Source: Qipengyuania proteolytica
Lineage (GTDB): Bacteria > Pseudomonadota > Alphaproteobacteria > Sphingomonadales > Sphingomonadaceae
NCBI RefSeq assembly: GCF_019711565.1
Contig: NZ_JAIGNN010000002.1
Location: 248,001 to 312,000, forward strand
Reading direction: 5' to 3'
DNA length: 64,000 nt
Part shown: positions 1 to 64,000 of the stretch, one piece after another
Position numbering within the stretch: position 1 is the stretch's first letter
Layout of the letters: every line of letters begins with the position of its first letter
Notes under the pieces: model-generated
Databases searched by the model: none
What the model was told of the DNA's origin: nothing
The model's input: only the letters and a program-made list of their open reading frames with translations
Program-made: the position numbers and the translations under genes

Positions 1-2234
1 GGAGCAACGAAGTCTTCGGCCGTCCAGCGATCACGCGTGGCTTCGACGAAGCGTTTCATGATCGGCGCGGCGGTGTTGCCGCCCTGTACCCACCCGCCGA
101 GATTGCGTGGGTTGTCGAAGCCGACATACATCCCTGCGATGATGTCCGGCGTGCCGCCGACAAACCAGGCATTGGTGGGACCGTTGGTGGTGCCGGTCTT
201 GCCGAACAGCGGCAATTCGAGGCTCCGCAGCCGGACGGCCGTGCCGCGGGTCACGACGCCCTGCAGCATATGCACCACCTGGAACGCGGTACGCGGGTCG
301 AGCACCTGTTTGCCCCGCAGGTCGAAGCGCGGCATCGGCTGCCCGTCCCACTGCTCCATGTTGCAGCCGGTGCATTCGCGCTTGTCCGCGCGGTAGATGA
401 CCTTGCCGCGGCGGTCCTGCACGTAGTCGATCACCGTGCCTTCGGTCTGGCGGCCCCAGTTGGCCAGCGCCGCATAGGCATTGACCATCCGTGCAACCGT
501 CGTGTCGCCCGCACCGAGCGCGAAGGAGTAGTAGGGATCGTAGTCGCCGATCCCGACACGTTTGATCGTCTGGACCACGTTCTGCATGCCGGTCGTGTCG
601 GCAATGTGGACGGTCATGAGGTTGCGGCTCTGTTCGAGGCCCCAGCGCATGGTATGGACACCGCCGCCGCCGCCGCCGAAGTTGCGGAAGCATTTCTCGC
701 CCAGACCCGCCCCTTGCCAAACGCAGAAGGTCTGGTCGGGCACTTCGGTGGCCGGGGTCATGCCGTGGTCGAGCGCCGATGCATAGACGAACGGCTTGAT
801 GGTCGAGCCGGGCTGGCGCTCCGCCTGGGTCGCGCGGTTGAAAGCGCCCAGACGGCTGTCGAAGCCGCCCTGCATGGCGACAATACGGCCCGTCTGCGGA
901 GCCTGCGCGAGAAACCCGCCCGAGACTTCCGGAACGCCGCGCAGGCGATAGCCGTTGCCGGACTTGGTCGCGGCGGCGACGTCGCCCACCTTGATCGAGG
1001 TCGGCGCGCCGAGCAGCGGATAGTCCTCGCCATCGGTGAAGCCGATCTTTGGCGCACTGCCTGCTTCGGTGATTACCCCGACCCGCCAGTCTTCGTAATT
1101 GATCGAGATATTGGAGGAAGCCAGCTGCGAATGCAGGTCGCCATTCTCGGGATTGAGCGTGGCGATCGCCCCGGTGTAACCGCGGTTGCCATGATAGCTC
1201 AGCAACTGCGCGCGCAGGGCATCGCGTGCCGCATCCTGCAATTCGGTGTCGAGCGAGGTGCGCACCCAGAGGCCGCCCGCGTACACGCTGTTGCCGCCGT
1301 CCTCTGCGGTTTCGCCGAAGCGGTCGATCAGCTGGCGACGAACTTCCTCGAGGAAGTATCCGGCGTCGGCGGACCGTTCGCTGCGTTGCTGGACGAGGCC
1401 GAGCGGCTGGCGCTTCGCGGTCGCCGCATCGGCAGCGCTGACGAAGCCGTTGGCAACCATCTGGTCGAGCACGAAATTGCGGCGCTCGATCGCCATGTCG
1501 ACGTAGCGCGCCCGCCCATAGCGCTCGGGCGCCTTGGGCAGGATCGCGAGGAACGCGGTTTCATGCAGATCGAGATCGCCGACGTCCTTGTCGAAATAGG
1601 CGCGGGCGGCCGCCTGCACGCCGAAGCTGCGACGACCGAGCGGAATCTCGTTGAGGTAGAGTTCGAGGATCTCCTGCTTGGTCAGCACGCTCTCGATACG
1701 GGTCGCAAGGATCATTTCCTTGAGTTTGCGCGTCACCGAATACTCGTCGCCAAGCAGCAGGTTCTTGGCGACCTGTTGCGTGATGGTCGACCCGCCGACC
1801 GCGCGCTCCCCCGAACCGAACTTCGTGGCATAATCGACTACCGCGCCAAGGGTGCCGGTAATGTCCACCCCGCCATGCGTGAAGAAGGTCTTGTCCTCGG
1901 CCGAGAGGTAGGCCTGGATCATCTGCTGCGGGAAATCGCCATATTGCAGCTGGACGCGCCGCTCGCGGGCGTAGGAGTGCACGATCTCGCCGTCGACACC
2001 GCGGACCACGGTGGGCAGCGGCGTCTCGTAATCGAGCAGCGATTCCGCGTCGGGCAGGTTGCGAGCCAGCGTCGCCCAGGCGAGGACCAGCAGCGCCACT
2101 GCAAGCCCGGCAGCATAGCTCGTCACGCGCAACTTCTGGTTGCTCGACCAGTTCTCCTTGAACCAGGCGGCAAGCCGCTGCGGATCGCCCGTCAGACGGT
2201 GGCGGTAATAGTCGAGAGTCGATTGTTCGGACAT
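1..2234 (-). CDS. mrcA: Class A penicillin-binding protein 1A, 3' end beyond window
   Basis: Bifunctional peptidoglycan synthase: glycosyltransferase plus DD-transpeptidase, anchored in the inner membrane and acting in the periplasm. The visible 744 codons start at ATG 2234 with a short cytoplasmic tail and one membrane segment (about residues 40-57). The glycosyltransferase signature EDKTFF is at residues 113-118. The transpeptidase motifs follow: GSTIK with nucleophile Ser477, SRN, and KTGT near residue 679. The C-terminus lies outside the window. The amidase gene sits 67 bases upstream on the same strand, so the two probably form a cell-wall operon, an arrangement seen in other alphaproteobacteria. 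Identity as a class A PBP is secure; the 1A label is by best resemblance. Confidence 0.93.
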   Translation of the reverse strand, partial: MSEQSTLDYYRHRLTGDPQRLAAWFKENWSSNQKLRVTSYAAGLAVALLVLAWATLARNLPDAESLLDYETPLPTVVRGVDGEIVHSYARERRVQLQYGDFPQQMIQAYLSAEDKTFFTHGGVDITGTLGAVVDYATKFGSGERAVGGSTITQQVAKNLLLGDEYSVTRKLKEMILATRIESVLTKQEILELYLNEIPLGRRSFGVQAAARAYFDKDVGDLDLHETAFLAILPKAPERYGRARYVDMAIERRNFVLDQMVANGFVSAADAATAKRQPLGLVQQRSERSADAGYFLEEVRRQLIDRFGETAEDGGNSVYAGGLWVRTSLDTELQDAARDALRAQLLSYHGNRGYTGAIATLNPENGDLHSQLASSNISINYEDWRVGVITEAGSAPKIGFTDGEDYPLLGAPTSIKVGDVAAATKSGNGYRLRGVPEVSGGFLAQAPQTGRIVAMQGGFDSRLGAFNRATQAERQPGSTIKPFVYASALDHGMTPATEVPDQTFCVWQGAGLGEKCFRNFGGGGGGVHTMRWGLEQSRNLMTVHIADTTGMQNVVQTIKRVGIGDYDPYYSFALGAGDTTVARMVNAYAALANWGRQTEGTVIDYVQDRRGKVIYRADKRECTGCNMEQWDGQPMPRFDLRGKQVLDPRTAFQVVHMLQGVVTRGTAVRLRSLELPLFGKTGTTNGPTNAWFVGGTPDIIAGMYVGFDNPRNLGGWVQGGNTAAPIMKRFVEATRDRWTAEDFVA

Positions 2235-2301
2235 GGCTGGCGGACGCCTCTAGCATGCCCTTTCTGCAAATCGCCAGAACAAGAATCCCCGCGCTGCAGA
2301 A

Positions 2302-3159
2302 TTACTGCTGGCGGGCGAAATAGATGCGGATCGCACGGGCGATCGTCTGCGCGAACAGCGCCCGACCCTCATCGGAGGATAACCGCCGCGCTTCGTCTTC
2401 GTTCGTGATGAACCCGCTTTCGAACAGCACCGATGGCACGTCGGGCGCACGCAGGACCTTCAGCGCGGCGGATCGCACGGGTTGTGGGTGGAAGCGCAGG
2501 TTGTCCTCGCCTTCGCGCCGGATAAGCCGCGCCAGTTCGGCAGATTGCTCCTGCGTGCGCCGCTGCGACAATTCGACGAGGATCGTGCTGACCGCATCGC
2601 TCTGGTCGCCCAGTTCGACCCCGTTGAGCCGGTCCGAAGCGTTCTCCCGCTCGGCGAAGCGGGCTGCCGCCTCGCTCGATGCCTCGTTGGAGAGCGTATA
2701 GATACTCGCCCCGACAACCTCGTCCGCATCGCCGGCGCTGTCGGCATGGATCGAGATGAAGAGGTCGGCATCGAGCCGCCGCGCGATCTCGTATCGCTCC
2801 GCGTGGAGCAGGTAGCGATCGTCGTTGCGGGTGAGCGCAACGCGCACCCTGCCCTGTGCCTCCAGTTCATCCTTCAGGGCACGGGCAAGCGAGAGCACGA
2901 GATCCTTCTCGACAAGACCCTGCCCCGAGGCGCCGGGATCGTGGCCGCCATGGCCGGCATCGATCACCACGAGCGGCAGGCTTTCGTCCCCGTCCACATC
3001 GGGCAATTCGAGGGTATTCATCGCCCGAGGCAGCGCGATCCGCTGCACGTAGCCGCGTCCGAGTTCGGGCAGCGGAAGGCGCATGCCGGTTACCATCAGT
3101 CCGGCAAGTATCGCCAGCGGAAGCACAATCAGGGCAAGGATTTGCGCGCGGCTCGACAT
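2302..3159 (-). CDS. amiC: N-acetylmuramoyl-L-alanine amidase (Amidase_3)
   Basis: Zinc amidase that removes stem peptides from peptidoglycan during septum splitting. The 285-residue product starts MSSRAQ at ATG 3159. A hydrophobic segment at about residues 7-26 serves as a signal or membrane anchor. The catalytic domain follows at once, with zinc ligands in DAGHGGHDPG and SIHADS and a late glutamate in FESGF. It has no AMIN domain, so it is shorter than E. coli AmiC; the gene symbol marks the family only. The frame is open further upstream, but no convincing start exists there and the signal sequence fits this ATG. It is co-directional with the PBP1A gene 67 bases downstream. Confidence 0.9.
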   Translation of the reverse strand: MSSRAQILALIVLPLAILAGLMVTGMRLPLPELGRGYVQRIALPRAMNTLELPDVDGDESLPLVVIDAGHGGHDPGASGQGLVEKDLVLSLARALKDELEAQGRVRVALTRNDDRYLLHAERYEIARRLDADLFISIHADSAGDADEVVGASIYTLSNEASSEAAARFAERENASDRLNGVELGDQSDAVSTILVELSQRRTQEQSAELARLIRREGEDNLRFHPQPVRSAALKVLRAPDVPSVLFESGFITNEDEARRLSSDEGRALFAQTIARAIRIYFARQQ

Positions 3160-3610
3160 TTCGGCCGATTTGTTAGGGCTATGTTGTGCAAACACGCAAT
3201 ATGGTTGCCGTGTGAAACCCACGGTGCTAGCGATGCACCAGCGGCATCCCGATGCCTCCGATCGGCGCGAAAATCCGCGACGAAGAGGGTCACCGGGGTC
3301 TCCCGCTCCCACCGGTCCCGTGCCCCAAGGCGCATGGATCGCAAGCAATACAGGTTGATGCCGGACATGCCCCGTTCCTCCCCGACACTCGCAGCGCAGG
3401 CCACCGGCCCCGCCGCGTTTTCGTCGGGCCGGACAGCGCAGACAATGCGCAGGGGCGTCCACGCAGTCACGAATACCCGGCGCCTTGCAGCACTGCGCGG
3501 CGACCGGTCTCTTAACGCCGCGACTTCCGGATACGGACGCGGAAATCCCAACATGATGTGCCGCGCAGAGGCAGGGTCCGCCCCGCCCCGCAGCGGCTGG
3601 AGAATACTAC
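3160..3610. other. 451-bp divergent intergenic region between amidase and rne
   Basis: The longest gene-free stretch of the window. It must hold the promoters of both divergent genes and the rne leader. RNase E messages are commonly autoregulated through their 5' leader, so a structured leader is plausible, but I cannot define a fold or a confident -35/-10 pair by eye. No tRNA, repeat or credible small gene is visible; the open frames crossing it lack codon bias and ribosome sites. Confidence 0.5.
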
Positions 3611-6322
3611 ATGGCAACGCGCATGCTTATCGATGCGCGCCACCAGGAAGAAACCCGGGTGGCGGTCCTCAAGGGAAACCGGATTGAGGAGTTCGATTTC
3701 GAATCTGCCGATCACAAGCAGATCAAGGGCAATATCTATCTCGCGAAAGTAACCAGGGTCGAACCGTCGCTGCAGGCGGCCTTCGTCGACTTCGGCGGCA
3801 ATCGCCACGGGTTCCTCGCCTTCAGCGAAATCCACCCCGACTATTACCAGATTCCCAAAGAAGACCGCGAAGCACTGCTCGCGGCCGAGGCCGAAGTGGC
3901 CGAGGAAGAAGCCCGCCTGCGCGCCGAAGAGGAAGAGCGCGGCGAAATGCCCGGCGATGAATACGATGCCGAGGACGAAAGCGCCGAAGCGCTGGCCGAA
4001 GACCTCGCCGAAGACGGGCTCGAGGAAGTCGACACTTCCGACAAGGACGATGTCGCCACGATCGAGGAAGGTCATCTCGACGGCGACGAGGATGACGACG
4101 AGGACGACGACGACGCCGACGAGACCGAGGATAGCGACGGCAAGTCCAGCGGGCGCGGTCGCGGCCGCGGTCGCGGGCGCCGCCAGGGCAAGGGTGGCCG
4201 CACCCGCGCCAAGGAAGTCGACGAAGCGCGCGCCAAGCGCATGGCGCTGCGTCGCCGCTACAAGATCCAGGATGTCATCCAGCGCCGCCAGGTCCTGCTG
4301 GTCCAGGTCGTCAAGGAAGAGCGCGGGAACAAGGGCGCTGCCCTCACCACCTACCTGAGCCTCGCCGGCCGCTACACCGTGCTCATGCCGAACAGCAGCC
4401 ACGGCGGCGGCATCAGCCGCAAGATATCGAGCGCGAGCGACCGCAAGCGCCTGAAGCAGATCGTCGGCGATCTCAGCCTACCCAAGTCGATGGGCCTGAT
4501 TGTCCGCACCGCCGGACTCAGCCGCACCAAGCCCGAAATCAAGCGCGACTTCGACTACCTCGCCCGCCTGTGGGACGAGATTCGCGAAAAGACGCTGTCC
4601 TCCTCCGCTCCGACGCTGATCCATTCGGACAGCGACCTGATCAAGCGGGCGATCCGCGACATCTACAACAAGGAGATCGAGGAAGTCGTCGTCGAAGGCG
4701 ATGATGGCTATAAGTCGGCCAAGGAATTCATGAAGCTGCTGATGCCCAGCCACGCGCGCCGGGTGAAACAGTATGCGGACCCGGTGCCGCTGTTCCAGCG
4801 CTATGGCGCGGAAGACCAGCTCAAGGCGATGTACGACCCGGTCGTGCAGCTGAAGAGCGGCGGTTACCTCGTGATCAACCCGACCGAAGCGCTGGTTTCG
4901 ATCGACATCAACTCGGGCCGCTCCACCAAGGAGCACAATATCGAGCAGACCGCGCTGCACACCAATCTCGAGGCCGCGCGCGAAATCGCCCGCCAGCTGC
5001 GCCTGCGCGACATGGCCGGCCTCGTCGTCATCGACTTCATCGACCAGGAGCACCACTCCAACACCCGCAAAGTCGAGAAGGCGATGAAGGAAGCGCTGAA
5101 GAACGACCGTGCGCGCATCCAGGTCGGCCGCATCTCGAGCTTCGGCCTGATGGAAATGAGCCGCCAGCGCCTGCGCACCGGCGTGCTCGAAGCCACGACC
5201 CGCGATTGCCCGCATTGCGACGGCACCGGTCTCGTCCGCACTGCCAGCTCGGCGGGCCTCAGCGCGCTGCGCCTGATCGAAGAGGAAGCGGCCAAGGGCA
5301 AGGGCACGATCATCACCCTCGCCGCCAGTACCGAGGCCGCAGTTTACCTGCTCAACGAAAAGCGCGCCGATCTCATGGAGATCGAAGAGCGTTATGGCGT
5401 GACCGTGGTCGTGCGGCCCGAAGGCGAGGAGGAAGGCGCGAAAATGAGCGTCGGCAGCTCCGGCCCGCGCCCGACCCACGTGCCCAGGTTCGAGACTATC
5501 GTCGAGGACGAAGAGGCTGAGGACGAGCCCGAAACCGAAGCCTATGACGACGAGGACGAGGACGAGGACGGCGCAGAGGACGATCGTCCGAAGAAGAAGC
5601 GCCGCCGCCGCCGGGGTGGCCGTGGCCGCAACAAGCGCCGCGATCAGGACGAGGATTCCGAAGACGATACCGATAGCGATGCCGACGAGGCCGCCGTCGA
5701 GAACGGCGACGACGAGCAGGGTGCCGATGATGACGAGGACAAGCCCAAGAAACGTCGCCGCCGTGGCGGACGTCGCCGGGGCGGTCGCGGTCGCGGCGGC
5801 AATGCCGAAGACGGCAATGTCGAAGACGGCAATGCCGAAGACGGCACCGACATGGAGGCGCTCGCAGAGGTTTCCGAACAGGTAGTCGAAGACATGGCGG
5901 TGGTCGCAGGGCCGGACGACGCCCCGGAAACCGCGGAAGCGGCTGCCGAGGAGGAAGCGCCCAAGCCCAAGAAACGCACCCGCAAGAAGAAGGCGGACGT
6001 CGAGGCCGACACCATGGCCGAAACCGAAGCGTCGGCCCCCGCTGAAGCCACGGAAGAAAAGCCGAAGCCCAAGCGCACCCGCAAGAAGAAGGTGGAAGAC
6101 GCCCCGGCAGCGGAAGCCGTGGCGGATGCACCAGCCGCAGAAGAGGCTCCGAAGCCCAAGCGGACCCGCAAGAAGAAGGCCGATGCCGCGCCGAAGGCCG
6201 ACGCTCCGGCCGAGACCGAAACGGTCGAGCAGCCGGCGGTGCCAGCCGCCGACGAGGGCGGTGCCGAAGACGAGACGAAGCCGCGCCGCGGCTGGTGGCA
6301 GCGGACTTTCGGCGAGAGCTGA
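3611..6322 (+). CDS. rne: Ribonuclease E/G
   Basis: Endoribonuclease that starts mRNA decay and processes rRNA and tRNA precursors, and scaffolds the degradosome. The 903-residue product starts at ATG 3611. An S1-type RNA-binding domain begins the protein but is interrupted at about residues 92-199 by a strongly acidic stretch ending in an RGRGRGR block. Catalytic aspartates are Asp432 (SIDINSG) and Asp475 (VVIDFID), 43 residues apart as in E. coli Asp303/Asp346. The zinc-link CPHC is at 533-536. The catalytic core is thus displaced by about 129 residues. The C-terminal third is low complexity, with DE-rich tracts, RGG-like patches and three KPKxRTRKKK repeats, and ends in GWWQRTFGES, a probable partner-binding tail. 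Confidence 0.96.
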   Translation: MATRMLIDARHQEETRVAVLKGNRIEEFDFESADHKQIKGNIYLAKVTRVEPSLQAAFVDFGGNRHGFLAFSEIHPDYYQIPKEDREALLAAEAEVAEEEARLRAEEEERGEMPGDEYDAEDESAEALAEDLAEDGLEEVDTSDKDDVATIEEGHLDGDEDDDEDDDDADETEDSDGKSSGRGRGRGRGRRQGKGGRTRAKEVDEARAKRMALRRRYKIQDVIQRRQVLLVQVVKEERGNKGAALTTYLSLAGRYTVLMPNSSHGGGISRKISSASDRKRLKQIVGDLSLPKSMGLIVRTAGLSRTKPEIKRDFDYLARLWDEIREKTLSSSAPTLIHSDSDLIKRAIRDIYNKEIEEVVVEGDDGYKSAKEFMKLLMPSHARRVKQYADPVPLFQRYGAEDQLKAMYDPVVQLKSGGYLVINPTEALVSIDINSGRSTKEHNIEQTALHTNLEAAREIARQLRLRDMAGLVVIDFIDQEHHSNTRKVEKAMKEALKNDRARIQVGRISSFGLMEMSRQRLRTGVLEATTRDCPHCDGTGLVRTASSAGLSALRLIEEEAAKGKGTIITLAASTEAAVYLLNEKRADLMEIEERYGVTVVVRPEGEEEGAKMSVGSSGPRPTHVPRFETIVEDEEAEDEPETEAYDDEDEDEDGAEDDRPKKKRRRRRGGRGRNKRRDQDEDSEDDTDSDADEAAVENGDDEQGADDDEDKPKKRRRRGGRRRGGRGRGGNAEDGNVEDGNAEDGTDMEALAEVSEQVVEDMAVVAGPDDAPETAEAAAEEEAPKPKKRTRKKKADVEADTMAETEASAPAEATEEKPKPKRTRKKKVEDAPAAEAVADAPAAEEAPKPKRTRKKKADAAPKADAPAETETVEQPAVPAADEGGAEDETKPRRGWWQRTFGES

Positions 6323-6349
6323 TTTTCGAGCCACGGCAAACGCGAAAAA

Positions 6350-6381
6350 CCCTCCGGCGCCACGGCACCGGAGGGTTTTTT
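6350..6381. terminator. Bidirectional rho-independent terminator of rne and the methyltransferase
   Basis: Perfect 8-bp GC-rich stem CCCTCCGG (6350-6357) with CCGGAGGG (6368-6375), 10-base loop, followed by six T on the plus strand (6376-6381). Five A precede the stem (6345-6349), giving a T tract for the minus strand too. It sits between two convergent genes, ending 28 bases after rne and 15 bases before the methyltransferase stop, so it can serve both. Confidence 0.9.
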
Positions 6382-6395
6382 CTGTCAGCCCTACT

Positions 6396-7031
6396 TCACG
6401 CGCCTTCCTTGCGCGCCACGCCCCATTCCATCCAGCCCATGACCCTGGGGGCCTTGGGCAGATAGGCTTGCCCGAGCGGCTCGACCGCAAAGCCCGCGCC
6501 GCGCAGGGCCGATCCGATCGGACGGGTCAGGTGGCAGCCGCCTGCCAGCGGCTTCCACACCGGCTCGATGCGCTCCTGCCAGGCGGCCACGCCCGGATCG
6601 GGGGCGCGCCCGTGTTCGAGAAACAGCAGGCGGCCGCCGGGCCGCAGGATTCGGCGCAATTCGGACAATACCCTCGCCGGGTCGTCGACCGAGCACAACG
6701 TGTAGGTGCAGACCGCAGTGTCGAAGCTGGAATCGCGGAAGGGAATGTCCTCTCCGACCCCTTGCCGCAGATCCACCTCCCAACCCTTGCGCAGAGCCTG
6801 GGCACGCGCACCGTCGAGCAGCTTGGCATGCGGATCGATCCCGCTGAACGCGGTGACCGCGTCGGCATCGTAGAGCTTCTGGTTCAGTCCGCCCCCGCAC
6901 CCGATCTCGAACACCTGCCCGCGCGCAAGCGGTACGACCATTCGGCGGCGATCCTCGATTTCCGGCTGCCCGCAGGCGAGCGTGATCAGCCGGGGCATGA
7001 CATGTGCGTCGTACCAGGTCTTCAATCCCAC
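6396..7031 (-). CDS. Class I SAM-dependent methyltransferase
   Basis: A 211-residue methyltransferase of the Methyltransf_11/UbiE-like type. The SAM-binding motif is FEIGCGGG near residue 36, followed by an acidic strand end (SGIDPHAK) and motif DSSFDTAVCTYTLC; RILRPGGRLLFLEHGR is the post-motif helix and strand. The substrate cannot be read from sequence; small-molecule or lipid head-group methylation is typical of the family. The start is GTG 7031, chosen because GAGGAG lies six bases upstream; in-frame starts further up have no ribosome site. It is divergent from the ATP-grasp gene across a 145-bp shared promoter region and ends at the bidirectional terminator. Confidence 0.85.
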   Translation of the reverse strand: MGLKTWYDAHVMPRLITLACGQPEIEDRRRMVVPLARGQVFEIGCGGGLNQKLYDADAVTAFSGIDPHAKLLDGARAQALRKGWEVDLRQGVGEDIPFRDSSFDTAVCTYTLCSVDDPARVLSELRRILRPGGRLLFLEHGRAPDPGVAAWQERIEPVWKPLAGGCHLTRPIGSALRGAGFAVEPLGQAYLPKAPRVMGWMEWGVARKEGA

Positions 7032-7176
7032 GCCGCTCTCCTCAAACCGGCGATATCCGGGACTTACGCTATCGCGTTTCTGCGATGCGGCAAGCGAATT
7101 CTGAGGGCCAAAAAAGGGATGGCGGCATATCGACGGGAGGCGTAAAGCGCGCGAAACGAACAGGACCGGGTAACCT

Positions 7177-8193
7177 ATGAGCTCAGAAATCGCACCGCTT
7201 CGCATCCCCGAAGAAGCCAAGGAACGGATCCGGATGCTGTTCATGGCCAAGCACGCGCTGTTCGGCGGCGGCATGCATCCCGAAGACGGCAACCACGCGA
7301 TCTACCACCACGAGGTCCGCTCCACGCTGGAGGGACTCGGTCTCAACCTCCAGCTTGCGAACACCTACGACGTGCTCTTCCAGAAGCCGGACGTGGATTT
7401 CGTCTTCCCCCTGCTCAATCGCGGTGGGTTCGTGAACAGCGAGATGCTGATCCCGATCCTGTGCAACAAGCACGGCATCCCCTATCTCGGCGCGATGCCG
7501 TTCCTGCGCGGGCTGGGCGACGACAAGTCGGTCTCCAAGCTGGTCTGCGACCACGCCGGCGTGCCGACTGCACCGTGGTTCTGCTATCGCCGCGGCGCAC
7601 CGGTGCTGGAGAAGGACCTCCCGGCCAAGGATGCCGGACGCTGGGTGATCAAGCCCAACGCGTCCTCCGCCAGCTGGGGCATCACCGACGCCCACGAATG
7701 GACCGAAGTCGCAAACGCCATCTGGCACATCCATACCGAAGGCCATGACGCGATCGTCGAGCCGTATCTCGACGGTTACGACATCCAGTGCGCCTTCATC
7801 ACGCTCCATGACGAACCCGTCGCCCTGCCCATGCTGTGGTACGAACGCGAGGACACCCAGCGCCTGTGGACCTATTACGAGAAGCGCGATCTCGTCGAGA
7901 ACAAGGAAAAGGCGGCGCTCAAGCGGTTCGAGCATGCCGAATTCGCGCCGCGGATCGAGGCGATGGCGCGCAAGGTCGCACAGGAATTCGTGCCCTTCGA
8001 CTATGGCCGGATCGAGTTCCGCCTCGACCTGAATACCGGCGACATCAATTTCATCGAGATCAACCTCAACTGCAACCTGTGGTCGGAAAAGGTCATGGCC
8101 AAGGCCGCGGCCCAGGCGGGCTTCAGCCATGCCGACCTGCTCGAGACCTTGCTAGCGGAGAGCTGGCGGCGCAACGGCCTTATCGCCGGCTGA
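7177..8193 (+). CDS. ATP-grasp ligase-like protein, D-Ala-D-Ala ligase fold
   Basis: A 338-residue protein with an ATP-grasp fold. It shows a glycine-rich FLRGLGDDKS region, WVIKPNASSASWGI with the nucleotide-binding lysine, a VEPYL strand typical of ATP-grasp domain B, and FIEINLNCN, which resembles the metal-binding E-x-N motif at the end of D-alanine ligases and RimK. Such enzymes join a carboxylate to an amine or thiol through an acyl phosphate. It lacks the full D-Ala-D-Ala ligase signature and stands alone, away from ddl/murC genes, so the substrate is unknown. It is divergent from the SAM methyltransferase and converges with an SDR gene 12 bases downstream. Confidence 0.8.
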   Translation: MSSEIAPLRIPEEAKERIRMLFMAKHALFGGGMHPEDGNHAIYHHEVRSTLEGLGLNLQLANTYDVLFQKPDVDFVFPLLNRGGFVNSEMLIPILCNKHGIPYLGAMPFLRGLGDDKSVSKLVCDHAGVPTAPWFCYRRGAPVLEKDLPAKDAGRWVIKPNASSASWGITDAHEWTEVANAIWHIHTEGHDAIVEPYLDGYDIQCAFITLHDEPVALPMLWYEREDTQRLWTYYEKRDLVENKEKAALKRFEHAEFAPRIEAMARKVAQEFVPFDYGRIEFRLDLNTGDINFIEINLNCNLWSEKVMAKAAAQAGFSHADLLETLLAESWRRNGLIAG

Positions 8194-8205
8194 GGCCCTC
8201 TATAC

Positions 8206-8934
8206 CTAGTCGGGTACAGGCGCTCCCTTCCAGTCGAAGACCTTGCCGCTGTCCTGCGGCGAAAGCCGGTCTATGACGGCCAGCAGGTTTTGCGCCGCTT
8301 CGCTCGGAGTGGTCAGCTGGCCCTCGGGCAGATTGCCCTGGAAGGGCTCGGACAGCGCGGTGTCTACGGTACCGGGATGAAGTCCCGCCACGATGGCGTG
8401 CTTATGGGTGCGGCCGAGCTCGATGGCGAAGTTCCGCAACAGCATGTTGAGCGCCGCCTTGCTTGCCCGGTAACTGTGCCACCCGCCAAGGCGGTTGTCG
8501 CCGAGCGACCCGACGCGCGCCGAGAGCGCGGCAAAGACGGATCGCTCGCTGCGATCGAACAGTGGCAGCACATGTTTGGCAACCAGCGCCGGGCCGATCG
8601 TGTTGAGCCGAAATACCCGCTCCATGGCCGCGCCATTGAGCGACCGGTACGTCCGTTCGGGGCCGGTCGCGTCCTCCAGCGTCAGCACGCCGCTCGCCAC
8701 GATCACGAGATCCGGTGGCGCATCCTGCATCAGCCCTGCCGCGCGCTCGATGCTGGGCTCGTCGGTCAGGTCGAAGCGAAAACCTCTCGCGCCCGCCAGA
8801 CCGGTCTCTCCGGACCGGCAGCCGGCCCAAACCTCTATCCCGCGACCGACGAGCGCTTCGCAAAGCGCCCTGCCGATCCCCCCGCTCGCGCCGAAAACGG
8901 CCGCCCGCCGAAATGACTTGTGTGGGTCCTCCAT
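8206..8934 (-). CDS. SDR family NAD(P)-dependent oxidoreductase
   Basis: Short-chain dehydrogenase/reductase of 242 residues. The N-terminal cofactor motif is GASGGIG, right after a beta strand. The catalytic serine lies in FAALSARVGS, and Tyr and Lys in the YRASK motif, so the active site is intact. The short coenzyme loop and a C-terminal PDSGKVFDWKG tail resemble the C-factor/CsgA-like SDR subgroup. The substrate is unknown. The start at ATG 8934 (MEDPHK) places the Rossmann motif at the usual distance from the N-terminus; its ribosome site is weak. The gene is divergent from sdhB across 164 bases. Its TAG stop lies in a CTAG, 12 bases from the convergent ATP-grasp gene. Confidence 0.85.
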   Translation of the reverse strand: MEDPHKSFRRAAVFGASGGIGRALCEALVGRGIEVWAGCRSGETGLAGARGFRFDLTDEPSIERAAGLMQDAPPDLVIVASGVLTLEDATGPERTYRSLNGAAMERVFRLNTIGPALVAKHVLPLFDRSERSVFAALSARVGSLGDNRLGGWHSYRASKAALNMLLRNFAIELGRTHKHAIVAGLHPGTVDTALSEPFQGNLPEGQLTTPSEAAQNLLAVIDRLSPQDSGKVFDWKGAPVPD

Positions 8935-9098
8935 GTTTCCCAGACCGCTGAGACCGCCTGACGGTTCCGCGCGCAGTACGTGTTTCGCCCTGTTCCATCC
9001 CGTCGCACAGACGTTGCGGGATTTGCGCCACTCTCGGCCTTGCACCGCTCGCCTGAACCGCTAGATGGGTTGCGCAAGGCAACAGGATTACAGGCGTA

Positions 9099-9881
9099 AT
9101 GGCGAGTTTCACCCTCCCCGCGAATTCGAAGATCACCGGCAAGAGCCGCGCCCACAAGGCGGAAAGCGGCAGCCGGATCCGCAAGTTCAAGATCTACCGT
9201 TACGATCCCGACAGCGGCGAGAACCCGCGTTACGACACATTCGAGCTCGACCTCGACGATTGCGGTCCGATGGTTCTCGATGCGCTGTTCAAGATCAAGA
9301 ACGAGATCGACCCGACGCTGACCTTCCGCCGCTCCTGCCGCGAAGGCATCTGCGGCTCGTGCTCGATGAATCTCAACGGCAAGAACGGCCTCGCCTGCAC
9401 CACCGCGATCGAAGACCTGAAGGGCGAAATCCGCATCACCCCGCTGCCGAGCATGGACGTGATCAAGGACCTCGTGCCCGATTTCACGCATTTCTACGCG
9501 CAATATGCCAGCATCCGCCCCTGGCTGCAGACCGTCTCGACTACGCCGAGCGGCAAGGAACGGCTCCAGTCGCCCGAACAGCGCGAAAAGCTCGACGGCC
9601 TCTACGAGTGCATCCTGTGCGCCTGCTGCTCGACCTCGTGCCCGAGCTATTGGTGGAACAGCGACAAGTTCCTCGGCCCGGCGATCCTGCTGCAGGCCTA
9701 TCGCTGGCTGGCCGACAGCCGCGACGAAATGACCGGCGAGCGGCTCGACCAGCTGGAAGATCCCTTCCGCCTCTATCGCTGCCACACGATCATGAACTGC
9801 GCGAACGTCTGTCCCAAGGGCCTGAGCCCGGCCAAGGCGATCGCCGAAACCAAGAAGATGATGGCCGAACGCGCGATCTGA
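9099..9881 (+). CDS. sdhB: Succinate dehydrogenase iron-sulfur subunit
   Basis: Iron-sulfur subunit of respiratory complex II, passing electrons from the SdhA flavin to ubiquinone on the inner face of the inner membrane. The protein is 260 residues, the normal length. The plant-type [2Fe-2S] site is [10 protein letters not shown] (Cys80, 85, 88) with Cys100. The C-terminal [4Fe-4S]/[3Fe-4S] ligands are in [12 protein letters not shown] and [14 protein letters not shown]. No sdhC, sdhD or sdhA lies next to it; the upstream neighbour is a divergent SDR gene, so sdhB is detached from the usual sdhCDAB order, at least on its 5' side. It is followed after one base by a thioesterase gene, which suggests cotranscription. 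Confidence 0.97.
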
Positions 9882-9882
9882 C

Positions 9883-10350
9883 GTGCTGCCGGACGAGGTC
9901 TTCGAACACGGTCCCGACCCGGACAATCCGGGCTGGCGGCACTGGAACCTGAAGGACCCGACGCTGTTCAACGGCGCGGTGATGGGCAAGCTCATCACCC
10001 GCATCGACGATGACGGGAAAGCGCGGCTGCGCATGTTTCCCGAACGGCGGCATGAGAACCTGCAGGGCATCATCCACGGCGCGGTGACGCTTTCGCTGAT
10101 CGACATTAGCCTGTTCACCACCATGCACACGATCGGGACCGGCAACGCCGGCCCTTCGGTCACGCTCGAGCTGTCGACCCAGTTCGTCGGCGGCGGACTG
10201 GTGGACCGGTCGCTCGACGCAGTGTGCGAGATCGTGCGCGAGACGGGCAGCATGGTCTTCGTGCGCGGGCAGGTGGTGCAAGAGGAGCATCTCGTCGCCA
10301 GCTTTTCGGGCATCGTGAAGAAGATGCACCGCCGCCCGACGCCGCAATGA
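9883..10350 (+). CDS. PaaI-type hotdog thioesterase
   Basis: A 155-residue hotdog-fold acyl-CoA thioesterase. Typical features are ENLQGIIHGAVTLSLID, with the conserved H-G-G/A region that opens the central helix, and the later beta strands SVTLELSTQFV and GSMVFVRGQV. The substrate is unknown; such enzymes hydrolyse aryl- or acyl-CoA esters. The start codon is GTG 9883, one base after the sdhB stop, and the stop overlaps the zapE start in an ATGA, so the three genes are translationally linked. Starting further in would lose part of the first strand. Confidence 0.85.
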   Translation: MLPDEVFEHGPDPDNPGWRHWNLKDPTLFNGAVMGKLITRIDDDGKARLRMFPERRHENLQGIIHGAVTLSLIDISLFTTMHTIGTGNAGPSVTLELSTQFVGGGLVDRSLDAVCEIVRETGSMVFVRGQVVQEEHLVASFSGIVKKMHRRPTPQ

Positions 10351-11459
10351 GCGGTATGCTCGCCCGTTACGAGCGGCTCGTCGCCGCTGGCGAATTACGC
10401 GCCGATCCCGACCAGCGCCGCGCCGCCGAACGGCTCGACCGGTTGCAGAAGGACCTGCAGGCCGAGGCGCCCGGCGGCCTGATCTCGCAGCTGTTCCGCG
10501 CCAGGAAGACCCGCCCGCAAGGCGTCTACATGTGGGGCGGCGTGGGGCGCGGGAAGTCGATGCTGATGGACCTCTTCATCGACAGCCTTGCCATCGAACA
10601 GAAGCGCCGCGTCCACTTTCACGAGTTCATGCTCGAAGTCGACCAGCTGATCCGGCACGAACGCGCCAAGGAAGCCGGCGACCCCATCCGTCCGGTGGCC
10701 GCGACGCTGGCGGAAGGCATTCGCTGCCTCGCCTTCGACGAGATGGTCGTCACCAACACCGCCGATGCCGCGATCATGAGCCGCCTGTTCACCGCGCTGA
10801 TCTGCGACGAGGGCGTGACCGTGGTGACGACCAGCAACCGCCCGCCCAAGGACCTCTACAAGGACGGGCTCAACCGCTCGCTCTTCCTGCCCTTCATCGA
10901 CCTGATCCAGGCCGAACTCGACGTAATGCCGCTCGATGGCCCGGTCGATTACCGGCTCGACCGCCTCGGCGACATCGCAAGCTGGCACGCGCCGATGGGC
11001 GATGCGGCCACCGCGCAGGTGCGCGAGGCCTTCTTCCGCCTGACGGATTTCGACCCGGAGGATGCCGCCAACGTCCCTTCGGGCGAACTCGACCTCGGCG
11101 GCGGGCGGACGCTGCATGTGCCCAAGAGCCTCAAGGGCGTCGGTGTGTTCAGTTTCAAGCGGCTGTGCGGCGAGAACCGCGGTGCGGCGGACTATCTCGC
11201 CATCGCGCGCGCCTATCACACCGTCATCGTGGTCGGCATCCCGCGCATGTCGCCCGACAATCGCAACGAGGCGATCCGCTTCACCAAGCTGATCGACGCG
11301 CTCTACGAGAACAGCGTCAAGCTGTTCGCCACCGCCGCGGCCGAACCAGAGGACCTCTATACCAGCGGCGACGGGGCCTTCGAATTCGAGCGCACCGTCA
11401 GCCGCCTCAAGGAAATGCAGAGCGCCGATTACATGGCGCGCGGTCACGGGCTCGCCTGA
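10347..11459 (+). CDS. zapE: Cell division protein ZapE (AFG1-like ATPase)
   Basis: AAA-type ATPase of the ZapE/LACE1/AFG1 family, which destabilises FtsZ filaments in E. coli and helps remove respiratory-chain proteins in mitochondria. The product is 370 residues. Walker A GGVGRGKS is at residues 64-71, Walker B is LAFDEMVVT, and sensor-like TTSNRPP follows. The start ATG 10347 overlaps the thioesterase stop (ATGA), so coupling is likely. The order sdhB-thioesterase-zapE is interesting because AFG1 homologues act on respiratory complexes, but a functional link here is inference. Confidence 0.93.
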   Translation: MSGMLARYERLVAAGELRADPDQRRAAERLDRLQKDLQAEAPGGLISQLFRARKTRPQGVYMWGGVGRGKSMLMDLFIDSLAIEQKRRVHFHEFMLEVDQLIRHERAKEAGDPIRPVAATLAEGIRCLAFDEMVVTNTADAAIMSRLFTALICDEGVTVVTTSNRPPKDLYKDGLNRSLFLPFIDLIQAELDVMPLDGPVDYRLDRLGDIASWHAPMGDAATAQVREAFFRLTDFDPEDAANVPSGELDLGGGRTLHVPKSLKGVGVFSFKRLCGENRGAADYLAIARAYHTVIVVGIPRMSPDNRNEAIRFTKLIDALYENSVKLFATAAAEPEDLYTSGDGAFEFERTVSRLKEMQSADYMARGHGLA

Positions 11460-11559
11460 GCGGCAGGGTAGTCACATCGGTGTTTCTTGACGGCAGAAGA
11501 GCCGCCCCCACATCGGGCGCATTCCGGCGTCAACACCCCGCCGATGCGAGAGAAATACC

Positions 11560-12258
11560 ATGATCGATATCCGTCCCTTCGAGAGTCTTGGCCATGCCGA
11601 TCACGGATGGCTCGATGCGCGGCATCACTTCAGCTTCGCCAATTACCACGATCCGGCGCGCATGGGCTGGGGCAGCATTCGCGTGTGGAACGACGACACC
11701 ATCCAGGCGCAGACCGGCTTCCCCCCGCACCCGCACCGCGACATGGAAATCGTCACCTTCGTCCGGAAGGGCGCGATCAGCCACCGCGACAGCCTGGGCA
11801 ACGAAGGCCGCACCGCAGCGGGCGACGTGCAGGTGATGAGCGCGGGCACGGGCATCACCCATGCCGAGTTCAATCTGGAGGACGAGGACACGACGCTGTT
11901 CCAGATCTGGATCATCCCCGATCGCGCGGGCGAAAAGCCCGGCTGGGGCCAGCGCGAATTCCCCAAGGCCTCGCGCGAGGGCGGCTTCGAAGTGCTCGCC
12001 AGCGGCACGCCCGAGGCCGACGACGCGCTGCCGATCCGCACCGATGCGAAGGTCGCCGCAGCGACGCTCGCTGCCGGTCAGACGGCGGTCTGGCAGACGT
12101 CGGGCGAGCGGCACCAGTATCTCGTCGCGCCCAAGGGCCGCGTGACCGTGAACGGCGTCGAAGCGCAGCCGCGCGACGGGATTGCCGTGACCGGCGAGAG
12201 CGAGATCGTGGTCGAGGCGCTTGACGACGCCGAGATCGTGCTGGTCGACGCGCGCTAG
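11560..12258 (+). CDS. Pirin family protein (cupin)
   Basis: A 232-residue bicupin of the pirin family. The N-terminal cupin shows the metal-binding histidines in PHPHRDMEIVTFV and later GITHAEFN; the second domain is less conserved (GERHQYLVAPKG). Bacterial pirins such as E. coli YhhW can show quercetin 2,3-dioxygenase activity, while others bind enzymes of central metabolism; which applies here is open. A 100-base gap separates it from zapE, in which I see no terminator, so it may be co-transcribed or have its own promoter. Its TAG stop lies in a CTAG and converges with the amidotransferase gene 10 bases away. Confidence 0.9.
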   Translation: MIDIRPFESLGHADHGWLDARHHFSFANYHDPARMGWGSIRVWNDDTIQAQTGFPPHPHRDMEIVTFVRKGAISHRDSLGNEGRTAAGDVQVMSAGTGITHAEFNLEDEDTTLFQIWIIPDRAGEKPGWGQREFPKASREGGFEVLASGTPEADDALPIRTDAKVAAATLAAGQTAVWQTSGERHQYLVAPKGRVTVNGVEAQPRDGIAVTGESEIVVEALDDAEIVLVDAR

Positions 12259-12260
12259 GC

Positions 12261-12293
12261 GCCGGGCCTCAGGTGCCGGGCCTCAGGTGCCGG
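12261..12293. repeat. 14-bp tandem duplication across the amidotransferase stop
   Basis: The unit GCCGGGCCTCAGGT occurs at 12261-12274 and again at 12275-12288, followed by a partial third copy GCCGG. The stop codon of the minus-strand asparagine-synthase-like gene lies in the first copy. Because 14 is not a multiple of three, the second copy shifts the frame. Deleting one unit in thought makes that gene read on to the TAG inside the CTAG at 12255-12258, the stop used by pirin on the other strand. Confidence 0.85.
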
Positions 12294-14167
12294 AGCGACC
12301 GCTCCAGCATCAGCAGCTGCCACAAGACGCGGCCGTTGTCCGAACGGCCCGCAATATGATCGTCCGCGAGGCGTGAGAGCGCCTTGCGGGCGAACCATCC
12401 GCTGCCGGTCAGAAGTTCACTAGAAGCCACCGCCCTCGCCTCGCCCGCGAGCGGCCCGCGGAACCACTCGGCGAGCGGCGTCACGAACCCCTGCTTGGGC
12501 CGGTAGAGGATGTCCTGCGGAAGATACCGCTCCATCGTGTGCTTCATCAGCCACTTGCCGGTCGTGCCGCGAATGCGCTGGCCCTCGGGCAGCCGCGCAC
12601 CGAATTCGATCAGCCGGTGGTCTAGGAGCGGTTCGCGCGCCTCCAGCCCGACGGCCATGCTCGTCCGGTCGGTCTTGGTCAGGATGTCGCCCGGCAGCCA
12701 GAACTTGAGATCAGCATATTGCGCGCGGTCGAGCCCGCTGCGCGCAGGCGCCTCGCGCATCATCTGCTCTAAGGGCTGCTCTGCGCGGTACTCGCCGCGC
12801 TCGCGCAGCATCGCGTCGCCATAGAGCGCCTGCCGCTGTTCGGGAGCGAGGATAGCCAGCGCGCGGGCATAACCCGCCTCCCCGCTCGCCGCGAGCGCAA
12901 GGAACGTCGTCTTCGCCCTCAGCGGACGCGGGGCCCAGTCGGCCTTTGGCCAGACCCGCCCGAGAGCGCCGAACACCGGCTCGCGGAGCGCGCGGGGGAG
13001 GACCGCCCTCGCCTGCTCCTCGCGCCGCTGGAACAGCTGGCGGCGGTACCCGGCGAAGGCTTCGTCTGCGCCGTCGCCCGACAACGCGACGGTCACATGC
13101 TCGCGCGCCAGCTCGCACACGCGCAGGGTCGGCAGCGCGCTCGCATCGGCGAAGGGCTCGTCGAAGATCGCCGCGATCCGGTCGATTGCGCCGAACTGGT
13201 CGGCCGAAACGATCCGCTCGTGGTGGTCGGTGGCAAACAGTTCCGCCACCTTGCGGGCGTGGCTGGTTTCGTCGACGCTCGCGACGTCGAAGCCGATCGA
13301 GCAGCTCGTCACCGGCTTCGCGCTCGCCTCGCTCATCAGCGCGACCACCGAGGAGCTATCGACCCCGCCCGAGAGGAAGGCGCCCAGCGGCACGTCGGCC
13401 ACCATCCGGCTCGTCACGCCTTCGCGCATCAGATGGAGGAGCTGCGCCGCATAATCCTCGGTCCGCCCGCGCTGGCGTTCGGCGAAGCTCACGTCCCACC
13501 ACTGCACCGGCCGACCCGGCGCCTTGCCGTGCTCCAGCAGCAGGAAATGCCCGGCGGGCAGCTTTTCGACCCCCTGCAGCATCGCGCGGTGATCGGGGAC
13601 GTAGCCCCAGGTCATGTAATCCTCGATCGCGAGCGGATCCACGCGGCGCTTGAACAGCGGGTTGGCGAGCAGGCCCTTGAGCTCGCTCGCGAAGGCCAGC
13701 GCCCCGCCCTCGAGCCGCGCCATGTAGAGCGGCTTCACGCCCAGACGGTCACGCGCGAGGAAGAGCTGGCGCTTCTCGCAATCGTAGAGTGCGAAGGCAA
13801 ACATGCCGTCGAGCTTCTCGAGGCAACCCGGCCCCCACTTCTGCCAAGCGGCGAGGATCGTCTCGGTATCGCCATCGGTGCGGAAGCGGGCGCCGGCCAG
13901 CTCCAGCTCGCGGCGCAGGCTGCGGTAATTGTAGACCTCGCCATTGAAGACGATCACCGCGCGCCCGTCGGCCGAATGCATCGGCTGTGGCGAGCCTGCG
14001 AGGTCGATGATCGACAGGCGCCGGTGACCGAGCCCGACGCCGGGCGCCGTCCACACACCCGACCCGTCCGGCCCGCGGTGCGAAAGCGCATCGGTCATCC
14101 GCTCGACCCGCTTGGGATCGACCGGCTTCACCGTCTCGTAATGGAAAATCCCCGCGATCCCGCACAT
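12269..14167 (-). CDS. XrtA-associated asparagine synthase-like amidotransferase
   Basis: Glutamine-dependent amidotransferase of the asparagine synthase B type found in exosortase A polysaccharide loci (TIGR03108-like). The 632-residue product begins MCGIAGIF, so Cys2 becomes the N-terminal glutaminase nucleophile; further N-terminal motifs are SHRGPDGSG and VFNGEVYNY. The synthetase domain has the PPi-loop SGGVDSSSV and later ALSGDGADEAFAGY. The likely role is to transfer amide nitrogen to a carboxyl group on a sugar of the exopolysaccharide rather than to aspartate; this is family-based inference. It is the last gene of the ten-gene minus-strand operon, 10 bases after xrtA. Its stop seems moved by a 14-bp tandem duplication. 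Confidence 0.9.
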   Translation of the reverse strand: MCGIAGIFHYETVKPVDPKRVERMTDALSHRGPDGSGVWTAPGVGLGHRRLSIIDLAGSPQPMHSADGRAVIVFNGEVYNYRSLRRELELAGARFRTDGDTETILAAWQKWGPGCLEKLDGMFAFALYDCEKRQLFLARDRLGVKPLYMARLEGGALAFASELKGLLANPLFKRRVDPLAIEDYMTWGYVPDHRAMLQGVEKLPAGHFLLLEHGKAPGRPVQWWDVSFAERQRGRTEDYAAQLLHLMREGVTSRMVADVPLGAFLSGGVDSSSVVALMSEASAKPVTSCSIGFDVASVDETSHARKVAELFATDHHERIVSADQFGAIDRIAAIFDEPFADASALPTLRVCELAREHVTVALSGDGADEAFAGYRRQLFQRREEQARAVLPRALREPVFGALGRVWPKADWAPRPLRAKTTFLALAASGEAGYARALAILAPEQRQALYGDAMLRERGEYRAEQPLEQMMREAPARSGLDRAQYADLKFWLPGDILTKTDRTSMAVGLEAREPLLDHRLIEFGARLPEGQRIRGTTGKWLMKHTMERYLPQDILYRPKQGFVTPLAEWFRGPLAGEARAVASSELLTGSGWFARKALSRLADDHIAGRSDNGRVLWQLLMLERSLRHLRPGT

Positions 14168-14177
14168 GCGCGGTGGC

Positions 14178-15167
14178 CTAGACGAGCCGTGCGATCACGG
14201 CAAAGGCGAAAGCGATGGCCAGGCCGAGGCCGAGGACGAGATTGGGCGCCAGCCAATAACCCTCTAGTCGCGCGACAACCGGCAGCCCGGCGACCTCGGC
14301 GGCGCTCCACCCGGAATCTTCCGGATCGCGCTCGAACCAGCGCCAGGCGATGCCCAGCACCAGCGCGATGACGATCCCGAAGAACACCCAGCCGTAAACG
14401 ATGTGGTCGAAGCTGCCTGCCGCCTCTGCGCCGACATACTGCGCGATGAAAATGGTCGCCCAGGCACGAACGCCATTGGCGATGATCGGCACGATCACGC
14501 AGGCGAGCAGCAGCCACCCGCGCCTGCTCCAGCGATCGAAGCAGGTGAAGGCCACCAGCACCCCGAGCGTCACCATGGCGATCAGGAACTTCACCCCCGA
14601 ACACGCCTCTGCGACGATGAACAGGCCCGCAGGCGTGTCGATATAGATGCCGTCAGCCACCATCGCGACGCCGCTCGCCTCGGTCAGCCAGGTGGCGAGA
14701 TGCGCCGTGACGGCCTGCAATTGCGGGATGATCTCGTCGCCGAAGGGCACGAGGAAGCTCGAAAAAACGATCGGGAGCGCCAGCACCAGGCTGACCCGCA
14801 AACCAAGCAGCGCGATGGCCGCGCCCTGGAAAGCCATGACCGTTCCAGCCTGCGCGAAGAGGTTGATCCCCAGCGCCCTGCCGCCCAGCCAGATGACCAG
14901 ACCCAGCGCGGTCCAAAGCAGTCCGGGCCACCAGCCTTGCGGCCTGACCTGTGCCAGCTCCTCGCGCCGCAGCCAGACGAGCCAGGCGATGATCGGCGGG
15001 ATGAGCAGGATGTGACTGTAGGTATCGATGTTCCACCACTGGTGCGCCATCTCCGCCCATTCGGTGAAGGTGGCTGCGAACAACGCAAGCCAGATCACGC
15101 CGAGGCGCATCACGGCGCCGGTCCAGGCATCGTCGCGCGGCAGATCGAGCGAGGCTTCACGCGGCAT
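14178..15167 (-). CDS. xrtA: Exosortase A
   Basis: Polytopic inner-membrane transpeptidase of the exosortase/archaeosortase family, which cleaves PEP-CTERM proteins and may attach them to surface polysaccharide. The 329-residue product has about eight membrane segments. The catalytic triad is visible: Cys189 (AEACSGVKF), Arg234 (NGVRAW) and His255 (FDHIVYGW). The start MPREAS at ATG 15167 overlaps the upstream glycosyltransferase by 11 bases. The C-terminus ends in a last membrane helix with no fused EpsI (DUF3485) domain, and no separate epsI gene is in the window. No PEP-CTERM target is encoded here, so substrates must lie elsewhere. Confidence 0.95.
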   Translation of the reverse strand: MPREASLDLPRDDAWTGAVMRLGVIWLALFAATFTEWAEMAHQWWNIDTYSHILLIPPIIAWLVWLRREELAQVRPQGWWPGLLWTALGLVIWLGGRALGINLFAQAGTVMAFQGAAIALLGLRVSLVLALPIVFSSFLVPFGDEIIPQLQAVTAHLATWLTEASGVAMVADGIYIDTPAGLFIVAEACSGVKFLIAMVTLGVLVAFTCFDRWSRRGWLLLACVIVPIIANGVRAWATIFIAQYVGAEAAGSFDHIVYGWVFFGIVIALVLGIAWRWFERDPEDSGWSAAEVAGLPVVARLEGYWLAPNLVLGLGLAIAFAFAVIARLV

Positions 15168-16380
15168 CGCTGTCGCTTTCGGTCGGTCGCATGAGCTCCG
15201 CCAGCTGGCGGTGGATCGCCGCCCAGCCCATGTGCCCGGTAACGAAACGGCGCGCAGCCGCGCCCATGCCGCGCGCCTTGCCGGCATCGCCCAGCAAGCC
15301 ATCGATAGCTTCGAGCCATTGTGCCGGATCGGCCGGGACGACGGCGAAATGCTCGCCATCGCGCGCCGGGATGCCCGTCGCCGCGCCCGGTGTCAGCACG
15401 ACCGGCCTCGCCATGGCCATCGCCTCGAGCACCTTGTTCTGCACCCCGCGCGCGATCATCAGCGGCGCAACGACGAGGTCCGCCGAGCGCAGGAAGGGGC
15501 GCACGTCGGGCACCTCGCCCCACACCCGCACGCCGTTCTCGCCATGCCGCGCCTTCAGCGCCGCGCCGGGAGCACGCCCGACGATATGGAACCGCGCGCG
15601 CGCATGGGTCTTGCGCAAGGCCGGCATGATCTCGCGCATCACCCATTCCACCGCCGCGACATTCGGGGCGTAATCCATCTGTCCGGTAAAGACGAGCTGC
15701 GGGTCCTCGCCCTCCTCGAGATCGGGCTGGAACGGCGTGCTCGACGGATCGAAGAAATCGGTGTCGATGCCATTGCCCAGCGCGCGGATCGCGGTGCCCG
15801 ACAGGCTGTCCATCCGGCTTGCCAGCAGCGAGGCCTCCATCGCGCTGATGAGCAGCGTCACATCCGCCCGGTGCGCCAGCCGCGCCTCCTCGCGCGCCAG
15901 CAGCTTCGCCTCGCGGCGGTTGATCCAGCGGCGCTGGCCTGCAGCGGCATAGGCCTCGAACTTGGCGCTATCGACGTCGCACAGGTCGATCACGACCCGC
16001 CCGTGATAGCTGTCCGGGATGTACTGGCCCATCTGCCCGGAGAACACGAAGATCGTGTCGATCCGGTGGTTGCCCAGCGTCTTCGCGACATAGCGGCGCA
16101 TCGCCTCGTGCTCGAAGGCTGTCACGCTCACCGGTTTGTTCGAGAGCACGGCCTCGATACCCGCCAGAGGGAGCGGCTTGCGACGCTCGACCAGCGCGTG
16201 GGTCTTGGCCATCTGCGCAAGCTCGCGTTTCTGCATCATGTCGGTTTCGGTCTCGCCGAAGGTCCCGACATGCACGGGCGCGAGTTTCGCCAGCCCTTGC
16301 AACAGGTGGTGCGAACGGATCTTGTCGCCGCGGTCGGGCGGGAACGGGACCCGGTGTGCAAGGAACAGGATGTCGCCCAC
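15157..16380 (-). CDS. XrtA/PEP-CTERM-associated glycosyltransferase (TIGR03087-like)
   Basis: A 407-residue GT-B glycosyltransferase, presumably working on the growing lipid-linked repeat unit at the cytoplasmic membrane. The N-terminal acceptor domain starts ILFLAHRVPFPPDRGDK, and the C-terminal donor domain carries the GT4-type region GVQNKVLEAMAMARPVV with the helix that contacts the nucleotide sugar. The start is GTG 16380, with AAGAAA just upstream and 14 bases after the FemAB-like gene; the frame is open upstream but the conserved N-terminus begins here. The stop lies 11 bases inside xrtA. The sugar specificity cannot be told. Confidence 0.9.
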   Translation of the reverse strand: MGDILFLAHRVPFPPDRGDKIRSHHLLQGLAKLAPVHVGTFGETETDMMQKRELAQMAKTHALVERRKPLPLAGIEAVLSNKPVSVTAFEHEAMRRYVAKTLGNHRIDTIFVFSGQMGQYIPDSYHGRVVIDLCDVDSAKFEAYAAAGQRRWINRREAKLLAREEARLAHRADVTLLISAMEASLLASRMDSLSGTAIRALGNGIDTDFFDPSSTPFQPDLEEGEDPQLVFTGQMDYAPNVAAVEWVMREIMPALRKTHARARFHIVGRAPGAALKARHGENGVRVWGEVPDVRPFLRSADLVVAPLMIARGVQNKVLEAMAMARPVVLTPGAATGIPARDGEHFAVVPADPAQWLEAIDGLLGDAGKARGMGAAARRFVTGHMGWAAIHRQLAELMRPTESDSDAA

Positions 16381-16394
16381 GGTTTCTTGCGCCC

Positions 16395-17456
16395 TCAGCC
16401 GAGCCCGCGCGCGATCCAGGGACCGATCCGGTTCGCCACCGGCAGCGGCAGCTTCTTCCACAGCGCGATCTTGGCCGAATAACCCTCGTCGGTCGGGTCG
16501 ATATTGCGCGCCGCAACGCCGGGCGCCGACCAGCTGCGATAGACCAGCGGTTCGGCTTCGAACCCCCAGTTCTTCTTGAAGGCGAAGGGTCCGCTGCCGA
16601 CTTTCGAGCGCCCGAAATCGAAGCGGGTGCAGCCCTTGCGCCGGGCATGGAGCATCAGTTCGTAATACATGCGCTCGTTGCCCCGCAGGGCGCGGGCGGC
16701 ATAGGTGCCCCCGCCCCAGAACGGCATGGCGGTTCCGCGGTGGTAGAGCGACAGCACGCTGGCGACCGGCGCGCCCTCGTGCCGCACCGTCAGGATATCG
16801 GCATCTTCCCCGAACAGGTCGAGCACCGCATCGAACAGGCGGCGCGGGAAGACCGGCGTGCCGAGATTGCGCACGCTTTCGGCATAGACGGCATAGTGCG
16901 AGGCGCGCTCGGCCTCGTCGCTACCCGTCGACACGGTCATGTCTCCCGCGAGACCCTTGCGCACCTCTGCGCGGGCCTTGCGCGGGATGGCGAGCAACTG
17001 TGCCTCGTCGTCGACGGCGAGGTCGGCGGCGAAGTTGGCGTGTTTCCCTTCGATGGATTGCCAGTCTTCCGGTGCCACAGGACCGCGCAACTCGATCGTG
17101 CTGGCCGAGCGGCGCAGCGCGAGTTCTTCGGCCGCCTTGCACAGTGCAAGCGCGTCGCCTTCCCGCTCGGCAATCACGCCGCCGCCGACACCGAAGCCGC
17201 TCGAAACGAGCGCGCGCCCGAACAGCGGCGAATGGATTTCGCTGAGGGGCAGCCAGCCCGAGGGAATGCCGCCCCGTTCGGCGACGAGGCCGAGGGCGCG
17301 GTTGCCCGTCCCCTGCTCGATGGCCCGCAGCCAAAGCGGGCGATGGAACGCGCTCGCGCCCTGTCCGGCCACGAAAGCCTCGATCCGCGCGGCCTCTTTC
17401 GGATCGCGCGGATCGACCTGCCGGATGGCGACGCTGTGGTTCACCGGCGCGTTCAT
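16395..17456 (-). CDS. FemAB family XrtA-associated protein (TIGR03019-like)
   Basis: A 353-residue protein with two GNAT-like halves, the fold of FemAB and leucyl/phenylalanyl-tRNA transferases. Conserved features include the C-terminal block CTRFDFGRSKVGSGPFAFK, the ARAEVRKG region and AMPFWGGGTY. FemABX enzymes form peptide bonds from aminoacyl-tRNA; in exosortase loci the acceptor is unknown and could be an amino sugar of the polysaccharide. The start MNAPVN at ATG 17456 overlaps the deacetylase stop in an ATGA, which decides the start and implies coupling. A second, unrelated GNAT/FemAB-like gene belongs to the neighbouring module at 27.4 kb. Confidence 0.88.
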   Translation of the reverse strand: MNAPVNHSVAIRQVDPRDPKEAARIEAFVAGQGASAFHRPLWLRAIEQGTGNRALGLVAERGGIPSGWLPLSEIHSPLFGRALVSSGFGVGGGVIAEREGDALALCKAAEELALRRSASTIELRGPVAPEDWQSIEGKHANFAADLAVDDEAQLLAIPRKARAEVRKGLAGDMTVSTGSDEAERASHYAVYAESVRNLGTPVFPRRLFDAVLDLFGEDADILTVRHEGAPVASVLSLYHRGTAMPFWGGGTYAARALRGNERMYYELMLHARRKGCTRFDFGRSKVGSGPFAFKKNWGFEAEPLVYRSWSAPGVAARNIDPTDEGYSAKIALWKKLPLPVANRIGPWIARGLG

Positions 17457-18325
17457 GCGGCCCAGTCGAGGCTGAGCGGCTTTTCGCGCGCGGCGAGCGC
17501 GTCCATCCGGCCCCAGGCGAAATCGCCGAGCAGGTCGGATAGCTTGCCCGCCATGCGCGCAAGGTTGGTGTAGTGCCGCAGGCGCGAACGCATCGGAGCG
17601 CCGGGGACGCGCGGCTGGTCGGGATCGACCTCCCACGGGTGGAAATAGAACACCGCCGGGCGCTTGTCCTGACTGTTCACCTGCCGGATCGCCCAGCGGC
17701 TGAAGCCATAGGGCAGCACGCGGAAGAATCCGCCTCCGCCCGCCGCCAGGCGCTTGCCGCGGAAAAGCGCGGTCGTGACCGGGATCTCGACCAGATCGCT
17801 GTCCGGCACCGGATTGAAGGCGAACCGCGGGGCTTCACGCCAGCCATAGTGGTCGTGGACGATCGGCGCGACGCTGGAGGAATAGGCATAGCCGTGCTCG
17901 GCAAGCACCTGATGCGCCCACGGATTGCGGGCATCGATGGAAAAACTCGGCGCGCGATAGCCAGTGATCGCCGCGCCGCCCGCATCTTCGAGGATGGCGC
18001 GCGCCTTGGCGATATCCTCGGCGAACTCATCGGGCGTGAAGGTGAAAACGCGCGTGTGGTCGTAACCGTGACTGGCCAGCTCATGACCGCGCTCGACGAT
18101 CCGGCGCATGGCGGGCTTGTTGCGCTCGGCGACCCAACCCAGGGTGAAGAAGGTCGCCTTGACCCCGGCCTGGTCGAACAGGTCGAGGATGCGCTCGACA
18201 TTGTCGCCGACGCGCAGCTGGAGCGAATCCCAGTCCTCGCGCCGGATCGTGTTCTCGAACGCGCCGACCTGGAACCAGTCCTCGACGTCGACCGACAGGC
18301 CGTTGACGATGCTGTGCTGTGTCAC
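17453..18325 (-). CDS. XrtA-associated polysaccharide deacetylase (TIGR03006-like)
   Basis: NodB-type carbohydrate esterase (CE4) of 290 residues that removes acetyl groups from amino sugars of the exopolysaccharide. Motifs are in order: LSVDVEDWF (catalytic base and metal aspartates, a variant of TFDDG), ELASHGYDH (metal histidines), TGYRAPSFS and the late FYFHPWEVD. The last is typical of the exosortase-linked subfamily. No signal peptide is present, so it acts in the cytoplasm or on the inner face. It overlaps the FemAB-like gene by four bases and follows the ATPase gene after 18 bases. Confidence 0.92.
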   Translation of the reverse strand: MTQHSIVNGLSVDVEDWFQVGAFENTIRREDWDSLQLRVGDNVERILDLFDQAGVKATFFTLGWVAERNKPAMRRIVERGHELASHGYDHTRVFTFTPDEFAEDIAKARAILEDAGGAAITGYRAPSFSIDARNPWAHQVLAEHGYAYSSSVAPIVHDHYGWREAPRFAFNPVPDSDLVEIPVTTALFRGKRLAAGGGGFFRVLPYGFSRWAIRQVNSQDKRPAVFYFHPWEVDPDQPRVPGAPMRSRLRHYTNLARMAGKLSDLLGDFAWGRMDALAAREKPLSLDWAA

Positions 18326-18343
18326 CGGCCCTCCCCCGCGATG

Positions 18344-19540
18344 TCAGGCTGCCGCGCGGGTGGCCTGGCTTTCGAAATAGTCGATCATCATGGTCAGAAC
18401 GTGGCGCAGCGACTGCTCCTGTTCGTCGAGACGACGCTCGATGGCCGAAAGGCGCTGGTCGGCATCGGCGGGCAAGCTGCCACCGGCTTCGGCCCGTGTC
18501 TTCGACAGCTTCTCGACCTCGCGGCGCAGCGCCGCCATATGCTTGTCGCGCTCGGCAAAGGCCTTCTCGATGGCGTTGATCTGCATATCGAGCAGGCCGC
18601 GTACGCGTTCCTGCGACACCGGTTGGGGCGCGGCGGCGGCCTGCGCCGCCTTGGCGATCGCGTCGGCCGCCGGAAGATCGCGATCCGGACGCGGCCGGGC
18701 GACCTTGGTCTCGGCCTGCTCCGGCGAGGCGTCGCCAGCCATCTCCTCGAGCACGGCTTCGAGCATGTCGGCTTCGAGCACCGCCTGTTCCTCTACCGCA
18801 CCCATCAGCAGCAGGCGGGTCATCACCTGGTTGACCTTGCGCGGGATACCGCCGGTCGCCTTGTGCAGCTTGACCCACACACCCGCGCCGATCTCGGGAT
18901 TATGGTCCCAGCCGACATGGGCCAGGCGGTGAATCACATAAGGTTCGATCTCGCCCGGCTGCATCGGCTCGAGATGGTGCGCCGCGATCACGCGCTGGCG
19001 TAGCTGTTCGAGCTCGTCCGACTGCGCGAGCAGGTGCTTGAATTCGGGCTGGCCGAGCAGGAGCGTCTGCAGCAGTGGGTGCGAGCCGAGCTGGAAGTTC
19101 GACAGCATCCGCAGCTCTTCGAGCGCGCCGATCGAGAGATTTTGCGCCTCGTCGACTATCAGCAGCACGCGGCGGCCGTTGCGGGCTTCCTCGTGCAGGA
19201 ACAGCTCGATCGCGGCCAGTGCCGCCGCCTTGTCGCCGCCATCTACATCGAGACCGAAGCTGCGCGCGGCCACGTGGATCATCTCCTCGCCGTCGAGCGC
19301 GCTGGTGACGACTTCGCCCACAGTCATACGCTCGCCGTCGAGCTTTTCCTTGAGGTGCGCGACCAGCGTCGACTTGCCCGCGCCCACCTCGCCGGTGATG
19401 ACGACGAAGCCCTCGCCCTGGTTCAGGCCGTAGCCGAGATAGCTCAGCGCCTTCTTGTGCGTGAGGCTTTCGAAATAGAACGCCGGGTCGGGGGTGAGCT
19501 GGAAGGGCCGCTCGCTGAAACCGTAGAATTCCTCGTACAT
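18344..19540 (-). CDS. XrtA-associated ExeA-like ATPase (TIGR03015-like)
   Basis: A 398-residue AAA ATPase related to ExeA/GspA of type II secretion. It starts MYEEFYGFSERPFQLTPDP, a stretch highly typical of the family. Walker A GEVGAGKST is at residues 50-58, Walker B is LLIVDEAQNL. The C-terminal part has a low-complexity linker (KAAQAAAAPQP) and two heptad stretches rich in E, R and L, likely coiled coils for self-association. The cytoplasmic ATPase probably energises or positions the polysaccharide export assembly. It is 13 bases downstream of the outer-membrane protein gene. The start is fixed by the conserved N-terminus. Confidence 0.93.
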   Translation of the reverse strand: MYEEFYGFSERPFQLTPDPAFYFESLTHKKALSYLGYGLNQGEGFVVITGEVGAGKSTLVAHLKEKLDGERMTVGEVVTSALDGEEMIHVAARSFGLDVDGGDKAAALAAIELFLHEEARNGRRVLLIVDEAQNLSIGALEELRMLSNFQLGSHPLLQTLLLGQPEFKHLLAQSDELEQLRQRVIAAHHLEPMQPGEIEPYVIHRLAHVGWDHNPEIGAGVWVKLHKATGGIPRKVNQVMTRLLLMGAVEEQAVLEADMLEAVLEEMAGDASPEQAETKVARPRPDRDLPAADAIAKAAQAAAAPQPVSQERVRGLLDMQINAIEKAFAERDKHMAALRREVEKLSKTRAEAGGSLPADADQRLSAIERRLDEQEQSLRHVLTMMIDYFESQATRAAA

Positions 19541-19553
19541 CGAAGCGTCCTTA

Positions 19554-21224
19554 TCAGAAATCGTAGCGCAGGCCGAGCAGCGCGGAGGCGGTAACCACCT
19601 CGTCCGGCGCGGCTTCCGCATCGAGCATGGACAGGGCAACCGCGGCGCGCGCCGAGAGGTTACGCCAGACCTGCTCCGAATAGGAGGCCGAGGTGCCGAG
19701 CGCGAAGGCGTCGCCGAGCGCGCCTGCACCGCTTTCGAACCAGTTGGCATAGGTGTTGAGCGAATAGTTGCCGCGGCCCAGCGGGCCCGCGAGGTTCGCC
19801 GAGACATAGACGCTCTCGTCGACGATCCCGTCGGCCAGCGCGAGCGGCGTGCCCGGCGCGCCGATGAAGCGGCGGCGGTCGTAGCCGGCACCGATGCCGG
19901 CGACCGTGCGGCCCATCTGGTGGGTGTAGCTCAAGGCCACGCCCCGGCCGCGGAAGACCGAAGAGCGGACCGAGCCAAGCACGCCGTCGATGCAGCCCGA
20001 CCCGTCGAAGCTGTTGACGCAGCCGGTGATGTCGCCCGTGACCGGATCGCGCACGACCGAGAAATCGGTCGGCAGCGCGGCGAGCGCATTGTTGAGGCGG
20101 CCGCCGAAGCCCTGGATGCCATCATAGACGCCGATGCCGAAGGTGCTGCGGCTGCTCGGGGTCCAGGTGAAGCTGCCGTAGAAGGTCTCGCTGTCATAGC
20201 GGTGGCCGAAGGTCGCCTGCAGCTGCGTGCGGCTGCTCGGGCGCCACATGACGCCGACGTCCCAGATCAGGCCGTCCGCCTCGTAGGCGATGACGCGCGG
20301 GCTGGTCTCGTCGGTGACATAGCGGCCGTCCGAACCGATCACCGGATTGCCGTCGGCGTCGCGCACGGCGTCGCGGCTCGATACCTCGACATCCTCGAAG
20401 CCCGCGCCGAAGACGAAGGCCAGCGTCGGCGAGACCGGCACGGTCACATCGCCCCGCACATACGCATCGCGCACGCGCTGGTCGAGGTTCGAGACGTCTT
20501 CCTGATAGTAACCGGCTCCGACGCCGACGCCGACCGGCAGGCCAGCCCAGCCGGGTGCGATCCCGGCGCGCACATTGGCGCTGTGGCTGACGCTGTCATC
20601 GAAGATATCGACCGCCTGCCCGCTCGCCGTGACGATCTCCGGCGCTTCGACGCGCGTGTAGCCGATGCGATAATTGGCCGAGACTTCGACCGGACCCGCC
20701 TGCGTCTGCAAGGTCGGCCCGGCATAGACCGAGTAGGTCTGCGTGGTCAGGTCGTCGGCCGCAAAGGGCGCGATCGTTGAGCGGCCGCTGCCGTCGACGC
20801 TGGTGCGGTTGGCGAGCGCCCCCGCTTCGACCGTCAGCACATTGGGCACCACCGAGGCATAACCGCGCACGATGCCCGACAGGCTGTCGGAATCGGCCCC
20901 ATCGGACTGGTGCGCGAAATTGCGCTCGTAGCGCACCGAGGCCGCCAGACCGTTGTTGCGGCCCTGGATCGAGGTATCCACGCCTGCCGCAAGCTGCGTG
21001 TAGGTGAGGACGTCGCTCTCGGGCGAGATCTGCCAGTTGGCGATCGTATTTGCCTCGATATAGGGATCGACCCGGACGCTGCGGCCCGAGCGAGGCGCAC
21101 CGTCGGCCTCGGCCTCCTCGGATCCACTGCCCTGAAAATCTTGCGCATGCAGCGGGGCGGCGAGCGGCAGCATGGCTGCAAGCACGAGCGCCGATGCGCA
21201 GGCCAGTTTCTTGCGACTGTTCAT
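19554..21224 (-). CDS. XrtA-associated outer-membrane beta-barrel protein (TIGR03016-like)
   Basis: A 556-residue outer-membrane protein. The signal peptide spans about residues 1-28 and is probably cleaved after LHA. The rest alternates polar and hydrophobic residues in short strands separated by turns rich in D, G and N, and ends LLGLRYDF, a terminal-phenylalanine signal for BAM insertion. Members of this family are found only in exosortase A polysaccharide loci and are thought to form the outer-membrane exit, working with the export lipoprotein. The start at ATG 21224 gives the signal peptide, four bases after the kinase gene. Confidence 0.9.
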   Translation of the reverse strand: MNSRKKLACASALVLAAMLPLAAPLHAQDFQGSGSEEAEADGAPRSGRSVRVDPYIEANTIANWQISPESDVLTYTQLAAGVDTSIQGRNNGLAASVRYERNFAHQSDGADSDSLSGIVRGYASVVPNVLTVEAGALANRTSVDGSGRSTIAPFAADDLTTQTYSVYAGPTLQTQAGPVEVSANYRIGYTRVEAPEIVTASGQAVDIFDDSVSHSANVRAGIAPGWAGLPVGVGVGAGYYQEDVSNLDQRVRDAYVRGDVTVPVSPTLAFVFGAGFEDVEVSSRDAVRDADGNPVIGSDGRYVTDETSPRVIAYEADGLIWDVGVMWRPSSRTQLQATFGHRYDSETFYGSFTWTPSSRSTFGIGVYDGIQGFGGRLNNALAALPTDFSVVRDPVTGDITGCVNSFDGSGCIDGVLGSVRSSVFRGRGVALSYTHQMGRTVAGIGAGYDRRRFIGAPGTPLALADGIVDESVYVSANLAGPLGRGNYSLNTYANWFESGAGALGDAFALGTSASYSEQVWRNLSARAAVALSMLDAEAAPDEVVTASALLGLRYDF

Positions 21225-21228
21225 GGGC

Positions 21229-22281
21229 TTACTCCCCATACCCGTAATAGCTGCCGAACTTGCGGCCGCTCGGGCTGAAGGTGGCATCGTTGAGGAGGAG
21301 CTTGATGTCCGGACAGGCCGACAGCAGGTCCAGCGCATCTTCGAGCGCGGCCCGTCCGGTCTGGTCCGAGCGGGCGACGAGCAGCGCCTGCCCGACATGC
21401 TTGGCCAGCTCCGCCGCGGGCGTTGCGGCAAGGGCCGGCGGGCTGTCGAAAATGAGGAAGCGGTTGGGCGCGCCGCGCGTGAGGCGGTTGAGCACGACCC
21501 AGGTCCGTTCGCTCGCAAGGTATTCGCTGTCGCGCCCCGTGCGTTCGCCTGCCGGGAGCACCCAGAGGCCCGGGATATCCGTCCCGACGACGAAGTCCTC
21601 GACATGCGCCGAGGGATCGGCGAGCACGTCCATGAAGCCCTTGCCCGCTTCGAGGCCGAGCTTGCCCATGATCGACGGCTTGCCGAAATCGGCATCGATC
21701 AGCAGCACTTCCATGTCACGTTCCGCCGCCATGGCGATCGCGAGGTTGAGCGCGCAGAAGGTCTTGCCCTCGTTGGGATGCGGCGAACAGACCAGCACGC
21801 GGCGCGCATGGGCGCTCGCTTCGGCCTTGGCCGCCGCGAGCAACTGGCGCTTCACGATGCGGAATTCCTCCAGCAGCGTGGAAGCGCCGCCATCGGGGTC
21901 GATCAGCCCCTGTTCGCGCAGCATCGAGCGTACGATTTCGCGCTTCTGCCCGGTGAAGGCGACGGCTGGAGTCTCGGGTTCGGCCGGAGTGGCAGCGGGC
22001 ATGGCCGGCTTCGCTGCATCCGCGCCGACCGCTTCGCCGATGTAGTCGGACGACCGGCGCTTGGGCGGTGCCGGCTGGGCGGGCTGTGCGGGCGCAGCGT
22101 CTTCGGTGCGGCGCTTCGGCGCGAACTTCTTCGCCTTGTCGCTCTCCAGCCCCTGCGGAACACCCGCCGGCTTGAGGCTGTCGAGCCCGAATGCGCCGCT
22201 GGCGCGCTCGAGCAGCGAGCCGCGCTTGGGCTCCGTCCCGCTATCCGGGGGCGTGATCTTGGTGGGCTTGTTCACTGACAC
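21229..22281 (-). CDS. XrtA-associated bacterial tyrosine kinase (TIGR03018-like)
   Basis: Cytoplasmic BY-kinase of 350 residues, the CpsD/Wzc-type catalytic half that pairs with the chain-length protein encoded just upstream. The first 100 residues are a proline- and alanine-rich linker. The Walker A motif PHPNEGKTF lies at about 166-174, Walker A' is VLLIDADFGKPS. The C-terminus FGSYYGYGE carries a tyrosine cluster (Tyr345, 346, 348), the expected autophosphorylation site that controls chain length and export. The gene is nine bases downstream of the chain-length gene, and four bases separate it from the outer-membrane protein gene. Confidence 0.93.
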   Translation of the reverse strand: MSVNKPTKITPPDSGTEPKRGSLLERASGAFGLDSLKPAGVPQGLESDKAKKFAPKRRTEDAAPAQPAQPAPPKRRSSDYIGEAVGADAAKPAMPAATPAEPETPAVAFTGQKREIVRSMLREQGLIDPDGGASTLLEEFRIVKRQLLAAAKAEASAHARRVLVCSPHPNEGKTFCALNLAIAMAAERDMEVLLIDADFGKPSIMGKLGLEAGKGFMDVLADPSAHVEDFVVGTDIPGLWVLPAGERTGRDSEYLASERTWVVLNRLTRGAPNRFLIFDSPPALAATPAAELAKHVGQALLVARSDQTGRAALEDALDLLSACPDIKLLLNDATFSPSGRKFGSYYGYGE

Positions 22282-22290
22282 GTTTCCCCC

Positions 22291-23811
22291 TCAGGCCACC
22301 GATCCGACCTGGATGACCTCGACGACCAGCAGCAACAGGCAGATGCCTGCCAGCGCACCGCTCGCGGCGAAGAACTTCTTGAGCTGCATTCTCTCGAGCC
22401 GCCGCGCCTCTGCCGTGACCGAGCGGGAGATCGTCCCGATGACCGGAATATCGAGCACCCGCTCGAGCTTGTCGGCGGTAGTGAAGCTGGACTTCATCTG
22501 GCCGAGGACGAAGGCAATAGCGGCCCCTGCACCGAAACCCGCCAGCAGCACCCCGACCAGCAGCAGCGGGCGGTTCGGTGCCGCCGGCTTGGTGGGCGCG
22601 GTAGGCGGATCGATCACTTCGAACTGAAACGCGCTGCGCTCGGTCTCGACCTGTCCGCGCAGGCGCATTTCCTCGCGGTCGTTGAGAAGCTCGTCGTATT
22701 TTTCCTTGAGCACCTCGTAATCGCGGGTGATGCGGTTGGCCTCGGCGGCCACGGCGGGTTCTTCCGCCTGGTTCGCGATCAGGCGCGAGATATCCGATTG
22801 CAGCGCCGCCTTGCGGGCCTGCAATGCCTGGTAGTTCGCTTGCCGTTCGGATCGCATTGCGACGAGCGAGGCATAGGCCGGGTTGGGCGCACCGGTCGAT
22901 CCGGCCGGTTCGCGGGCGGCCTGTTCGCGCAGCGCGGCGATCTGGCGCTGCTGCGCCTGGATGTCCGGGTGGCTATCGGTGAGGCCGCGGGCCCGCATCG
23001 CGGCGAGCTGCGACTGGGCCTGCGACAGCGCACCCCGCGCGCCGCCTTCGGCGCCGAAGGTCGCGATGGTCCGCGGCGTGCTGGAAATCTGTCCGTCTAT
23101 CGCGGCAAGCGAGCTAGATGCAGCGGCAATGTCGCTATCCACGCCGCGCATTTCGTCCCGCATGGTGTTGAGGCGGCTGCTGACGCTGCCGCTACCGCCG
23201 ATCAGTTCGGGATGCTGCGCTTCGAAGGCGAGGCGGCGCTGTTCGGCAGCCTCGAGTTCCTTCTTCCGATCGTCGAGCTGCTGGTCGAGGAAGACCAGCG
23301 TATCGGCCACCTGCCCGCGATTGCCGGAGACGTTCTCCTCGCGGAAGATGTCGATCAGCTTCTGCACGACGTCCTGCGCCAGGGCCGCGTTTTCCGCATC
23401 GGTCAGCGAGGAATCGCCGATGGTTGCGGTGAGTTCGAAGAGGTTGTCCTCGGTGCTCTTCACACCGACATTCTTGGTCAGGCCGTCCACCGCGCTCTGC
23501 ATCTCGCGCTGCGTATTGACGTTTTCGCCCAGCTTGGTCGCGCGGACGACCTTCTCGAGATTGACCGCGCTGGTCAGCGTCTGGCGCACCTTGGTGATCG
23601 CCTGCCTGCCCTCGCCCGAAATCTCGAGCTGCTTGGACAGCACGTCGTCGAGCTCGACATAGATACGCGCGCGGCTTTCGTAGCTGTTCGGGATCGTCGC
23701 CACGAACAGCCAGCCGAGGATGCAGACGCCCCAGGCCACAGCAAGCGCCAGCCAGCGGCGGTTCCACACCGTGTGCAGCGCGCCGCGGATCTCGTCGAAA
23801 ACTTCCTGCAT
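22291..23811 (-). CDS. XrtA-associated chain-length determinant protein (TIGR03007-like)
   Basis: Polysaccharide co-polymerase of the Wzz/GumC type, 506 residues. An N-terminal membrane segment (about 20-40) and a C-terminal one (about 480-500) enclose a large periplasmic domain with long helical, Q/R/A-rich coiled-coil stretches. The Wzz signature near the first helix includes SRARIYVELDDVLSKQL. The kinase domain is absent here and supplied by the separate downstream gene, so this is the split form of a Wzc system. It controls polymer length and links synthesis to the export lipoprotein. The start at ATG 23811 is 15 bases after the export gene. Confidence 0.93.
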   Translation of the reverse strand: MQEVFDEIRGALHTVWNRRWLALAVAWGVCILGWLFVATIPNSYESRARIYVELDDVLSKQLEISGEGRQAITKVRQTLTSAVNLEKVVRATKLGENVNTQREMQSAVDGLTKNVGVKSTEDNLFELTATIGDSSLTDAENAALAQDVVQKLIDIFREENVSGNRGQVADTLVFLDQQLDDRKKELEAAEQRRLAFEAQHPELIGGSGSVSSRLNTMRDEMRGVDSDIAAASSSLAAIDGQISSTPRTIATFGAEGGARGALSQAQSQLAAMRARGLTDSHPDIQAQQRQIAALREQAAREPAGSTGAPNPAYASLVAMRSERQANYQALQARKAALQSDISRLIANQAEEPAVAAEANRITRDYEVLKEKYDELLNDREEMRLRGQVETERSAFQFEVIDPPTAPTKPAAPNRPLLLVGVLLAGFGAGAAIAFVLGQMKSSFTTADKLERVLDIPVIGTISRSVTAEARRLERMQLKKFFAASGALAGICLLLLVVEVIQVGSVA

Positions 23812-23826
23812 GCCCCCGCAGACCCC

Positions 23827-24468
23827 TTAGAAGGTGCTTTCCGGGATGATTATCACATCTCCCGGCTGCAACAGAACATTCGCCTTGCTGTCACCGCGCT
23901 TGAGCAGGTCGGTCAGGCGCAGCGCATATTCGCGCTGGCGGCCGAGCTGCTTGTCGAACCGGATCAGCTTGGCGCGATTGCCCGCGGCGAACTCGCTCAG
24001 ACCGCCCACGGCGATCATGGCGTCGAGGACGGTCATGTTCGCGCGATAGGGCAGCGAGGCCGGCTGTTCGGTCGCCCCGACGATGCGGACCTGCTGGCTG
24101 AAAGTGCCCGCGAATTCGTTGACGATCACCGAGACCAGCGGGTCCTCGATATACTGGCTCAGCTGCAGGCGGATGTCCTCCTCCAGCATCGAGGGAGTCT
24201 TGCCAACTGCGGGCATGTCCTTGACCAGCGGGATGGTGATGCGACCGTCGGGGCGGACCTGGATCTTCTCCGCACCCAGTTCGGGGTTGCGCCAGACGTG
24301 GATGGTGAGCTCGTCGAGCGGACCGATCACATATTCCTCGCCCGGACCTTCCTGCAGCGCGACGAAGGTCGCCGGCGGCAGTTCCTCGCCCGTGGTGGTG
24401 CATCCGCCGAGAGCCAGCGTGGCGACGGCACATCCGGCAAGCAAGCTGGCAGTACGGGTGAAGCGCAT
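23827..24468 (-). CDS. Polysaccharide export lipoprotein (Wza-like, XrtA type)
   Basis: A 213-residue periplasmic or outer-membrane export protein. The signal peptide ends in a lipobox LALGGC, giving lipidation at Cys23. A Poly_export domain follows (EEYVIGPLDELTIHVWRNPE), then an SLBB domain toward the C-terminus ending in the family's VLLQPGDVIIIPES. It is shorter than E. coli Wza (one SLBB repeat and no amphipathic outer helix), which fits a partner beta-barrel, the outer-membrane protein in the same operon. It is the first gene of the ten-gene minus-strand operon; the start at ATG 24468 is fixed by the signal peptide. Confidence 0.94.
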   Translation of the reverse strand: MRFTRTASLLAGCAVATLALGGCTTTGEELPPATFVALQEGPGEEYVIGPLDELTIHVWRNPELGAEKIQVRPDGRITIPLVKDMPAVGKTPSMLEEDIRLQLSQYIEDPLVSVIVNEFAGTFSQQVRIVGATEQPASLPYRANMTVLDAMIAVGGLSEFAAGNRAKLIRFDKQLGRQREYALRLTDLLKRGDSKANVLLQPGDVIIIPESTF

Positions 24469-24630
24469 AGATCGTATCCCTGAACATACGTGTGGGACGG
24501 ACAGGCACGGCATGCGCCCGGCAATCCCGGTTTGGGCCATCTATTGCCCGATAAAGGTGAACATACTGTTATCCATGCGCCCGGAATGCGGCGGATTCCC
24601 GCGGGTTTACCCTGTTTTACGCGGGGTGTC
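24469..24630 (-). promoter_or_regulatory. Promoter region of the exopolysaccharide operon with a direct repeat
   Basis: The 162 bases between the PLP-decarboxylase stop and the export-lipoprotein start are the only sizeable gap upstream of the ten-gene operon, so its promoter is expected here. On the transcribed (minus) strand the 9-mer GTATGTTCA occurs twice, at 24558-24566 and 24481-24489, 77 bases apart. Such spaced half-sites suggest an activator or repressor. I cannot place a trustworthy -35/-10 pair. The region is less GC-rich than its surroundings. Confidence 0.45.
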
Positions 24631-25857
24631 TCAAATCAGGACTTCGGCTGCCGGCCCCTGTCCGAGGAATGCGCTGGGCGAGGCGCTGGCGCCATAGGCC
24701 CCGGCGCAGAACACCGCGACCAGATCGCCGACCTCGGCATGCGGCAGTTGCGCCTTGTCGGCGAGGCGATCGAGCGGGGTGCACAGGCAGCCGACGACGT
24801 TGGCCTCTTGGGTCGGCTCCGCATCGAAGCGGCTCGCGATGGCGACGGGATAGTTGCGGCGCACCACCGTGCCGAAATTGCCCGACGCGGCGAGTTGGTG
24901 GTGCAAGCCGCCATCGGTGACGAGATAGGTCTCGCCGTAGCTGTCCTTCCGGTCGACGATGCGGGTCAGGTAAACGCCAGCCTCGCCAACGAGATAGCGA
25001 CCGAGTTCGATAAAGAGTTCAGCTTCGGCGAGCGTGTCGGGAAGATGCCGGAAGCGCTCCTCCAGCGCATCGCCCACCGCCTGGATATCGAGCGGTTCGT
25101 CGCCGGCGAAATAGGGGATGCCGAAACCGCCGCCCATGTTGAGCTTGGGCAGCGCCACACCCGCCTCTTGCGCGATGCGGTCGGCGCAGTCGAGCACTTT
25201 GGCCTGCATGTCGATCACTGCCTCGGCCGACAGCGCCTGGCTACCGGTGAAGATATGCAAGCCCCGCCACTCGCAGCCTGCGGCGATAATCTCGCGCGCC
25301 AGGGCCGGCACCTCGGTCGCATCGACGCCGAAGGGCCTGGGCCCGCCGCCCATCTTCATGCCCGAGCCCTTGAGCTCGAAATCGGGGTTCACGCGGATCG
25401 CGAGCCGCGGCGTGGTGCCGGTCCGCTCCCCGATGGCGAGCGCCCGGCGGGCCTCGTTGGCGCTTTCGAGATTCAGCGTCACGCCGGCGGCAATCGCGGC
25501 TTCGAGCTCCTCGTCGCGCTTGCCGGGCCCGGCAAAGCTCACCCGTGACAGGTCGAAACCGGTCGCCCTGACCATTTCCAGTTCGCCGCCCGAGGCGATG
25601 TCGAGTCCGTCCGCCAGGGTAGACACAAACTCAAGAACAGGCGCGAAACTGTTGGCTTTTATAGCATAATTTATCCTGATACGCTCAGGCATGGCCGCGC
25701 GCAGGTCGGCGAACCGCTGCGCGATCAGTGCGCGCGAATAGACGAAGAGCGGGGTGCGCCCGGCTTCTTCGACCAATTCGGAAACCTTGCGCCCAGCAAT
25801 CGCCAGCTCGCCGTCTATCGCGGAATAGCCGCCGGGAATGGGACCGAGGGGCTTCAT
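24631..25857 (-). CDS. PLP-dependent decarboxylase, exosortase A-associated (TIGR03099-like)
   Basis: Fold-type III PLP decarboxylase of 408 residues, related to diaminopimelate and ornithine decarboxylases. Lys67 in INYAIKANS is the Schiff-base lysine; the phosphate-binding glycines are in NMGGGFGIPY, and VFCAGAYG near the C-terminus resembles the family's dimer-interface active-site region. It would decarboxylate an amino acid, giving an amine or diamine. It lies in the exosortase-linked module with an AMP-forming ligase, so the amine may be joined to an activated acyl group; this is inference. The start at ATG 25857 overlaps the ligase stop in an ATGA. Confidence 0.9.
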   Translation of the reverse strand: MKPLGPIPGGYSAIDGELAIAGRKVSELVEEAGRTPLFVYSRALIAQRFADLRAAMPERIRINYAIKANSFAPVLEFVSTLADGLDIASGGELEMVRATGFDLSRVSFAGPGKRDEELEAAIAAGVTLNLESANEARRALAIGERTGTTPRLAIRVNPDFELKGSGMKMGGGPRPFGVDATEVPALAREIIAAGCEWRGLHIFTGSQALSAEAVIDMQAKVLDCADRIAQEAGVALPKLNMGGGFGIPYFAGDEPLDIQAVGDALEERFRHLPDTLAEAELFIELGRYLVGEAGVYLTRIVDRKDSYGETYLVTDGGLHHQLAASGNFGTVVRRNYPVAIASRFDAEPTQEANVVGCLCTPLDRLADKAQLPHAEVGDLVAVFCAGAYGASASPSAFLGQGPAAEVLI

Positions 25858-27368
25858 GCGCCGATCTCGCGGGCAATCGCGGTCCGGTCCAGCTTTCCAT
25901 TCGGATTGAGCGGCAGCGTGTCGCGCCAATGGATCGCGTGCGGTTGCATGAAATTCGGCAGGTCCTTCTTGAGCGCCTTTTCGAGCGCCGGTCCCCCATC
26001 GTCAATGTTGTTCGCTGCGCGCACCACGAGGTGGATTGCATGACCGAGCCGCTCGTCGGGCACGCCCAACGCTACAACCTCGGCCACCAGGCCTGTAGCG
26101 AGCGCGGCACTTTCGAGCTCCTGCGGACTGATCCGGTTGCCCGCACTCTTGATCATCGCATCGCGCCGCCCGACGAAATAGAGCAGGCCATCCTCGTCGC
26201 GCTTGACCCGGTCGCCGGACCACACAGCAGTCCCGCGGTAGGTCGAGGCAACAGGCGCAGGCTTGAACCTCTCCGCTGTCCGCTCCGGGTCTTGCCAATA
26301 ACCTTGCGCGACCAGCGGACCGCAATGCACCAGTTCGCCCTCCGTATCCGGCGCAGCCACCTCGCCGGCATCATCGATCACGAGGATCTCCGCGAAGGGA
26401 ATCGCCTTGCCCATCGAAGTCGGATGCGCGTCGACGAGTTCGGGATCGAGATAGGTCGAACGGAATGCCTCCGTCAGGCCGTACATGGGAAAAAGTTTTG
26501 TTTCCGGGAACATGGTACGCAAGTTTCGCACGAGTTCGACAGTCAGCGCGCCGCCAGAATTGGTCAGCCGGCGCATGCTCGCGATCGCCTCCTGCGGCCA
26601 TTCGGTCTCGGTCAGTTGGACCCACAATGGCGGGACCGCCGCCAGCGTCGTCACCCCGTGCTTCGCGCAGGCCTTGGCGACATCCTTCGGGAACAGGTAA
26701 TCGAGCGGCACCACCGCCCCGCCGGCATACCAGGTCGAGAGCAACTGGTTCTGGCCATAGTCGAAGCTCAGCGGGAGAACCGCGAGCGTCACATCGTCGC
26801 TCGCCATGCCGAGATAGGAAGCGACGGAGACCGCCCCGAGCCACATATTGGCGTGGCTGAGCATGACCCCCTTGGGCTTGCCGGTTGAACCACTTGTGTA
26901 GAGGATTGCGGCCAGTTCCTGCGGGTCCTGCGTGGACGGACCGAGCGTGGCACCCCCCGCATCGGCAAGCGCAAACACGTCGTTTTCGTCAAACACCTCG
27001 CACCCTTCGGGCACATCCCCGGCCTCCAGTGTGGCCAAGCGCGCCTTCGTGCCGACCAGCGTGACAGCACCGCTGTCACCGAGGATATGCGCGACCTGCG
27101 CCCGCTTCAGCAGCGGATTGATCGGCACATGGATCAGGCCGGCGCGGGCGGCTGCCAGCGGCAGGAGGCAGGTGAGTTCGCCCTTTGCGGCCCAGCTGGC
27201 GACCCGCGCGCCCTTCTGCGCCCTCTGTGCCAGCCAGCCTGCGAGCAGCCCGACCCGCGCGCGCAGATCGGCATAGGTCAGCGTGCGGTCGCGCAGCACC
27301 AGGGCAACAGCCTGTGCATCGCCTCTCTCGGTCAGTTGATCGAGCGGGAACGGCGTGGGATAAGGCAT
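25854..27368 (-). CDS. AMP-forming acyl-CoA ligase, exosortase A-associated (TIGR03098-like)
   Basis: Adenylate-forming enzyme of 504 residues (ANL superfamily). The P-loop-like motif YTSGSTGKPKG lies at about 157-167; later motifs are MYGLTEAFR, YRGTAVWSGDRV and the C-terminal GKLDRTAI with the catalytic lysine. It would adenylate a carboxylate and load it on CoA or, more likely given the neighbouring carrier gene, on the phosphopantetheine arm of that protein. The start MPYPTPF at ATG 27368 matches the usual length. The divergent GNAT gene begins only 27 bases upstream, so promoters must overlap coding sequence. Confidence 0.9.
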   Translation of the reverse strand: MPYPTPFPLDQLTERGDAQAVALVLRDRTLTYADLRARVGLLAGWLAQRAQKGARVASWAAKGELTCLLPLAAARAGLIHVPINPLLKRAQVAHILGDSGAVTLVGTKARLATLEAGDVPEGCEVFDENDVFALADAGGATLGPSTQDPQELAAILYTSGSTGKPKGVMLSHANMWLGAVSVASYLGMASDDVTLAVLPLSFDYGQNQLLSTWYAGGAVVPLDYLFPKDVAKACAKHGVTTLAAVPPLWVQLTETEWPQEAIASMRRLTNSGGALTVELVRNLRTMFPETKLFPMYGLTEAFRSTYLDPELVDAHPTSMGKAIPFAEILVIDDAGEVAAPDTEGELVHCGPLVAQGYWQDPERTAERFKPAPVASTYRGTAVWSGDRVKRDEDGLLYFVGRRDAMIKSAGNRISPQELESAALATGLVAEVVALGVPDERLGHAIHLVVRAANNIDDGGPALEKALKKDLPNFMQPHAIHWRDTLPLNPNGKLDRTAIAREIGA

Positions 27369-27395
27369 CGATGCTCCAAGGCGGGGAATTTCCGG

Positions 27396-28385
27396 GTGGC
27401 GATCGAAGTCAGCTATCACGAGACGGTTAGCAAACTGCAAGAGTTTGCCGAATTTGCACGCGGACCGTTCGACAGGGCGGAGTGGTATGCGCTGCTGGCG
27501 ACGGGCGGTTGCGAGCCGCTGATCGTGACCGGTCGCTCGGCAAAGCGGACAGTCGCCCTGCCCCTGATGCGCGGCAACGATGGCCTTGCGAGCCTGACCA
27601 ACTGGTTCAGCTTCACCTGGCGCCCGCTGGGCCATACCGATTATCTGGTCGACGAGATCCTCACCGAAATCGCCCGCGACCTGCGCGGCAGGGTGGCGCA
27701 CCTTACTCTCGCACCCGTGCCGGATGAAGACGGCAGCGCAGCGCGGCTAGAAACAGCGTTCCGCGCGGGCGGCTGGATCGTCATCCGCGAACAGTCGGAT
27801 GAAAACCATGTCCTGCGGGTGGAAGGCCGCTCCTTCGCGGAATACTGGTCCTATCGCCCCGGAAAAATGCGCACGACCTTGAAACGGAAGGCCAGGAAGG
27901 TCGACGTCGAAATCCTGACTCGGTTCGAAGAGCCCGCCTGGGCGGATTATCGCTCCATATACGAAGCGAGCTGGAAGCCCGAGGAAGAACGGGCAGATGT
28001 TCTTGATGCCTTCGCCCGCGCCGAGGGGGAAGCCGGCCGCATTCGCCTCGGCATAGCCCGAGCCGACGGAAGCCCGGTCGCGGCACAGTTCTGGACGGTC
28101 GAGAATGGCACCGCCTACATCCACAAGCTCGCCCATATCGAGGCCGCCAAGCCGCTTTCTGCCGGGACCACGCTGAGCGCCGCGCTGTTCGAGCATGCGA
28201 TCGATGTCGACAAGGTCGAATTGGTCGATTTCGGCACGGGGTCGGACGCCTACAAGCGCGACTGGATGGAAACAGTGCGCCCGCGTTACCGCCTGACCTG
28301 CTATGACTGGCGCCGGCCCGCCACGTGGTTGCCGATTGCGAAGGCCTTGGTCCGTCGCCTTGCGCCGCGAAATTCGCGCGGCTAA
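27396..28385 (+). CDS. GNAT/FemAB-like acyltransferase of the XrtA-linked module
   Basis: A 329-residue protein with a GNAT fold resembling the BcsL/CelD-type acetyltransferases of polysaccharide loci. Recognisable blocks are WSYRPGKMRTTLKRKARK, DYRSIYEASWKPEE, PVAAQFWTVENGTAYIHKLAH and LVDFGTGSDAYKRDW, the last typical of the family's C-terminus. Next to a carrier-protein gene, it is a good candidate for transferring the carrier-bound acyl group to a sugar or amine; this is inference. The start is taken as GTG 27396, preceded by a G-rich AAGGCGGGG, but the start is uncertain because it lies 27 bases from the divergent ligase start. Confidence 0.78.
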   Translation: MAIEVSYHETVSKLQEFAEFARGPFDRAEWYALLATGGCEPLIVTGRSAKRTVALPLMRGNDGLASLTNWFSFTWRPLGHTDYLVDEILTEIARDLRGRVAHLTLAPVPDEDGSAARLETAFRAGGWIVIREQSDENHVLRVEGRSFAEYWSYRPGKMRTTLKRKARKVDVEILTRFEEPAWADYRSIYEASWKPEEERADVLDAFARAEGEAGRIRLGIARADGSPVAAQFWTVENGTAYIHKLAHIEAAKPLSAGTTLSAALFEHAIDVDKVELVDFGTGSDAYKRDWMETVRPRYRLTCYDWRRPATWLPIAKALVRRLAPRNSRG

Positions 28386-28421
28386 GGGCAACGCCTTCGT
28401 ACGCAGGGGATTACCAAGCGA

Positions 28422-28724
28422 ATGACCGCCGAGACCGCCAGTGCCGATCCGACCGGGCCTAGCCGCAGCGCCATCGACACTACCTTGCGCGCCATCCTGC
28501 GCGATGTCCTCGCTCTGGATGACGGGCAGGTCGAAGGTTTCGACGGCGATACCGGCCTGTTCGGCCACCTGCCCGAACTCGACTCCATGGCCGTCGCCGG
28601 CCTGCTGACCGAAATGGAAGACCGGCTCGACATCGTGATCGACGACGATGATGTCGACGGCGAAATGCTCGAGACCTATGGCGGCCTGCTCGCCTTCGCC
28701 GAAGCGAAAACGGTCGAAGGCTGA
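28422..28724 (+). CDS. Acyl carrier protein of the XrtA-linked module
   Basis: A 100-residue acidic four-helix carrier. The phosphopantetheine attachment serine is Ser55 in the motif ELDSMAV, in place of the classical DSL. It is not the fatty-acid AcpP (which is about 78 residues with GADSLD) and has a longer, Ser/Thr/Ala-rich N-terminal tail. It would hold the group activated by the AMP-forming ligase encoded on the opposite strand 1 kb away. The start ATG 28422 has AGGGGA upstream. The hydrolase-2 gene begins eight bases after its stop. Confidence 0.88.
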   Translation: MTAETASADPTGPSRSAIDTTLRAILRDVLALDDGQVEGFDGDTGLFGHLPELDSMAVAGLLTEMEDRLDIVIDDDDVDGEMLETYGGLLAFAEAKTVEG

Positions 28725-28732
28725 CCCTCCGC

Positions 28733-29410
28733 ATGTACAGCAGTTGGCCCTGCCCGACGCCCGATGGCGGAACGGGCGAGGAGATGATGCTGGGCTTCGA
28801 CCAAGGGCGGACAACCCGCATATTGCTGCTCGCTCCACTATTCGACGAGGCCAACAAGTTTCGTCGTCAACTCGTTGAAATCATGCGCAGGTTGGATCAG
28901 AACGGGATCGACAGCTTCCTGCCGGACATGCCCGGGTGCAACGAGAGCCTTGCCCGACATGGCGAGCAGAGCCTCGCCCGCTGGCAGGAGGTGGCGGCCA
29001 GAGCAGCCGACCATGTGCGGGCGACGCATGTCTTCGCGATCCGGTCGGGTAGCTGGCTTGCTCCAGAGGCTCATGCAGGCTGGCTCTATGCGCCTGCCAG
29101 ACCGGCCAAGATCCTGAGAAGCCTCGCCCGCGCGCGCACCCTCGCGGCGCGCGAAGCAGGCCGCGACGAGACGGTGGACAGCTTACTCGAGCAGGGCCGC
29201 ACCAAGGGTATCGAGCTGACGGGATGGGAGCTCGGGTCCCGGCTTGTCGGCGAACTGGAAACAGCGCAATTCGAGCCCGCTGCCGCTTATTCGGTGATCG
29301 AACAGGCCGACATCGGCGGAAAGCCACTCTGGCTGCGGGCGGAAAACGATGTCGATCCGGCGCAGGCCGACGCGCTTGTAGCTCTGATCCTGGCGGGGTT
29401 GTCCGCATGA
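28733..29410 (+). CDS. Alpha/beta hydrolase 2, exosortase A-associated (TIGR03101-like)
   Basis: A 225-residue alpha/beta-hydrolase-like protein. The N-terminal strand and oxyanion region ILLLAPLFDEANKFRRQ is well kept, as is the FLPDMPGCNES strand/turn. At the place of the nucleophile elbow it reads FAIRSGSW instead of G-x-S-x-G, and no clear acid/His pair follows, so it may be a degenerate partner or have a different catalytic layout. Its stop overlaps the start of hydrolase 1 in an ATGA, so the two are probably made together and may act as a pair. Function unknown. Confidence 0.85.
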   Translation: MYSSWPCPTPDGGTGEEMMLGFDQGRTTRILLLAPLFDEANKFRRQLVEIMRRLDQNGIDSFLPDMPGCNESLARHGEQSLARWQEVAARAADHVRATHVFAIRSGSWLAPEAHAGWLYAPARPAKILRSLARARTLAAREAGRDETVDSLLEQGRTKGIELTGWELGSRLVGELETAQFEPAAAYSVIEQADIGGKPLWLRAENDVDPAQADALVALILAGLSA

Positions 29411-30183
29411 GCCGCATGCCGCTTAGCTTCGAGTGCCAGGGCAAGCGCTGCGGCGCGACGCTCGACACTGCGCCCGGGGCAACGGGCCTGCTGATCGTGA
29501 GCGGCGGCAACGAAATCCGCGCCGGTGCCTTTAACGGACAGGCGCGCCTTGCCGCTGAAATCGCCGCGAAAGGTTTCCCGGTATTCCGCTTCGATCGCCG
29601 GGGGATCGGCGACAGCGAGGGCGAGAACCGCGAATTTCGCAGGTCGCGCAAGGATATCGCCTCGGCCCTGCTGGCGTTCCGTGCCATCGCGCCGCAGGTC
29701 GAACGCGTCGTCGGATTCGGCAATTGCGATGCCGCGAGCGCGCTGATGCTGGCAGAGGGTGCGGGTTGCGACGCCCTCGTCCTCAGCAATCCTTGGACAA
29801 TCGACGAGCACGAGGCTGCGGTGCAGGCCCCGTCCGCGCTGCGCTCGCGCTATGTCGAGAAGCTGAAGAACCCGCGCGAAGTTCTGCGGTTGCTCACGGG
29901 CGGGGTCGACCTGCGCAAGCTTGCGTCAGGCGTACGGCAAGCGAGTGCGAGTGGTCCGCCGCGCTCGAAGCTTGCTGGAGAAATGGAGCGCGGCCTGGCC
30001 GGCTTCGTCGGCCCCGTCCGCATCCTGTTGGCCGAGAACGACCGGACGGCGCAGGTTTTCGCCGAGCGGTGGGACAGTTCGGATAGCCGCATTGTCCGCT
30101 GCCCGGGTGCCGGTCATGCCTATGCCGAAGCGCATGCCCGCACATGGCTGCGCGAGCAGATACTCGAAGCGCTCCGGGTCTAG
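29407..30183 (+). CDS. Alpha/beta hydrolase 1, exosortase A-associated (TIGR03100-like)
   Basis: A 258-residue alpha/beta hydrolase. After the first strand LLIVSGGNEIRAGAF comes FRFDRRGIGDSEG, and the nucleophile elbow reads GFGNCDAAS, placing a cysteine where hydrolases normally have serine. A late aspartate (LLAENDRTAQ) and His in GAGHAYAEA complete a Cys-Asp-His triad. A cysteine nucleophile, as in dienelactone hydrolases, suits thioester or lactone chemistry, for example release from the carrier protein encoded two genes upstream; that is inference. Its TAG stop lies in a CTAG that also gives the stop of the convergent RNA methyltransferase. Confidence 0.88.
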   Translation: MSRMPLSFECQGKRCGATLDTAPGATGLLIVSGGNEIRAGAFNGQARLAAEIAAKGFPVFRFDRRGIGDSEGENREFRRSRKDIASALLAFRAIAPQVERVVGFGNCDAASALMLAEGAGCDALVLSNPWTIDEHEAAVQAPSALRSRYVEKLKNPREVLRLLTGGVDLRKLASGVRQASASGPPRSKLAGEMERGLAGFVGPVRILLAENDRTAQVFAERWDSSDSRIVRCPGAGHAYAEAHARTWLREQILEALRV

Positions 30184-31376
30184 CGGACGAAGTAGCTGGC
30201 GAGTTCGACATGCGTCGACCAGCGGAACTGCCCGACCGGACGCAGCGTCTCGAGCCGGAAGCCCGCATCGACCAGCGTCTTCGCATCCTTCGCCCAGCTT
30301 GCAGGGTTGCAACTGATGTAAGCGACGCGCTGTGCCGTGCTGGCTGCGATCTGTGCCACCTGTTCGCGCGCCCCGGCCCTCGGAGGATCGAGCAAGATGG
30401 CGGCGAAGCGGCCGATTTCTTCGGCTTGCAGGGGATTGCGGAACAGGTCCCGGTGCATTGCATGGACGGACTGGCCACGCAGGTTCGCCGCCGCCTTGCA
30501 AGCCAGATGCGCATCGCGCGCGGCTTCGACAGCAAGAAACTTGCTCGGTCCGACAAGCGCGAAGGCGAATGTGCCGAGGCCGGAGAACAGGTCGGCTACG
30601 GTGGCCGCGCCCGTCAGCGCAGCGCGCGCATCGGCCACCAGCACATTCTCGCCATCGAGCGTGGGCTGGAGGAAGCTGCCGTGCGGCAGGGGAACCGGAA
30701 CCGGGCCGAGCATGACGGTGATCGGCTGCGGTTCCCAGACGGTCTCGGGCCCGTAACCCTGATCGAGCGAAAGGCGAGCGAGGCCATGATCACGCGCGAA
30801 ATCAAGCAGGGCTTCGGTAGCGACAAGGCCATCTGCCGACATCCCCTTCAGCACGCAATCGACGCCCTGGTCCGCCAGCGTCAGCTCGATATCGACCGGC
30901 TGTCGCCCGCCATGTTTCGCAACGAGCGCGCGCAGCGGCGCGATTAGGGCGAACAGTTTGGGTCGGAGGATATGGCACTCGCGCAGGTCGACGATCCGGT
31001 GCGCGCCTTTTTCACGGAATCCGAGCACGGCACCGCTGGCGGTGCGCAGGCCATGCAGGGTCGCGCGCCGGCGGCTGTTCGGCGGCGAAAGGTGCGTCGG
31101 GAGCAGCGCGCCCACCACGATACCCTGCCCCTCGGCAGCGTGGACAACCCGATCGGTGACGAATTGCCGCAGCGCCTCCTCGTCGGCCTGCTGCAGCTGG
31201 CATCCCCCGCAGGTACCGAAATGACGGCACGGAGGCGTGACATGATGCGGGCCACGCTCGATCGTGCCATCGTCCTGCACGATGTCGCCGGGCACGGCAC
31301 CGGCCACATGGCGACCCGACGCGGTGACGCCATCGCCCTTGGCGGCGATGCGAAGGATGGTTTCTTTGTTGCTCAC
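30180..31376 (-). CDS. 23S rRNA/tRNA uracil-C5 methyltransferase family (RlmD/TrmA type)
   Basis: SAM-dependent RNA m5U methyltransferase of 398 residues. The [4Fe-4S] cluster cysteines are in PPCRHFGTCGGC plus a downstream Cys in LRECHILR, which places it with RlmD-type enzymes rather than TrmA. The SAM motif is VADLFSGLGTFA; the catalytic cysteine is in AYISCNPASW. There is a short N-terminal TRAM-like part (KGDGVTASGRHVAG). The target base in RNA cannot be fixed by sequence. The start is GTG 31376, overlapping the NAD(P)HX gene stop in a GTGA. Tail-to-tail with hydrolase 1: the CTAG 30180-30183 encodes both stops. Confidence 0.92.
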   Translation of the reverse strand: MSNKETILRIAAKGDGVTASGRHVAGAVPGDIVQDDGTIERGPHHVTPPCRHFGTCGGCQLQQADEEALRQFVTDRVVHAAEGQGIVVGALLPTHLSPPNSRRRATLHGLRTASGAVLGFREKGAHRIVDLRECHILRPKLFALIAPLRALVAKHGGRQPVDIELTLADQGVDCVLKGMSADGLVATEALLDFARDHGLARLSLDQGYGPETVWEPQPITVMLGPVPVPLPHGSFLQPTLDGENVLVADARAALTGAATVADLFSGLGTFAFALVGPSKFLAVEAARDAHLACKAAANLRGQSVHAMHRDLFRNPLQAEEIGRFAAILLDPPRAGAREQVAQIAASTAQRVAYISCNPASWAKDAKTLVDAGFRLETLRPVGQFRWSTHVELASYFVR

Positions 31377-32755
31377 AGGAACGACGCCATGGCCGGTTTC
31401 ACGGCGCGCGCAAGATCGCTGGCCGAGAAAGCCGGTGACGCAAGGCGCGCAGCCTCGAGGTGCAGCCACACCCCTTCCTCGCAGGCCCGCATCGGATCGC
31501 CGTGGACCGCCAGCCGTGACGCCACGATACCGGCGAGCACATCGCCAGTTCCGGCGGTCGAGAGCCAGCTCGATCCGGCGGGGAAGAAACGCGTGCCGTC
31601 CCTCCCGACGAGGATCGTGTCCGGGCCCTTGGCCAGCACGGTCAGGCCAGTGGCGTCGTGCAGCCCCTGCGCCCGCGTAAGCTTGCTTTCCGCCGTGACG
31701 CCGAAAGCCTCGCAGAGTCGTGCCAACTCGCCCTCATGTGGGGTTAGGCAGACCGCGGCAGGGTCCTTGCCCGCCACCATGTCTGGCACAAGCAGGTGCA
31801 AGGCATCGGCATCGAGGACGCACGGTTTGCCGGTAGCCAGGACCGCCGACAGCTTGTCGCGCGCGGCGGCATCCCGCCCCAGACCCGGACCGACGAGCAG
31901 CGCCGCGATGCGCCTGTCGTCGAGCACCCCGGCCAGATCGCTCCCGATCACCAGATCGGCGGGCGCGTCGGGATGCGAGTTTTCGCTCACCAGTTTCACA
32001 TAGCCTGCCCCGGCATGCATGGCCGCCTCCGCCGCGAGGATCGGCGCGCCCGGCATGGTCCCGGCAAGGATGGCTAGCAGGCCGCGGCGATACTTGTGGC
32101 TGTCGGCAGGCGGTGCGGCGAACGCGGGCCATTGCGAGAGTCGCTCTGTGGAGCCATCGAGATCGAGCCCGATGTCGACCAGTCGACGCGCACCCATCGC
32201 AGCCATGGCAGGCATCAGCAGATGCGCGCGCTTCCACGCACCCAGCGCCAGCGTCAGGTCGTATGCAGGCAGCGGCCCGAGGATGCGCCCGCTATCGCTT
32301 TCGACGGCACTCGGGACGTCGATTGCAATCTTATAACAGGTACTTCCAGCTACTTTCTCAAGCAGCTTCGCAAAGTCTACGCGAACCTCCCTTGCGAGTC
32401 CGTAGCCGAACAGGCAGTCGACCACGACGTGCCCTGCGGGAATGCCATCCTGCTCGACAACCCCGCCGAAACCCTGTCGGGCAATGCATGCCGTTTCGGT
32501 CTTCGGTTCGACCGGGGCAATGACCTGAACCGCGTAACCGCTCCGCAGGAGGACGTCGGCGATGACATAGCCGTCACCGCCGTTGTTGCCCGGCCCGCAC
32601 AGCACGGTGACATCGCGCCCGGCGGCCATGCGCATGACCCACCGCGCTGCGCCCTGCCCCGCCCGCTGCATCAGCTCCCATTCGCTCGTGCCGGCATCCA
32701 TCGCCGCGCGTTCCGCCGCGCGCATCTGCTCGACGGTGAGGACGACGTCACTCAT
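31373..32755 (-). CDS. nnr: Bifunctional NAD(P)HX epimerase/dehydratase
   Basis: Repair enzyme for damaged hydrated NAD(P)H, 460 residues, fused as in most bacteria. The N-terminal YjeF_N epimerase domain has VLCGPGNNGGDGYV at about residue 50. The C-terminal carbohydrate-kinase-like dehydratase uses ADP or ATP and shows HKYRRGLLAILAG, DADALHLL, LTPHEGELARL and STAGTGDVLAG. The start at ATG 32755 overlaps the end of the lipoprotein gene by eight bases. The stop overlaps the RNA methyltransferase start, so the three genes likely share a message. Confidence 0.94.
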   Translation of the reverse strand: MSDVVLTVEQMRAAERAAMDAGTSEWELMQRAGQGAARWVMRMAAGRDVTVLCGPGNNGGDGYVIADVLLRSGYAVQVIAPVEPKTETACIARQGFGGVVEQDGIPAGHVVVDCLFGYGLAREVRVDFAKLLEKVAGSTCYKIAIDVPSAVESDSGRILGPLPAYDLTLALGAWKRAHLLMPAMAAMGARRLVDIGLDLDGSTERLSQWPAFAAPPADSHKYRRGLLAILAGTMPGAPILAAEAAMHAGAGYVKLVSENSHPDAPADLVIGSDLAGVLDDRRIAALLVGPGLGRDAAARDKLSAVLATGKPCVLDADALHLLVPDMVAGKDPAAVCLTPHEGELARLCEAFGVTAESKLTRAQGLHDATGLTVLAKGPDTILVGRDGTRFFPAGSSWLSTAGTGDVLAGIVASRLAVHGDPMRACEEGVWLHLEAARLASPAFSASDLARAVKPAMASFL

Positions 32756-33101
32756 TCGCGGCGTCCCGGTTCGGAAAACTGTACGCGTCTCCCGCGACGG
32801 TAACGATGACGCCTCCGTCACGAACCTCGCTCCGCGCCTCGTCGGCACCGTCGAGCGCGACGAAGCCGTCCTCGCGCAGCAACAGGCGGCGGAAGCTGCC
32901 ATCGGGATGGCGGATAATGTAGATATTTGCGCCCGCCACGCGCGCGGTTTCGAGACGGCACGCGTCGGACCAGTCGCCTTCGCCCGCCAGCGCACACTGC
33001 ACCGGTTCCGCGCCTTCCTGAGCGACCTCCTGCGTCGGGGAGCAGGCGACGGCGAGCGTCAGGGTGCCGAAGACGGCAAGCCAGTGCGAGGTCATTCTCA
33101 T
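32748..33101 (-). CDS. Small hypothetical lipoprotein
   Basis: A 117-residue protein with a signal peptide ending in a lipobox-like AVAC, so it is probably a lipoprotein. The mature part is small and acidic, with two further cysteines (VQCALAGEGDWSDACRLE) that may form a disulfide, and a DGFVALDGADEAR stretch; no known domain is recognised. Two starts are possible: ATG 33101 and ATG 33095. The GGGGA upstream has better spacing (six bases) for 33095. It overlaps the NAD(P)HX gene by eight bases and follows ilvD after 38 bases. Confidence 0.75.
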   Translation of the reverse strand: MRMTSHWLAVFGTLTLAVACSPTQEVAQEGAEPVQCALAGEGDWSDACRLETARVAGANIYIIRHPDGSFRRLLLREDGFVALDGADEARSEVRDGGVIVTVAGDAYSFPNRDAANE

Positions 33102-33139
33102 TCCCCGCGGCTGCCACGCCTGCATTGCGGGGGCAAGTC

Positions 33140-34987
33140 TCAGTCGCGCCTGATCTGCGAAACGTCCCGGATCGCGCCGCGTGCAGCAGAGGTGGTCATC
33201 GCCGCATAGGCTTCGAGTGCCGGCGAGACGCGGCGTTCGCGCGTCTGCGCCGGGCGCCAGCCCTTCGCATCCTGCGCTGCGCGGCGCTCGGCCAGCACCT
33301 CGTCGGAAACGGCAAGGTTGATCGTGCGATCGGGGATCGAGATTTCGATCCTGTCGCCATTCTCGACCAGCCCGATCTCGCCACCCTCCGCAGCCTCCGG
33401 CGATACGTGACCGATGGAGAGGCCGGAGGTCCCGCCCGAAAAGCGGCCGTCGGTCAGCAGCGCGCAAGCCGCGCCGAGGCCCTTCGATTTGAGGTAACTC
33501 GTCGGGTAGAGCATCTCCTGCATGCCCGGCCCGCCGCGCGGACCTTCGTAGCGGATCACCACGACGTCGCCCTCGACGACCTGGCCGGTGAGGATTGCGG
33601 TCACCGCATCGTCCTGGCTCTCGTAGACCTTGGCCGGGCCCGAGAAGTTCAGGATGCTCTCATCCACCCCGGCGGTCTTCACGATACAGCCGTCACGCGC
33701 GATATTGCCGTAGAGCACCGCAAGGCCGCCGTCCTTGCTGAAGGCATGCTCGGCGCTGCGTATGACGCCGGTCTCGCGGTCGAGATCGAGGATCTCCCAA
33801 CGGCGCGACTGGCTGAAGGCGGTCTGCGTCGGCACCCCGCCCGGCGCGGCGGAGAAGAACTCGCGCACCTTGTTGTTCTGCGTGCGGCCGATATCCCAAT
33901 CGTCGAGCGCATCGCCCATCGTCGGGCTGTGCACGGTCGGCAGCGCGGTGTGGAGCAGGCCGGCCTTTTCCAGCTCGCCGAGGATCGCCATGATCCCGCC
34001 CGCGCGGTGAACGTCCTCCATGTGGACGTCGCTCTTGGCCGGGGCGACCTTGCTCAGGCACGGCACCTTGCGGCTCAAGCGGTCGATGTCCTGCATGGTG
34101 AAATCGACCCCCGCCTCATGCGCGGCGGCGAGCAAATGGAGCACGGTGTTGGTCGACCCGCCCATCGCGATGTCGAGGCTCATCGCGTTCTCGAACGCCT
34201 CGAAGCTCGCGATCGAGCGCGGCAGGACGCTCTCGTCCTCTTCCTCGTAATACCGCTTCGCCAGCGTCACCACGAGCCGCCCGGCCCGTTCGAACAATTG
34301 CTTGCGGTCGGCATGGGTCGCCAGGGTCGAGCCATTGCCGGGCAGCGACAGACCCAGCGCCTCGGTCAGGCAGTTCATCGAATTGGCGGTGAACATGCCG
34401 CTGCACGATCCGCAGGTCGGGCAGGCGTTCTGCTCGATCGCGGTCACTTCCTCGTCGGTATAGGCCTCGTCGGCGGCAGCGACCATGGCATCGACGAGGT
34501 CGAGCGCGACCTCTTTGCCCTTCACCACGACCTTGCCCGCTTCCATCGGCCCGCCGCTGACGAACACCGCAGGGATATTCAGCCGCATCGCCGCCATCAG
34601 CATCCCGGGGGTGATCTTGTCGCAATTGGAGATGCAGACCATCGCATCGGCGCAATGGGCGTTGACCATGTATTCGACGCTGTCGGCGATGAGGTCGCGG
34701 CTGGGGAGCGAATAGAGCATCCCGTCGTGCCCCATCGCGATCCCGTCATCGACCGCGATGGTGTTGAATTCCTTGGCCACGCCGCCCGCCGCCTCAATCT
34801 CGCGCGCAACCAATTGGCCGAGGTCCTTCAAGTGGACATGTCCGGGGACAAACTGGGTAAAGCTGTTCACAACCGCGATGATCGGCTTGCCGAAATCGCC
34901 GTCCTTCATCCCCGTCGCGCGCCACAAGCCGCGGGCGCCGGCCATGTTGCGGCCATGGGTAGTGGTGCGGGAGCGGTAGGCGGGCAT
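33140..34987 (-). CDS. ilvD: Dihydroxy-acid dehydratase
   Basis: Third enzyme of branched-chain amino acid synthesis, converting 2,3-dihydroxy-isovalerate and -methylvalerate to the 2-oxo acids with an Fe-S cluster in the cytoplasm. The 615-residue protein matches the E. coli length and starts [19 protein letters not shown]; the upstream in-frame codons are not conserved. Cluster-region motifs are [13 protein letters not shown] and [12 protein letters not shown]. No other ilv gene is in the window. A perfect-looking inverted repeat lies in its upstream region (35020-35090), but this gap also separates it from an upstream co-directional gene, so the repeat could end that transcript. Confidence 0.97.
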
Positions 34988-35019
34988 GGCTGATCTCGAT
35001 TGCTGAACGGAACTCATAC

Positions 35020-35090
35020 CCGCTCACCCTGAGCCTGTCGAAGGGTCAGGTGCCGAGGTGGCTATCCTTCGATAGGCTCAGGATGAGCGG
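35020..35090. repeat. REP-like inverted repeat, 27-bp arms
   Basis: Left arm 35020-35046 (CCGCTCACCCTGAGCCTGTC, then GAAGGGT) and right arm 35064-35090 match in 24 of 27 positions as an inverted repeat, with a 17-base loop. The core CCTGAGCCTGTCGAAGG resembles a palindromic repeat widespread between genes in proteobacterial genomes. It lies between the N-formylglutamate amidohydrolase end (35148) and the ilvD start, in a 160-base gap. It may act as a transcript 3'-end stabiliser or attenuator. One such element is visible here; I found no second copy in this window. Confidence 0.85.
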
Positions 35091-35147
35091 AGGGACTGGG
35101 TTAGGCGAATCGAGCCGTCGTGCGAAACAGCTTTTGCTTGGACCCGC

Positions 35148-35873
35148 TCAAACTTCGAGCGCAACGCGCCCCAGCACGTCGGCCAGCATCAGCGCCCAGC
35201 GGGCCTGTCCGGCTTCGTTGGCGATCTGGTCCTGCCTGATCTCGACCGTGCAATAGGGAATGCCAGCGGCTTCCGCATGGCGGTCCATCGTGGCGTTGAG
35301 CTGCTTGCCCGAATAGGGCTCGTTGTCACCGACGGTCAGACCCTGCTGGCGAAACAGGCGCATGGCGTGCTGCGCCGCGCGATCGTCCTGGTTGTAGAGC
35401 AGCGCGACCTCCCACGGACGGTCCGCGCCGCCGCTTGCCAGTTTCGGCGTGAAGCTGTGCAGCGCGATGATCATCCGGGGTTTCGCCGCAGCGATGAACT
35501 TCGCCAGCGCGGCGTGGTAGGGGCGGTGATAGAGATCGAGCCGCTTTTCGATGTCGGCACCGATGTTGCCGGGGATCAGGTGGCCGTCGCTTTCCGTCGG
35601 AACCACGCCCGGCTCGTCTTCCTTGCGGTGGAAGTCGCAGACGAGGCGGCTGACGGTTGCGATATGCGCAGGGATGTTGTGACGGCGGGCAAGGCGGTCC
35701 GCGATCCCCTCCACACCGATATCGACCGCTATGTGATCGTCCAGCAAAGCGCGATCGATGCCGAGGTCTATGCCTGCGGGCACATGGTTGGAGGCATGAT
35801 CCGCCACGCAGACCAGCCCGCCGGGGCGCATCGAGTCCATACCAACCTGGCGGTACGGAAGACCGTCGATCAT
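35148..35873 (-). CDS. N-formylglutamate amidohydrolase
   Basis: A 241-residue zinc-type amidohydrolase (FGase/HutG2 family) that releases formate from N-formyl-L-glutamate in histidine breakdown, or acts on similar N-formyl or N-acyl amino acids. Conserved parts are CVADHASNHVP, TVSRLVCDFHRKEDE and MIIALHSFTPKL. No other hut gene is in the window, so a histidine pathway role is unproven. The start is ATG 35873, which overlaps the ispE stop in an ATGA; an ATG eight codons upstream would overlap ispE further and is less likely. Confidence 0.9.
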   Translation of the reverse strand: MIDGLPYRQVGMDSMRPGGLVCVADHASNHVPAGIDLGIDRALLDDHIAVDIGVEGIADRLARRHNIPAHIATVSRLVCDFHRKEDEPGVVPTESDGHLIPGNIGADIEKRLDLYHRPYHAALAKFIAAAKPRMIIALHSFTPKLASGGADRPWEVALLYNQDDRAAQHAMRLFRQQGLTVGDNEPYSGKQLNATMDRHAEAAGIPYCTVEIRQDQIANEAGQARWALMLADVLGRVALEV

Positions 35874-36676
35874 CTCAGCTTCCCTCGCATCTGCCACCAG
35901 CCGGGCCGGTCGGCGGCCATGCGAGCCGCGGCCTCGTCCCGCGCTGTTACGTCATCGAACAGCGCGAAACACGTCGCGCCCGAACCTGACATACGGGCGA
36001 GAAACGGCGAAGTTCCGCGCATCGCGGCGAGGACCTCGGCGATTGCCGGGCAGAGTTCGATGGCAGGCACTTCGAGGTCGTTGCGGCCTTCAAGCGCGAT
36101 GGTGCGCGCATCGCCTTCGGACATGGTGCCGCGATCGACGCCGTCCCAGGCCTTGAACACCGGCCCGGTCGAAAGCGGGACGCGCGGATTGACCAGCAGC
36201 ACGGGCGTGCCCGCGAGACAATTGTCGGCCGGTTCGAGCTCGGTCCCCGTCCCGCGCCCGATGCAGGTGCGGCTCTCGACGCAGGCAGGGACATCCGCGC
36301 CCAGAGCAGTGGCGCGCGCATGCCAATCCTCGGGCAGGCCATGGCGCTCGCGGACGATGCGGAACACAGCCCCGGCGTCCGCCGAACCGCCACCAAGACC
36401 AGCCGCCACGGGCAGGTTCTTCTCGAGCGTGATCGCAAGCCCCTCTGCCCGCGGCAGCTTGCCAAGCGCCTTCGCGACGAGATTGTCGAACGGATCGTCC
36501 AGCCCGCCCGCGAACTCGCCAACCACCTGCACGCTGTCCTGCGCGGCGCTGCTGGCGCTCAGCACATCCCCCGCATCGACGAAGGCGAAAAGCGTTTCGA
36601 GTTCGTGATACCCGTCCTCACGCCGCCTGCGAACATGCAGCGCAAGGTTGATCTTGGCGTAGGCGGTTACTTGCAT
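35870..36676 (-). CDS. ispE: 4-diphosphocytidyl-2-C-methyl-D-erythritol kinase
   Basis: GHMP kinase of the MEP isoprenoid pathway, phosphorylating CDP-methylerythritol. The 268-residue product begins MQVTAYAKINLALHV, the canonical substrate-binding start, and has the ATP loop VAAGLGGGSADAG and the C-terminal LARMSGSGATCFALF. ATG 36676 is favoured; a GTG at 36682 overlaps the preceding stop in a GTGA and is an alternative. The upstream neighbour is an AT-rich DUF3806-like gene that may have been inserted into this operon. Confidence 0.94.
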   Translation of the reverse strand: MQVTAYAKINLALHVRRRREDGYHELETLFAFVDAGDVLSASSAAQDSVQVVGEFAGGLDDPFDNLVAKALGKLPRAEGLAITLEKNLPVAAGLGGGSADAGAVFRIVRERHGLPEDWHARATALGADVPACVESRTCIGRGTGTELEPADNCLAGTPVLLVNPRVPLSTGPVFKAWDGVDRGTMSEGDARTIALEGRNDLEVPAIELCPAIAEVLAAMRGTSPFLARMSGSGATCFALFDDVTARDEAAARMAADRPGWWQMRGKLR

Positions 36677-36678
36677 TT

Positions 36679-37074
36679 TCACCCGCAGAGTCTCTGCATG
36701 TGGCTAATTGTCGCTTCTCGCAGCCACTCGATATCGACCGTTTCTCCACGCTCGAGGCGCTTATCGATCATACTGATTGGATGGCAAACAGTGTCGGTTC
36801 CTATCACTGCGATCGATAGTTCGCGACCATACTCATCCGTAACATGAACCCACTCATAGTCACCGAGAGAAATAAACAGCTCACCAAATGCCACACCAAA
36901 CGAAGCAAGCAGCTCGTTCCTTCGATCTCTCTCGCTCAAAGCAAGGTCGTATAAGGATTGAACGTCCTGAAGCTTGAGCGGCAAACCACAGTCCGCCGCC
37001 CGGGCAGCTTCCGCCAAATTCGAGGTTATCGCCGCCCTCTCTGTCGTTGAGAGCGGGCGTATCTCAAGGCTCAA
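36679..37074 (-). CDS. DUF3806-like hypothetical protein, low GC
   Basis: A 131-residue protein without signal peptide or membrane segment. The central FGVAFGELFISLGDYEWVHV and EYGRELSIAVIG, followed by MIDKRLERGE, resemble DUF3806, a domain of unknown function. Its base composition is unlike the neighbours: the 180 bases 36721-36900 are about 49% GC by count, against about 65% around it, with codons such as AGA and TTA. That points to recent transfer. It sits nine bases after the ETF-QO gene and overlaps the ispE region by a GTGA, so it is transcribed with them. Confidence 0.7.
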   Translation of the reverse strand: MSLEIRPLSTTERAAITSNLAEAARAADCGLPLKLQDVQSLYDLALSERDRRNELLASFGVAFGELFISLGDYEWVHVTDEYGRELSIAVIGTDTVCHPISMIDKRLERGETVDIEWLREATISHMQRLCG

Positions 37075-37083
37075 GGAACGCCA

Positions 37084-38733
37084 TCACATATTCGGATAGT
37101 TCGGCCCGCCGCCGCCTTCGGGCGTGACCCAGTTGATGTTCTGGTTCGGGTCCTTGATATCACAAGTCTTGCAGTGGACACAGTTCTGCGAGTTAATCTG
37201 GTACTTCGGCTCGCCGGTATTCTCATCGACCAGCCACTCGTAGACGCCGGCCGGGCAATAGCGTGTAGAAGGGCCTGCGAAGACCCCCAGCTCGCTATCC
37301 TTCTGCAGCTCCATGTCCTTGACCTGCAAGTGGACCGGCTGGTCCTCGGCATGGTTCGTGTAGCTGAAGCTGACGCTGGTCAGACGGTCGAAGCTGAGCA
37401 CCCCGTCGGGCTTCGGATAGGCGATCGGCTGATAGAGATCCGCACGGTTGAGCGCGTCGCAATCGCGGTGGTGCTTCATGCTGATCGGCAGGCCGATCTT
37501 GAGGAATCGCATCCACATGTCGATGCCGCCCAGCAGCGCACCGATATCGTCGCCGAAGCGCTCGATCGCGGGCAGCGCGTTCTGGACCTGCTTCAACTCC
37601 TTGGCGATCCAGCTGTCGCGCAGCGCGGCGTCGTAATCCATCAGCTCGGTGTGCTCATGCCCCGCAGCGACGGCCGCCGCGACGCTTTCGGCGGCCAACA
37701 TGCCGCTCTTCATCGCGGTGTGGCTGCCCTTGATGCGCGGCACGTTGACGAAGCCTGCGGCGCAGCCGATCAGCGCGCCGCCCGGGAAAGCGAGCTTGGG
37801 CACGCTCTGCCAGCCGCCGTCGTTGATCGCGCGCGCGCCATAGGCCACGCGCTTGCCGCCCTTGAGCACCTCGGCGATCAGCGGATGGTGTTTCCAGCGC
37901 TGGAATTCCTGGAACGGGCTGACGTAGGGATTGGAGTAGTCGAGCCAAGTGACGAGGCCGAGGGCGACCTGCCCGTTCGCCTGGTGGTAGAGGAAGCCGC
38001 CGCCGTGGCTGCCGCTTTCGTTCAGCGGCCAGCCCTGCGTGTGGACGATCTTGCCCGGTTCGTGCAGCGCTGGGTCGATGTCCCACAATTCTTTGACGCC
38101 GAGGCCATAGACCTGCGGCTGGCAGTCCGCCTCGAGGTCGAACTTGGCTTTCATCTGCTTGGTGAGGTTGCCGCGGGCACCCTCCGCGAAGAGCGTATAC
38201 TTGGCGAGGATTTCCATGCCCGGCTGGTAATCGCCCTTGTGCGAACCGTCCGCCGCGACGCCCATGTCCTGCGTCGCCACGCCGCGCACCGCGCCATTCT
38301 CGTCGAACAGCACTTCGGCCGCGGGGAAGCCGGGAAAGACCATCACCCCCAGCCCTTCGGCCTGTTCGGCCAGCCAGCGGCAGAGGTTGCCGAGCGAACC
38401 GGTATAGCACCCTTCGTTCGACATGAAGGGCGGGAACATCATATGCGGCAGCGCGGAGGCACCGGTTTCGCTGATCGTATAGAACAGGTCCTCGCCCACC
38501 GGCGTTTCCGCCATCGGGCAGCCCATGTCGCGCCATTCGGGCAGCAGCTCGTCGAGCGCCTTGGGGTCGACCACCGCGCCGGAGAGGATATGCGCGCCGA
38601 TCTCGCTGCCCTTTTCGAGCAGCACGACCTCGAGGTCGCCGTTGATCTGCTTCAACCGGATCGCCGCGGCGAGGCCGGCCACGCCGCCGCCGATGATGAC
38701 GACGTCGCAGGGCATGGATTCGCGTTCGCTCAT
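37084..38733 (-). CDS. Electron transfer flavoprotein-ubiquinone oxidoreductase
   Basis: Membrane-associated flavoprotein of 549 residues that passes electrons from reduced ETF (fatty-acid and amino-acid oxidation) to ubiquinone. The FAD motif is VIIGGGVAGLAAA near the N-terminus; the C-terminal [4Fe-4S] domain has NCVHCKTCDI and the typical end PEGGGGPNYPNM. No etfAB genes are in the window. The start ATG 38733 is divergent from the uracil-glycosylase-like gene, with 80 bases for two promoters. Confidence 0.96.
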   Translation of the reverse strand: MSERESMPCDVVIIGGGVAGLAAAIRLKQINGDLEVVLLEKGSEIGAHILSGAVVDPKALDELLPEWRDMGCPMAETPVGEDLFYTISETGASALPHMMFPPFMSNEGCYTGSLGNLCRWLAEQAEGLGVMVFPGFPAAEVLFDENGAVRGVATQDMGVAADGSHKGDYQPGMEILAKYTLFAEGARGNLTKQMKAKFDLEADCQPQVYGLGVKELWDIDPALHEPGKIVHTQGWPLNESGSHGGGFLYHQANGQVALGLVTWLDYSNPYVSPFQEFQRWKHHPLIAEVLKGGKRVAYGARAINDGGWQSVPKLAFPGGALIGCAAGFVNVPRIKGSHTAMKSGMLAAESVAAAVAAGHEHTELMDYDAALRDSWIAKELKQVQNALPAIERFGDDIGALLGGIDMWMRFLKIGLPISMKHHRDCDALNRADLYQPIAYPKPDGVLSFDRLTSVSFSYTNHAEDQPVHLQVKDMELQKDSELGVFAGPSTRYCPAGVYEWLVDENTGEPKYQINSQNCVHCKTCDIKDPNQNINWVTPEGGGGPNYPNM

Positions 38734-38813
38734 GTCTCTCTCTTTTCGTCGCTAAACTTGCGTTCGATGCCTTGATTGCTGGGGCGTTAGAGGTCAAGAC
38801 CCGGACCCAGCCG

Positions 38814-39599
38814 ATGATGCAGTCCGATACCCACGATCCGCGCGATTTCGACGCATTGGCAGGCCTCGAAGGCGCGATCGACTGGTGGCGCGAGGCGGGT
38901 GTCGACCACGACTTTTCCGACGAACCGACGAGCTGGCTGGCAGAGCCAGAGGACAAGAATGCCGTAGCGGCTGCCCCACCGCCGCCGCCGGTCGCACCGC
39001 CCAGGCCGACGCCGCTTTCGCGCGCGCTGGAGCAGGACAGCGGACCGCCGTTCGGTGGCGACCGCGCTGGCTGGCCCGACAGCCTCGAAAAATTTCGCGA
39101 ATGGTGGATGACCGAGCCATCGCTGGCGGACGGCGCGCTCGACCGGCGCGCGCCGCCACGTGGGGCCGCCGGGGCCAAGCTGCTCGTCCTCGTCCCGCAG
39201 GCGGAACCCGACGATGGCGAAGGCCTGCTGACGGGCGGCGCCGGACGGCTGCTCGAAGCGATGTTGCAGGCGATGGGGATCGGCATGCACGAGGTCTATC
39301 TCGCCAGCGTGCTGCCCGCCCCGATGGCGCTGCCGGAGTGGGCCACCCTCGCCGCCCGGAGCCTCGATGACCTGACGCGTCATCACATCGGCCTTGCCGC
39401 GCCGCAACGCGTGCTCGCCATCGGACGGGCGCAATTGGCGCTGTTCGGTATCCCGCCCGAGAAAGCACGCGACCCCCTCGTCCTCGACTGTGGCGACAAG
39501 CCGATACCCCTGCTCGCCACTCCCGATTTCTCCCAGATCGCCCGCAGCGCCGCCCGGCGCGAACGGCTCTGGCACCGCTGGCTCGAATGGACCGCATGA
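38814..39599 (+). CDS. Uracil-DNA-glycosylase-like protein, degenerate
   Basis: A 261-residue protein. The first 90 residues are acidic and proline-rich (PPPPPVAPPRPTP), so likely disordered. The C-terminal part resembles the UDG superfamily: KLLVLVPQAEPDD, LLTGGAGRLLEAMLQAMGI and VYLASVLPAPMA correspond to the families' GQAPG, G-x-AG-LL and N-V-K-CRPP blocks, and PQRVLAIGRAQLALFGI to the later strand/helix. The catalytic Asp/Glu and Asn positions are not conserved, so enzyme activity is doubtful. Start: ATG 38814 or 38817; the frame is open further up without conservation. The stop overlaps the lytic transglycosylase start (ATGA). Confidence 0.7.
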   Translation: MMQSDTHDPRDFDALAGLEGAIDWWREAGVDHDFSDEPTSWLAEPEDKNAVAAAPPPPPVAPPRPTPLSRALEQDSGPPFGGDRAGWPDSLEKFREWWMTEPSLADGALDRRAPPRGAAGAKLLVLVPQAEPDDGEGLLTGGAGRLLEAMLQAMGIGMHEVYLASVLPAPMALPEWATLAARSLDDLTRHHIGLAAPQRVLAIGRAQLALFGIPPEKARDPLVLDCGDKPIPLLATPDFSQIARSAARRERLWHRWLEWTA

Positions 39600-41305
39600 C
39601 CCCCAGACTGATTTTCGCCCTTACCGCCGCCTCGCTCGCCACGCCGCTGGCGGCGCAGCAGAGCAGTGTCGAATACTTCACCCGCTCGCACGCGCAGGCG
39701 CTGCCGCAACTGCTCTCGAGCGACGATCGCGCGTGGTACGGCTCCTTCTACGAGGCCATCCAGTCCGAAAACTGGGACCGCGTCGAGGTGATGCTCGGCG
39801 AGCGCGAGGACGGGCCGCTGCACGGCGCGGCCATCGCCAGCTATTACCTCCACGCCAACAGTCCGCGGATCGAGCTGGGCCGGATCGAGGCCTGGCTGCG
39901 CAAATACGAAGACCTGCCCTATGCCGCCGCAATGGTACGGCTCGGCGAGACGCGCGGGCTCGAAGGCAATTTCGACCTGCCGGGCGAACAACGGCTCGTC
40001 CGCCAGCCCGGCATCACCCGGCGCACCCTGCCGGCGGCCATCAATGACGGGACTATGCCGTCCTCGGTCAGTTCGGCGATCCTCGATCGGATCAAGAACG
40101 ACGACCCCGATGGTGCCCGCCTGCTGCTGGACGGGGTCGATGCGACGCTGTCCTCTGCGGCACGGGCCGAGTGGCGGCAGCGCGTGGCATGGAGCTACTA
40201 CATCGAGAACCGCGACGCGCAGGCCTGGGCGATAGCCGACACCGTGCGCGACGGGGGCAGCGGTGCATGGGTCGCGGAAGGCGAGTGGGCCGCCGGCCTC
40301 GCGGCATGGCGCCTCGGCGATTGCGAGAAGGCCGCCCAGGCGTTCCGCCGCAGCGCCGCCGGTGCGACCAATCCGGAACTTTCGAGTGCCGCCCATTACT
40401 GGGCCAGCCGCGCGCTGGTCCGGTGTCGCCAGCCGGAAGATGCCGCCGAGCAGTTGCGCGGCGCGGCGCGGTTTCCCGACACGCTCTACGGCATGATCGC
40501 CCACGAACAGATGGGTCGCCCGCTGCCGGACACCCACACCACCCCCGACCTGACCGAGGGCGACTGGCGCCGGATCAGCCGGGACGAGGCGGTGCGGCTG
40601 GCGGTCATGCTCACCGAAATCGGCCAGCGCGCGGAGGCAGACGAGGTGCTGCGCTGGCTGGTCCGTACCGGCGACAGCCGCGATTTCGAGGCGCTCGGCA
40701 AGCTCGCCCGCGCGCTCGGTCTCACCGGCACGCAGAACTTCATGGCCTACAATGCGCCGGCGCGGTCCGCGGCGCATCCCAGCCTCAAATATCCGGTCAC
40801 CTTCCGCCAGCCCATCGGCGGCTGGCGCGTCGACCCCGCCCTCGCCTTCGCCCATGCCTTGCAGGAATCGAACTTCCGCGAGGGCGTCGTCAGTCCCGCG
40901 GGTGCGATCGGTCTCATGCAGATCATGCCGATCACGCGGCGCGAATATGCCTCTTCGATCAACATGAGCGCAGGCGCGGACCTGAAGGATCCGGCGGTCA
41001 ACCTCGCCTTCGGGCAGCGGACGCTGGAGGCGCTGGCATCGGCCGGGTACACGCAAGGCAAGCTGCCCAAGGTCATGGCCGCGTACAACGCCGGGCCGAC
41101 CCCGATCAGCCGCTGGGAGAGCGAGGTCCGCGATCAGGACGATCCGCTGCTCTATATGGAATCGCTGCCCTATTGGGAGACGCGCAGCTATGTCGCCATC
41201 GTGATGCGGAACTACTGGATGTACCTGCGCCAGGCGAATGCGCCCGCCCCGAGCCGGATCGACCTGGCCGAGAACGACTGGCCGCGGTTCCCGAAAGCCA
41301 ACTGA
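39596..41305 (+). CDS. Soluble lytic transglycosylase (Slt type)
   Basis: Periplasmic muramidase-like enzyme of 569 residues that cleaves the glycan strand with 1,6-anhydro product. A signal peptide covers about the first 19-20 residues (ends PLAAQQ). A long alpha-helical superhelical N-terminal domain of repeated hairpins follows, as in Slt70. The catalytic domain near residues 420-530 has the general-acid glutamate in ALQESNFRE, then GAIGLMQIMP and AAYNAGPTPI. The start ATG 39596 overlaps the previous stop (ATGA). moaB begins one base after its stop. Confidence 0.92.
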   Translation: MTPRLIFALTAASLATPLAAQQSSVEYFTRSHAQALPQLLSSDDRAWYGSFYEAIQSENWDRVEVMLGEREDGPLHGAAIASYYLHANSPRIELGRIEAWLRKYEDLPYAAAMVRLGETRGLEGNFDLPGEQRLVRQPGITRRTLPAAINDGTMPSSVSSAILDRIKNDDPDGARLLLDGVDATLSSAARAEWRQRVAWSYYIENRDAQAWAIADTVRDGGSGAWVAEGEWAAGLAAWRLGDCEKAAQAFRRSAAGATNPELSSAAHYWASRALVRCRQPEDAAEQLRGAARFPDTLYGMIAHEQMGRPLPDTHTTPDLTEGDWRRISRDEAVRLAVMLTEIGQRAEADEVLRWLVRTGDSRDFEALGKLARALGLTGTQNFMAYNAPARSAAHPSLKYPVTFRQPIGGWRVDPALAFAHALQESNFREGVVSPAGAIGLMQIMPITRREYASSINMSAGADLKDPAVNLAFGQRTLEALASAGYTQGKLPKVMAAYNAGPTPISRWESEVRDQDDPLLYMESLPYWETRSYVAIVMRNYWMYLRQANAPAPSRIDLAENDWPRFPKAN

Positions 41306-41306
41306 C

Positions 41307-41834
41307 ATGGCGATCGACGAAAGCCGCGCCGTCAAGCCGATCCGCATCGCGCTGCTGACAATCTCGGACAGCCGCTCTCTCGCGGACGACACGTCTGGCG
41401 ACATCCTCGCCGCGCGGATCGAGGGGGCCGGGCACCAACTGGCGGCGCGCGAGATCAGCCGCGACAGCGTGGAAGAGATCGCCGCGCACCTTCACCGCTG
41501 GATCGACGACGAGGCGATCGACTGCGTCATCACCACCGGCGGCACGGGCCTGACAGGACGCGACGTGACGCCCGAGGCGCTGGACCGGGTCAAGAGCAAG
41601 GACATCCCCGGCTTCGGCGAGCTGTTCCGCTGGCTCAGCTACAGGACCATCGGCACCAGCACCATCCAGAGCCGCGCCTGCGCCGTGCTGGCGCGGGGGA
41701 CCTATATCTTTGCCCTCCCCGGCTCGAACGGCGCGGTGAAAGATGGCTGGGACATGATCCTCGCCGAGCAGCTCGACGGCCGCAACCGGCCCTGCAACTT
41801 CGTCGAGCTGATGCCCCGCCTGCGCGAGCGATAA
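41307..41834 (+). CDS. moaB: Molybdenum cofactor biosynthesis protein B
   Basis: MoaB/MogA-family protein of 175 residues that binds molybdopterin and, in this family, adenylates it for molybdenum insertion. The conserved [22 protein letters not shown] and [13 protein letters not shown] blocks are present. The N-terminus is short and starts at ATG 41307, one base after the transglycosylase stop, so the two are probably cotranscribed. No other mo genes lie in the window. The radical SAM gene starts 40 bases downstream, after a LexA box, so it has its own control. Confidence 0.92.
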
Positions 41835-41853
41835 CCCCTGTCACCGGACATAT

Positions 41854-41868
41854 GTTCCGTGTATGTTC
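41854..41868. promoter_or_regulatory. LexA box (SOS operator) of the radical SAM gene
   Basis: The sequence GTTCCGTGTATGTTC at 41854-41868 is a perfect GTTC-N7-GTTC, the direct-repeat operator bound by alphaproteobacterial LexA. It lies in the 40-base gap between moaB and the radical SAM gene, and overlaps the first in-frame ATG (41863), so LexA would block transcription start or early elongation. It marks the downstream gene as a probable DNA-damage-inducible gene. Confidence 0.75.
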
Positions 41869-41874
41869 TCATGC

Positions 41875-42960
41875 ATGGAACGCCGACTCGAACCCTCTTT
41901 CGATGGCCGCGGAGCGCAGTCGGCGCAGGTGCCGACGCGCTTCGGCCTCGCCACGCGTGAAGCGGATGGCGACTGGCGCGACTACATGGAGCAGCTTGAC
42001 GGCCCTCCCGTAAAACTGCGCACGCATGTGACCGAGGAGCGACCGAAGACGATCCTAAGCTTCAATCAGTCGCCCGACATCTTCTTCGACCGTTCGATCA
42101 ACGCCTATCGCGGCTGCGAGCATGGCTGCGTCTATTGCTTCGCGCGGCCCACCCATGCCTATCACGACCTCTCGCCCGGGCTCGATTTCGAGACTCGGCT
42201 CTTTGCGAAGCCAAATGCGGCAGAACTGCTTCGCGCGACGCTGGCCAAGCCGAAGTACCGCCCCAAGCCGATCGCCATGGGGACCAATACCGATCCCTAT
42301 CAGCCGATCGAGCGGACTTACCGCATCACGCGGTCCGTGCTGGAAGTCTGCCTCGACGCGCGCCATCCGGTGACGATCACCACCAAGTCCGACCGGGTGG
42401 TGGACGATCTCGACCTGCTCACCGCAATGGCGGAGCGGCGGCTGGTGGCGGTGGCGATCTCGGTCACTAGCCTCGATCCCAAGCTCTCGGGCAAGCTCGA
42501 ACCGCGTGCAGCATCGCCGGCCAAGCGACTCGCTGCCTTGCAGAAACTGGTCGAGGCAGGCGTGCCGAGCCACTGCTCGGTCGCGCCGGTCATCCCCGCC
42601 ATCACCGACGAGTTCATGGAAGAGATCGTCCAGCGCGCGGCGGCGGTCGGAGTGGACAGCGTCGGCTGGATCCCGCTGCGCCTGCCGCACGAGGTCGCGC
42701 CGCTGTTTCGCGAATGGCTCTCGGTCCACTACCCCGAGCGCGGGGACAAGGTCATGTCCATCGTCCGCTCGATCCGGAGCGGCAAGGACAACGACCCCAA
42801 CTTCTTCAGCCGTCTGAGGCCCACCGGCGTCTGGGCCGACCTCTTCCGCGCCCGCTTCCGCCTCGCCTGCAAGCGCGCCGGCATCGGCAAGGCGAAGTTC
42901 GAGCTCGACTGCACGCAGTTCAGGCCGCCCGCGGTGGGCGGACAATTGCGGCTCCTCTAG
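41875..42960 (+). CDS. PA0069/Rv2578c family radical SAM protein, SplB-like
   Basis: Radical SAM enzyme of 361 residues. The cluster motif CxxxCxxC is in GCEHGCVYCFARP. Blocks PIAMGTNTDPYQPIE, ITTKSDRVV and GVPSHCSVAPVIPA are typical of this family, which is related to spore photoproduct lyase (SplB), the DNA repair enzyme. The substrate is unknown. The start is taken at ATG 41875 (MERRLEP), because the alternative ATG 41863 lies inside the LexA box; neither has a good ribosome site. Its TAG stop is in a CTAG, immediately followed by the DUF559 cassette. Confidence 0.88.
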   Translation: MERRLEPSFDGRGAQSAQVPTRFGLATREADGDWRDYMEQLDGPPVKLRTHVTEERPKTILSFNQSPDIFFDRSINAYRGCEHGCVYCFARPTHAYHDLSPGLDFETRLFAKPNAAELLRATLAKPKYRPKPIAMGTNTDPYQPIERTYRITRSVLEVCLDARHPVTITTKSDRVVDDLDLLTAMAERRLVAVAISVTSLDPKLSGKLEPRAASPAKRLAALQKLVEAGVPSHCSVAPVIPAITDEFMEEIVQRAAAVGVDSVGWIPLRLPHEVAPLFREWLSVHYPERGDKVMSIVRSIRSGKDNDPNFFSRLRPTGVWADLFRARFRLACKRAGIGKAKFELDCTQFRPPAVGGQLRLL

Positions 42961-43007
42961 CCTCCCCGGCACGGGGAGGGGAACCGCCGAAGGCGGTGGA
43001 GGGGCAC
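42961..43007 (+). repeat. Left inverted arm of the DUF559 cassette
   Basis: 47-bp arm with two hairpins: CCTCCCCG-GCA-CGGGGAGG (8-bp stem) and ACCGCC-GAA-GGCGGT (6-bp stem), then GGAGGGGCAC. It matches the right arm as an inverted repeat; the stems of hairpin 2 differ in sequence but stay paired. It lies after the stop codon of the DUF559 gene and starts directly after the radical SAM stop. Confidence 0.92.
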
Positions 43008-43009
43008 GC

Positions 43010-43384
43010 TCAGCTGTTCCCGATTGCAGCTTTTCGCTCAGTACAAATCTGCCCGAGCCTGACCGACACCGCCTCCACATCCTCGAGAATCGCCTTGGCC
43101 GGAATACGGGTGGTCGCAATCCCTTGCGAGCGGAGAAACTCCGACCGCCACTGGTCGCGCGCGATCGTTTCGGGGTTGTCATGTACCCATCCATCCACTT
43201 CGATCGCGAGACGGAGCGAGGCGCAATAGAAGTCAAGAATATAGGGGCCGGCCGGATGCTGGCGGCGGAACTTGAGGCCATCGGGACGAATGCGAAGATG
43301 CGACCAGAGCACGCGCTCGGGCTTCGACATCTCGCTGCGCAGCTTGCGGGCACGTTTGATCGTTTCGCGCGGGCCGGTGATCAT
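43010..43384 (-). CDS. DUF559 endonuclease-domain protein (Vsr/PD-(D/E)XK-like)
   Basis: A 124-residue protein with a DUF559 domain, related to very-short-patch-repair (Vsr) nucleases. The core is KPERVLWSHLR, LKFRRQHP and PYILDFYCASLRLAIEVDG; Asp in LDFY and Glu-x-Asp in EVDG fit a PD-(D/E)XK metal site. It has no signal peptide and no Vsr-type zinc site. Start ATG 43384 has GGAGGGG about eight bases upstream, supplied by the right arm of the cassette. Whether it nicks DNA and moves the element is unknown. It is the only gene of the cassette. Confidence 0.9.
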   Translation of the reverse strand: MITGPRETIKRARKLRSEMSKPERVLWSHLRIRPDGLKFRRQHPAGPYILDFYCASLRLAIEVDGWVHDNPETIARDQWRSEFLRSQGIATTRIPAKAILEDVEAVSVRLGQICTERKAAIGNS

Positions 43385-43389
43385 GGCTT

Positions 43390-43434
43390 GTGCCCCTCCA
43401 CCACTTCGTGGTCCCCCTCCCCGTTTCGGGGAGG
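43390..43434 (-). repeat. Right inverted arm of the DUF559 cassette
   Basis: 45-bp arm, read on the minus strand: CCTCCCCG-AAA-CGGGGAGG, then ACCAC-GAA-GTGGT, then GGAGGGGCAC, ending just before the DUF559 start. It pairs with the left arm; outer hairpin stems are identical, loops differ, and inner hairpin stems differ by compensating changes. It also brings the ribosome site for the DUF559 gene. Confidence 0.92.
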
Positions 43435-43863
43435 CTAGAACCCCTCCCCCGCTTCACCCGGCTTGAAGCAAATCAGGCGGCTATCGACCAGGGCGGCGGT
43501 ACGGTTGACCACGGCGAGCTGGTAGTCCGGGTCCTTGATCATTGCGAAGAACGCCGCGCTGTTCGGATATTGCGCCACGAAGCCGTCGTGCCAGCGCTTG
43601 TCGTCGGGCCCGGTGACCATGGTCTGGAACGCGCCGCGCCAGACGATCGAGCCGCCGACGCGCTGGAAGATCGGGCCGCTGGTCTTGCCGTATTCCTGAT
43701 AGGCGCGCCGCCCGCTCCAGCCCTTTCCCGCATGCTCGTGGCCTTCGGGATAGGCGGCCTCCTCGCGGTAGAGCAGTAGGTTGAGCATGTGGATCGGCTC
43801 GTCGCGCGGCAGGGCCTTGAAGGCTTCGAAATTCGCGCGGCTCGGATCGATGAAACTGGTCAT
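43435..43863 (-). CDS. DUF1330 domain-containing protein
   Basis: A 142-residue protein of the DUF1330/dimeric alpha-beta barrel type. Conserved parts are PIHMLNLLLYREEAAYP, YGKTSGPIFQRVGG and AFFAMIKDPDYQLAVVNRTAAL. Function unknown; the family resembles small stress-response or monooxygenase-like barrels. The start is ATG 43863. Its TAG stop is in the CTAG at 43435-43438, which abuts the right end of the DUF559 cassette. It is the last gene of a minus-strand row that begins at dnaE. Confidence 0.85.
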   Translation of the reverse strand: MTSFIDPSRANFEAFKALPRDEPIHMLNLLLYREEAAYPEGHEHAGKGWSGRRAYQEYGKTSGPIFQRVGGSIVWRGAFQTMVTGPDDKRWHDGFVAQYPNSAAFFAMIKDPDYQLAVVNRTAALVDSRLICFKPGEAGEGF

Positions 43864-43888
43864 GGCATCCCTCCCTGCCGGACCGCGA

Positions 43889-44356
43889 TCAATGCTGGTG
43901 CGCGGTCGCGGTCCCTTGGTGTGTCGCCCAGACCTTGTGCTTCCCGTCACGCATGATCAAGACCGTCTGGTAGGTATCGCTGCGTCCCTTGGCCTCCATG
44001 CCGGGCGAGCCGATGGGCATGCCGGGCACGCTGAGGCCGACGGCATCGGGTCTTTCTTCCAGCAGTCGGCGGATATCCTCCGCCGGGACGTGGCCCTCGA
44101 TCGCGTAGCCCTCCACCGTGGCAGTGTGGCAGCTGCGCAGGTTGGCGGGAACGCCGGCGGCTTCGGCGATGGGGGTCGTGTCCTCGACATCGCGCACGCT
44201 CAGGGTGAAGCCGGCGGCCTGCATCCGTTCGATCCACGCGCTGCAACAACCGCACCAGGGGGTCTTCACCACGTCGATCGTGCTAGCGGAGGCCGCCTGC
44301 GCGCAGGCAATCAGGGCGAGCGGGGCCATCAGGGACAAAGAACGCAGTCGGGACAT
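43889..44356 (-). CDS. DUF411 protein, putative periplasmic metal-binding
   Basis: A 155-residue exported protein of the DUF411 family, linked by annotation to copper or other metal handling. The signal peptide covers about 25 residues; LIAC within it could also be a lipobox. The mature domain shows VVKTPWCGCCSAWIE (two adjacent cysteine pairs), NLRSCHTATV, EGHVPAEDIRRLL and PGMPIGSPGM, the family hallmarks. No copper genes are adjacent. It is separated by 25 bases from the DUF1330 gene and is followed upstream by an acetyltransferase gene. Confidence 0.85.
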   Translation of the reverse strand: MSRLRSLSLMAPLALIACAQAASASTIDVVKTPWCGCCSAWIERMQAAGFTLSVRDVEDTTPIAEAAGVPANLRSCHTATVEGYAIEGHVPAEDIRRLLEERPDAVGLSVPGMPIGSPGMEAKGRSDTYQTVLIMRDGKHKVWATHQGTATAHQH

Positions 44357-44394
44357 GGACGAGCTCCTCGGGATTTCGGGATTGAATTGCTGCC

Positions 44395-44883
44395 TTACCT
44401 AAGGAGGGAAAGCTGCATGTAAACTGTATCGAGCCGCCGGCCGAATTTCATCCCGACATCGCGCATCCGGCCAGCATGGACGAAGCCCAACCGCGCGTGC
44501 AGCGCGACCGAAGCCGGCTCTCCGCCGCCGATTACGCCGATCATCTGTTCGAAGCCACTTGCTCGCGCGGCATCCACCAGCGCCGCGAGCAGCTGTGTGC
44601 CGAGGCCCTGTCCGCGCGCCACATCGGCGATGTAGATGCTGTCCTCGCAGGTATGGGCATAGGCGGCACGGTCGCGGAACTGCGTCGCATAGGCATAGCC
44701 ACGCACCGCGCCGTCCACCTCGATCACGAGGAACGGCCAGCCCCGCGCCGCAACATGCGCGATCTTCTCCGCCCAGAACGCCGCGTCGGGTGCTTCGGTA
44801 TCGAAGGTCGCGGTCGAATGCGCGACGTGGAAGGCATAGATCGCCTGCACCGCCGGGGCGTCCCCCGGCACGGCAGGCCTCAC
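44395..44883 (-). CDS. GNAT acetyltransferase, phosphinothricin-type
   Basis: A 162-residue N-acetyltransferase resembling phosphinothricin/methionine-derivative acetyltransferases (Pat/MddA-like). Family blocks are YAFHVAHSTATFDTE, GWPFLVIEVDGAVRGYAYA, EDSIYIADVARGQGLGTQLL (acetyl-CoA loop Q/RxxGxG) and LHARLGFVHAGRMRDVG. The substrate is likely an amino-acid analogue, but unproven. The start is taken as GTG 44883, seven bases after the acyl-CoA synthetase stop; the ribosome site is weak. Confidence 0.82.
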   Translation of the reverse strand: MRPAVPGDAPAVQAIYAFHVAHSTATFDTEAPDAAFWAEKIAHVAARGWPFLVIEVDGAVRGYAYATQFRDRAAYAHTCEDSIYIADVARGQGLGTQLLAALVDAARASGFEQMIGVIGGGEPASVALHARLGFVHAGRMRDVGMKFGRRLDTVYMQLSLLR

Positions 44884-44890
44884 TATCGCG

Positions 44891-46489
44891 TCAGGCAAGC
44901 TGGTAGTCCGCGAAACGGTCGCGCAAATCCTTCTTGCTGATCTTTCCGGTCGCGGTGTGCGGGATATCGTCGACAAACTCGACCGCATCGGGCAGCCACC
45001 ACTTGGCCACCTTGTCGGACAGGAACTCGACCACGTCTTCCGCCGTGCAATCCGCGCCTTCCTTCTTCACCACGAACAGCACCGGGCGCTCGTCCCACTT
45101 GGGGTGGAACATGCCGATGCAGGCCGCCTCGGCCACCGCCGGATGGCCGACCGCCGCGTTCTCGAGCTCGACCGAGCTGATCCATTCGCCGCCGGACTTG
45201 ATCACGTCCTTGGTGCGGTCGGTGATCTGCATCGTGCCGTCCGGGTGGATCGTGGCGACGTCGCCGGTGTCGAACCAGCCGTCCGCGGTGAGCGCGTCTT
45301 CCTCCGCCTTGAAATAGCGCTTGAGCACCCACGGCCCGCGGCTATGCAAGGCGCCCGAGGCTTCGCCGTCGCGCGGCAGGACCTTGGTCGGGTCGTCGAG
45401 ATCGACCGTGCGCAGCTCAACGCCGAAAATCGGGCGGCCCTGCTTCATGGTCTTCTCGACCTTCTGTTCGAAAGTGAGCTGGTCCCAGTCCGCCGTCGGC
45501 CCGCCGACCGTGCCGATGGGGCTGGTTTCGGTCATGCCCCAGGCATGCTGGACGCGGGTGCCGTTCTTCATCAGCCGTTCGATCATGAAGCGCGGCGCGG
45601 CCGACCCGCCGATGGTGGCGGCGCGCAGCTTGGGCAGTTCGAGCCCGTTGGCGTCGCAATACTGGAAATGCGCCAGCCAGACGGTCGGAACGCCCGCGCT
45701 GTCGGTCACGCCTTCGCGCTTCATCAGCTCGTCGAGCACCGCAGGGTCATTGACCGCGCTGAAGACGAACTTGATGCCCGCCATCGCGCCCGCATAGGGC
45801 AGACCCCAGCTCGCCGCGTGGAACATCGGCACCACCGGCAGCATGACCGAGGAGGCGCTGAAGTTGAAGGTGCTCGGCTGAAGGCCCGACACCGCATGCA
45901 GCAGGGTCGAGCGGTGTTCGTACTGCACGCCCTTGGGATTGCCCGTGGTGCCGCTGGTGTAGCAGATCATGCACGGATCGCGCTCGTCGCCGGTGACCCA
46001 GTCGAACTCGCCGTCCTGCGCGCCGATCCAGTCCTCGAAGCTCTGGCTGTGCTCGCCCGAATCGAAGCAGATGTAATGTTCGACCGTCAGCCACTTGTCG
46101 CGCATCCGGTCGACGATCGGCTGGAAGGCCGCGTCGTAGAGCATCACCTTATCCTCGGCATGGCCGACGATATATTCGAGCTGCTCGTCGAACAGGCGCG
46201 GGTTGCAGGTATGCAGCACGCCGCCCATGCCCGCCACGCCGAACCAGCTGACGAGGTGGCGCGAGTGGTTCATGGCGAGGCTGGCGACCTTGTCGCCCTT
46301 CTCGAGGCCCAGCGCGAGCAGCGCCTGGCTCATCTTCTTCGCGTCGCGGTGGATGCCCGCCCAGTCGGTGCGCGTCTCGCCGCCGTCCGCCCAGCGGGTG
46401 ACGATCTCACGGTGCGGAGCCTCGCGTGCCGCGTGGTCGATCACATGCGAGATCCGCATGCTCCAGTCCTGCATCGCGCCCAGTGCCAT
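44891..46489 (-). CDS. AMP-dependent fatty acyl-CoA synthetase
   Basis: ANL-superfamily ligase of 532 residues, activating a fatty acid via acyl-adenylate to its CoA ester for beta-oxidation. Motifs: [12 protein letters not shown] (P-loop), [21 protein letters not shown] and [12 protein letters not shown] with the C-terminal catalytic lysine. It resembles the medium-/long-chain AlkK-like group. The start at ATG 46489 has an excellent ribosome site (GAGAGG, two bases before). It lies 22 bases downstream of dnaE on the same strand. It is not the exosortase-linked ligase at 25.9-27.4 kb. Confidence 0.9.
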
Positions 46490-46511
46490 AACCTCTCCTC
46501 TCAAGCCCAGA

Positions 46512-49500
46512 TCAGGCGACGAGGCGCAGGTTTGCCTTCCCCCGTCGCGCGGTCAGTTGCACCTTGGCAAGACCCGGCACGCTTGCCAAGCGTTCAGCGA
46601 GCTCCCCATCGATGGAAAATGCGTGGCCGAGCCGCATGACCGGCGGATGGGGATCGCCGGTCAGCAAGGTGACGACGGCTTCGTCGCCGCCGGGCCCCTT
46701 CGCCTGCAACGCCATCGCCAGTTCGGTGACCGCATCGACGCTGCTGGCTTCGAGCGTCAGCACCATCGCCATGCTGCCCTTAACCGCCTCCAGCGGCACC
46801 GCCCCGCGCACCGTGATGCGCGGCGGTTCGTCGGGGCTCGGACTGTCGAGCTCGACATCGAGCTTCACGCAGGTCTGGTTCTCTGCCCATTCGAGGAACC
46901 TGTCGACCATGCTCTCTTCGAAGCAGGCGGCGCTGAACTGGCCCGAACTGTCGGAGAAATCGGCGCGGATGAAAGGCTTGCCGCGCTTGGTCGTGCCCTT
47001 GCTCGCCTTCTCAACCATGGCCGCCATGACCGCACCCGCGCGCCCGCCGGGGGGCGCCCCGCCCGCCATCAGCGAGCCATAGCTGCGCGCGCCCTGCGCC
47101 GATGCGACGGTACGCCACGCCTCGACCGGGTGCTCCGCGAAATAGAAGCCGAAGTTCTCCTTCTCGCGCGCCATCTGCTCAGCGCGCGGCCAGGGCTCGA
47201 CCTCCTTGAGCCGCAAAGTGTCCTCGCTCGGCGAATCCTCGCCGCCGAACAGCGCCGCCTGCCCGCTGGAGCGCTCGCGCTCGGCAGCATCTGCCACGGC
47301 GAGCAGCATGTCGGCATTGGCGAAGACCTTCGCGCGGTTGGGCTCGAACTCGTCGAGCGCGCCGGCGCTGGCCAGTGCTTCCAGCTGGCGCGAGTTCATC
47401 GCGCCCTTGGGCAGGCGTTCGAACAGGTCCTGCAGGCTTTCGAATTTGCCGCTCGCCTCGCGTTCGTGGACGATGGCTTCCATCGCCCGCTCGCCGACAT
47501 TGCGGATGCCCGCCAGCGCATAGCGCACGGCATAGCCGTCGTCGGTCTGCTCGACCGTGTATTCGGCCTCGGAATGGTTGAGCGAAGGCGGCAGCACTTT
47601 GATCCCGCCGCGCCGCGCATCGTCGACGAACACCGCCAGCTTCTCCGACTGGTGCATGTCGAAGCACATGGAGGCGGCGAAGAATTCCTCCGGGTAATGC
47701 GCCTTGAGCCAGGCCGTCTGGTAGGCGAGCAACGCGTAGGCGGCGGCGTGCGACTTGTTGAAGCCGTAGCCGGCGAACTTGTCGATCAAGTCGAACAGCG
47801 CATTCGCCTCAGCCTTGTCGATCCCCGAGACGTCCTTGCAGCCGTCGACGAAACGCTGGCGCTGGGCGTCCATTTCGGCCTGAACCTTCTTGCCCATCGC
47901 GCGGCGCAGGAGGTCGGCGTCGCCAAGCGAGTATCCGGCGAGGATCTGCGCGGCCTGCATGACCTGTTCCTGGTAGACGAAGATCCCGTAGGTCTCGGCA
48001 AGGATGCCCTCGAGCTTGGGGTGCGGATACTCGATCGGCACCTCGCCTGCCTTGCGCTTGCCGAAAAGCGGGATGTTGTCCATCGGGCCCGGACGATAGA
48101 GCGAGACGAGCGCGATGATGTCGCCGAAATTGGTCGGCTTCACCGCCGTCAGCGTGCGGCGCATGCCTTCCGATTCCAGCTGGAACACGCCCACCGTGTT
48201 GCCGCTCTTCATCAGCTCGTAGACCTTGGAATCGTCGAGCGGGAGCGTCGACAGGTCGATGGCGATCTCGCGCTTCTTGAGCAGGTCGGTCGCCTTCTTG
48301 AGCACCGAGAGGGTCTTCAATCCGAGGAAGTCGAACTTGACGAGGCCGCTGCTTTCAACATTCTTCATGTCGTATTGCGTCACCGGCATGTCGGAACGCG
48401 GATCGCGATAGAGCGGCACCAGCTGCGCCAGCGGCCGGTCGCCGATCACCACGCCCGCCGCGTGGGTCGAGCTGTTGCGCGGGAAGCCTTCCAGCTGCAT
48501 CGCCAGGTCGACGAGGCGCTTCACCTCGTTGTCGTCGTCGTACTCGCGCCTGAAATCCGCCGCGCCGTTGAGCGCGCGCGGCAGGGTCCAGGGATCAGTC
48601 GGATGGTTGGGTACCATCTTGCAGAGGCGATCTACGTGGCCGTAGCTCATCTGCAGGATGCGGCCCGTATCGCGCAGCACCGCGCGGGCCTTCAGCTTGC
48701 CGAAGGTGATGATCTGCGCGACGTGATCGTGCCCGTATTTCTGCTGGACATAGCGGATCACCTCGCCCCGCCGCGTTTCGCAGAAGTCGATATCGAAGTC
48801 GGGCATCGACACGCGTTCGGGGTTGAGGAAGCGTTCGAACAGCAGGCCGAGCTTTATGGGGTCGAGGTCGGTGATCGTCAGCGCCCATGCGACGAGGCTG
48901 CCCGCGCCCGAACCACGGCCCGGCCCCACCGGAATATCGTGATCCTTGGCCCATTTGATGAAGTCGGCAACGATCAGGAAGTAGCCGGGGAAGCCCATCT
49001 GGTTGATGATGTCGACTTCGAACTTGAGCCGGTCGAAATAGACCTGGCGCTCGTCCTCCGGCATCTCGCCATAGGGTTCGAGTCGCGCTTCCAGCCCCTT
49101 GCGCGCATCCTCCTCCAGCATCCGCGCCTCGCCCTCGAGGTCGCCCGCGAGGCTGGGCAGGATCGGCTTGCGATAGGGCGGCGCATAGGCGCAGCGTCTG
49201 GCAAGGACGAGCGTGTTCTCCACCGCCTCGGGCAGGTCGGCGAAGGTCTCGTCCATCATGTGGTAGGTCTTGACGTAGCTTTCCGGATTGGAATGCGCGC
49301 GGTCCTCGGCCTCGACATGGGTCGACCCGGCGATGCACAGCATGGCGTCATGCGCCTTGTGCATATGCGGCTCGGCGAAATTGGCCGGATTGGTGGCGAT
49401 CAGCGGCAGGTCCCGCGCATAGGCGAGATCGATCAGCGCATTCTCGGCCCGCTCTTCGACCTCGTTGCCGCGCCGCGCAAGCTCGATATAGAGCCGGTTC

Positions 49501-49988
49501 GGGAACAGCGCCTGCAACCGGTCGAGCATGGCCTCGCCATGGCTCTGTTGCCCTTCGGCGAGAAGCCGGGTGACCGCGCCCTCGCTGGCCCCGGTCAGCG
49601 CGATCAGACCCGCGGTACGGCCCTCGAGATTCTCCAGCCGCACATGCGGTTCGAATTCGAGCGGCCGGTCGAGATGCGCCTTCGAGACGAGATGGCAGAG
49701 ATTATCGTAACCCGCCTCGTCCTGCGCATAGAGCGGCAGGTAATCGACCTGCTTCCCTTCGGCATCGCGTGCGACGCCCAACAGCGTGCCGATGATCGGC
49801 TGCACACCTTCGGCCTTGCAGGCATTGGCGAACATGACCGCCCCGTAGAGCCCGTTGCGGTCTGCAATCGCGATCGCGGGAAAGCCCCGCTCCTTCGCCA
49901 GCTTGGCCATCGCCTTGGGATCGATCGCCCCTTCGAGCATCGAATAGGCGGACAGCACGCGGAAGGGGACGAAGGGCTTGAAAGGCAT
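46512..49988 (-). CDS. dnaE: DNA polymerase III alpha subunit
   Basis: Replicative polymerase of 1158 residues, a normal length for DnaE1. The PHP domain starts at once (YSMLEGAIDPKAM, AIADRNGLYGAV). The palm catalytic motif is MPDFDIDFCE, and the conserved GPGRGSGAGSLVAWAL and HAAGVVIG blocks are present; the C-terminal tau-binding and OB-fold parts are present too. Its length, intact PHP motifs and lack of imuA/imuB neighbours set it apart from the mutagenic DnaE2. The start is ATG 49988. No LexA box is seen upstream, which fits a housekeeping gene. Confidence 0.96.
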   Translation of the reverse strand: MPFKPFVPFRVLSAYSMLEGAIDPKAMAKLAKERGFPAIAIADRNGLYGAVMFANACKAEGVQPIIGTLLGVARDAEGKQVDYLPLYAQDEAGYDNLCHLVSKAHLDRPLEFEPHVRLENLEGRTAGLIALTGASEGAVTRLLAEGQQSHGEAMLDRLQALFPNRLYIELARRGNEVEERAENALIDLAYARDLPLIATNPANFAEPHMHKAHDAMLCIAGSTHVEAEDRAHSNPESYVKTYHMMDETFADLPEAVENTLVLARRCAYAPPYRKPILPSLAGDLEGEARMLEEDARKGLEARLEPYGEMPEDERQVYFDRLKFEVDIINQMGFPGYFLIVADFIKWAKDHDIPVGPGRGSGAGSLVAWALTITDLDPIKLGLLFERFLNPERVSMPDFDIDFCETRRGEVIRYVQQKYGHDHVAQIITFGKLKARAVLRDTGRILQMSYGHVDRLCKMVPNHPTDPWTLPRALNGAADFRREYDDDNEVKRLVDLAMQLEGFPRNSSTHAAGVVIGDRPLAQLVPLYRDPRSDMPVTQYDMKNVESSGLVKFDFLGLKTLSVLKKATDLLKKREIAIDLSTLPLDDSKVYELMKSGNTVGVFQLESEGMRRTLTAVKPTNFGDIIALVSLYRPGPMDNIPLFGKRKAGEVPIEYPHPKLEGILAETYGIFVYQEQVMQAAQILAGYSLGDADLLRRAMGKKVQAEMDAQRQRFVDGCKDVSGIDKAEANALFDLIDKFAGYGFNKSHAAAYALLAYQTAWLKAHYPEEFFAASMCFDMHQSEKLAVFVDDARRGGIKVLPPSLNHSEAEYTVEQTDDGYAVRYALAGIRNVGERAMEAIVHEREASGKFESLQDLFERLPKGAMNSRQLEALASAGALDEFEPNRAKVFANADMLLAVADAAERERSSGQAALFGGEDSPSEDTLRLKEVEPWPRAEQMAREKENFGFYFAEHPVEAWRTVASAQGARSYGSLMAGGAPPGGRAGAVMAAMVEKASKGTTKRGKPFIRADFSDSSGQFSAACFEESMVDRFLEWAENQTCVKLDVELDSPSPDEPPRITVRGAVPLEAVKGSMAMVLTLEASSVDAVTELAMALQAKGPGGDEAVVTLLTGDPHPPVMRLGHAFSIDGELAERLASVPGLAKVQLTARRGKANLRLVA

Positions 49989-50062
49989 CCCGACAGATTA
50001 GGAATTTCCGCCGGATTCGGAAGGGCCGCAGCCCCGGCTTTTCTCCACAAGCGGTGGAGAAG

Positions 50063-50392
50063 TCAGGCCTCGCGCCCCTCGCGGATCTTGCGGCGCGTGT
50101 CGCGGATCGTCGAGTAAGCACCGTAGACCACCAGCACGCCGAGGAATATCCACACCCACACCGGAATGTTCCGCCCCGCAATGGCGAGATAGAGATAGGC
50201 CGAGACGAAGAAAAACCCCGCCAGCATCGTCGGCAGCACCGTCGACTGGCCCGCCCTCGCCCGCTTCACCAGCCAGCCGATCGACAGCAGGAAGAAGGGG
50301 ATCGCGCCGACGTAGATCCCGCCGAAGATATACGGATTCACGCCATATTCGGCGCCGAGCGAGAGGAACCACTGGTTGAAATCTGCAAGCAT
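50063..50392 (-). CDS. Small three-helix membrane protein, hypothetical
   Basis: A 109-residue inner-membrane protein with three hydrophobic segments, about residues 21-42, 52-72 and 76-96, and a basic C-terminus (RDTRRKIREGREA) likely on the cytoplasmic side. No known domain is recognised. An 8-bp hairpin (TTCTCCAC/GTGGAGAA, 50041-50061) directly follows its stop without a T tract. The gene is downstream of a GNAT gene and 74 bases upstream of dnaE. The ribosome site is poor. Confidence 0.7.
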   Translation of the reverse strand: MLADFNQWFLSLGAEYGVNPYIFGGIYVGAIPFFLLSIGWLVKRARAGQSTVLPTMLAGFFFVSAYLYLAIAGRNIPVWVWIFLGVLVVYGAYSTIRDTRRKIREGREA

Positions 50393-50458
50393 GGCGGGGC
50401 TTTCGGTTGGGCTGCGGCCGCGGTTACAGCACTTCGCGCAACCTGCACACGGAAAAGC

Positions 50459-51097
50459 TCAGACCCTGAGGGATGCACTCGCATACGGGCTGACCACCGT
50501 CCATCCCAGCGTTTCATAGAGCGCGCGCCCGGGCCCGGTCGCCATCAGAAGTTGCGGCATATCCGGAGCGGGGAGTGCTTCACCGAGGGCATGCATGACA
50601 GCGGTCCCGAGCCCGCGGCGGCCGAACTGCGGCCAGGTGACGATCCTGTCGTATACGAAGGCGTCCCAGCCGATGCCCGCATGTCCCGACGCGGCCAGCT
50701 CTCCATCGAGCGTAAGCACGGCGACGTGGGCGCTATGCCGTCCGATACGGGATTCGAGCCTGAACCCGTCCGCTAAGGCTCCTAGCGGCTGGGCGGAGGT
50801 CGCAACCATCGCATGGGACGGCGCGCCGACCTCCCATCCCCGGGGCAATGCTGCCTGCAATTCGTCGTTCTCGCAGAAGACCCGTAGGTTATTGCCCGGC
50901 TCGGAAATTTCGTGAGCAAGCTCGACCAGCTCCGGGGTCACGCGATCGAAAAGCCAGCGGCGGTGCTCGCCGCCGGTACCCACCTCCGCCCGCCAGCCGC
51001 CGCGATCGAGGAAGGGCATGGGCAGTCCGCGCGCGAGCGCACGCCCCGTGATCCATGCCCCGAGCCAGTCGAGGTCCGGCCGGAACGGGTCGATCAT
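50459..51097 (-). CDS. GNAT-like N-acetyltransferase, hypothetical substrate
   Basis: A 212-residue protein. The first half (MIDPFRPDLDWLGAWITGRALARG, cited here in part) is family-specific and lacks a known motif; the C-terminal half has the acetyl-CoA loop QFGRRGLGTAVM and the late GRALYETLGWTVV of GNAT enzymes. The start is ATG 51097, four bases after the glutathione peroxidase stop, so the two genes are linked. The substrate is unknown. Confidence 0.75.
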   Translation of the reverse strand: MIDPFRPDLDWLGAWITGRALARGLPMPFLDRGGWRAEVGTGGEHRRWLFDRVTPELVELAHEISEPGNNLRVFCENDELQAALPRGWEVGAPSHAMVATSAQPLGALADGFRLESRIGRHSAHVAVLTLDGELAASGHAGIGWDAFVYDRIVTWPQFGRRGLGTAVMHALGEALPAPDMPQLLMATGPGRALYETLGWTVVSPYASASLRV

Positions 51098-51101
51098 CTG
51101 C

Positions 51102-51581
51102 CTACAGCAGCTTCTCGATGTCCTTCGCGATGCTCTTGGGCGCATCGGCCGGGCCATAACGCTTCACCACATTGCCCTCGCGATCGATCAGGAATTTGGT
51201 GAAGTTCCATTTGATTGCCTTCGAGCCCATCAGGCCGGGCTTTTCGTCCTTCATCCAGTCGAACAGCGGGCTGGCGTCGGGGCCGTTGACGTCGACCTTG
51301 GCCATCAGCGGGAAGGTCAAGCCGAAATTGACCTTGCAGAACTGCTCGATCTCCTCCGCATCGCCCGGCTCCTGGTTGCCGAACTGGTTGCAGGGAAAGG
51401 CGAGGACCTCGAAGCCCTTGTCCCCGTAGTCCTGAAACAGCTCCTCCAGCCCGTCATACTGCGGGGTGAAGCCGCATTTGCTCGCCGTGTTGACCACCAG
51501 CAGGACCTTGCCGAGCTTGTCCTTCAGGTCGAGCGCCTCCCCCTTGTTGGTCGAGACCGTGAAATCGGCGATCGTAGTCAT
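51102..51581 (-). CDS. Glutathione peroxidase family protein (BsaA/BtuE type)
   Basis: Thiol peroxidase of 159 residues reducing hydroperoxides with thioredoxin or glutathione. The peroxidatic residue is Cys36 in ASKCGFTPQY, not selenocysteine. The other conserved sites are Gln in FPCNQFGNQEPG, and Trp-Asn in KWNFTKFL; Cys in FPCNQ may be the resolving cysteine as in thioredoxin-dependent members. It is cytoplasmic (no signal). The start MTTIADF at ATG 51581 matches family length. About 190 bases without gene lie upstream. Confidence 0.93.
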   Translation of the reverse strand: MTTIADFTVSTNKGEALDLKDKLGKVLLVVNTASKCGFTPQYDGLEELFQDYGDKGFEVLAFPCNQFGNQEPGDAEEIEQFCKVNFGLTFPLMAKVDVNGPDASPLFDWMKDEKPGLMGSKAIKWNFTKFLIDREGNVVKRYGPADAPKSIAKDIEKLL

Positions 51582-51769
51582 GGCACTGGCGGTCCTTGCG
51601 GCGGGAAAGAAGATCGAAGCGGTTGTCCGGCAGGCATGCAGGGAATCGGGCCCTGTCACCTTGCTGGCATACCCTCGCATGCTCCTGCACGCGATAGGTC
51701 GCGCGCACAAGCGCGGGCTTGTTACCCTTCAAGCAGACACGGGGATGGCCGGACGCGGCGCGGACTGTC

Positions 51770-52045
51770 TCACCCCGGAAAATCGTCCCGCGCGGCGAGG
51801 CTGGCGATCTCTTCCGCGTGATATTCGCGATCGCCCGCCTTTTCGATGTAGTACTGACCGCGCTCCTCGGGCGCCATCAGCATGATGTGGCTGATAAGGC
51901 CGGCGAAGGTACCCTGGCGCAGCCCTTTCGCCCCGTCGAGCAGGCCATCGCCATCGCCCTCGCGGTGGAGGCTGGCGCGGTCGTCCCACTGGATGCCTTC
52001 ACGGTGGCAATCGTCGGCGCGGTAGGTGCTGGGATGGTCGGTCAT
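51770..52045 (-). CDS. Small conserved-looking hypothetical protein
   Basis: A 91-residue hydrophilic protein with no signal or membrane segment. It carries an acidic/His-rich start (TDHPSTYRADDCHRE) and a central helix GTFAGLISHIMLMAPEERGQ; no domain recognised. It is supported by a strong ribosome site: AGGAG seven bases before ATG 52045. It is 50 bases downstream of the lolD stop on the same strand. Function unknown. Confidence 0.65.
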   Translation of the reverse strand: MTDHPSTYRADDCHREGIQWDDRASLHREGDGDGLLDGAKGLRQGTFAGLISHIMLMAPEERGQYYIEKAGDREYHAEEIASLAARDDFPG

Positions 52046-52095
52046 GCGAATTCTCCTATTTGCATGACCAACGAGCGAAGCGCCGTCCGGGTCCG

Positions 52096-52782
52096 CTATT
52101 CGAGATGCCCCTCGTGCAGGCGGACCACCCGGTCCATCCGCTGGGCGAGCCGCTCGTTATGCGTCGCGATCAGTGCCGCGCTGCCCTCGTTGCGGACGAG
52201 TGCAAGGAACTCGCCCAGCACCTTGTCGCTGGTCGCCTCGTCGAGATTGCCGGTGGGCTCGTCCGCCAGCACCAGCGCCGGCCGGTTGGCGAGACCGCGG
52301 GCGACCGCGACCCGCTGCTGCTCGCCGCCCGACAGCTGGCTCGGCCGGTGGTCGAGCCGGTGGCCGAGGCCGAGTGCCGTCAGCAGTTCGCGCGCCCGCG
52401 CCTCGGCCGCCTCGCGCGCGGTTCCGGCGACCAGCTGCGGCAGCACGACATTCTCGACCGCATCGAAATCGGGCAGCAGGTGGTGGAACTGGTAGACGAA
52501 GCCGAGATGCTCGCGCCGCAGCAGCGTGCGGGCATGCGAATCCGATTTTTCGGCCGATTGGCCGGCGATGACGATCTCACCACCGAAACCGCCTTCGAGC
52601 AGGCCGACCGCCTGCAACAGGGTCGACTTGCCCGAGCCCGAGGGGCCGAGCAGCGCGACGATCTCGCCCGGGCGGATCGCAAGATCGATGCCGCGCAGCA
52701 CGTCGATCCGCACCCCGCCCTGCTCGAAGCTGCGGGTGAGGCCCTTCAACTCGACCACTGGTTGCACGCCGGAACTATTCAT
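52096..52782 (-). CDS. lolD: Lipoprotein-releasing ABC transporter ATPase
   Basis: ATP-binding subunit of the LolCDE-type machine that lifts lipoproteins from the inner membrane to LolA. The 228-residue product has Walker [10 protein letters not shown], the signature [13 protein letters not shown], Walker [13 protein letters not shown] and the H-loop THNERLA. The [12 protein letters not shown] block is typical of LolD. It overlaps the permease gene by eight bases, so the pair is translationally coupled. Only one permease is encoded, as is common in alphaproteobacteria, which use a LolF-like homodimer. Confidence 0.94.
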
Positions 52783-54016
52783 AACGAAGCACCTGCACGG
52801 GATCGGTACTCGCCGCCTTCCAGGCGGGGTAGAGCGTGGCGAGGAAACTCATCACGAGCGCGAGGCCGACGATCATCGCGACTTCCACCGGATCGGTCTT
52901 AGACGGCAGCGTCGTGAGGAAGCGCATCTGGGGGTCCCACAGTTCGACGCCGGTCAGCCAGCCGATGGCATCGGTGATCTGCTGGCGGAAGGTCAGGACG
53001 ATGAAGCCGAGGATCAGGCCCGCAACTGTGCCGATCGCGCCGACGGTGAACCCGGTGGTGACGAAAATCTTCATCAAGCTCCTGCGTGTCGCCCCCATGG
53101 TGCGCATGATCGCGATGTCGCGGGTCTTTGCGCGGACCAGCATGACGAGGCTCGACAGGATGTTGAAAGCAGCCACCAACACCATGAAACTCAAGGCGAA
53201 GGCCATCGCCGCACGCTCCACCTGAAGCGCCTCGAACAGCGAGGAGTTGATGGTCTTCCAGTCGGCGACCACGGCCTTGCCCTGCACCGCACGCTGGACC
53301 GGCTCGAGGATCTCGCCCACCTCGTCTGGATCGGCCACCTGGACTTCGATCATCTGGACCGCGTCGCCGATCAGCAGCAGCGTCTGCGCGTCCTGCATCG
53401 GCATGACCACGAAGGCGCCGTCGTAATCGTAGACGCCGACCTCGAAGATCGCCGCAACCTCGTAACCGATCTGGCGCGGCACGGTGCCGAACGGAGTGGA
53501 CCGGCCCTGCGGGTTGATGATCGTGATCGTATCGCCGACCCGCGCGCCGATGTTTTCGGCGAGCCGGACGCCGATCGCGACCTTGCTCGCCCCGGGCTGG
53601 AGCGCGTCGATACTGCCGCTCACCACCTTGTCGCCAAGGTCGCGAATGTCTTGCGCCGTATTGCCGCGCACGAGGATCGCCTCGACGCGGCCGTTGAAGC
53701 TGGTGAGCAGCGGCTGCTCGATCAACGGGCTGGCCGCGACCACGCCCGGCGTCTGCTTGACGTCCTCGAGGATCGTTTCCCAGTCGTCGAGCCGGCCGCC
53801 ATAGGCCTGCACGATCGCATGGCCGTTCAGCCCCACGATCTTGTCGAGCAGCTCGGCGCGGAAACCGTTCATGACGCTCATAACGATCACCAGCATGGCG
53901 ACCGAAAGCATCACAACGGTGATCGAGATGCCCGCAACAAGCGCGATGAATGCCTCGCTCCTGCCCGGAAGCAGGTAGCGCTTGGCAATGGTCCATTCGA
54001 AGGGAGAGAGAAGCAA
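52775..54016 (-). CDS. lolC: Lipoprotein-releasing ABC transporter permease (LolC/E, LolF-like)
   Basis: Inner-membrane permease of 413 residues. One membrane segment lies near the N-terminus (about 20-50), then a large periplasmic MacB-type domain, and three C-terminal segments (FtsX fold). The N-terminal [24 protein letters not shown] (given here in short form as [10 protein letters not shown]) and the [10 protein letters not shown] coupling helix are typical. A single permease gene implies a homodimer. It starts at ATG 54016 and is divergent from purF across 170 bases with no clear promoter pair visible. Confidence 0.93.
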
Positions 54017-54186
54017 GGTGACCCTTATGCGTCCTGAAAGGTGGCTGTGCGTTTAGGCAGGCGAACCTTGCCGTGCAATGAAATCCTGAACCGATCGGGG
54101 ACCGCTCGTCTCACCGCCCTTGTAATCGGGCCGTAACATCGCCATTGGGGCGCGCATCCCCATTGCTGGCGCGGACAGGCCCCTCG

Positions 54187-55659
54187 ATGAACCTTACCCA
54201 CCCGTTTCTTGACGAGGATGGCGACAAGCTGCGCGAAGAGTGCGGCGTGTTCGGCGCGATCAACGCCGCCGATGCCGCCGCGGCGACCGCGCTCGGCCTC
54301 CACGCGCTGCAGCACCGCGGCCAGGAGGCTGCGGGCATCACCAGTTTCGACGGGGCCGAGTTCTTTACCCGCCGCGGCCTCGGCCATGTGGCGGAAAATT
54401 TCTCGACGCAGGAAGCGATCGCCGAACTGCCCGGCACGATGGCGGCGGGCCATGTCCGCTATTCGACCACCGGCGGCGCGGGCCTGCGCAACGTGCAGCC
54501 GCTTTACGCCGACCTCGCCAGCGGCGGCTTCGCTGTGGCGCACAACGGCAATATCTCGAACGCGGGCATGCTGCGCGAGGACCTTGTGCGGCGCGGTTCG
54601 ATCTTCCAGTCGACCAGCGACACCGAGGTGATCATCCACCTCGTCGCCACCAGCCGCTATCCCACGATCATGGACCGGCTGATCGACGCGCTGCGCCTGC
54701 TCGAAGGCGCCTATGCGCTGATCGTGATGACGCCCGAGGGGATGATCGCCTGCCGCGACCCGCTCGGCATCCGTCCCTTGCAGATGGGCCGCATCGGCGA
54801 TGCGACCGTCTTCGCTTCCGAAACGGTGGCCTTCGACGTGGTCGGCGCGGAATTCGTCCGCCAGGTCGAACCGGGCGAAGTGATCAAGGTCGATTTCGAC
54901 GGCAATGTGGACTCGCTCCACCCCTTCGGCACCCATGCAGCGCGCCCCTGCATCTTCGAGCATGTCTATTTCAGCCGCCCGGATTCGGTGTTCGACGGGC
55001 GCAGCATCTACGAAGCGCGCAAGGCCATCGGCGCGGAACTCGCGCGCGAGAAACCGGTCGAGGCGGATCTCGTCATCCCCGTCCCCGACAGCGGCGTACC
55101 TGCCGCGATCGGCTATGCGCAGGAATCGGGCATTCCCTTCGAGCTCGGCATCATCCGCTCGCACTATGTCGGACGCACCTTCATCCAGCCGAGCGACGGC
55201 GCACGCCACGCTGGCGTGAAGCGCAAGCACAACGCCAACCGGGCGCTCGTGGAAGGCAAGCGGATCGTGCTGATCGACGATTCGATCGTGCGCGGCACCA
55301 CCTCGCTCCAGATCGTCGAGATGATGCGCGATGCGGGCGCCGTCGAAGTCCACTTCCGCGTCGCCAGCCCGCCGACCGCGCATAGCTGCTTCTACGGCGT
55401 CGACACGCCCGAGCGCAGCAAGCTGCTCGCGGCCCGCATGGACGTCGAGCCGATGCGCCAGTTCATCAAGGCCGACAGCCTCGCATTTGTCTCGATCGAC
55501 GGGCTCTACCGCGCCGTCGGCGAGAAGCCGCGCAACGCCAAGTGCCCGCAATTCTGCGACGCCTGTTTCACCGGCGACTATCCCACCGCGCTCACCGATC
55601 TCGCCCGCCGCGAGGACAAGCAGCAGCAGCTGGCCCTGCCGGTCGAGGCTGCGGAATGA
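54187..55659 (+). CDS. purF: Amidophosphoribosyltransferase
   Basis: First committed enzyme of purine synthesis: PRPP plus glutamine to phosphoribosylamine. The 490-residue precursor starts at ATG 54187; an 18-residue propeptide precedes Cys19 (EECGVFGA), the N-terminal glutaminase nucleophile after cleavage. The PRPP loop is VLIDDSIVRGTTS. Cysteines in RPCIFEHV, HSCFYGVD and CPQFCDACFTGDYP match the B. subtilis-type enzyme with a structural [4Fe-4S] cluster. The stop overlaps the SDR start in an ATGA. Confidence 0.97.
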   Translation: MNLTHPFLDEDGDKLREECGVFGAINAADAAAATALGLHALQHRGQEAAGITSFDGAEFFTRRGLGHVAENFSTQEAIAELPGTMAAGHVRYSTTGGAGLRNVQPLYADLASGGFAVAHNGNISNAGMLREDLVRRGSIFQSTSDTEVIIHLVATSRYPTIMDRLIDALRLLEGAYALIVMTPEGMIACRDPLGIRPLQMGRIGDATVFASETVAFDVVGAEFVRQVEPGEVIKVDFDGNVDSLHPFGTHAARPCIFEHVYFSRPDSVFDGRSIYEARKAIGAELAREKPVEADLVIPVPDSGVPAAIGYAQESGIPFELGIIRSHYVGRTFIQPSDGARHAGVKRKHNANRALVEGKRIVLIDDSIVRGTTSLQIVEMMRDAGAVEVHFRVASPPTAHSCFYGVDTPERSKLLAARMDVEPMRQFIKADSLAFVSIDGLYRAVGEKPRNAKCPQFCDACFTGDYPTALTDLARREDKQQQLALPVEAAE

Positions 55660-56369
55660 GCGACACGCCGCTGGAAGGCCGGCTCGCGCTCGTCACCGGG
55701 GCGAGCAAGGGGATCGGTGCCGCGACCGCCAAGGCGCTGGCTGCAGCAGGCGCGCATGTGGTGCTGACCGCGCGCGACGTGCGTGGTCTCGAGACGGTCG
55801 AGGATGCGATCCACGATGCCGGCGGGCAGTCGACAATTGCGCCCGTCGACCTTGCCGAAGCCGACGGTATCGCCCGGCTCGCTTCGGCGGTGGCCGGCCG
55901 CTGGGACAAGCTCGATGCGCTAGTTATTTCAGCGGCTTATCTGCCGACCCTCACGCCGGTCACGCAGATCGACGGTAAACAGCTCAGCCAGGCGATCACG
56001 GTCAATGTGCTGGCGACGCAGGCGTTGCTCGCCAATTTCGACCCGCTGCTGAAGCGCGCCGATGCCGGCCGTGTGCTCGGCCTCACCAGCAGCGTGGGCG
56101 CCAGCCCGCGTGCCTACTGGGCCGCCTATGGCGCGACCAAGGCTGCCTTCGACAACCTCCTCGCCTGCTACGCCGCCGAGATCGAGAAGGTGTCAAAGGT
56201 CCGCGTGGCCCTGATCGATCCCGGTGCGACTCGGACCGACATGCGCGCCAAGGCCTATCCCGGCGAGGACCCGAAGACGGTAAAATCGCCCGATGTTGTC
56301 GCAAATAGGCTCGTCAAGCTGCTTGTTAACGATTTCGAGGGCTTCCACCGAGAGCGTGTGGAAGGTTGA
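55656..56369 (+). CDS. SDR family oxidoreductase, coupled to purF
   Basis: Short-chain dehydrogenase of 237 residues. The cofactor motif is TGASKGIG; the active site is LTSSVGASPRAYWAAYGATKAAF, in short Ser and YGATK. It ends in a helix without C-terminal extension. The start ATG 55656 overlaps the purF stop (ATGA), so expression is coupled, but no purine role is known; SDR genes next to purF are seen in several alphaproteobacteria. The substrate is unknown. Confidence 0.88.
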   Translation: MSDTPLEGRLALVTGASKGIGAATAKALAAAGAHVVLTARDVRGLETVEDAIHDAGGQSTIAPVDLAEADGIARLASAVAGRWDKLDALVISAAYLPTLTPVTQIDGKQLSQAITVNVLATQALLANFDPLLKRADAGRVLGLTSSVGASPRAYWAAYGATKAAFDNLLACYAAEIEKVSKVRVALIDPGATRTDMRAKAYPGEDPKTVKSPDVVANRLVKLLVNDFEGFHRERVEG

Positions 56370-56383
56370 ATTAACCTGCCGAT

Positions 56384-56398
56384 TTAACCTTTTGGTAA
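56384..56398 (+). promoter_or_regulatory. Possible CtrA-type site upstream of the PilZ gene
   Basis: TTAA (56384-56387), seven bases, then GTAA (56395-56398) followed by CC: a one-mismatch match to TTAA-N7-TTAA, the box of the alphaproteobacterial cell-cycle regulator CtrA. A further TTAA lies at 56371. It sits 55 bases before the PilZ start, where a promoter is expected. Such AT-rich tracts stand out in this GC-rich DNA. Confidence 0.35.
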
Positions 56399-56452
56399 CC
56401 CCGAAGGTCGAGATTCCGTCAAATACCCACGCGACTGCGCGAGGTGTGAATT

Positions 56453-56836
56453 ATGAGCCGGAAATTCGATACGGAAGGGCCCCACATGACCTACCAGACC
56501 CAGCAGGACCGCTATCTGGTCGCAGCGCAGGAAGACCGCTGCGCGCCGCGGACCAAGCTGACGATCCCGGGGCAGCTGCGCGCCTCGGGCGGCCGGGCCT
56601 TCCAGACCGTGGTCCACGACCTTTCGATCTCGGGCTTTTCCGCCGCGGCGATCAACCGCATGCACGAAGGCCAGATGTGCTGGCTGACCCTGCCCGGCCT
56701 GGAATCGCTCCAGGCGCAGGTCGTGTGGTGGGAAAACTGCATGGTCGGCTGCGCCTTCAACGAACTGCTTTCGCCGATCGTTCACGACAACATTATCGCC
56801 CGGTACACGGGCGCGGGCAATTACCGCCCCTACTAG
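56453..56836 (+). CDS. PilZ-domain protein, cyclic-di-GMP effector type
   Basis: A 127-residue single-domain PilZ protein. The c-di-GMP signatures are present: the arginine pair in DRCAPRTKL (RxxxR) and DLSISGFS (D/NxSxxG) about 35 residues later; the rest is the PilZ barrel (VWWENCMVGCAFN). It likely binds c-di-GMP and adjusts motility, surface or polysaccharide functions through a partner. The start is ATG 56453 with AGGTG seven bases upstream; an ATG at residue 12 is an alternative. Its TAG stop is in a CTAG. Confidence 0.9.
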   Translation: MSRKFDTEGPHMTYQTQQDRYLVAAQEDRCAPRTKLTIPGQLRASGGRAFQTVVHDLSISGFSAAAINRMHEGQMCWLTLPGLESLQAQVVWWENCMVGCAFNELLSPIVHDNIIARYTGAGNYRPY

Positions 56837-56870
56837 GGCCACGTTCCCGGCCTTTCGGGTAAGGCAACCA

Positions 56871-56942
56871 CACCGACGCCTTGGCAGCGACCTCCGGGTC
56901 CGGCCTGAACCGTGTCCGGAGTGTTCGTTGCCGGTGGCGGTG
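56871..56942. repeat. Imperfect palindrome in the PilZ/serine-hydrolase convergent gap
   Basis: Left arm 56871-56897 and right arm 56916-56942 form a long imperfect hairpin (CCGGAG at the loop end of each arm, then TTGCC/CTGCC and GGCGGTG/GTCGGTG). A tighter 8-bp stem GGTGGCGG/CCGCCACC (56933-56963) overlaps the right part. There is no long T run, so it is at best an imperfect bidirectional terminator. The gap 56837-56970 has no gene and is bounded by CTAG at both ends. Confidence 0.4.
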
Positions 56943-56970
56943 CCCCCAGCGGACGCCGCCACCACTCGTT

Positions 56971-58161
56971 CTAGTCGACGTCCGCCGCGATCTTGCCGAC
57001 CATATCGCGGAAACCCGCTCGGTTGGCAGTGCTCGTCGCGGTGGGCCAGTTGCTGACCACCGCCACGACCAGATTGCTGTCGGGCACGATGGTTATCGCC
57101 TGCCCGAAGATGCCCTGCGCGCCATAGGAGCCGGGATAGGTCCACCACTGGTAGCCATAGCCGAAGCCCGGGGCATCGGCGCCGAAGTCCACCAGCGGCG
57201 ATCCGGCCTTGGCGAACCAGCCGTCGGGTACGGTGCCCTTCCCGCCCTCGAGCGCGAACTGGCCCATGCGCGCATAGTCCGACAGGCGCAGCGAGAGGCA
57301 GCAGCCGCCGATATTGCCGCCGGTAAGGTCCTGCATCCAGAACAGCCCGCCTTCGAAGCCTGCCGGCTCGACGATCTTCTCCGCCGCATAGGCTGCCAGC
57401 GACTTGCCGGTCGCCTGTTCGACGATCAGGCCAAGGAGGTTGGTCTCGAGCGTTTTGTAGACCCACTTCTCGCCCGCGGGGGCCTCGCGTTTCAGCGTGC
57501 GGGCGTAGGTCACGACCTGCGACTCTCCTGCAACCGGCGCGATGGCCAGCATCTGAGCCACGTCGCTCTTGGGATCGGTGTAGTCCTCGTTCCACGCCAC
57601 GCCCGATGTCATCGACGCAACCTGGCCGACGGTGACGCCGTCATACGCCGTTCCCGCCAGCGCGGGGATGATGTCGGTAACGGGCGTGTCGACACTCGCG
57701 ATCGCACCGTCCGCAATGGCAGCGCCGAGCAGGGTCGAGGTGAAGCTCTTGGCCACCGAAAAGCTGGTCCAGCGATCCTGCGGCATCAGGCCGAGGCCGT
57801 ATTCCTCGAACCGGACCGCGCCGTCATCGAGGACCATCACGCCCGCCGCGCTGGTCTTTGCCATGAAATCGCGGATCGCGACCTGCACATCGCGCGAGAG
57901 CGGCGGACCGCGGCGCAATTCGCGCGGATCGTTCGCCGGGGCTACCTCAAGACCGGGGAACAGCCCTTCCATGTCGCGGAAGGCGGCCGAACGACGCTCG
58001 TCGCTCCAGAACAGGATCGAGTCGCCCGGCTCCATGCTCGCCATCTGCTCGGGTGTGCTCTGGGTCACGGCGGGCGCCGAGGCCACCGGCGCCGTGTCAT
58101 AGGTCGTCGCACAGCCTGCCAGCGCAATCGCCAGCGTCGAAGCCAGAAGTAGCCGCATCAT
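56971..58161 (-). CDS. Serine hydrolase (class C beta-lactamase-like), lipoprotein
   Basis: A 396-residue secreted esterase or peptidase of the beta-lactamase/transpeptidase-like family. The signal peptide ends with lipobox ALAGC, so it is likely a lipoprotein. The nucleophile motif SxxK is SFSVAKSF; Tyr in WVYKTLETN takes the place of YxN; a final KTG-like motif is less clear (GYQWW, YGAQGIFGQ). Activity on beta-lactams is not implied. The start ATG 58161 or 58158 follows GAGGGAG; the start overlaps the cfa stop (ATGA). Its stop is TAG in a CTAG. Confidence 0.88.
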   Translation of the reverse strand: MMRLLLASTLAIALAGCATTYDTAPVASAPAVTQSTPEQMASMEPGDSILFWSDERRSAAFRDMEGLFPGLEVAPANDPRELRRGPPLSRDVQVAIRDFMAKTSAAGVMVLDDGAVRFEEYGLGLMPQDRWTSFSVAKSFTSTLLGAAIADGAIASVDTPVTDIIPALAGTAYDGVTVGQVASMTSGVAWNEDYTDPKSDVAQMLAIAPVAGESQVVTYARTLKREAPAGEKWVYKTLETNLLGLIVEQATGKSLAAYAAEKIVEPAGFEGGLFWMQDLTGGNIGGCCLSLRLSDYARMGQFALEGGKGTVPDGWFAKAGSPLVDFGADAPGFGYGYQWWTYPGSYGAQGIFGQAITIVPDSNLVVAVVSNWPTATSTANRAGFRDMVGKIAADVD

Positions 58162-59408
58162 CTCTCTCCCTCTTTCACCAGCGTGACCTGGTGCACATCG
58201 ATCCCGCCGGCGCGAAAGCCCCCCTCGCAATAGCGCAGGTAGAAGCGCCACAGATCGCAGAACCGCGCGTCGAAGCCGTCGGGCAGGCGTCCCTCGCGCT
58301 CCGCCGCATCGAAGTTCTGACGCCAGATTTTCAGCGTCTCGGCATAGTCGAGCCCGAAATCGTGCTGGTCCTGCCACGCAAGGCCCCGCTCTTCGGCGAG
58401 CTTGCGGAATTCGCTCGTGCGGATTAGCAGGCCGCCGGGGAAGATATAGGCCTGGATGAAGTCCGCGCTGGCGGCATAGGCGTCGAACATTTCGTCGCGC
58501 AGTGAGATGTACTGGATCGCCGCGCGCCCGCCCGGCTTCAGATTCCGCGCAATGCAATCCATGAAGGTCGGCCAATATTCGCGGCCCAGCGCCTCGACCA
58601 TCTCGACCGACACGATGGCGTCAAACTGTCCGATCGTGTCGCGATAGTCCTGCTTGCGGAAATCGATGGCGTCACTGTGGTGTGCCCTCGCCCAGTCGAG
58701 CTGCTCGTCGGAGAGGCTGATCGCGGTGACGTCACTGCCTCGCGATGCCAGATCGTTCGCGAGCGCGCCCCAGCCGCAGCCGATCTCAAGCACCGTGGCG
58801 GCAGGGCCGATGCGTGACGCCAACGCGTCCCACTTGCGGTGCTGCGCCGCCTCCAGCCCGTCCGCCGTGACGCCAAGGCCCGAGGAATAGCTCATCGTCG
58901 GATCGAGCCACTGGGCGTAGAAATCGTTGCCGAGGTCGTAATGCGCGCTGATGTTCTTCTGCGCGCCCTCATGCGTGTTGCGGTTGAAGACATGCGCCAG
59001 CTTCAGCGCGTGGCGGAACGGGCCCTTGGCGCGCGCCGTGTCGCCGAGATGCTCGGCGTGCTGCACGAACAGTGCAAAGAGCGGCACCGGTTCGGGGCTC
59101 CACCACTCGCCCGCCTCCCACGCCTGGTACCAGCCGACCGAGCCGTTGCTGGCGAGCCGCAGCAGCGCGTTGTAGCTGCGCAGCTCGACCGTGCATTCGA
59201 AGCCCGGCGCCCGCCCACCCAGAACCCTGGGAGTGCCGTCGGGCAGCGTGCCGTGGATCGTGCCCGAGACCATCGCCGCATCGATCCGGTCGAGAATCTT
59301 TTCGACCCCCGGCGCGATCATCCGCGCGAACAGGCCCGGCTTGCGGGCAAAGCGCTGCGCGCCTTCGATAAGGTCGCGTCCGCGCGGCGGGGTCGTCGGC
59401 ATGTCCAT
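58158..59408 (-). CDS. cfa: Cyclopropane-fatty-acyl-phospholipid synthase
   Basis: SAM-dependent enzyme that cyclopropanates unsaturated acyl chains of membrane phospholipids, 416 residues. After an N-terminal lipid-binding part, NISAHYDLGNDFYAQWLDPTMSYSSG (in short, HYDLGNDFY) marks the CFA family; the SAM motif is LEIGCGWGALA, and SVEMVEALGREYWPTF follows. The start ATG 59408 (or 59402) has a poor ribosome site. It lies between a photolyase gene (37 bases upstream) and the serine hydrolase, a setting like light-induced cfa/phr groups of other bacteria. Confidence 0.95.
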   Translation of the reverse strand: MDMPTTPPRGRDLIEGAQRFARKPGLFARMIAPGVEKILDRIDAAMVSGTIHGTLPDGTPRVLGGRAPGFECTVELRSYNALLRLASNGSVGWYQAWEAGEWWSPEPVPLFALFVQHAEHLGDTARAKGPFRHALKLAHVFNRNTHEGAQKNISAHYDLGNDFYAQWLDPTMSYSSGLGVTADGLEAAQHRKWDALASRIGPAATVLEIGCGWGALANDLASRGSDVTAISLSDEQLDWARAHHSDAIDFRKQDYRDTIGQFDAIVSVEMVEALGREYWPTFMDCIARNLKPGGRAAIQYISLRDEMFDAYAASADFIQAYIFPGGLLIRTSEFRKLAEERGLAWQDQHDFGLDYAETLKIWRQNFDAAEREGRLPDGFDARFCDLWRFYLRYCEGGFRAGGIDVHQVTLVKEGER

Positions 59409-59445
59409 CGCTGCCGCTATTGCGTGGCGCGCCCCACTTCGCAAG

Positions 59446-60840
59446 CTACCCCTTGGCGGATTTATACGCTTCCAGCGCCCGTTCGCGCGCTTCCTTGTGG
59501 CCGATCATCTTCTTCGGATACTTGCCCCGCTTGTCGTCGGGCGGGTCGTGGATCTGCGCGTCGGGCAGCTTTGCCAGCTCGGGCACATATTCGCGGATAT
59601 AGTCCGCCGCGTCGAACTTCTCGCTCTGCGTCAGGGGTGCCATGATCCGCACGAACATGTTGCTGTCGACGCCGGTGCCGCTGATCCACTGCCAGTTGAC
59701 GCCGTTATTGCCGTAATCGGCATCGACCAGCGTGTCCCAGTACCACTGTTCGCCGAAGCGCCAGTCGATCAGCAGGTGCTTCACGAGGAAGCTCGCGCAG
59801 ATCATCCGCACGCGGTTGTGCATCCAGCCGGTCTGCCACAACTGCCGCATGCCGGCATCGACGATGGGGTAGCCGGTCATGCCCCTCTGCCAGCATTCGA
59901 GGTCTGCGCGGATCAAATGCCCGGCATCGGGGTTCCGCCACAGCTTGCGCTCGTCGTATTCGCGATAGCTTTCGCGCGGATAGTCGGGGAACTGGTCGAT
60001 CACGTTCTGGGCATAGTCGCGCCAGATGATCTCCTTGGCGAAAGTGCGCCACCCGTCGCTGCGCTTGTCCTTGAGCTTGTGCCAGACCTGTGCCGGGCTG
60101 ATCTCGCCCCAGTGGAGGTGCGGCGAAAGGCGCGAGGTGATATCCTCCGAGGGTAGGTTGCGGCCTTCGTCATAGTCCGCGACGCGATCGGTCCACCAGT
60201 GGAGGCGGTCGTGAGCGGCGGCCTCGCCCACCTCCCAGAACTCGCGGAAGCCGCCGGCCCAGTCGGGCTTCGTCGGGAGCAGCGCCCAGTCGTCGAGATC
60301 GTCGCTCTCGGGCCAGCTATCCGGCGAGGAGATCGTCTCCGGCTCGCCCAGCACGTCGCGCGGGGGCATGCACTCGAGCATGGATTTCGAGAAGGGGGTG
60401 TAGATCTTGTAGGGATCGCCACTACCGGTCGTCACGCTGCCCGGCGGCATCAGGTAATTGCCATCGTAGAGGCACAGCTCGCGGTCGCTACCGAGCGCGT
60501 CGCGCAGCTCGTCCTCCGCCTCTTTCCACCAGGGTTCGTAGTGGCGGATGGCGTGGATGCAGCTCGCGCCCGTCTCGTCGGCGATGGCAGCGAGGATTTG
60601 CGGCGCATCGCCCTTGCGCAGCACGATCCGCGAATGGCGCGCGCCGAGCGATGCGCCGAGGCTTTCGAGCGAATGGTGCAGCCACCAGCGCGAGGCGCCG
60701 CCATAGGCATGGTCTCCCGCGCGGTCATCGTCGAGCACATAGACCGGGATGACCGGCCCGGCCTTCGCCGCGGCATGGAGCGCAGACTGGTCCGCCATGC
60801 GCAAATCGCGCCGCAGCCAGACGATCTGTGGTGAAGTCAT
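59446..60840 (-). CDS. phrB: Deoxyribodipyrimidine photolyase, class I
   Basis: Blue-light flavoenzyme that splits cyclobutane pyrimidine dimers, 464 residues. The antenna domain starts QIVWLRRDLRMADQ; the FAD-binding C-terminus has LSPHLHWGEISP, DYPRESYREYDER, GYPIVDAGMRQLWQTGWMHN and DWRFGEQWYWDTLVD. The start ATG 60840 has GGGGA upstream; an ATG seven codons further up is less likely. The order photolyase-cfa-serine hydrolase runs on one strand with small gaps. No LexA box is seen, and no LitR/CarH gene is in the window. Confidence 0.96.
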   Translation of the reverse strand: MTSPQIVWLRRDLRMADQSALHAAAKAGPVIPVYVLDDDRAGDHAYGGASRWWLHHSLESLGASLGARHSRIVLRKGDAPQILAAIADETGASCIHAIRHYEPWWKEAEDELRDALGSDRELCLYDGNYLMPPGSVTTGSGDPYKIYTPFSKSMLECMPPRDVLGEPETISSPDSWPESDDLDDWALLPTKPDWAGGFREFWEVGEAAAHDRLHWWTDRVADYDEGRNLPSEDITSRLSPHLHWGEISPAQVWHKLKDKRSDGWRTFAKEIIWRDYAQNVIDQFPDYPRESYREYDERKLWRNPDAGHLIRADLECWQRGMTGYPIVDAGMRQLWQTGWMHNRVRMICASFLVKHLLIDWRFGEQWYWDTLVDADYGNNGVNWQWISGTGVDSNMFVRIMAPLTQSEKFDAADYIREYVPELAKLPDAQIHDPPDDKRGKYPKKMIGHKEARERALEAYKSAKG

Positions 60841-60867
60841 GGGATCCCCTTTGCGAGGCAAACGGGG

Positions 60868-61791
60868 CTAGCGCGCGGGAAGTTCCTCGCATTTCACATC
60901 GGGCAGCGCGACGGTGAAGCGGTCGCGGGCGCGCGGGTCATAGAAGCGCGCATCGCGGAGGAGGACGGAGCCATCGGGCGCCCGCTCGGCAAAGGGCGCG
61001 CGGGACCAGAAGAGGAAGGCTGCCAAATCGCGATTGCCTCGCGGAATTTTCCTTATCGGATCGAGCGCACATTCACCGACCAAGTCTCGCTCGATCCACC
61101 ATTGCCCGTCTGCTTTTTGCGTCAGAGTTTCTCTTTGCCACGAAGTCAGCGGTAACGGACTTTCGATCGTTCTGTAGCCCGAAATTTGCGGGCCGGTGAC
61201 CTCAGCGATTTTGGTGATCGCTCCATTCATCCCGATATAGGCCAGCGCCACCGCAATCGCCACGTGTGCAGGCCTGCGCCACTCCCCGCCCCGCTTCTCG
61301 CGCCGCAGCGAGAACCATGTGGCAAAGCCCATCAACGCCCAGAGCCATACGTCGATAATGAACAGCGTGTCGCCATAGAACCAGCGGCTCGAAAACGGCT
61401 CCAGCAGGCGGATGCCGTAGACGTTGAGCCAGTCGAGCGCCGGGTGCGTGAGGCAGCCGATGAAGCTCAGCAGGTAGAGCCATTCGAAGTTGACCGGCAA
61501 CCGCCCCTCGGGCCGCCCAAAGCGTTTCTGGCCGGGCTTCGCCTGCCAGCGGTCGAAGCCGTAGAGCAGCCCGGCCAGCACCAGCGGCAACAGCACCAGC
61601 GCCGGTGGGCCGTGTGTGATCCCGCGGCGGAAGCCGAGATGCTCCACCCCGTCGAGCCAGAAGAAGCACGCCGCATCGACATCGGGCAGGTTCGCCCCGA
61701 TGATCAGCGCGGGCATGGCGAGCCCAGTTTTCTTCTTGAGCCCCGCCTGCCCGATGAGCGCGCCGACGAGCGAATGGGTGAGATTGTCCAG
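60868..61791 (-). CDS. Membrane-bound metal-dependent hydrolase (DUF457 type), CTG start
   Basis: A polytopic inner-membrane protein of 307 residues, related to YdjM/YfhO-type membrane-bound zinc hydrolases. The N-terminus reads (M)DNLTHSLVGALIGQAG, the family start with the metal-binding His; GANLPDVDA and HLGFRRGITHGP follow, and four or more membrane segments come after. The start codon is CTG at 61791: an AGGAG lies seven bases upstream, a stop in frame is 12 codons higher, and no ATG, GTG or TTG is available between. GC drops to about 54% at 61021-61200. Its stop is TAG in a CTAG. Confidence 0.82.
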   Translation of the reverse strand: MDNLTHSLVGALIGQAGLKKKTGLAMPALIIGANLPDVDAACFFWLDGVEHLGFRRGITHGPPALVLLPLVLAGLLYGFDRWQAKPGQKRFGRPEGRLPVNFEWLYLLSFIGCLTHPALDWLNVYGIRLLEPFSSRWFYGDTLFIIDVWLWALMGFATWFSLRREKRGGEWRRPAHVAIAVALAYIGMNGAITKIAEVTGPQISGYRTIESPLPLTSWQRETLTQKADGQWWIERDLVGECALDPIRKIPRGNRDLAAFLFWSRAPFAERAPDGSVLLRDARFYDPRARDRFTVALPDVKCEELPAR

Positions 61792-61858
61792 CGTGCTGCT
61801 CCTGCGGATAGCTTGCAGGGTTCATGCGTTATCGCCCGACAAACGCCAAGGAACCGCC

Positions 61859-62572
61859 GTGCAGCTTTCCACCCTCAAGACCTACATCCACCGCGAACAG
61901 CGTCCGCTGCTCGGCCTCGTCATCGGCGCGGCGCTGGCCTCCAGCTTCATCAAGCTGGCGGGCGAGATGACCGAGGGCGAAACGCAGGCTTTCGATGTCG
62001 CCTTCCTCAAATCGCTGCGCGCGCCCGGCGACCTCGGCACGCCGATCGGCCCGCACTGGCTGCTCTCCGCCATGCGCGACCTGACCGCGCTGGGCGGCGT
62101 TACCGTGCTGACGCTGGTATCGATCCTCGCCGTCGCCTTCCTGCTGACGCGCGGACGGGTGAAACAGGCCCTCTACACCGCGCTCGCCACGGGTGGCGGG
62201 GCAGCCTTCGGGACCGCCCTCAAGAGCCTGTTCGCCCGCGCGCGGCCCGAGGTCGTGCCGCATCTGGTAGAGGTCAATTCGCTCAGCTTTCCCAGCGGCC
62301 ATTCGATGAACAGCGCGATCGTCTACCTGACGCTCGCGGTGATGATCTCGCGCAGCTTCGAGGAGCGCAAGCCGCGCATCTTCGTCATCGGTGTCGCGGC
62401 GCTGCTGGTCGTGACGATCGGCTTCACCCGCCTGTACCTCGGCGTGCATTATCCCACCGACGTGCTCGGCGGCTGGACCGTGGGCGCCGCCTGGGCGCTG
62501 GCCATGGGCCTGATCGCCACGCGCTTGCAGGCGCAACGCAAGATCGAGCAGCCGGGCGAGGACCCGGCCTGA
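61859..62572 (+). CDS. PAP2-family membrane phosphatase
   Basis: A 237-residue membrane phosphatase of the PAP2 type, acting on lipid phosphates or undecaprenyl pyrophosphate. The three catalytic motifs are intact: KSLFARARP (KxxxxxxRP), FPSGHS (PSGH) and TRLYLGVHYPTDVLGG (SRxxxGxHxxxD). About five membrane segments are visible. The start is GTG 61859 with AAGGA six bases upstream. The divergent metal-dependent hydrolase start lies 67 bases away. A role in recycling the polysaccharide carrier lipid is possible but unproven. Confidence 0.9.
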   Translation: MQLSTLKTYIHREQRPLLGLVIGAALASSFIKLAGEMTEGETQAFDVAFLKSLRAPGDLGTPIGPHWLLSAMRDLTALGGVTVLTLVSILAVAFLLTRGRVKQALYTALATGGGAAFGTALKSLFARARPEVVPHLVEVNSLSFPSGHSMNSAIVYLTLAVMISRSFEERKPRIFVIGVAALLVVTIGFTRLYLGVHYPTDVLGGWTVGAAWALAMGLIATRLQAQRKIEQPGEDPA

Positions 62573-62578
62573 TCACTC

Positions 62579-63613
62579 TCAGGCCGGATGCCCCTCGTCG
62601 TCGTTGACGGTCCAGCTCTGGCCCTTGCCGAGCAGGGCGGCGAGGTTGGGTTCCTTGCCTTCGCTGAGGCGCGCCTTTTCTTCCGCCACTTCGCCCTCGA
62701 AGCTCGGGCGCGGGTCGTCGTAGAGGACGCCCAGCGCCTTGGGGAATTCGGGGAACGGGATTTCGACCAGCATATGCGCGATCGAGCGGTTCTTGACGTT
62801 GTGGACGATCACGCCCGCCGACTGCCAGTCCCCATCGACGACATCGACGATCGCCAGCTGCAGCGTGTCGCGGTCGAGCGTGATGCCCTTGGTGCCGTTC
62901 GCGAACAGCATCGGCTCGCCGTCTTCCAGCCATAGCTGGTGGTCCTCGGCGCCCTTCGGCGCGGCGAAGCCGTCGAACACGTCCTTGTTGTAGACGATGC
63001 AGTTCTGGTAGATTTCGACGAAAGCCGCGCCCTGGTGGCGATAGGCGGCTTCGAGCACTTCCGGCAGCTTCTTCGACACGTCGAACCCGCGCGCCACGAA
63101 GCGCGCGCCCGCACCGATGGCAAAGGCACAGGCCTTGGCCGGGCGGTCGTAACTGCCCGCAGGCGTCGTCGGCGAACGCGTGCCGAGACGGCTGGTGGGC
63201 GAGGCCTGGCCCTTGGTGAGGCCGTAGATTTCATTGTTGAACAGCAGGATCTGGCAGTTCAGGTTCCGCCGCAGGATATGCATCGTGTGGTTGCCGCCGA
63301 TGCTCATCCCGTCGCCGTCGCCGGTTACGATCCACACGTCGAGGTCCGGATTGGCGAGCTTCACGCCGGTCGCAATGGCGGGCGCACGGCCGTGGATTGT
63401 GTGGAAGCCGTAGCTCTCGACGTAATAGGGAAAGCGGCTCGAACAGCCGATCCCGCTGACGAACACCGTGTTCGCCGGGTCCGCGCCGAGCTTGGGCAGC
63501 GTACGCTGCACGGCTTTGAGGATCGCATAGTCCCCGCAACCGGGGCACCAGCGGACCTCTTGGTCGGTTTCCCAGTCCTTGAGCGTCGTTTCGATCTTAG
63601 CGGGTGCGTTCAT
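62579..63613 (-). CDS. korB: 2-oxoacid:ferredoxin oxidoreductase beta subunit
   Basis: TPP- and Fe-S-binding beta subunit (344 residues) of a 2-oxoglutarate/2-oxoacid:ferredoxin (or acceptor) oxidoreductase, which makes acyl-CoA from a 2-oxo acid and reduces ferredoxin. The N-terminal CPGCGDY and GIGCSSRFPYY are cluster and TPP-region motifs, and VTGDGDGMSIGGNH is the TPP-pyrophosphate/Mg site. ATG 63613 overlaps the korA stop (ATGA), so the two are coupled. The exact 2-oxo acid is unknown; KorAB is the usual assignment in sphingomonads. Confidence 0.94.
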   Translation of the reverse strand: MNAPAKIETTLKDWETDQEVRWCPGCGDYAILKAVQRTLPKLGADPANTVFVSGIGCSSRFPYYVESYGFHTIHGRAPAIATGVKLANPDLDVWIVTGDGDGMSIGGNHTMHILRRNLNCQILLFNNEIYGLTKGQASPTSRLGTRSPTTPAGSYDRPAKACAFAIGAGARFVARGFDVSKKLPEVLEAAYRHQGAAFVEIYQNCIVYNKDVFDGFAAPKGAEDHQLWLEDGEPMLFANGTKGITLDRDTLQLAIVDVVDGDWQSAGVIVHNVKNRSIAHMLVEIPFPEFPKALGVLYDDPRPSFEGEVAEEKARLSEGKEPNLAALLGKGQSWTVNDDEGHPA

Positions 63614-64000
63614 CAGTCGTTCTCCGCAATCGGGCTGGGCAGTTGTTCGTCGTTGACCGCCACCTGGCCGCCCTCATTGCCGGCCACGCCGTCGAAATAC
63701 TTCGCGATGGCCGCTTCGAGTTCCGCGATCTGGAACGGCTGGCCGCTGGTCTTGGTCAGCGGGGTCGCGTCGATCAAATACTGGTCGCGCAGGAGCGTCT
63801 TGAGCTGGCCCGTGTTCATCTCTGGCACGAGCACGTTGTCGTAGCTCTTGAGCAGCTCTTCGAGGTTCGCGGGCAGCGGCCAGATGTGGCGCAGGTGGAT
63901 GTGGCTGACGTCGAGCCCCTTGCGGCGCGAGCGGTTCACCGCCTGGTGGATCGGGCCATAGGTCGAGCCCCAGCCGACCACCGCGAGCTTGCCGCCCTTG
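63613..64000 (-). CDS. korA: 2-oxoacid:ferredoxin oxidoreductase alpha subunit, 5' part beyond window
   Basis: The last 128 codons of the alpha subunit that pairs with KorB. Visible is the C-terminal gamma/alpha-type fold: AVVGWGSTYGPIHQAV, SHIHLRHIWPLP, VLVPEMNTGQLKTLLR and a variable acidic tail ending SPIAEND. The MNTGQLxxLLR block is typical of KorA. The stop overlaps the korB start in an ATGA. The 5' part lies past the window end. Confidence 0.92.
   Translation of the reverse strand, partial: KGGKLAVVGWGSTYGPIHQAVNRSRRKGLDVSHIHLRHIWPLPANLEELLKSYDNVLVPEMNTGQLKTLLRDQYLIDATPLTKTSGQPFQIAELEAAIAKYFDGVAGNEGGQVAVNDEQLPSPIAEND

Follow-up and report, generated by a model that had tools for sequence, protein, structure and literature searches.

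DUF559 nuclease genes are paired with triplex-type palindromes: a candidate partner enzyme for BoxC-like repeats

In the window, by which we mean the whole 64,000-nucleotide stretch of Qipengyuania proteolytica DNA analyzed here, a short DUF559 gene lies enclosed by two inverted palindromic arms in the gap between a radical SAM gene and a DUF1330 gene. The locus raises the question of whether gene and arms belong together and, if so, what the encoded protein does with them. A first-pass annotation, made from the letters alone, had described a 474-bp unit with a single DUF559 gene between inverted double-hairpin arms of 47 and 45 bp and a CTAG on each side, the left CTAG carrying the stop codon of the radical SAM gene and the right one that of the DUF1330 gene. 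The coordinates confirmed all of this (Table 1), and the nuclease is the sole protein of the unit.

Table 1. Features of the DUF559 cassette and its two neighbor genes, in window positions
Feature	Position	Strand	Remarks
Radical SAM gene, left neighbor	41863..42960	+	stop TAG within left CTAG
Left CTAG	42957..42960		radical SAM stop plus one base; without counterpart at the left end of the other seven same-site cassettes
Left arm	42961..43007	+	47 bp
Left arm, hairpin 1	42961-42979		
Left arm, hairpin 2	42983-42997		
Left arm, mirror block	42998-43004		GGAGGGG
Left arm, CAC			
DUF559 gene	43010..43384	-	124 aa; predicted PD-(D/E)XK/Vsr-type nuclease
Right arm	43390..43434	-	45 bp
Right arm, hairpin 1	43416-43434		
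Right arm, hairpin 2	43400-43412		
Right arm, mirror block	43393-43399		
Right arm, CAC			
Right CTAG	43435..43438		DUF1330 stop plus one base
DUF1330 gene, right neighbor	43435..43857	-	stop within right CTAG

The DUF559 protein of the window matches PF04480 with an E-value of 1.2e-24 and 86.7 bits (curated cut-off, 20.6), and is by this match a member of the DUF559/YcjD/VsrA family. The structure predicted from an alignment (pLDDT 91), which was used in place of a single-sequence model (pLDDT 56), agreed with the Vsr fold, and the protein is accordingly predicted to have a PD-(D/E)XK/Vsr-type nuclease fold. The homing endonuclease I-Bth0305I (catalytic domain 3r3p) belongs to phage introns; the gene of the window lies instead between hairpins in intergenic DNA. 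A defense-system identity and a phage origin were both rejected, PADLOC matches being weak (mREase_II 8.3e-4, DpdF 2.7e-3) and phage matches amounting to just four distant ones. Within the family, YcjD had earlier been predicted to be a PD-(D/E)XK enzyme (PMC1189080), and VsrA of Caulobacter, a DUF559-domain protein, has been connected with DNA damage in a methylase mutant and interpreted by its authors as mismatch-repair-type (PMC12907096). The window's unit differs from these in its palindromes, none being mentioned beside the gene in the available passages of the published accounts. Most of the 60 genus genomes have, roughly once each, a further and divergent DUF559-class gene (E about 1e-12 to 1e-17), for example at locus L121 (G000:C1:462182-464490; G numbers denote genomes and L numbers loci), and at L118 (G021:C2:342321-343100) one open frame of about 307 aa holds two DUF559 domains.

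Both arms of the window scored E of about 1e-14 with a covariance model that has them among its 36 training rows, and the exact arm pattern read backwards was absent from all 60 genus genomes and all 249 family genomes; on these two grounds the arms are far beyond chance. Both were also picked up by a strict triplex-layout detector, the pyrimidine block, the complementary purine block and the mirror purine block all being present. An Rfam search of positions 42900-43500 returned no known RNA family, and a search of the window's own genome returned no further arm copies. Two more strict triplex-layout motifs are located on the plus strand of the window, away from the cassette, at 56342-56409 and 61295-61367.

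Read forwards, the exact arm pattern is present in 21 of the 60 genus genomes and in 115 of the 249 of the family; copies number up to 101 in one genome and occur either alone or in inverted pairs. The annotation had taken DUF559 cassettes to be mobile units whose arms should be sought with and without the gene, and both forms were encountered: among 53 inverted arm pairs in the fetched sequence, 37 are of cassette length (442-496 bp), so that cassettes recur at other places, and 16 are arm-only (124-189 bp). Over 61 arms of equal length, 99.1% of the cells are paired, compared with 88.9 in shuffles, and cells in which both partners of a pair are changed number 79, compared with 20.4; sliding the partners of the stems leaves at most 13 such cells. 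The number of pairs with changes on both sides is five, not above shuffles (4.0; 59 of 500). Taken together, the alignment suggests that the folded strand of the arms is conserved and that the stems co-vary.

One arm pair, in G024, has no counterpart at the corresponding place in seven of ten relatives searched (G018, G041, G047, G032, G008, G009, and G007), the place being occupied by another insert in G023 and G043 and by other sequence in G027. As the second arm is degenerate and the spacers of the relatives differ too much, the junction of this pair is not definable. For a second arm pair, in G018, no clean empty site was found: both flanks are on one contig in eight of ten relatives, and these eight have 54-595 bp of other sequence as spacer. 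The insert in G023 and G043 (L217 and L218) is of about 118 bp and carries another repeat (GTCATTGCGAGGAGC..). Much the same sequence (..aaccagaaatatttcg..), perhaps within a reading frame, precedes the arms at L135, L142, and L165, which come from three genomes, two within the window's genus and one outside it.

A strict triplex-layout motif (a 7-bp stem with a purine 3′ arm, plus a mirror block in which a single mismatch was allowed) lies within 250 bp of 175 of 201 DUF559 genes, compared with 11 of 825 control windows placed at least 540 bp away from a DUF559 match. The 201 genes were taken one per locus, as its best match, from the strongest matches of the DUF559 searches and are not a random sample: they comprise genus matches below about 1e-20 plus a few others, 30 loci each from family and phylum, the best 80 of 365 from named genomes, and 8 chosen of 41 from plasmids. 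By set, the motif was found near 51/55 genes in the genus, 28/29 in the family, 60/79 in genomes of named species, 8/8 on plasmids, and 28/30 in the phylum sample; it is absent near 26 of the 201. A test for perfect stems alone was discarded as too loose (68/80 upstream windows versus 152/837 control windows) and the triplex-layout test was used instead. The mirror block faces the gene in 156 of the 160 upstream windows with a motif and faces away in 54 of the 160; downstream, the figures are 75 and 33 of 85. Hosts of DUF559 genes with palindromes include Sphingomonadales, Caulobacterales, Hyphomicrobiales, a Phycisphaeraceae MAG, Deinococcus, and a Synechocystis plasmid.

Arms of this kind might be ordinary transcription terminators or mRNA hairpins that by chance bound a small gene between convergent genes, as the G+C-rich stems next to stop codons would suggest; relatives without the cassette, moreover, often have a short hairpin in the radical SAM-DUF1330 gap. 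We nevertheless consider such an origin improbable, since arms are also found directly upstream of DUF559 start codons, the DUF559 gene is in places flanked by co-directional genes, those of the transhydrogenase subunits among them, and a terminator has no need of a mirror block. Neither would it explain that no triplex-layout motif was found at six divergent DUF559-family genes of the genus, nor that the class of the arms follows the nuclease tree.

To describe this last relationship, the palindromes were sorted into seven classes, the patterns of classes B and C being derived from arms that adjoin DUF559 genes. Mapped onto a tree of 141 DUF559 genes, which includes loci fetched via the arm pattern and excludes 28 of 169 genes without a recognized arm class, arm class requires 19 changes, compared with 55.2 in shuffles, none of 200 shuffles being as low. 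Classes B, C, D, and E each occupy one side of a branch, and the two sides agree in 34 of the 36 cases in which the arms of both were classifiable (14.8 expected). The class C palindrome occurs in 14 copies in 11 of the 60 genus genomes, every copy at most 46 bp from a DUF559 match; with no copy away from a DUF559 gene, nothing points to a spread of this class. Class B is represented by 11 copies in 6 genus genomes, 6 of them beside DUF559 and 5 elsewhere, and 4 of these 5 share their genome with a class B DUF559. Class A arms are present in 78 of the 87 family genomes with a DUF559 match at E≤1e-20 and in 37 of the 162 without one (Fisher test, which ignores phylogeny). Thus, 37 of the 115 arm-bearing family genomes lack DUF559 at this threshold, and some of these are rich in arms; G070, for one, has 97 arms and a best DUF559 match of 4.4e-13. 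DUF559 genes and triplex-type palindromes form a tight, lineage-matched pairing.

Two shared sites bear on how cassettes reach a place. Nine DUF559 genes of the pnt site, whose arms include some of class A and some of class F, do not group as a single clade (AU p 0.0046, in a post hoc test framed after an earlier tree), a result in keeping with separate arrivals there or with a single arrival followed by later moves. For the 10 DUF559 genes of a shared site adjacent to ispE, the one-clade test was borderline (p 0.0475).

With regard to the window's own site, a DUF1330 orthologue is clear in 56 of the 60 genus genomes, the window's included, and the cassette adjoins it in eight of these (G000, G018, G023, G024, G027, G032, G041, and G047, again with the window's included). 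Presence of the cassette therefore varies between relatives, as the insertion proposed in the annotation entails. The left neighbor was not found in the stretch examined in six of the 56 genomes. The radical SAM-DUF1330 spacer is highly variable over the 56 genomes, ranging from an overlap by 4 bp to 1581 bp, and in many of them it holds unrelated inserts. The annotation had further suggested that, without the unit, both genes would share one palindromic CTAG stop. Such an uninterrupted junction does exist in two of the 56 genomes (G031 and G004), but these are placed in another part of the tree and are not simply readable as the state before insertion.

The eight DUF559 proteins of this site form one clade (support 100/99 and, in a second tree, 100/97) with long branches, and a recent insertion was rejected on these grounds. 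In a site tree built from the two neighbor genes (49 genomes, 7 of the 56 sites being left out), G000 stands beside a clade of six genomes (G044, G045, G049, G051, G025, and G046), in a grouping with support below 80; six other cassette genomes belong to a different, well-supported clade of ten, and G027 is near that clade. A single 19-bp hairpin is situated directly at the stop in G044, G045, G049, and G051, and similar short hairpins are present at the site in G008, G007, and G043; G025 and G046 have other content there. The simplest reading of these trees would be one old insertion, vertical descent and then repeated losses, the 19-bp hairpins of G044, G045, G049, and G051 being possible loss scars. 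The window's own copy is old and single, and probably resident.

The same eight cassettes bear on the model put forward in the annotation, a transposon that targets a palindromic CTAG and duplicates it. CTAG does flank the window's unit on both sides, and the shared CTAG stop of G031 and G004 would agree with it. Nevertheless, both CTAGs are found in just one of the eight cassettes: in the other seven, a TGA stop and about 3 bases precede the left arm, and a CTAG to the left occurs in the window's genome only. The two CTAGs are weak evidence in any case, each consisting of a TAG stop plus one base in a window with 24 CTAGs. Flanking bases were compared for 52 arm pairs, arm-only and gene-bearing, 1 of the 53 pairs being left out as it had no flank sequence. 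Direct 4-bp matches were found in 2 of the 52 (0.5 expected, p 0.08), one of them being the window's own CTAG, so the proposed 4-bp target duplication finds no support either; inverted 4-bp matches were found in 10 of the 52 (3.0 expected, p 0.0005), an excess that persists without the DUF1330 and pnt loci (8 versus 3.5, p 0.012). We read the flanking inverted match as part of the inverted ends of the element. Direct 3-bp matches were 2 (4.0 expected) and direct 5-bp matches 0. A weak excess of direct 2-bp matches (20 versus 15.3, p 0.016) vanishes once the DUF1330 and pnt loci are removed (20 versus 18.1, p 0.17). When 100 offset-length combinations were compared, with 300 shuffles for each, the largest excess of direct matches over all pairs was at 2 bp (9 versus 3.0), which we ascribe to the number of combinations tried. 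The 52 pairs thus do not present the direct target repeat at both ends by which insertion sequences and MITEs are recognized. As the DUF559 genes of the window's site moreover form one clade, the CTAG-duplicating transposon is largely refuted and we consider it highly improbable.

A nuclease gene flanked by two inverted palindromes is reminiscent of the REP/RAYT system. The likenesses to the RAYT and REPIN features given in PMC2817692 are that palindromes are dispersed, some of them as inverted pairs (outside the window's own genome, in the case of our arms), that palindrome and enzyme lineages go together, and that there is no larger target duplication. There are also clear differences. The cassette enzyme is of the PD-(D/E)XK/Vsr type (PF04480) and not an IS200/IS605-like tyrosine (Y1) transposase; the GTAG (or CGTC) head tag is missing, the feet of the cassettes being mostly AT (AT at the end in 82 of 139 outer flanks, GTAG in 2 of 139); and the arms have a triplex layout. 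With a different enzyme and without the GTAG tag, the DUF559 unit is not a RAYT.

The layout of the arms leads to another group of repeats. BoxC/PIT/TM repeats were described in the 1990s, have been reported from more than 260 bacterial genomes and have been tied to genome rearrangement; in E. coli, the TMECO (BoxC) repeats are intrastrand triplex motifs that occur five times in inverted pairs, and their triplex formation in solution has been demonstrated in vitro (PMC4666352). They share with the arms the succession of pyrimidine block, purine block and mirror purine block (TMECO has 23 copies in MG1655), an intergenic location and the occurrence of some inverted pairs; class A arms differ in that a further hairpin separates the purine block from the mirror block. 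The DUF559 gene of E. coli K-12 is ycjD, located between fabI and sapF, and 166 bp downstream of it we found the sequence CCCCTCGCCCC-TCT-GGGGAGAGGG-TTA-GGGTGAGGGG. This repeat is TMECO copy 9 of the published 23 (1,351,239-1,351,204; PMC4666352, Table 1). As it has a mismatch, the strict detector does not pick it up, and its identity as BoxC rests on the published table. Over the first 22 rows of the same table, which is arranged by position, TMECO 9, which together with ycjD spans 1351204-1351760 of MG1655, is the sole copy between 624.7 kb and 3,046 kb, a distance of about 2.4 Mb.

A BoxC query had matches in 5375 of 5426 complete E. coli genomes, with a median of 18 places, and a query of ycjD plus BoxC had a place covering at least 80% of it in only 3364 of the 5426; BoxC-like repeats thus persist in strains without this ycjD. 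Such strains have the eef operon at that place (PMC12817139). In a search for the empty site, the fabI side alone matched in 14 of 40 among the matches listed, and no simple insertion is readable, since the strains with only the fabI side carry the eef operon there. The 2015 study of the repeats reports no mobility functions among the gene contexts of BoxC, and neither "endonuclease" nor "ycjD" occurs in its main text (PMC4666352). Within titles, abstract openings and passages of the literature searched (subscription papers and preprints being outside its scope), we found neither a link of DUF559 or YcjD to palindromes or BoxC nor a described partner enzyme for BoxC/triplex repeats.

Taking into account the analogy with RAYT and REP, we propose that DUF559 may be the partner enzyme of BoxC/triplex repeats. 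Its likeliest role would be to act on the folded arms and to have spread them; the pairing itself is observed, and movement by the nuclease is what we infer from it. The unit of the window would then be a selfish or half-domesticated element of repeat plus nuclease, working in a REP/RAYT-like manner with an unrelated enzyme, a reading to which we give an even chance. The DUF559 nuclease would recognize arms of its own class, either folded as a single strand or extruded as a hairpin, probably at the replication fork, and would nick at the foot of the hairpins. Nicking could let arms, arm pairs or the entire cassette be copied into new intergenic sites without target duplication; cassettes would then be inherited for long periods and might disappear when the two outer 19-bp hairpins recombine, with a single hairpin left behind.

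In favor of spreading by the nuclease we count the association with the motif, the cognate pairing of arm class and lineage, the location of class C, the co-occurrence over genomes, the co-variation of the stems, the dispersal of the arms, the gain in G024, the separate pnt lineages, the neighborhood of ycjD and BoxC, and the possible loss scars. Against it count that no cleavage or movement by a DUF559 protein has been seen, that the window's genome has no other arms and an old, vertically inherited site, that class C does not appear to spread, that arms occur without DUF559 at E≤1e-20 and BoxC without this ycjD, that 26 of 201 genes lack the motif, and that some motifs face away; also the 2-bp direct excess, the lack of a clean empty site for the G018 pair, and the mismatch-repair-type interpretation of VsrA.

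The main rival is a repair role at folded repeat structures. DUF559 would in that case trim or nick hairpins, triplexes or mismatches that stall replication, the arms being its targets or an autoregulatory switch, and the repeats would have spread otherwise. The predicted Vsr-type fold and the link of Caulobacter VsrA to DNA damage (PMC12907096) speak for such a role, as do the reports that BoxC/PIT repeats block polymerase in vitro, with no effect seen in vivo, and that BoxC loci are linked to rearrangement (PMC4666352). Repair alone, however, does not explain why the gene lies between two inverted arms, why arm class tracks the nuclease lineage, or why no class C palindrome was found away from DUF559 genes, and we hold it to be the less likely of the two.

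Extended beyond the window, the spreading of arms by their nuclease would make DUF559 a second, non-HUH class of repeat-mobilizing enzymes, each lineage copying triplex-capable hairpins of its own class. The BoxC/PIT/TM repeats found in E. coli, in cyanobacteria and in many further bacteria would then be the tracks of such enzymes; we advance this tentatively, at somewhat less than even chances. A candidate partner enzyme makes the origin and effect of BoxC/PIT/TM repeats directly testable, with E. coli K-12 among the hosts, and it suggests a shared role for a family whose name is still that of a domain of unknown function. If it is true that a Vsr-type nuclease alone spreads hairpin repeats, this would be a movement of DNA unlike that by DDE, tyrosine or serine recombinases.
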